A stretch of 11,564 bases of DNA from Acetobacteraceae bacterium (lineage in GTDB: Bacteria; Pseudomonadota; Alphaproteobacteria; Acetobacterales; Acetobacteraceae): NCBI GenBank assembly GCA_947476855.1, contig CANJSR010000124.1:1-11564 (forward strand), written 5' to 3'. This document shows, piece by piece, positions 1 through 11,564 of the stretch; positions within the stretch are counted from its first letter, which is position 1; every line of letters starts with the position of its first letter. The notes below the pieces were generated by a model, which was not told the DNA's origin, did no database searches, and worked only from the letters and a program-made list of their open reading frames with translations. The position numbers and the translations under genes were made by a program.

Positions 1-99
1 CACGTCGGCCCGCGCCTGCAGGCGGGACCAGTCCGCGCTGCCTTGCGCGACCCCCTGCCAGTCGTCCAGCACCGCCACCTTGGTCATGTTGCCGCTCAT
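1..99 (-). CDS. D-2-hydroxyacid dehydrogenase family protein, N-terminal fragment
   Basis: Only the first 33 codons are in the window; the gene continues off the left edge. Read on the minus strand from the ATG at 99-97, it begins MSGNMTKVAVLDDWQGVAQ and continues with SADWSRLQARADV. The KVAVLDDWQGVA...ADWSRL pattern is the usual opening of D-isomer-specific 2-hydroxyacid dehydrogenases of the phosphoglycerate-dehydrogenase-like group, which are cytoplasmic NAD(P)-dependent enzymes with a split catalytic domain and a Rossmann domain. The catalytic Arg/Glu/His and the nucleotide-binding loop lie outside the window, so the substrate cannot be assigned. A GGGGAG Shine-Dalgarno sits about 7 bases before the ATG and supports this start over the in-frame ATG at codon 5. 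The gene diverges from the aspartic protease lipoprotein across 152 bp. Confidence 0.75.
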   Translation of the reverse strand, partial: MSGNMTKVAVLDDWQGVAQGSADWSRLQARADV

Positions 100-251
100 G
101 GGCGTTCTCCCCTGTTACCGATATCCAGGGTGGCGCGGAGGGCGAAACCCCGCAAGACCAGGGGGGCGCGGCCGCCGGCGTCCCCCCCCCGCCTTTCCTG
201 GGCCCTGTTCCGCGTGCAGAAAGGACCGGAACCGGGAGAGAGAGCCGCCCC

Positions 252-1172
252 ATGACGTTCGCCTGGCTGCGCGCGCCGATCGTTGTCCTGTGCCTGCTGC
301 TGGCGGCCTGCGCCCAGCCGGTCAACGAGTGCGACCTGGTGCGGATCACCCACTTGCCGCTGAGCGTGAACCACCGGCTGCTGACGGTGCCGGTGGGGAT
401 CAACGGCCAAGCGGTCTCGATGCTGGTCGATACCGGTGCCGAACGCACGATGATCACCGAGGAGACGGCCGAACGTCTCAAGGTCACGCGCGACCCGCGC
501 TTCATGACCCGCTCGGGCGGCGTTGGCGGGGTGACCCAGTCGGCCGATGCAAGGGTGGAAAGCTTCGTCCTGGGCGGGGTTGGCTTCCCGATCGATCGTG
601 TCTCGGTCAATCGCCTGGGTCCCGGCGTCCCGTTCGAGGGCATCCTCGGCGCCGATATCCTGCTGGCCTTCGACCTTGATATCGATGTCCCCGGCGGCGC
701 CCTCAGCCTCTATCGCATCCGCCGCTGCGCCGTGGCCGACCCGCCCTGGCCCGAGCGCGCCGTCCCCATCGCCGGCGTCACGGCCAGGCGGGACCGGATG
801 ATGGTGCCGATCGAGGTCAATGGCGTCGAGGGCATCGCCCTGCTCGACACTGGCGCGCAGACCAGCACCCTGGGCGCGTCCTTCGCCCGCCGGCTGGGGC
901 TGACCGACCAGGTGCTGGCCGCGGGCCCGGCCCTGACGATCCGCGGCGTCGGGCCGGGGACCTTGCAGGCCCGCATCCAGCGGTTCCGGACCGTGCGCCT
1001 CGGCCCCGTGGTCGGCACCCATGTCCTGCTGCCGGTGCTGCCGATGGATATCGGCTTTGGCGACGCGCTGATCGGGCAGGACTTCCTGCACGGACGGCGG
1101 ATGTGGGTGTCATTTCCGACGCGGCGGCTGTTCATCTCCCAGCATGGGCACGAGATGCTGCTCCGGCCCTGA
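252..1172 (+). CDS. Lipoprotein with two retropepsin-like aspartic protease domains
   Basis: This 306-residue protein begins with a lipoprotein signal peptide: R7, a hydrophobic core at 9-18, and the lipobox L17-A18-A19-C20. It is therefore probably an exported, lipid-anchored envelope protein. Two copies of a retroviral-type aspartic protease fold follow. The first has MLVDTGAERTMI with catalytic D60-T61-G62 and a closing GILGAD at 130-135. The second has ALLDTGAQTSTLG with D199-T200-G201 and a closing ALIGQDF near the C-terminus. Retropepsins are normally homodimers in which each chain gives one Asp, so the two DTG motifs here could form one active site within a single chain. Both motifs look intact. 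The substrate is unknown. The ATG at 252 follows a GGGAGAGAGAG purine run at a workable distance. The stop codon directly abuts the stop of the convergent thioesterase. Confidence 0.82.
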   Translation: MTFAWLRAPIVVLCLLLAACAQPVNECDLVRITHLPLSVNHRLLTVPVGINGQAVSMLVDTGAERTMITEETAERLKVTRDPRFMTRSGGVGGVTQSADARVESFVLGGVGFPIDRVSVNRLGPGVPFEGILGADILLAFDLDIDVPGGALSLYRIRRCAVADPPWPERAVPIAGVTARRDRMMVPIEVNGVEGIALLDTGAQTSTLGASFARRLGLTDQVLAAGPALTIRGVGPGTLQARIQRFRTVRLGPVVGTHVLLPVLPMDIGFGDALIGQDFLHGRRMWVSFPTRRLFISQHGHEMLLRP

Positions 1173-1616
1173 TCAGGCCGCCGGCACGCTGATCTTCGTC
1201 AGCAGGGCGCGGGAGTCATCGGGGATCGGCACCGGGCGCTGCGACCCACGCTCGACGAAGACATGCACGAAATGGCCCTCGGCCGTAGCGGCATCCTCGT
1301 CATTGCGGAACACCGCGAGTTCATAGCGGACCGAGCTGCGGCCGATATTCGCGACCCGGATGCCGACCGTGATCAGGTCGGGGAAGGCGACCGAGCTGTG
1401 ATAGCGGCAGGACACCTCGGCCACCACGCAATGGGTCGGGCCATCGAGCAGGCCGACGACCTTCTCCTTCATCTCGTAATAGGTCACGGCGGTGTCGAAA
1501 TAGGAGAAGTAGTTGACGTTGTTCACATGCTGGAACACGTCGTTGTCCATCCACCGCGTGGTGATCTGGTGGAACCAGCGATAGTCGGACCGGCGGCCTG
1601 GCGGGGGACGGCTCAT
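1173..1616 (-). CDS. Acyl-CoA thioesterase, 4HBT hotdog family (YbgC-like)
   Basis: This 147-residue cytoplasmic protein has the size and signature of a 4-hydroxybenzoyl-CoA thioesterase/YbgC-type hotdog enzyme, which hydrolyses acyl-CoA thioesters. The N-terminal signature TRWMDNDVFQHVNNVNYFSY covers residues 20-39. Aligned by eye with YbgC, D26 occupies the position of the catalytic aspartate, and H30, N33 and Y36 complete the conserved D-x(3)-H-x(2)-N-x(2)-Y pattern. The rest (CRYHSSVAFPDLITVGIRV, SSVRYELAVF) fits the hotdog beta sheet, with a C-terminal HVFVERGSQRPVPIP segment. An AAGGAT Shine-Dalgarno 6 bases before the ATG supports the start. The chain-length specificity cannot be read from sequence, and a housekeeping or lipid role is only inferred. 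It diverges from ycjX across 363 bp and converges with the protease gene with no intergenic base. Confidence 0.85.
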   Translation of the reverse strand: MSRPPPGRRSDYRWFHQITTRWMDNDVFQHVNNVNYFSYFDTAVTYYEMKEKVVGLLDGPTHCVVAEVSCRYHSSVAFPDLITVGIRVANIGRSSVRYELAVFRNDEDAATAEGHFVHVFVERGSQRPVPIPDDSRALLTKISVPAA

Positions 1617-1979
1617 GTTCGCATCCTTGCGGGTTGGGCGGCGCCGTTGAAGCGGATCGGGGCGGTGATGTCCATTGGTTGGGGGAGGCGGCCTGGAGCC
1701 CCCGCGGCCCTCCCCCTGTCATTCCCGCCGCCAAAGCACGTCATCCCCGCGCTTGTCGCGGGGACCAATCGCGGCAGCGTGCTGGGGATGATCCCCGCGA
1801 CAAGCGCGGGGATGACGGGAGGGAGGGGCCGGGGGATGACCCCCGCAGGAGTGAGCGGCCACAACGACACCCCGACGTCCACCCATCCCCTTTGTTCGCC
1901 ACGCGGACGCATTATCTGAACACCTCCGCCCCGCCCGCCATCCCGGCCAGCGACCCGGCGGACGCATGGGCGGGAGAGG
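1617..1979. other. Divergent intergenic region without a credible gene
   Basis: This spacer separates the start of the thioesterase gene (minus) from the start of ycjX (plus) and must hold both promoters. I could not pick convincing -35/-10 boxes. Its middle is occupied by a palindromic repeat cluster (about 1718-1850, see the separate entry). Open frames crossing it on both strands are low-complexity and simply translate the repeat; none has domain signal. The segment near the ycjX start carries a purine-rich GGGAGAGG. Confidence 0.6.
1739..1817. repeat. REPIN-like double palindrome
   Basis: A perfect 26 bp inverted repeat has arms at 1739-1764 and 1792-1817 separated by 27 bp. Each arm is itself a small hairpin: CCCCGCG-CTTGT-CGCGGGG inside a GTCAT...A context. 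Two inverted REP-like hairpins that can also pair as one long hairpin is the architecture of REPIN elements. Decayed copies of the same motif flank it: GTCATTCCCGCC at 1718-1729 and a GGGGGATGACCCCCGC stretch at 1831-1845. That suggests several rounds of insertion and decay at the same spot. The GTCATCCCCGCG core is the sort of dispersed repeat seen many times in GC-rich alphaproteobacterial genomes, but copy number cannot be judged from this window. No RAYT transposase gene is present here. Confidence 0.75.
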
Positions 1980-3467
1980 ATGGCGCTAGGCTTCAACGAC
2001 ATGGGGACCGGTCTGTTTGACCGCGCCGCCCGCTCTCTCAATGAGGACCGGATCGGCCTCGCCGTCACCGGTCTCAGCCGGTCCGGCAAGACCGTCTTTG
2101 TCACCTCCCTCATCCAGAATCTCCTGGCCCTTGGCCATGGCGTGAACACGCTGCCGGCCTTCGCCGATGTGCTGCGGACCGATGGCGTTTCCCGCCTGCT
2201 CGACGTCGCCATCCTGCCGGCCGGCGCGTCCGCCCTGCCGCATTTCGACCAGGCGGCGAAGTTGGCCCGCCTGTCCGCCGCCCAACCCGCCTGGCCGGAC
2301 CGGACCGAGGATCTGGCGACCATCTCCCTGATGCTGACCATCGCCCGCCCCTCCGGCCTCGGCCGCCGGATCGGGCCGCGCCGGGTCCGTCTCGATATCC
2401 TGGACTACCCAGGCGAGTGGCTGCTCGACCTGCCGCTGCTGCACCAGGATTTTGCCGCGTGGTCGGTCCAGACGCTCGATCTGCTGCGCCAGCCGCCGCG
2501 GCGGGCGATCTTTCAGCCGTTCCTGGATTTCCTCGACCGCCAGGGTGCGACCGTCACCCCCGATGAGGCGCTGGCCCGCCAGGGGCACCAGCTTTACCGG
2601 GCGGCGCTGGATCAATGCCGGCGGGAACGCGGCCTGCGCTTCCTCCAGCCCGGCCGCTTCCTGTGTCCCGGCCCGCGCGGCGACGTGCCCTATATGTGGT
2701 TCTATCCCGCCGATCCCGCCCAGCGCGGCGGCATGACCGACCTGCTGGCCGAACGGTTCGAGGCGTACAAGCTGGCCGTGCGGACCGAGTTCTTCGAACC
2801 GCATTTCGCCTCCTTCTCCCGCCAGGTGATGCTCGTCGACGTGCTGGGCGCCCTGGTGGCAGGCCGAGCGGCGTTTGAGGATACGGTGAGGGCGATTCAG
2901 GCGATTGCGGGGGCGTTGCGGTATGGCTCGGGTGGCGGCGTCATCCCCACGACGGCGTCCTGGCTGCTGCGTGGCATGGGTCATGTCCTGCCGCCGGTCC
3001 TGGGGCGCGCCTCCGACGCGGCGGCCCGCCATCTCAGCGACCCCAGCATCGACCGGATCGCCTTCGTCGCCACCAAGGCCGACCATGTCCCCGCGCTCAA
3101 GCGCGAGAACCTGCGCCATCTGCTGCGCGCGTTGGTCGATCCGATCGCGGAACACCCCGCCGGCGCCGGGGCCGCGATCGGCCACCACGTCGCTGCCTCC
3201 CTGCTGTCGACCGAGGACGGCAGCGCCAGGATGGACGGCCGAACCATCCCGGTCGTGCAGGGGATCGTGATGGGAGAGGACAAGGTCCGCCCCTATTTCG
3301 TGGGCGAGGTCCCCTCCGGCCCGCCGCCCGCCGATTTCTGGTCGGAGTCCTTCTTTGAGCTGCCGGTCTTCCGCCCGCCGCCAGTCGACCCCTCGGGCCG
3401 GACCGGACTGCCGCATCTCGGCCTGGACCGGGTCCTGGCCGACCTGATCGGAGACCTGGTGCAATGA
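1980..3467 (+). CDS. ycjX: YcjX-family (DUF463) P-loop NTPase
   Basis: This 495-residue protein matches the YcjX/DUF463 family of P-loop NTPases, which in gammaproteobacteria accompany the phage-shock-protein regulon and pair with YcjF. The Walker A motif GLSRSGKT is at residues 31-38 after the typical RIGLAVTGLSRSGKTVF context. The family's switch-like LDILDYPGEWLLDLPLL lies around 138-154, with D142 and G145-E146. A G4-like TKAD is at 365-368 in IAFVATKADHVP. FRPPPVDPSGRTGLPHLGLD near the C-terminus also fits the family. No membrane segment or signal is visible, so it is probably cytosolic or membrane-peripheral. The ATG at 1980 has a GGGAG only 3 bases upstream; the in-frame ATG at 2001 (codon 8) is an alternative, and the family core begins after both. 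The stop overlaps the ycjF start (ATGA), which indicates translational coupling. Confidence 0.9.
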   Translation: MALGFNDMGTGLFDRAARSLNEDRIGLAVTGLSRSGKTVFVTSLIQNLLALGHGVNTLPAFADVLRTDGVSRLLDVAILPAGASALPHFDQAAKLARLSAAQPAWPDRTEDLATISLMLTIARPSGLGRRIGPRRVRLDILDYPGEWLLDLPLLHQDFAAWSVQTLDLLRQPPRRAIFQPFLDFLDRQGATVTPDEALARQGHQLYRAALDQCRRERGLRFLQPGRFLCPGPRGDVPYMWFYPADPAQRGGMTDLLAERFEAYKLAVRTEFFEPHFASFSRQVMLVDVLGALVAGRAAFEDTVRAIQAIAGALRYGSGGGVIPTTASWLLRGMGHVLPPVLGRASDAAARHLSDPSIDRIAFVATKADHVPALKRENLRHLLRALVDPIAEHPAGAGAAIGHHVAASLLSTEDGSARMDGRTIPVVQGIVMGEDKVRPYFVGEVPSGPPPADFWSESFFELPVFRPPPVDPSGRTGLPHLGLDRVLADLIGDLVQ

Positions 3468-4408
3468 CCAACCGTCCCCGCTTCCTGGATGAACCGGCCG
3501 CGGTGGAACCGATCCGTCCGGTGGTGGCCGAGGCGCCGATCCAGGCCCGCCCGATGCTGCTGGATCCCACGCCCGACGCGCCGTCCAGCCTGCAACCGGC
3601 CTGGGCGCCGCCGCCGATTGCCACCGCGCCTGGTCGCGCCGGGAACGGGTTCTGGATGGCGACCGGCGCGCTGGTGGCGCTTGGGACCTGGGCGGGTGTC
3701 TCGGCGGCGTCCTATGTCGTCGATGCCTTCACCCAACCTACTCCCCTGAGCATCGCGGCGGCGTTGGGGATCAGCGGCGGGCTGGCCATCGCCGGCTATG
3801 GCATGGGCGCGGAGTGGCGGGATTACCGCCGCCTGCGGACCGTGGACCTGACCCGAGCCACACTCTCCGACCCCGATTCCCCCGTGCCCCCGGTACGCCA
3901 CGCCGCGCTGGACTGGCTGGCGCGGGTCGAGGCCCATGTGCCGGACGCCCTGGCGGTGCGGCAGGCGCTGCGCGACGCGACCTCGGTGGCCGAGATCGGC
4001 GCGATCCTGCGCGGCCGGGTGGATGCGCCGCTGCGGGAGGCCGTGCGCCGCATCGGCCAGGACGCGGCGGTGGAGGGCGCGGCCCTGGTCGCCATCAGCC
4101 CGCATGCGAGCTGGGACGGCATGATCGCCGCCTTCAAGGGCCTGCTCGTGATCCGCAAGGTCGCTCGGCTTTATGGCATGCGGCCGGGCCCGGCGGTGAC
4201 GGCCGCGCTGGTCCGCAAGGTCGCCTGGACCGCGGCGGGGACGGCGGGGATCGACCTGCTGTCGCAGACCGTGGCGGACCAGGCGCTGACATCCTTGCCA
4301 GTCGCCCGCCATCTGCTGGCCGCCCTGCCGGGCAGCGGGGTGACGGCGCTGCGGTTGTATCGCCTGGCCTCGATCACCGCCGAGGCGTGCAGCCCGGTGA
4401 AAAGGTAG
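3464..4408 (+). CDS. ycjF: YcjF-family (TIGR01620/DUF697) inner-membrane protein
   Basis: This 314-residue protein is the usual partner of YcjX. It has a Pro/Ala-rich, probably disordered cytoplasmic N-terminus (residues 1-60), then two hydrophobic segments at about 63-86 and 96-115 that should form a transmembrane hairpin. A long helical C-terminal DUF697-type region follows. In that region ISPHASWDGM (211-220), VIRKVARLYGMRPG (229-242) and HLLAALPGSGVTALRLYRLA (283-302) match the conserved blocks of the family. It is expected in the inner membrane; its molecular role is not established. The start codon overlaps the ycjX stop by 4 bases, so the two are almost certainly co-translated. No pspA/B/C genes are next to the pair, unlike in Escherichia coli. 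It is slightly shorter than the roughly 350-residue enterobacterial proteins. Confidence 0.85.
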   Translation: MTNRPRFLDEPAAVEPIRPVVAEAPIQARPMLLDPTPDAPSSLQPAWAPPPIATAPGRAGNGFWMATGALVALGTWAGVSAASYVVDAFTQPTPLSIAAALGISGGLAIAGYGMGAEWRDYRRLRTVDLTRATLSDPDSPVPPVRHAALDWLARVEAHVPDALAVRQALRDATSVAEIGAILRGRVDAPLREAVRRIGQDAAVEGAALVAISPHASWDGMIAAFKGLLVIRKVARLYGMRPGPAVTAALVRKVAWTAAGTAGIDLLSQTVADQALTSLPVARHLLAALPGSGVTALRLYRLASITAEACSPVKR

Positions 4409-4431
4409 GGCGCGTATAGCCTCCACGCCCT
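4407..4431 (+). terminator. Possible weak hairpin at the end of ycjXF
   Basis: AGGGCG at 4407-4412 can pair with CGCCCT at 4426-4431 around a 13-base loop, starting inside the ycjF stop codon. It is followed by a pyrimidine-rich CCTCTTGTCTT rather than a clean T run. Position suits termination of the ycjXF transcript, but the stem is short and there is no proper U tract. Confidence 0.3.
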
Positions 4432-4498
4432 CCTCTTGTCTTAGTGGAAGGGGCGGCAGACCGGGTCAGGAGCCGACAAATTCGATTCCATGCCCCCG

Positions 4499-4655
4499 CT
4501 CCCCTTGAGGGAGGGGGTTGGGGGGAGGGGTCATCGCGGCACCAACTTTCCATGATCCCCGATCAGCACCCTTTATCGCGGCACCAGTTTTCCATAGCCC
4601 CCGATCAACAACCTTCGTGGATCGACCCCTCCCCCGGCCCCTCCCTCAAGGGGAG
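4499..4655. repeat. Composite intergenic repeat: inverted arms enclosing a two-unit tandem repeat
   Basis: The outer arms, 4499-4532 (34 bp) and 4624-4655 (32 bp), are inverted copies starting CTCCCCTTGAGGGAGGGG and ending GGAGGGGTC. They differ only in a short middle stretch (GTTGGGG versus CCGGG). Between them lie two head-to-tail units with a 42 bp period, 4533-4574 and 4575-4616. Both start ATCGCGGCACCA, continue with (A/G)(C/T)TTTCCAT and contain CCCCGATCA, with a few substitutions. The whole ~157 bp looks like a small mobile or dispersed element of the MITE/palindromic-unit kind. No target-site duplication was evident. It occupies the convergent gap after ycjF, and its right part reads as the last codons of epmB. 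Confidence 0.75.
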
Positions 4656-5687
4656 GGGAGAAGCTATCCCCCGACGGACCCCGCCGGGGTCCCGCACACC
4701 CCCATCGACCTCCAGGTAATCCGGCCCGATCGGCACCTTCCCGTGCCCGCCCGGGATATCCAGCACATAGGTCGGCCAAGCCAGCCCCGTCACCCGCCCA
4801 CGCAGAGCCGCCAGCAGCCGCCGGCCTTCCTCGATCGGCACATGGAACCGCGCGGTCCCCGGCGCCGCGTCCAACTGGTGCAGGTAATAGGGCTTCACCC
4901 GCGCCGCGATCATCGCGCGGAACAGCGCTTCCAGCGCCTCGGCCGAGTCATTCACCCCACGCAGCAGCACCGACTGTCCCAGCACCGGCACGGCCCGGGC
5001 CTGAATCCGCCGCAGCGCCGCCCGTGCCTCCGCCGAGAACTCCCGCGCATGGTTGGCATGCACGACCACCCAGACCGAGCGGTCCGTCTCCAGCGCGGCG
5101 ACCAGGGCATCATTCACCCGCTCCGGGTCCGCCACGGGAACGCGCGTGTGGATACGGATCGTCTCGATGTGCTGGATCGCCGACAGCGCCGCCACGATCG
5201 CCCCCAGCCGCCGAGGAGACAGCATCAGCGGATCGCCCCCGGTCAGGATCACCTCCCGGATCGCCGGATGACCAGCGAACCAGCGATAGGCGGCGTCCAA
5301 CTCCGCCTCGGTCAGCAGCCCGCCATCCGGTCCCACATGCTCCCGCCGGAAGCAGAACCGGCAATAGACGGGGCAGATCAGCAAAGGCTTCAGCAGTGCC
5401 CGGTCGGCATAGCGATGCACCACGCCCTTGACCGGAGACAGCGCATCGTCCGCGATCGGGTCGACGCTCTCATGCGGGGCCGTGACCAGTTCCGCGACAT
5501 CGGGGATGAACTGGAGCCCGATCGGGTCATCCGCCCGCTCGATCAGCGCCCGCACCGCCGGTGTCAGGGCGATCGCATACCGCGCCGCCACCGCATGCGT
5601 ATCCGCCAGGGCGTCCGGCGCGATCAGCCCCGCGCGCAGCAGGGCCTCCGCGTCGCGCAGCACCCGGTCAGGCAAGGGCGCATTCAC
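4605..5687 (-). CDS. epmB: EF-P (R)-beta-lysylation protein EpmB, lysine 2,3-aminomutase
   Basis: This 360-residue radical-SAM, PLP-dependent enzyme isomerises L-alpha-lysine to (R)-beta-lysine, the donor that EpmA attaches to elongation factor P. The [4Fe-4S] cysteines are C105-x3-C109-x2-C112 (CPVYCRFCF), followed by the SAM-binding TGGDPL at 149-154. The PLP lysine is K317 in PGGHGKVP. D273 (HQLDAAPG) and D310 (YVLDIPGG) have the same spacing to each other (37) and to the lysine (7) as the two substrate-binding aspartates of clostridial lysine 2,3-aminomutase (D293, D330, K337). The length and absence of a long N-terminal domain favour EpmB over catabolic aminomutases. A GTG at 5687-5685 is the most sensible start; there is only a G-rich stretch as ribosome site and no in-frame ATG nearby. 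Residues 341-360 (SPLPLREGPGEGS...) are encoded by the adjacent repeat and replace the normal tail. It diverges from the epmA fusion gene. Confidence 0.88.
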   Translation of the reverse strand: MNAPLPDRVLRDAEALLRAGLIAPDALADTHAVAARYAIALTPAVRALIERADDPIGLQFIPDVAELVTAPHESVDPIADDALSPVKGVVHRYADRALLKPLLICPVYCRFCFRREHVGPDGGLLTEAELDAAYRWFAGHPAIREVILTGGDPLMLSPRRLGAIVAALSAIQHIETIRIHTRVPVADPERVNDALVAALETDRSVWVVVHANHAREFSAEARAALRRIQARAVPVLGQSVLLRGVNDSAEALEALFRAMIAARVKPYYLHQLDAAPGTARFHVPIEEGRRLLAALRGRVTGLAWPTYVLDIPGGHGKVPIGPDYLEVDGGVRDPGGVRRGIASPLPLREGPGEGSIHEGC

Positions 5688-5759
5688 GCCCCCGGGCCCG
5701 CCAGGCGATGGCCGGCGCGCTGGTTCTGGCGAACCGTTCCTGCGATATGTCGGCCTGCC
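5688..5759. promoter_or_regulatory. Divergent epmB/epmA spacer
   Basis: These 72 bases lie between the GTG of epmB and the ATG of the sulfotransferase-EpmA gene and must hold the signals for both, unless transcription begins inside the genes. The left part is very GC-rich (CCCCCGGGCCCG). The right part, TTCTGG...GATATG, is the only relatively AT-rich stretch, and I could not assign promoter boxes with confidence. Neither gene has a strong Shine-Dalgarno, so weak or leaderless translation is possible. Confidence 0.4.
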
Positions 5760-7823
5760 ATGGTCACTCCGCACTTCATCCTGCATATCGGCGCGCACAA
5801 GACAGGCACAACCTATCTGCAACGCGTCTTCGCCGCCCTTGCCCCGGCGCTGCGGCAACAGGGCGTGTTGTATCCCGATATCTGGCGTCCCTCGGCCAAT
5901 CAACCCGGGCATCACCGTTTGCCGGTCCGCCTCCGGACCGCTTCCCATGCCGAACTGGCCCGCGATGTCGCCGAGATCACCGATGCCGGCTGCCCGGTCG
6001 TCCTGCTGTCGGCCGAGGACCTGGGCCGCCTGCCCCCCGACCGGATCGCCGTCCTCCGTTCCGCCCTCGGCGGCGCCCCCCTCACCATCATCCTCCATGC
6101 TCGGCGTTGGTCCGATGCCCTGCCGTCGATGTGGCAGGAAATCATCCGCCATGGGCAGGATACCGAGCTGCCTGCCTATCTGGCACCGCTGCTCGCCAAC
6201 CCCGCCGGCGCGCTGACGACCAACTGGGGCCATGCGCTCCGGGCCTGGTCGGGAGTGTTCGGGCGACAGAACATCCGTCTGGTCTCCTTCAACCATGTCA
6301 TCGACGCCGGCCTCGATCCAGCGGAGCATTTTCTGCGGACATTCCTGCCGGACCGCATGCCCGATCTGTCCGCCGCCACCGCCCTGTTCGGGCAGCCGGC
6401 GCATCCCTCGATGCCGGTCTGGCGGATTGAAATCATCCGCGGCCTCAATGCCCTGCACGCCGAACAGGGGGGGGCGCGCGGTACTGCGCCGAGGCTCTGG
6501 TTCCTGCGCGCGTTGCCGACCCTGGACCAGGACAGGCTGCGGCAAACGATCGAGCCGCGGCTGGCCGAACTGACCCTGGCCGACAGCGATCCCGGGCTGG
6601 CCTCCCTGCACGACGCGCTGCTGAACACCTGGGAAGACCGGATGGTGCCCCCTGTCCAGCCCGGCCGGCTGTTCACGCCGGGGACCCGCGCGCTGCCCTA
6701 CCTCCCGAACGGGGCTGTGGCCGAACCGGCGGTGCGATCGGTGCTGAGCGATCTCTACGACGCGTTCCGGGGCGCCGCGGCCAATCCGCGCCCGATCACA
6801 CCCCGACCTTCCGGAATGCCGACCCCCCTTTGGCACCCGGAAAGCCTCGCTGGCCGCATGCCCTTCCTGCGGCGGCGGGGTGAACTGACGCGCGCCACCC
6901 GCGCCTTCCTCGAAGCCCGCGGCTACCTCGAAGTCGAAACCCCCTACGCCGTGCCCGCGCCGGGGGAGGAGGTGCATCTGCGCCCGTTCGCCACCAGCCG
7001 CACCCATCCCGACGGCACGACCGAACCGCTCTGGCTGCACACCAGCCCCGAATTCGCCATGAAGAAGCTGCTCGTCGGCGGCGCCGGCCCGATCTTCCAG
7101 TTCGCCCGCGTCTGGCGGAACGAGGAAGGCAGCGCCCTGCACGCGCCCGAGTTCACCATGCTGGAATGGTACCGCCCCCACGCCGACATGGACGCCCTGA
7201 TCGCGGAAACGACCGACCTGCTGCGCGCCGTCCTGCCGCCGGTCGTGAGTTGCCGCGGCGTCACCACCGACCTCTCCCGGATCGAACGGCTGACGGTGGC
7301 CGAGGCCTTCACCCGCCATGCTGGCGCCGATGTCCTCGGCACCGCCGGCGACGCGGCGGCCCTCGCGGCCTCGGCCGGGGTCGGCCTCCGCGAGAACGAG
7401 ACGTGGGAGGATCTGTTCTTCCGCCTCCTGCTCGACCGCGTCGAACCCGCGATCGGCCGCACCCATCCGACCTTCCTGACCCATTGGCCCGCCGACCAGG
7501 CCGCCCTGGCGCGCCGCGATCCCGACGATCCCCGCGTCGCGCTGCGGTTCGAGTTGTTCGTCTGCGGCATCGAACTCGCCAACGCCTTCGTGGAACTGAC
7601 CGACGCCGCCGAACAGCGTGTCCGGTTCGAGCAGGATCGCGCCCGCCGCCACGCCTTGTATGGCCCCGACTGGCCGATGGATGAGGCGTTCCTGGCGGCC
7701 CTCGCCCATGGCATGCCCCCGTCGTCGGGAATCGCGCTGGGTTTCGACCGGTTGGCGATGCTGGCCACCGGCGCCGACCGGATCGGTCAGGTTCTGTGGC
7801 TTCCGCCCCCCGACCTGGCGTAG
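5760..7823 (+). CDS. epmA: Sulfotransferase-like domain fused to EpmA (EF-P lysine ligase)
   Basis: One open frame of 687 codons joins two unrelated domains. Residues 1 to about 340 resemble bacterial PAPS-dependent sulfotransferases: the 5'-phosphosulfate loop HIGAHKTGTTYLQ at 9-21, SAEDLGRL at 84-91, and a 3'-phosphate-binding region HARRWSDALPSMW at 113-125 with S118 and S123. Residues 353-687 form a full-length EpmA/GenX/PoxA, the class II LysRS paralogue lacking an anticodon-binding domain that transfers (R)-beta-lysine to EF-P. It shows motif 2 (FQFARVWRNEE at 446-456, then APEFTMLEWYRPH), GIELANAFVELTD at 603-615, and motif 3 (GIALGFDRLAMLATG at 657-671). No stop lies between the domains. 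M353 (ATG at 6816) could start a separate EpmA but lacks a Shine-Dalgarno. The ATG at 5760 is the first good start after epmB. EpmA identity is sure; sulfotransferase activity is inferred, and a sequencing frameshift joining two genes cannot be excluded. Confidence 0.85.
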   Translation: MVTPHFILHIGAHKTGTTYLQRVFAALAPALRQQGVLYPDIWRPSANQPGHHRLPVRLRTASHAELARDVAEITDAGCPVVLLSAEDLGRLPPDRIAVLRSALGGAPLTIILHARRWSDALPSMWQEIIRHGQDTELPAYLAPLLANPAGALTTNWGHALRAWSGVFGRQNIRLVSFNHVIDAGLDPAEHFLRTFLPDRMPDLSAATALFGQPAHPSMPVWRIEIIRGLNALHAEQGGARGTAPRLWFLRALPTLDQDRLRQTIEPRLAELTLADSDPGLASLHDALLNTWEDRMVPPVQPGRLFTPGTRALPYLPNGAVAEPAVRSVLSDLYDAFRGAAANPRPITPRPSGMPTPLWHPESLAGRMPFLRRRGELTRATRAFLEARGYLEVETPYAVPAPGEEVHLRPFATSRTHPDGTTEPLWLHTSPEFAMKKLLVGGAGPIFQFARVWRNEEGSALHAPEFTMLEWYRPHADMDALIAETTDLLRAVLPPVVSCRGVTTDLSRIERLTVAEAFTRHAGADVLGTAGDAAALAASAGVGLRENETWEDLFFRLLLDRVEPAIGRTHPTFLTHWPADQAALARRDPDDPRVALRFELFVCGIELANAFVELTDAAEQRVRFEQDRARRHALYGPDWPMDEAFLAALAHGMPPSSGIALGFDRLAMLATGADRIGQVLWLPPPDLA

Positions 7824-7857
7824 TCTTGCCGCACGACAGCCCAAGGATGCCCGACGG

Positions 7858-8214
7858 ATGCGCCGCCTTCTCCTTCTCCCCCTGCTCGCCCTGGCGCTTC
7901 CGATGCTCGCCGCCTGCACCCCGTTCGGCCAGGCGCGGGAGGCGTATCTGGGGCAGTTCGTCGGCCAGCCAGAGCTCGCTCTGATCAACGGCCTCGGCGT
8001 GCCCGATCGCGTCTACGAAACGGACGGGCTGAAATTCCTCGCCTTCGTCGAGAACCGCGTGGACATGCCGCCGCCGGTGTCATTCTACAGCCCGCCCTAC
8101 TGGGGCATCAGCTCCGGCTTCCCGATGCAGGTTGTGCAATGGCAGTGTGAGACGACGGTCGTGATCCGGAATGGCATCGTTCTCAACTTCTCGTTCCGCG
8201 GCAACGGCTGCTGA
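7858..8214 (+). CDS. Small BamE/SmpA-like lipoprotein, function unknown
   Basis: This 118-residue protein has a lipoprotein signal peptide (RR at 2-3, Leu-rich core, lipobox L17-A18-A19-C20), so it should be lipid-anchored in the envelope. The mature part starts with FVGQPELALINGLGVPDRVY, followed by DGLKFLAF. That is the 'G-x-P-E-x-x-L...LGxPxxxYExDGxKxL' pattern common to small alphaproteobacterial lipoproteins with a SmpA/OmlA (BamE)-like fold. A proline- and tyrosine-rich loop (PPPVSFYSPPYWG) is followed by C97ETTVVIRNG...NGC118, two cysteines that could form a disulfide in the periplasm. The exact function is unknown, and equating it with BamE itself would overreach. AAGGA lies 10 bases before the ATG. 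The gene begins 34 bp after the epmA stop on the same strand and is probably co-transcribed. Confidence 0.75.
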   Translation: MRRLLLLPLLALALPMLAACTPFGQAREAYLGQFVGQPELALINGLGVPDRVYETDGLKFLAFVENRVDMPPPVSFYSPPYWGISSGFPMQVVQWQCETTVVIRNGIVLNFSFRGNGC

Positions 8215-8239
8215 CAATTATCGCGTTCATCGTCCGCCC

Positions 8240-8253
8240 TTGATCCATGTCAA
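8240..8253. promoter_or_regulatory. FNR/FixK-type binding site upstream of the OmpW gene
   Basis: TTGAT-CCAT-GTCAA matches the Crp/FNR-family consensus TTGAT-N4-ATCAA at 9 of 10 defined positions and extends to a CCTTGA...TCAAGG palindrome (8238-8255). Its centre lies about 96 bp before the ompW ATG. In Escherichia coli ompW responds to oxygen limitation through FNR, so control by an FnrL/FixK-like activator here is reasonable. Candidate -10 sequences downstream (for example AACAAT at 8293-8298) are weak. The leader also contains short hairpins CGAAC/GTTCG (8291-8306) and GCGTC/GACGC (8319-8331), the second right before the ribosome-binding site. Confidence 0.6.
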
Positions 8254-8342
8254 GGTCGCCGTCCCGGATCCAACGCAGGATCGTCCCGGTCGAACAATCA
8301 AGTTCGGTTGTTGGGGATGCGTCGCGGACGCGAGGAACGACG

Positions 8343-9002
8343 ATGAAACAGATTTTGCTTGCAACCACCCTGCTGGCCGCGATGACGGCGGCGCTTCCCG
8401 CCACGGCCCAGACCGCGTCCGGCGACGCGCCGGTCGGCAAGGCGGCGGGGACGTTCATGATCCGTGGCCGCATCCTCGGGATCATTCCGCTCGATTCCAC
8501 GAGTTCGATCTCCGTCATCGGCGGGAAGGTCCACACCACCGCGTCGGCCACGCCGGAGGTCGACTTCTCCTATTTCCTGACCGACAACATCGCCCTGGAA
8601 CTGATCGCTGCCACGTCGAAGCATGACCTCTATGCGATGAACTCGGCGCTGGGCAGCAAGGCGAAGGTCGGCAGCACCTGGGTCCTGCCCCCGACCCTGC
8701 TGCTGCAGTACCACTTCCAGCCGAAGGAGCGGTTCAGCCCCTATGTCGGCGTCGGCCTGAACCTGTCGTTCTTCTACGGCACGTCCGCGGCGACCGGCAT
8801 CAACAACGTCTCGATGTCGAGCGGCGTGGGTGCCGCGATCCAGGCTGGATTCGACTACAACTTCTCGGGCAACTGGTTCGCCAACTTCGACGTGAAGCAG
8901 ATCTTCGTGAACACCACGGCCAGCGTGAACGGCGGCACGATCCAGGCGAAGACCTCCCTGAACCCGACCGTCGTCGGCGCGGGTATCGGCTACCGCTTCT
9001 GA
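8343..9002 (+). CDS. ompW: OmpW-family outer membrane protein
   Basis: This 219-residue outer-membrane beta-barrel protein has a Sec signal peptide (K2, hydrophobic 4-18, ALPATAQ with likely cleavage near residue 22 or 23). The mature chain shows the alternating beta-strand pattern and the OmpW family blocks: TPEVDFSYFLTDNIALELIA (70-89), WVLPPTLLLQYHF (113-125), SPYVGVGLNLSFFY (132-145), GVGAAIQAGFDYNF (161-174), and a terminal strand ending in GYRF with the C-terminal Phe recognised by the Bam machinery. OmpW forms an eight-stranded barrel with a hydrophobic channel thought to pass small hydrophobic molecules. The ATG at 8343 is chosen because GAGGAA lies 5 bases upstream and the signal peptide begins there; the longer frame from 8247 would put an arginine-rich stretch before it and would overlap the FNR-like box. 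Likely its own transcription unit. Confidence 0.9.
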   Translation: MKQILLATTLLAAMTAALPATAQTASGDAPVGKAAGTFMIRGRILGIIPLDSTSSISVIGGKVHTTASATPEVDFSYFLTDNIALELIAATSKHDLYAMNSALGSKAKVGSTWVLPPTLLLQYHFQPKERFSPYVGVGLNLSFFYGTSAATGINNVSMSSGVGAAIQAGFDYNFSGNWFANFDVKQIFVNTTASVNGGTIQAKTSLNPTVVGAGIGYRF

Positions 9003-9052
9003 TCCGTCCGCCTGGATGCCGCCGCCGACCCGGGATACACTCGGGGAAAATC

Positions 9053-9058
9053 AGGAGG
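9053..9058 (+). promoter_or_regulatory. Ribosome-binding site that fixes the leuB start
   Basis: A full AGGAGG lies 8 bases before the ATG at 9067. It selects this codon rather than the upstream in-frame ATG at 9016, whose extra 17 residues are not typical of the family. It is the strongest Shine-Dalgarno in the window. Confidence 0.8.
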
Positions 9059-9066
9059 CGGCATCC

Positions 9067-10182
9067 ATGAGCGGAAACATGCGGCGGGTCGCGGTCATGC
9101 CCGGCACCGGGATTGGTCCGGAAGTCACGGCCCAGGCCCTGCGGGTGGTGGAATGGTTCGCGACGAAGCGAGCCTTGCCTCTCGACATCCAGCACCCGCC
9201 CTCGGGCCCCGATGCCTGGCGCACGCTGGGCACGCCGATGCCCGACAAGACGCTGGAAACGCTGCGCAACGCCGACGCGATCCTGTTCGGCGCGGCCGGC
9301 GGTCCGGAAATCGACGCCATGCCGAAGGAAGCCCAGGCCGCCGGTGGCCTGCGCCGGCTGCGGCGCGAATTCGACATGTTCGCCAACCTGCGCCCCGTCC
9401 TCGCCCACCCGGCGCTGCTCGATGCCTCCACTCTCAAGCGGGAGGTGATCGAGGGCGTCGACATGATCATCCTGCGCGAACTCGCCGGCGGCATCTATTT
9501 CGGTGAGCCCCGCGGGATCGAAACCCTGCCCGACGGCCGTCGCCGCGGCTTCAATACCCAGGTTTATACCTCGGACGAGGTCGAGCGGATCGCCCGCGTC
9601 GGCTTTGAACTGGCCCGTGCCCGGCGTGGCAAGCTGACCAATGTCGACAAAGCCAACGTGATGGAAAGCAGCGTCATGTGGCGCGACGAGGTGGAGCGCC
9701 TCCACAAGGCCGAAGTCCCCGACGTGACGCTGAACCATCTGTATGTCGACAATGCCGCCATGCAGCTCGTGCGGGAACCACGGCAGTTCGACGTCATCGT
9801 CACCGACAACATCTTCGGCGATATCCTCTCCGACTGCGCCGCCATGATCACCGGTTCGCTGGGGATGCTCCCGTCCGCGTCATTGAGCGCGCGTGACAAG
9901 GATGGCCGCCGGCGCGCCTTGTTCGAGCCTGTGCATGGCAGCGCGCCCGACATCGCCGGGCAGGGGATCGCCAATCCGGTCGGCGCGATTCTGAGCGTGG
10001 CACTCGCTTTGCGCCATGCGATCGGGACCGAGGCCGACGCCGCCCTGCTAGAACAGGCCGTGGGCGCCGCGCTGACACGCGTCCGGACGCGGGATCTGCG
10101 TCAATCCGGCTGCGAAATTGTCTCGACAACCGGGATGGGAACGGCCGTCCTGGCCGAACTGGACCGGTTGCAGGGCGGCTAG
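9067..10182 (+). CDS. leuB: 3-isopropylmalate dehydrogenase
   Basis: This 371-residue cytoplasmic NAD-dependent enzyme oxidatively decarboxylates 3-isopropylmalate to 2-oxoisocaproate in leucine synthesis. The substrate-binding residues of the Thermus enzyme map clearly: R99 (GLRRLR), R109 (MFANLRPV), R137 and Y144 (LRELAGGIYFGEPRG), K195 (NVDKANVME), D228 (YVDNAAM), and the metal ligands D252 and D256 (DNIFGDILSD). FEPVHGSAPDIAGQGIANP follows as in all family members. The LRELAGGIYFGEPRG block favours IPMDH over isocitrate, tartrate or homoisocitrate dehydrogenases. The N-terminal loop reads MPGTGIGPE, whereas the family usually has GDGIGPE. leuC and leuD are not adjacent, so this is either a stand-alone leuB or a second paralogue with altered specificity. 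The strong AGGAGG fixes the start. Confidence 0.85.
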   Translation: MSGNMRRVAVMPGTGIGPEVTAQALRVVEWFATKRALPLDIQHPPSGPDAWRTLGTPMPDKTLETLRNADAILFGAAGGPEIDAMPKEAQAAGGLRRLRREFDMFANLRPVLAHPALLDASTLKREVIEGVDMIILRELAGGIYFGEPRGIETLPDGRRRGFNTQVYTSDEVERIARVGFELARARRGKLTNVDKANVMESSVMWRDEVERLHKAEVPDVTLNHLYVDNAAMQLVREPRQFDVIVTDNIFGDILSDCAAMITGSLGMLPSASLSARDKDGRRRALFEPVHGSAPDIAGQGIANPVGAILSVALALRHAIGTEADAALLEQAVGAALTRVRTRDLRQSGCEIVSTTGMGTAVLAELDRLQGG

Positions 10183-10233
10183 GTTGTCCGGGTTGAATTT
10201 TCGCGATTGCCCGCGCCGACCCGGCGGGCGATC

Positions 10234-10668
10234 ATGGGACATCATCGTCAAGGGCTATCCATCGTGCGCTATCTTCCGCCGTTTGACTTTCTGAAATCCA
10301 AGGCGACCGTCGATACCGTGGCCGGCCAGACGATGGTCCATATGTCGCACGACGAACTCGTCGAAATGCTCCGCTCGATCATCATCAACATGGACATCGA
10401 TGAGGCCTGGTACCTCCGCCGCTACCCGGACGTGGCGGAGGCGGTGCGCGCCGGCACCTTCAAGTCGGCGAAGGAGCATTTCGTCAATAACGGCTATTTC
10501 GAGGGACGGATGCCCTTCCAGATCGAGGTCGACGAGAAATATTACCTCGCGCGCTACCCCGAACTGGTCGAATCGATCCAGAAGGAAGTGATCGCCGACG
10601 GCCAGCAGCACTTCGATGAGAATGGCTACCTGGAAGGCCGCCGGCCCTTCGAGATCAAGCCGGGCTGA
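10234..10668 (+). CDS. Small protein with two tandem YPDV-type repeats
   Basis: This 144-residue protein of unknown function carries two copies of a ~44-residue repeat. Unit 1 (about 56-98) contains WYLRRYPDVAEAV, then HFVNNGYFEGRMPF. Unit 2 (about 100-142) contains YYLARYPELVESI, then HFDENGYLEGRRPF. The Y-x-x-x-YPD(V)...H(F/Y)...G(Y)xEGRxPF pattern is known to me from repeats attached to glycosyltransferases and large secreted proteins in Rhodospirillales and related bacteria, where it occurs as a helical module. Here it stands nearly alone, preceded by ~50 residues containing SHDELVEMLRSIIINMDI. No signal peptide or membrane segment is visible. The start is uncertain: TTG 10207, ATG 10234 or GTG 10264 are all in frame, none with a strong Shine-Dalgarno; the repeats are unaffected. 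It converges with a mannose-nucleotide gene, which hints at a surface-polysaccharide role. Confidence 0.7.
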   Translation: MGHHRQGLSIVRYLPPFDFLKSKATVDTVAGQTMVHMSHDELVEMLRSIIINMDIDEAWYLRRYPDVAEAVRAGTFKSAKEHFVNNGYFEGRMPFQIEVDEKYYLARYPELVESIQKEVIADGQQHFDENGYLEGRRPFEIKPG

Positions 10669-10673
10669 CCACC

Positions 10674-10691
10674 GACCGCCTGGGGGCGGTC
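10674..10691. terminator. Hairpin between convergent genes
   Basis: GACCGCC (10674-10680) and GGCGGTC (10685-10691) form a perfect 7 bp GC-rich stem with a TGGG loop. It sits 5 bases after the stop of the repeat protein and overlaps the stop codon of the minus-strand gene. The placement suits a bidirectional terminator, but no T tract follows on either strand, so it may only stabilise 3' ends. Confidence 0.45.
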
Positions 10692-11564
10692 AGGTCCGCC
10701 CGTAGGTGTCTTCGTAACGAACGATATCGTCTTCCCCGAGGTATCCGCCCGCCTGCACCTCGATCAGGGTCAGCGGGATCTTGCCCGGGTTTTCCAGCCT
10801 GTGGACGCAGCCCAGCGGCAGGTAGACGCTCTCGTTCTCCCGCAGGATCATGGTTTCCTTGTCGCGGGTGACGCGCGCGGTGCCGTTGACCACCACCCAG
10901 TGTTCGGCGCGGTGGAAATGGCTCTGCAGCGATAGCTGGCGGCCTGGCTGGACCACGATCCGTTTTACCTGGAAGCGGTCGCCCTGGATCAGGCTTTCAT
11001 AGAAGCCCCAGGGGCGGTAGGTGCGGTTGTGCTCGGTCGCTTCGGGCCGGCCATCGGCGCGCAACCGGTCGACGATCTTCTTCACATCCTGCGCCCGGTC
11101 GCGCGGCATCGCCAGCACGGCATCCCCGGTCACCACCAGCGCCACGTCCTTGAGGCCGATCACCGCCGACAACCGCCCCTCACTGCGGACATAGCAGCCG
11201 GACGCGTCCTCCAGCACGGCGTCGCCGAGCACGACGTTGCCGCGGTCATCCTTGGCGCCGAGTTCCCACAACGCGCCCCAGCTTCCCACATCCGACCAGC
11301 CGATCGCGGCCGGCACCACCGCGGCCTCCCGTGTCCGCTCCGCCACCGCGTAGTCGAGGCTGATCGAGGGGCAGGCGGTGAAGGCGTCCACATCCAGGCG
11401 GATGAAGTCGAGATCGACCTGCCGCTTCGCCACCGCCTGGCGCACCGCCGGCAGGACGTCGGGGGCATGCAGGTCCATCTCCCGCAGCAGCGTCTGCGCG
11501 GTGAAGACGAACATGCCGGAGTTCCACAGATGCCGCCCGTCCGTGATCAGGCGGGCGGCGGTGG
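10690..11564 (-). CDS. Mannose-1-phosphate guanylyltransferase/mannose-6-phosphate isomerase, 3' part
   Basis: The gene enters from the right edge; 290 residues are visible. They begin inside the nucleotidyltransferase domain (DGRHLWNSGMFVF, then GWSDVGSWGAL), so the ATG at 11514 is an internal methionine. The GDP-mannose pyrophosphorylase half converts mannose-1-phosphate and GTP to GDP-mannose. The C-terminal cupin is a type II phosphomannose isomerase domain: YRPWGFYESL, QLSLQSHFHRAEHWVVVNGTA and VYLPLGCVHRLENPGK, with probable metal ligands Q213, H215, E220 and H254 in visible numbering. This two-domain layout matches AlgA/XanB/ManC enzymes that supply GDP-mannose for exopolysaccharide, lipopolysaccharide or capsule. 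The end VRYEDTYGR is typical. The N-terminal GxGTRLWP-type signature lies outside the window, so completeness and the precise gene symbol cannot be judged. Confidence 0.9.
   Translation of the reverse strand, partial: TAARLITDGRHLWNSGMFVFTAQTLLREMDLHAPDVLPAVRQAVAKRQVDLDFIRLDVDAFTACPSISLDYAVAERTREAAVVPAAIGWSDVGSWGALWELGAKDDRGNVVLGDAVLEDASGCYVRSEGRLSAVIGLKDVALVVTGDAVLAMPRDRAQDVKKIVDRLRADGRPEATEHNRTYRPWGFYESLIQGDRFQVKRIVVQPGRQLSLQSHFHRAEHWVVVNGTARVTRDKETMILRENESVYLPLGCVHRLENPGKIPLTLIEVQAGGYLGEDDIVRYEDTYGRT

Follow-up and report, generated by a model that had tools for sequence, protein, structure and literature searches.

The analyzed stretch of Acetobacteraceae DNA (11,564 nucleotides, hereafter the window) carries a gene of 687 codons in which a sulfotransferase-like domain precedes a complete EpmA, the EF-P (R)-beta-lysine ligase also called PoxA, GenX or YjeA. 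As judged from the homologous sequences, this fusion is real and inherited, it is restricted to one clade and it had a single origin.

The fused gene and its homologs

The features of the fused gene and its flank are listed in Table 1. Translation of the frame gave no internal stop. The same frame is open already from position 4518 (1101 codons) and a frame of 1127 codons runs across it on the opposite strand, so that openness by itself is no evidence for a fused gene. What raises it above chance is homology across all 687 residues. Frame length alone was also rejected as an indicator of fusion, as the EpmA of P0023 and P0119 is preceded by long N-terminal stretches which contain no Pfam family and were taken as over-long gene calls.

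Table 1. Coordinates of the fused gene, its parts and the neighboring epmB-like gene in the window
Feature	Position	Strand	Basis or remark
Fused gene, 687 aa: sulfotransferase-like domain, linker and EpmA	5760..7823	+	frame, homologs
N-terminal sulfotransferase-fold domain, residues 1-340	5760..6779	+	fold matches, stand-alone relatives of equal length
HIGAHKTGTTYLQ, residues 9-21, presumed 5'-phosphosulfate-binding-type loop	5784..5822	+	alignment A3
Glu86	6015..6017	+	100/100 in A3
Arg115 (100/100) to Ser123 (99/100), presumed 3'-phosphate-binding-type residues	6102..6128	+	A3
Interdomain linker, residues 341-354	6780..6821	+	sequence and length variable; pLDDT <50 for 342-363, poor full-length model
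In-frame ATG (Met353) at the EpmA start position of unfused relatives	6816..6818	+	alignment of fused and unfused sequences
EpmA domain, residues 355-687	6822..7820	+	TIGR00462, structure alignment
Divergent EpmB/lysine-2,3-aminomutase-like gene	4605..5687	-	TIGR03822 507.9 bits (cut-off 396.25); start GTG at 5687 is our own reading
Gap between divergent epmB-like gene and fusion, 72 bp	5688..5759	.	coordinates

Homologs of the protein were found in other assemblies. L001, encoded in the MAG Acetobacteraceae bacterium UBA6159 (genome G001), matches all 687 residues at 96% (30 differences), and P0002 (697 aa, 10 residues longer) covers the query completely at 83% identity. P0003 (548 aa) lacks the N-terminus and is 87% identical. 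Genome G002 matches residues 1-616 at 90% up to a contig end, and residues 626-686 of the fusion lie at the start of another of its contigs. The original prediction of an in-frame sulfotransferase-type domain followed by a complete EpmA is therefore borne out by homologs spanning the whole protein. Two adjacent genes separated by a conserved stop in relatives would have spoken against it; such an arrangement was sought by tblastn (E 1e-6), and none of the 28 loci in the genus with an unfused EpmA showed the N domain (1.5 kb of upstream sequence was covered at 27 loci, 0.7 kb at the other). Between the window and L001, third codon positions account for 33 of the 57 differences found in residues 1-335 and for 37 of the 45 found in residues 355-687. 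In a tree of 39 EpmA sequences, all five fusions group together in one clade (support 100/99). GC-rich DNA has many long chance frames, but an assembly or frameshift artefact can practically be dismissed, because five sequences from several assemblies agree, their proteins diverge from that of the window by 4-17% and the joint changes its length only by whole codons (5 residues in L083, 10 in P0002).

Two further features lie elsewhere in the window. At 1980-4408, an apparent operon comprises the gene of a YcjX-like (DUF463) P-loop protein and a DUF697 gene, with an overlap of four bases between them, and at 252-1172 a predicted lipoprotein-like protein with two matches to retroviral-type aspartyl proteases is encoded.

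The C-terminal half is an EpmA

Pfam and NCBIfam detect only the C-terminal class II domain in the 687-aa protein. Residues 370-680 reach 376.9 bits against the NCBIfam EpmA model TIGR00462 (cut-off 286.9), and the EpmA part scores 300.8 bits against NF006828 (cut-off 264). Three structures of EpmA type, 3a5z, 3a5y and 3g1z, can be aligned to it at E values of about 1e-71. Identity as a lysyl-tRNA synthetase (LysRS) was rejected, the scores being 210.7 for TIGR00499 (cut-off 427.6) and 216.1 for NF001756 (cut-off 468). The class II catalytic motifs PEFTMLEWY and SG.ALG.DRL are conserved as in the E. coli-type structure. In the SGIALGFDR of the window the Ala is the same as in the EpmA structure; presumably it has a role in the choice of beta-lysine. 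A Pfam match to the anticodon-binding OB domain of LysRS was not obtained for the 687-aa protein, and a sulfotransferase fold takes its place, in agreement with the original prediction that a different domain sits there. Thus 340 residues of another fold precede the core. Single-domain architecture is the usual trait of EpmA and not a requirement for its activity.

A PF00152 search of G001 and G002 revealed, besides the fusion, one higher-scoring frame, taken as AspRS. Hence neither genome seems to have an EpmA other than the fusion, within the limits of draft genomes. A class I LysRS was found in G002 and three sister genomes; in G001 none was found at full length. The EF-P of G001 and G002 keeps the lysine at the loop tip (PGKGGAF), and no fusion-specific change was detected at the modified loop in these two genomes.

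The N-terminal half belongs to an unnamed sulfotransferase-like family

For the N-terminal 345 residues of the window protein, no Pfam or NCBIfam family was found at E 0.1 or at laxer limits. The fold matches of this domain are sulfotransferases, with glycan-acting ones at the top. A profile search of solved structures gave nothing convincing (best E 0.32 and 0.16, the latter for the sulfotransferase 3rnl). The family search yielded 561 proteins at an E cut-off of 0.001, and among the 120 of them that were listed no Pfam domain is present. Fifteen relatives compared with Pfam and NCBIfam showed weak matches only, namely PF13469 in two (best E 0.0088) and PF00685 in one (E 0.024). One distant relative, P0128 (602 aa), continues into a short-chain dehydrogenase domain (precomputed PF13561, PF00106), so the N domain may fuse to other enzymes too.

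Alignment A3 comprises 92 of the 115 new proteins from the family search, P0121-P0126, the window and L001. K14 is conserved in 99/100 and T15 and G16 in 100/100 sequences. The Lys and Thr of the phosphosulfate loop and the Arg and Ser of the 3'-phosphate site are all present, as in sulfotransferases; we assign the roles of K14, T15-T18, Arg115 and Ser123, like the name of the HIGAHKTGTTYLQ motif, by assumption from that family. Glu86 is a candidate catalytic base. APS kinase, which supplies PAPS, is present in 5/5 genomes tried, including both fusion genomes. The fused N domain carries His at position 215, where 97/100 relatives in A3 have Asn, and its sulfotransferase activity is for this reason not certain.

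This replacement of a near-invariant Asn would fit an enzymatically dead domain which serves EpmA as a regulatory or docking part (PAPS/PAP sensing, binding of EF-P or the ribosome). The same applies to the dN/dS ratios of the three sequences with DNA (window, L001 and L083), which are higher in the N domain (0.26-0.28) than in EpmA (0.06-0.08). Nevertheless, we regard a dead domain as unlikely, as K14, T15, G16, T17, T18, E86, R115 and S123 are kept in every fused sequence seen, and as dN/dS over the same 177 N-domain residues of G001 and G002 is 0.19 for the fused copies compared to 0.36 for the stand-alone ones. The ratios indicate that both halves of the fusion are under purifying selection.

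The joint and possible internal starts

The full-length model A5 (24 sequences) has a mean pLDDT of 65.5 and a pTM of 0.51 with a poor EpmA half, and is uninformative on contacts between the domains. Control of the joint by polyproline was rejected, as PP is absent from the linker of the window, is present near it in P0002 and P0003 and is thus not conserved.

The frame could also yield two proteins, with the N domain starting at 5760 and EpmA made separately from Met353 or Met367, in which case the fusion would exist only in the DNA. In the window, Met353 lies exactly at the start point of unfused relatives (MPTPLWHPES compared to MPHPIWHPDS). At the aligned position, however, the four other fused sequences have Thr (L001), Ala (L083), Trp (P0002) and Arg (P0003). 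L001 and L083 have a TTG just before the conserved Trp, which the window lacks. The ATG of Met367 is present in 5/5 fused sequences, with weak upstream pairing (-3.5, -3.5 and -1.7 kcal/mol), but it sits nine residues inside the conserved start region of EpmA. A start there would lose the Trp-His-Pro region, whose Trp occurs in 28/28 unfused sequences of the genus and is absent from some other Acetobacteraceae; moreover, Met is found at this position in 7/28 unfused genus sequences as well and is hence not specific to the fusion. Separate products as the whole outcome therefore appear rather unlikely to us. The fused gene is likely to give a single two-domain chain. Since every one of the five fused sequences has the Met367 ATG, a shorter product may be made in addition.

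Distribution and stand-alone relatives

Among 33 genomes of the genus, two contain the fusion (G001, G002), 28 an EpmA without it, two the N domain only (G006, G031) and one neither (G015). In the 28 unfused genomes the EpmA match begins at about residue 335-355. Separately from EpmA, the N domain is present in 10/33 genomes, namely G001, G002 (two copies), G003 (weak), G005 (broken), G006, G013, G022, G026 (57-residue piece), G031 and G033. The broken copy of G005 (L118, contig C98) is a sulfotransferase-like gene split over two frames. Seven unbroken stand-alone copies have about 328-361 aa, equal to the fused domain; one of them, L112, would reach 392 aa with an upstream start. In broader searches with up to five candidates scored per genome, N-domain matches were obtained in at least 58 of 397 Acetobacteraceae genomes drawn from a larger group (E 1e-10) and in at least four of 385 genomes of the class (E 1e-20).

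In a tree of 62 N-domain sequences, calculated without the broken copy L118, P0003 (N-terminus missing) and P0180-P0249, the four fused sequences used form one clade (100/100). Its sister (100/98) consists of six stand-alone proteins, including copies in G001 and G002. Between this sister group and the fused N domain, identity is no higher than about 38-45%, which points to an old split.

EpmA lies beside the N domain only at the two fusion loci among 34 N-domain loci examined. The neighborhoods of the stand-alone copies, for which 20 adjacent proteins were scanned, look unrelated to EF-P. The neighbors are dnaK/dnaJ (L112), Sulfotransfer_2 and Hint_2 proteins (L113), chrB and a chromate transporter (L114), zinc alcohol dehydrogenases (L115 and L116, with two glycosyltransferases further off in L116), dsbD and cheR (L119) and a carboxymuconolactone-decarboxylase-type gene (L120). 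In L114 (4520-7751, minus strand), the sulfotransferase-like gene is located between the ChrB-type and the chromate transporter genes and overlaps the transporter start by one base.

Neighborhood of epmB and origin of the fusion

The divergent epmB-like gene upstream of the fusion reaches 240.5 bits against the EpmB model TIGR03821, below its cut-off of 369.3. No match to a sigma-70-like promoter was found in the gap at 5688-5759. At the unfused loci listed from outside the genus, the gap between divergent epmB and epmA measures 26-271 bp between fixed codons, and the short gap occurs in many Acetobacteraceae. Within the genus, divergent epmB and epmA are found no more than 1.5 kb apart at 10 of the 28 unfused loci; seven of these gaps are of 84-300 bp, and three, of 667, 699 and 1124 bp, hold other reading frames. 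At the fusion, the fixed codons of epmB and epmA are 1164-1179 bp apart with the N domain inside. The remaining 18 of the 28 loci show no EpmB in the examined flank, so the ancestral neighborhood in the closest relatives is not certain.

We infer that insertion of a stand-alone gene at the start of epmA would be the simplest route to the fusion. A sulfotransferase-like gene, from a family which is scattered in several copies in these Acetobacteraceae, may have been copied, in the common ancestor of a single clade, into the short space that separates the divergently oriented epmB and epmA. The gene would then have come to lie in frame with epmA, whose own start would have decayed afterwards. 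The epmB/epmA gap seems to take up genes repeatedly. In L087 and L088 it contains a frame of ~200 codons on the epmB strand (Uma2-type by eye), and in L086 a short frame, by eye similar to the start of an acetyltransferase, which overlaps the start codon of epmA.

Comparison with known systems

The original prediction knew of no described sulfotransferase-EpmA protein, and a literature search limited to open-licence papers found none either. The fusion shares with EpmA the catalytic domain, the TIGR00462 match, the structures, the EpmB-like neighbor and the loop lysine of EF-P. It differs by the additional N-terminal enzyme-like domain of 340 residues; the 358 EpmA proteins collected in PMC6544042 are described as single-domain in the accessible portion of that paper. 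In the part of PMC2821294 available, the words fusion and fused do not occur. From PAPS-dependent sulfotransferases (heparan-sulfate NDST1/3-OST, bacterial 3rnl, SULT, TPST) the fused N domain differs in being too distant for naming by Pfam or NCBIfam and in its fusion to a class II synthetase-like domain.

The excerpted text of PMC9437257 lists PoxA/GenX and the LysX fusion (LysRS with MprF). LysX likewise combines a catalytic core of the LysRS family with another enzyme domain, but its parts act sequentially on lysine, whereas the present fusion has no evident shared substrate and its core is EpmA, not LysRS. The MetRS of Mycoplasma penetrans, as presented in the available passages of PMC7694997, has an aminotransferase domain appended N-terminally to the synthetase core. 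This domain supplies the amino acid substrate, and no such link is evident in the sulfotransferase-EpmA protein. An EpmA core with an extra domain is also found in P0051, P0071 and P0112 (528-542 aa), which carry C-terminal ankyrin repeats. In these the addition is at the opposite end, consists of non-enzymatic repeats and occurs in other bacteria; they represent a second, independent kind of EpmA fusion.

Possible function of the fusion protein

We consider the joint expression of two separate functions, following a gene insertion, to be the likeliest reading and moderately probable. The product would be one two-domain protein. Its C-terminal half would keep the job of EpmA, the beta-lysylation of Lys34 of EF-P, supplied by the neighboring EpmB, and its N-terminal half would transfer sulfate from PAPS to a different acceptor, presumably a glycan or a small molecule. 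The halves would be tied via shared transcription and translation rather than via a common substrate. The single chain, both enzymatic activities and the unrelated acceptor are parts of this proposal. As a point against it, the coupling itself could be useful, given five fused sequences without breakdown.

Among the functions originally suggested, the best fit is an unrelated activity that is merely expressed together with EpmA, while those in which the sulfotransferase part acts on EF-P or the beta-lysyl group, or recruits EF-P, are unsupported: the stand-alone neighborhoods are unrelated, the EF-P loop shows no special change (two genomes) and 28/33 genomes have EpmA without the domain. That the domain modifies EF-P or its beta-lysyl-lysine, with sulfate as a new, second modification or switch, is very improbable. 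Similarly improbable is a role in the EF-P pathway at large, by sulfation of EF-P, of beta-lysyl-lysine or of a translation partner, or by linking polyproline translation to sulfur status via PAPS. If true, sulfation in the EF-P pathway would add a third kind of chemistry to the tip of EF-P or its vicinity.

As a stable natural fusion of EpmA with an enzyme-like domain, the protein indicates that EF-P modification enzymes can form parts of larger proteins. It appears to illustrate clearly how a gene that once stood alone can take over the start of another gene, and the analysis brings to light a widespread, unnamed sulfotransferase-like family. The fusion protein also offers a testable object for the question of whether sulfation concerns EF-P at all.
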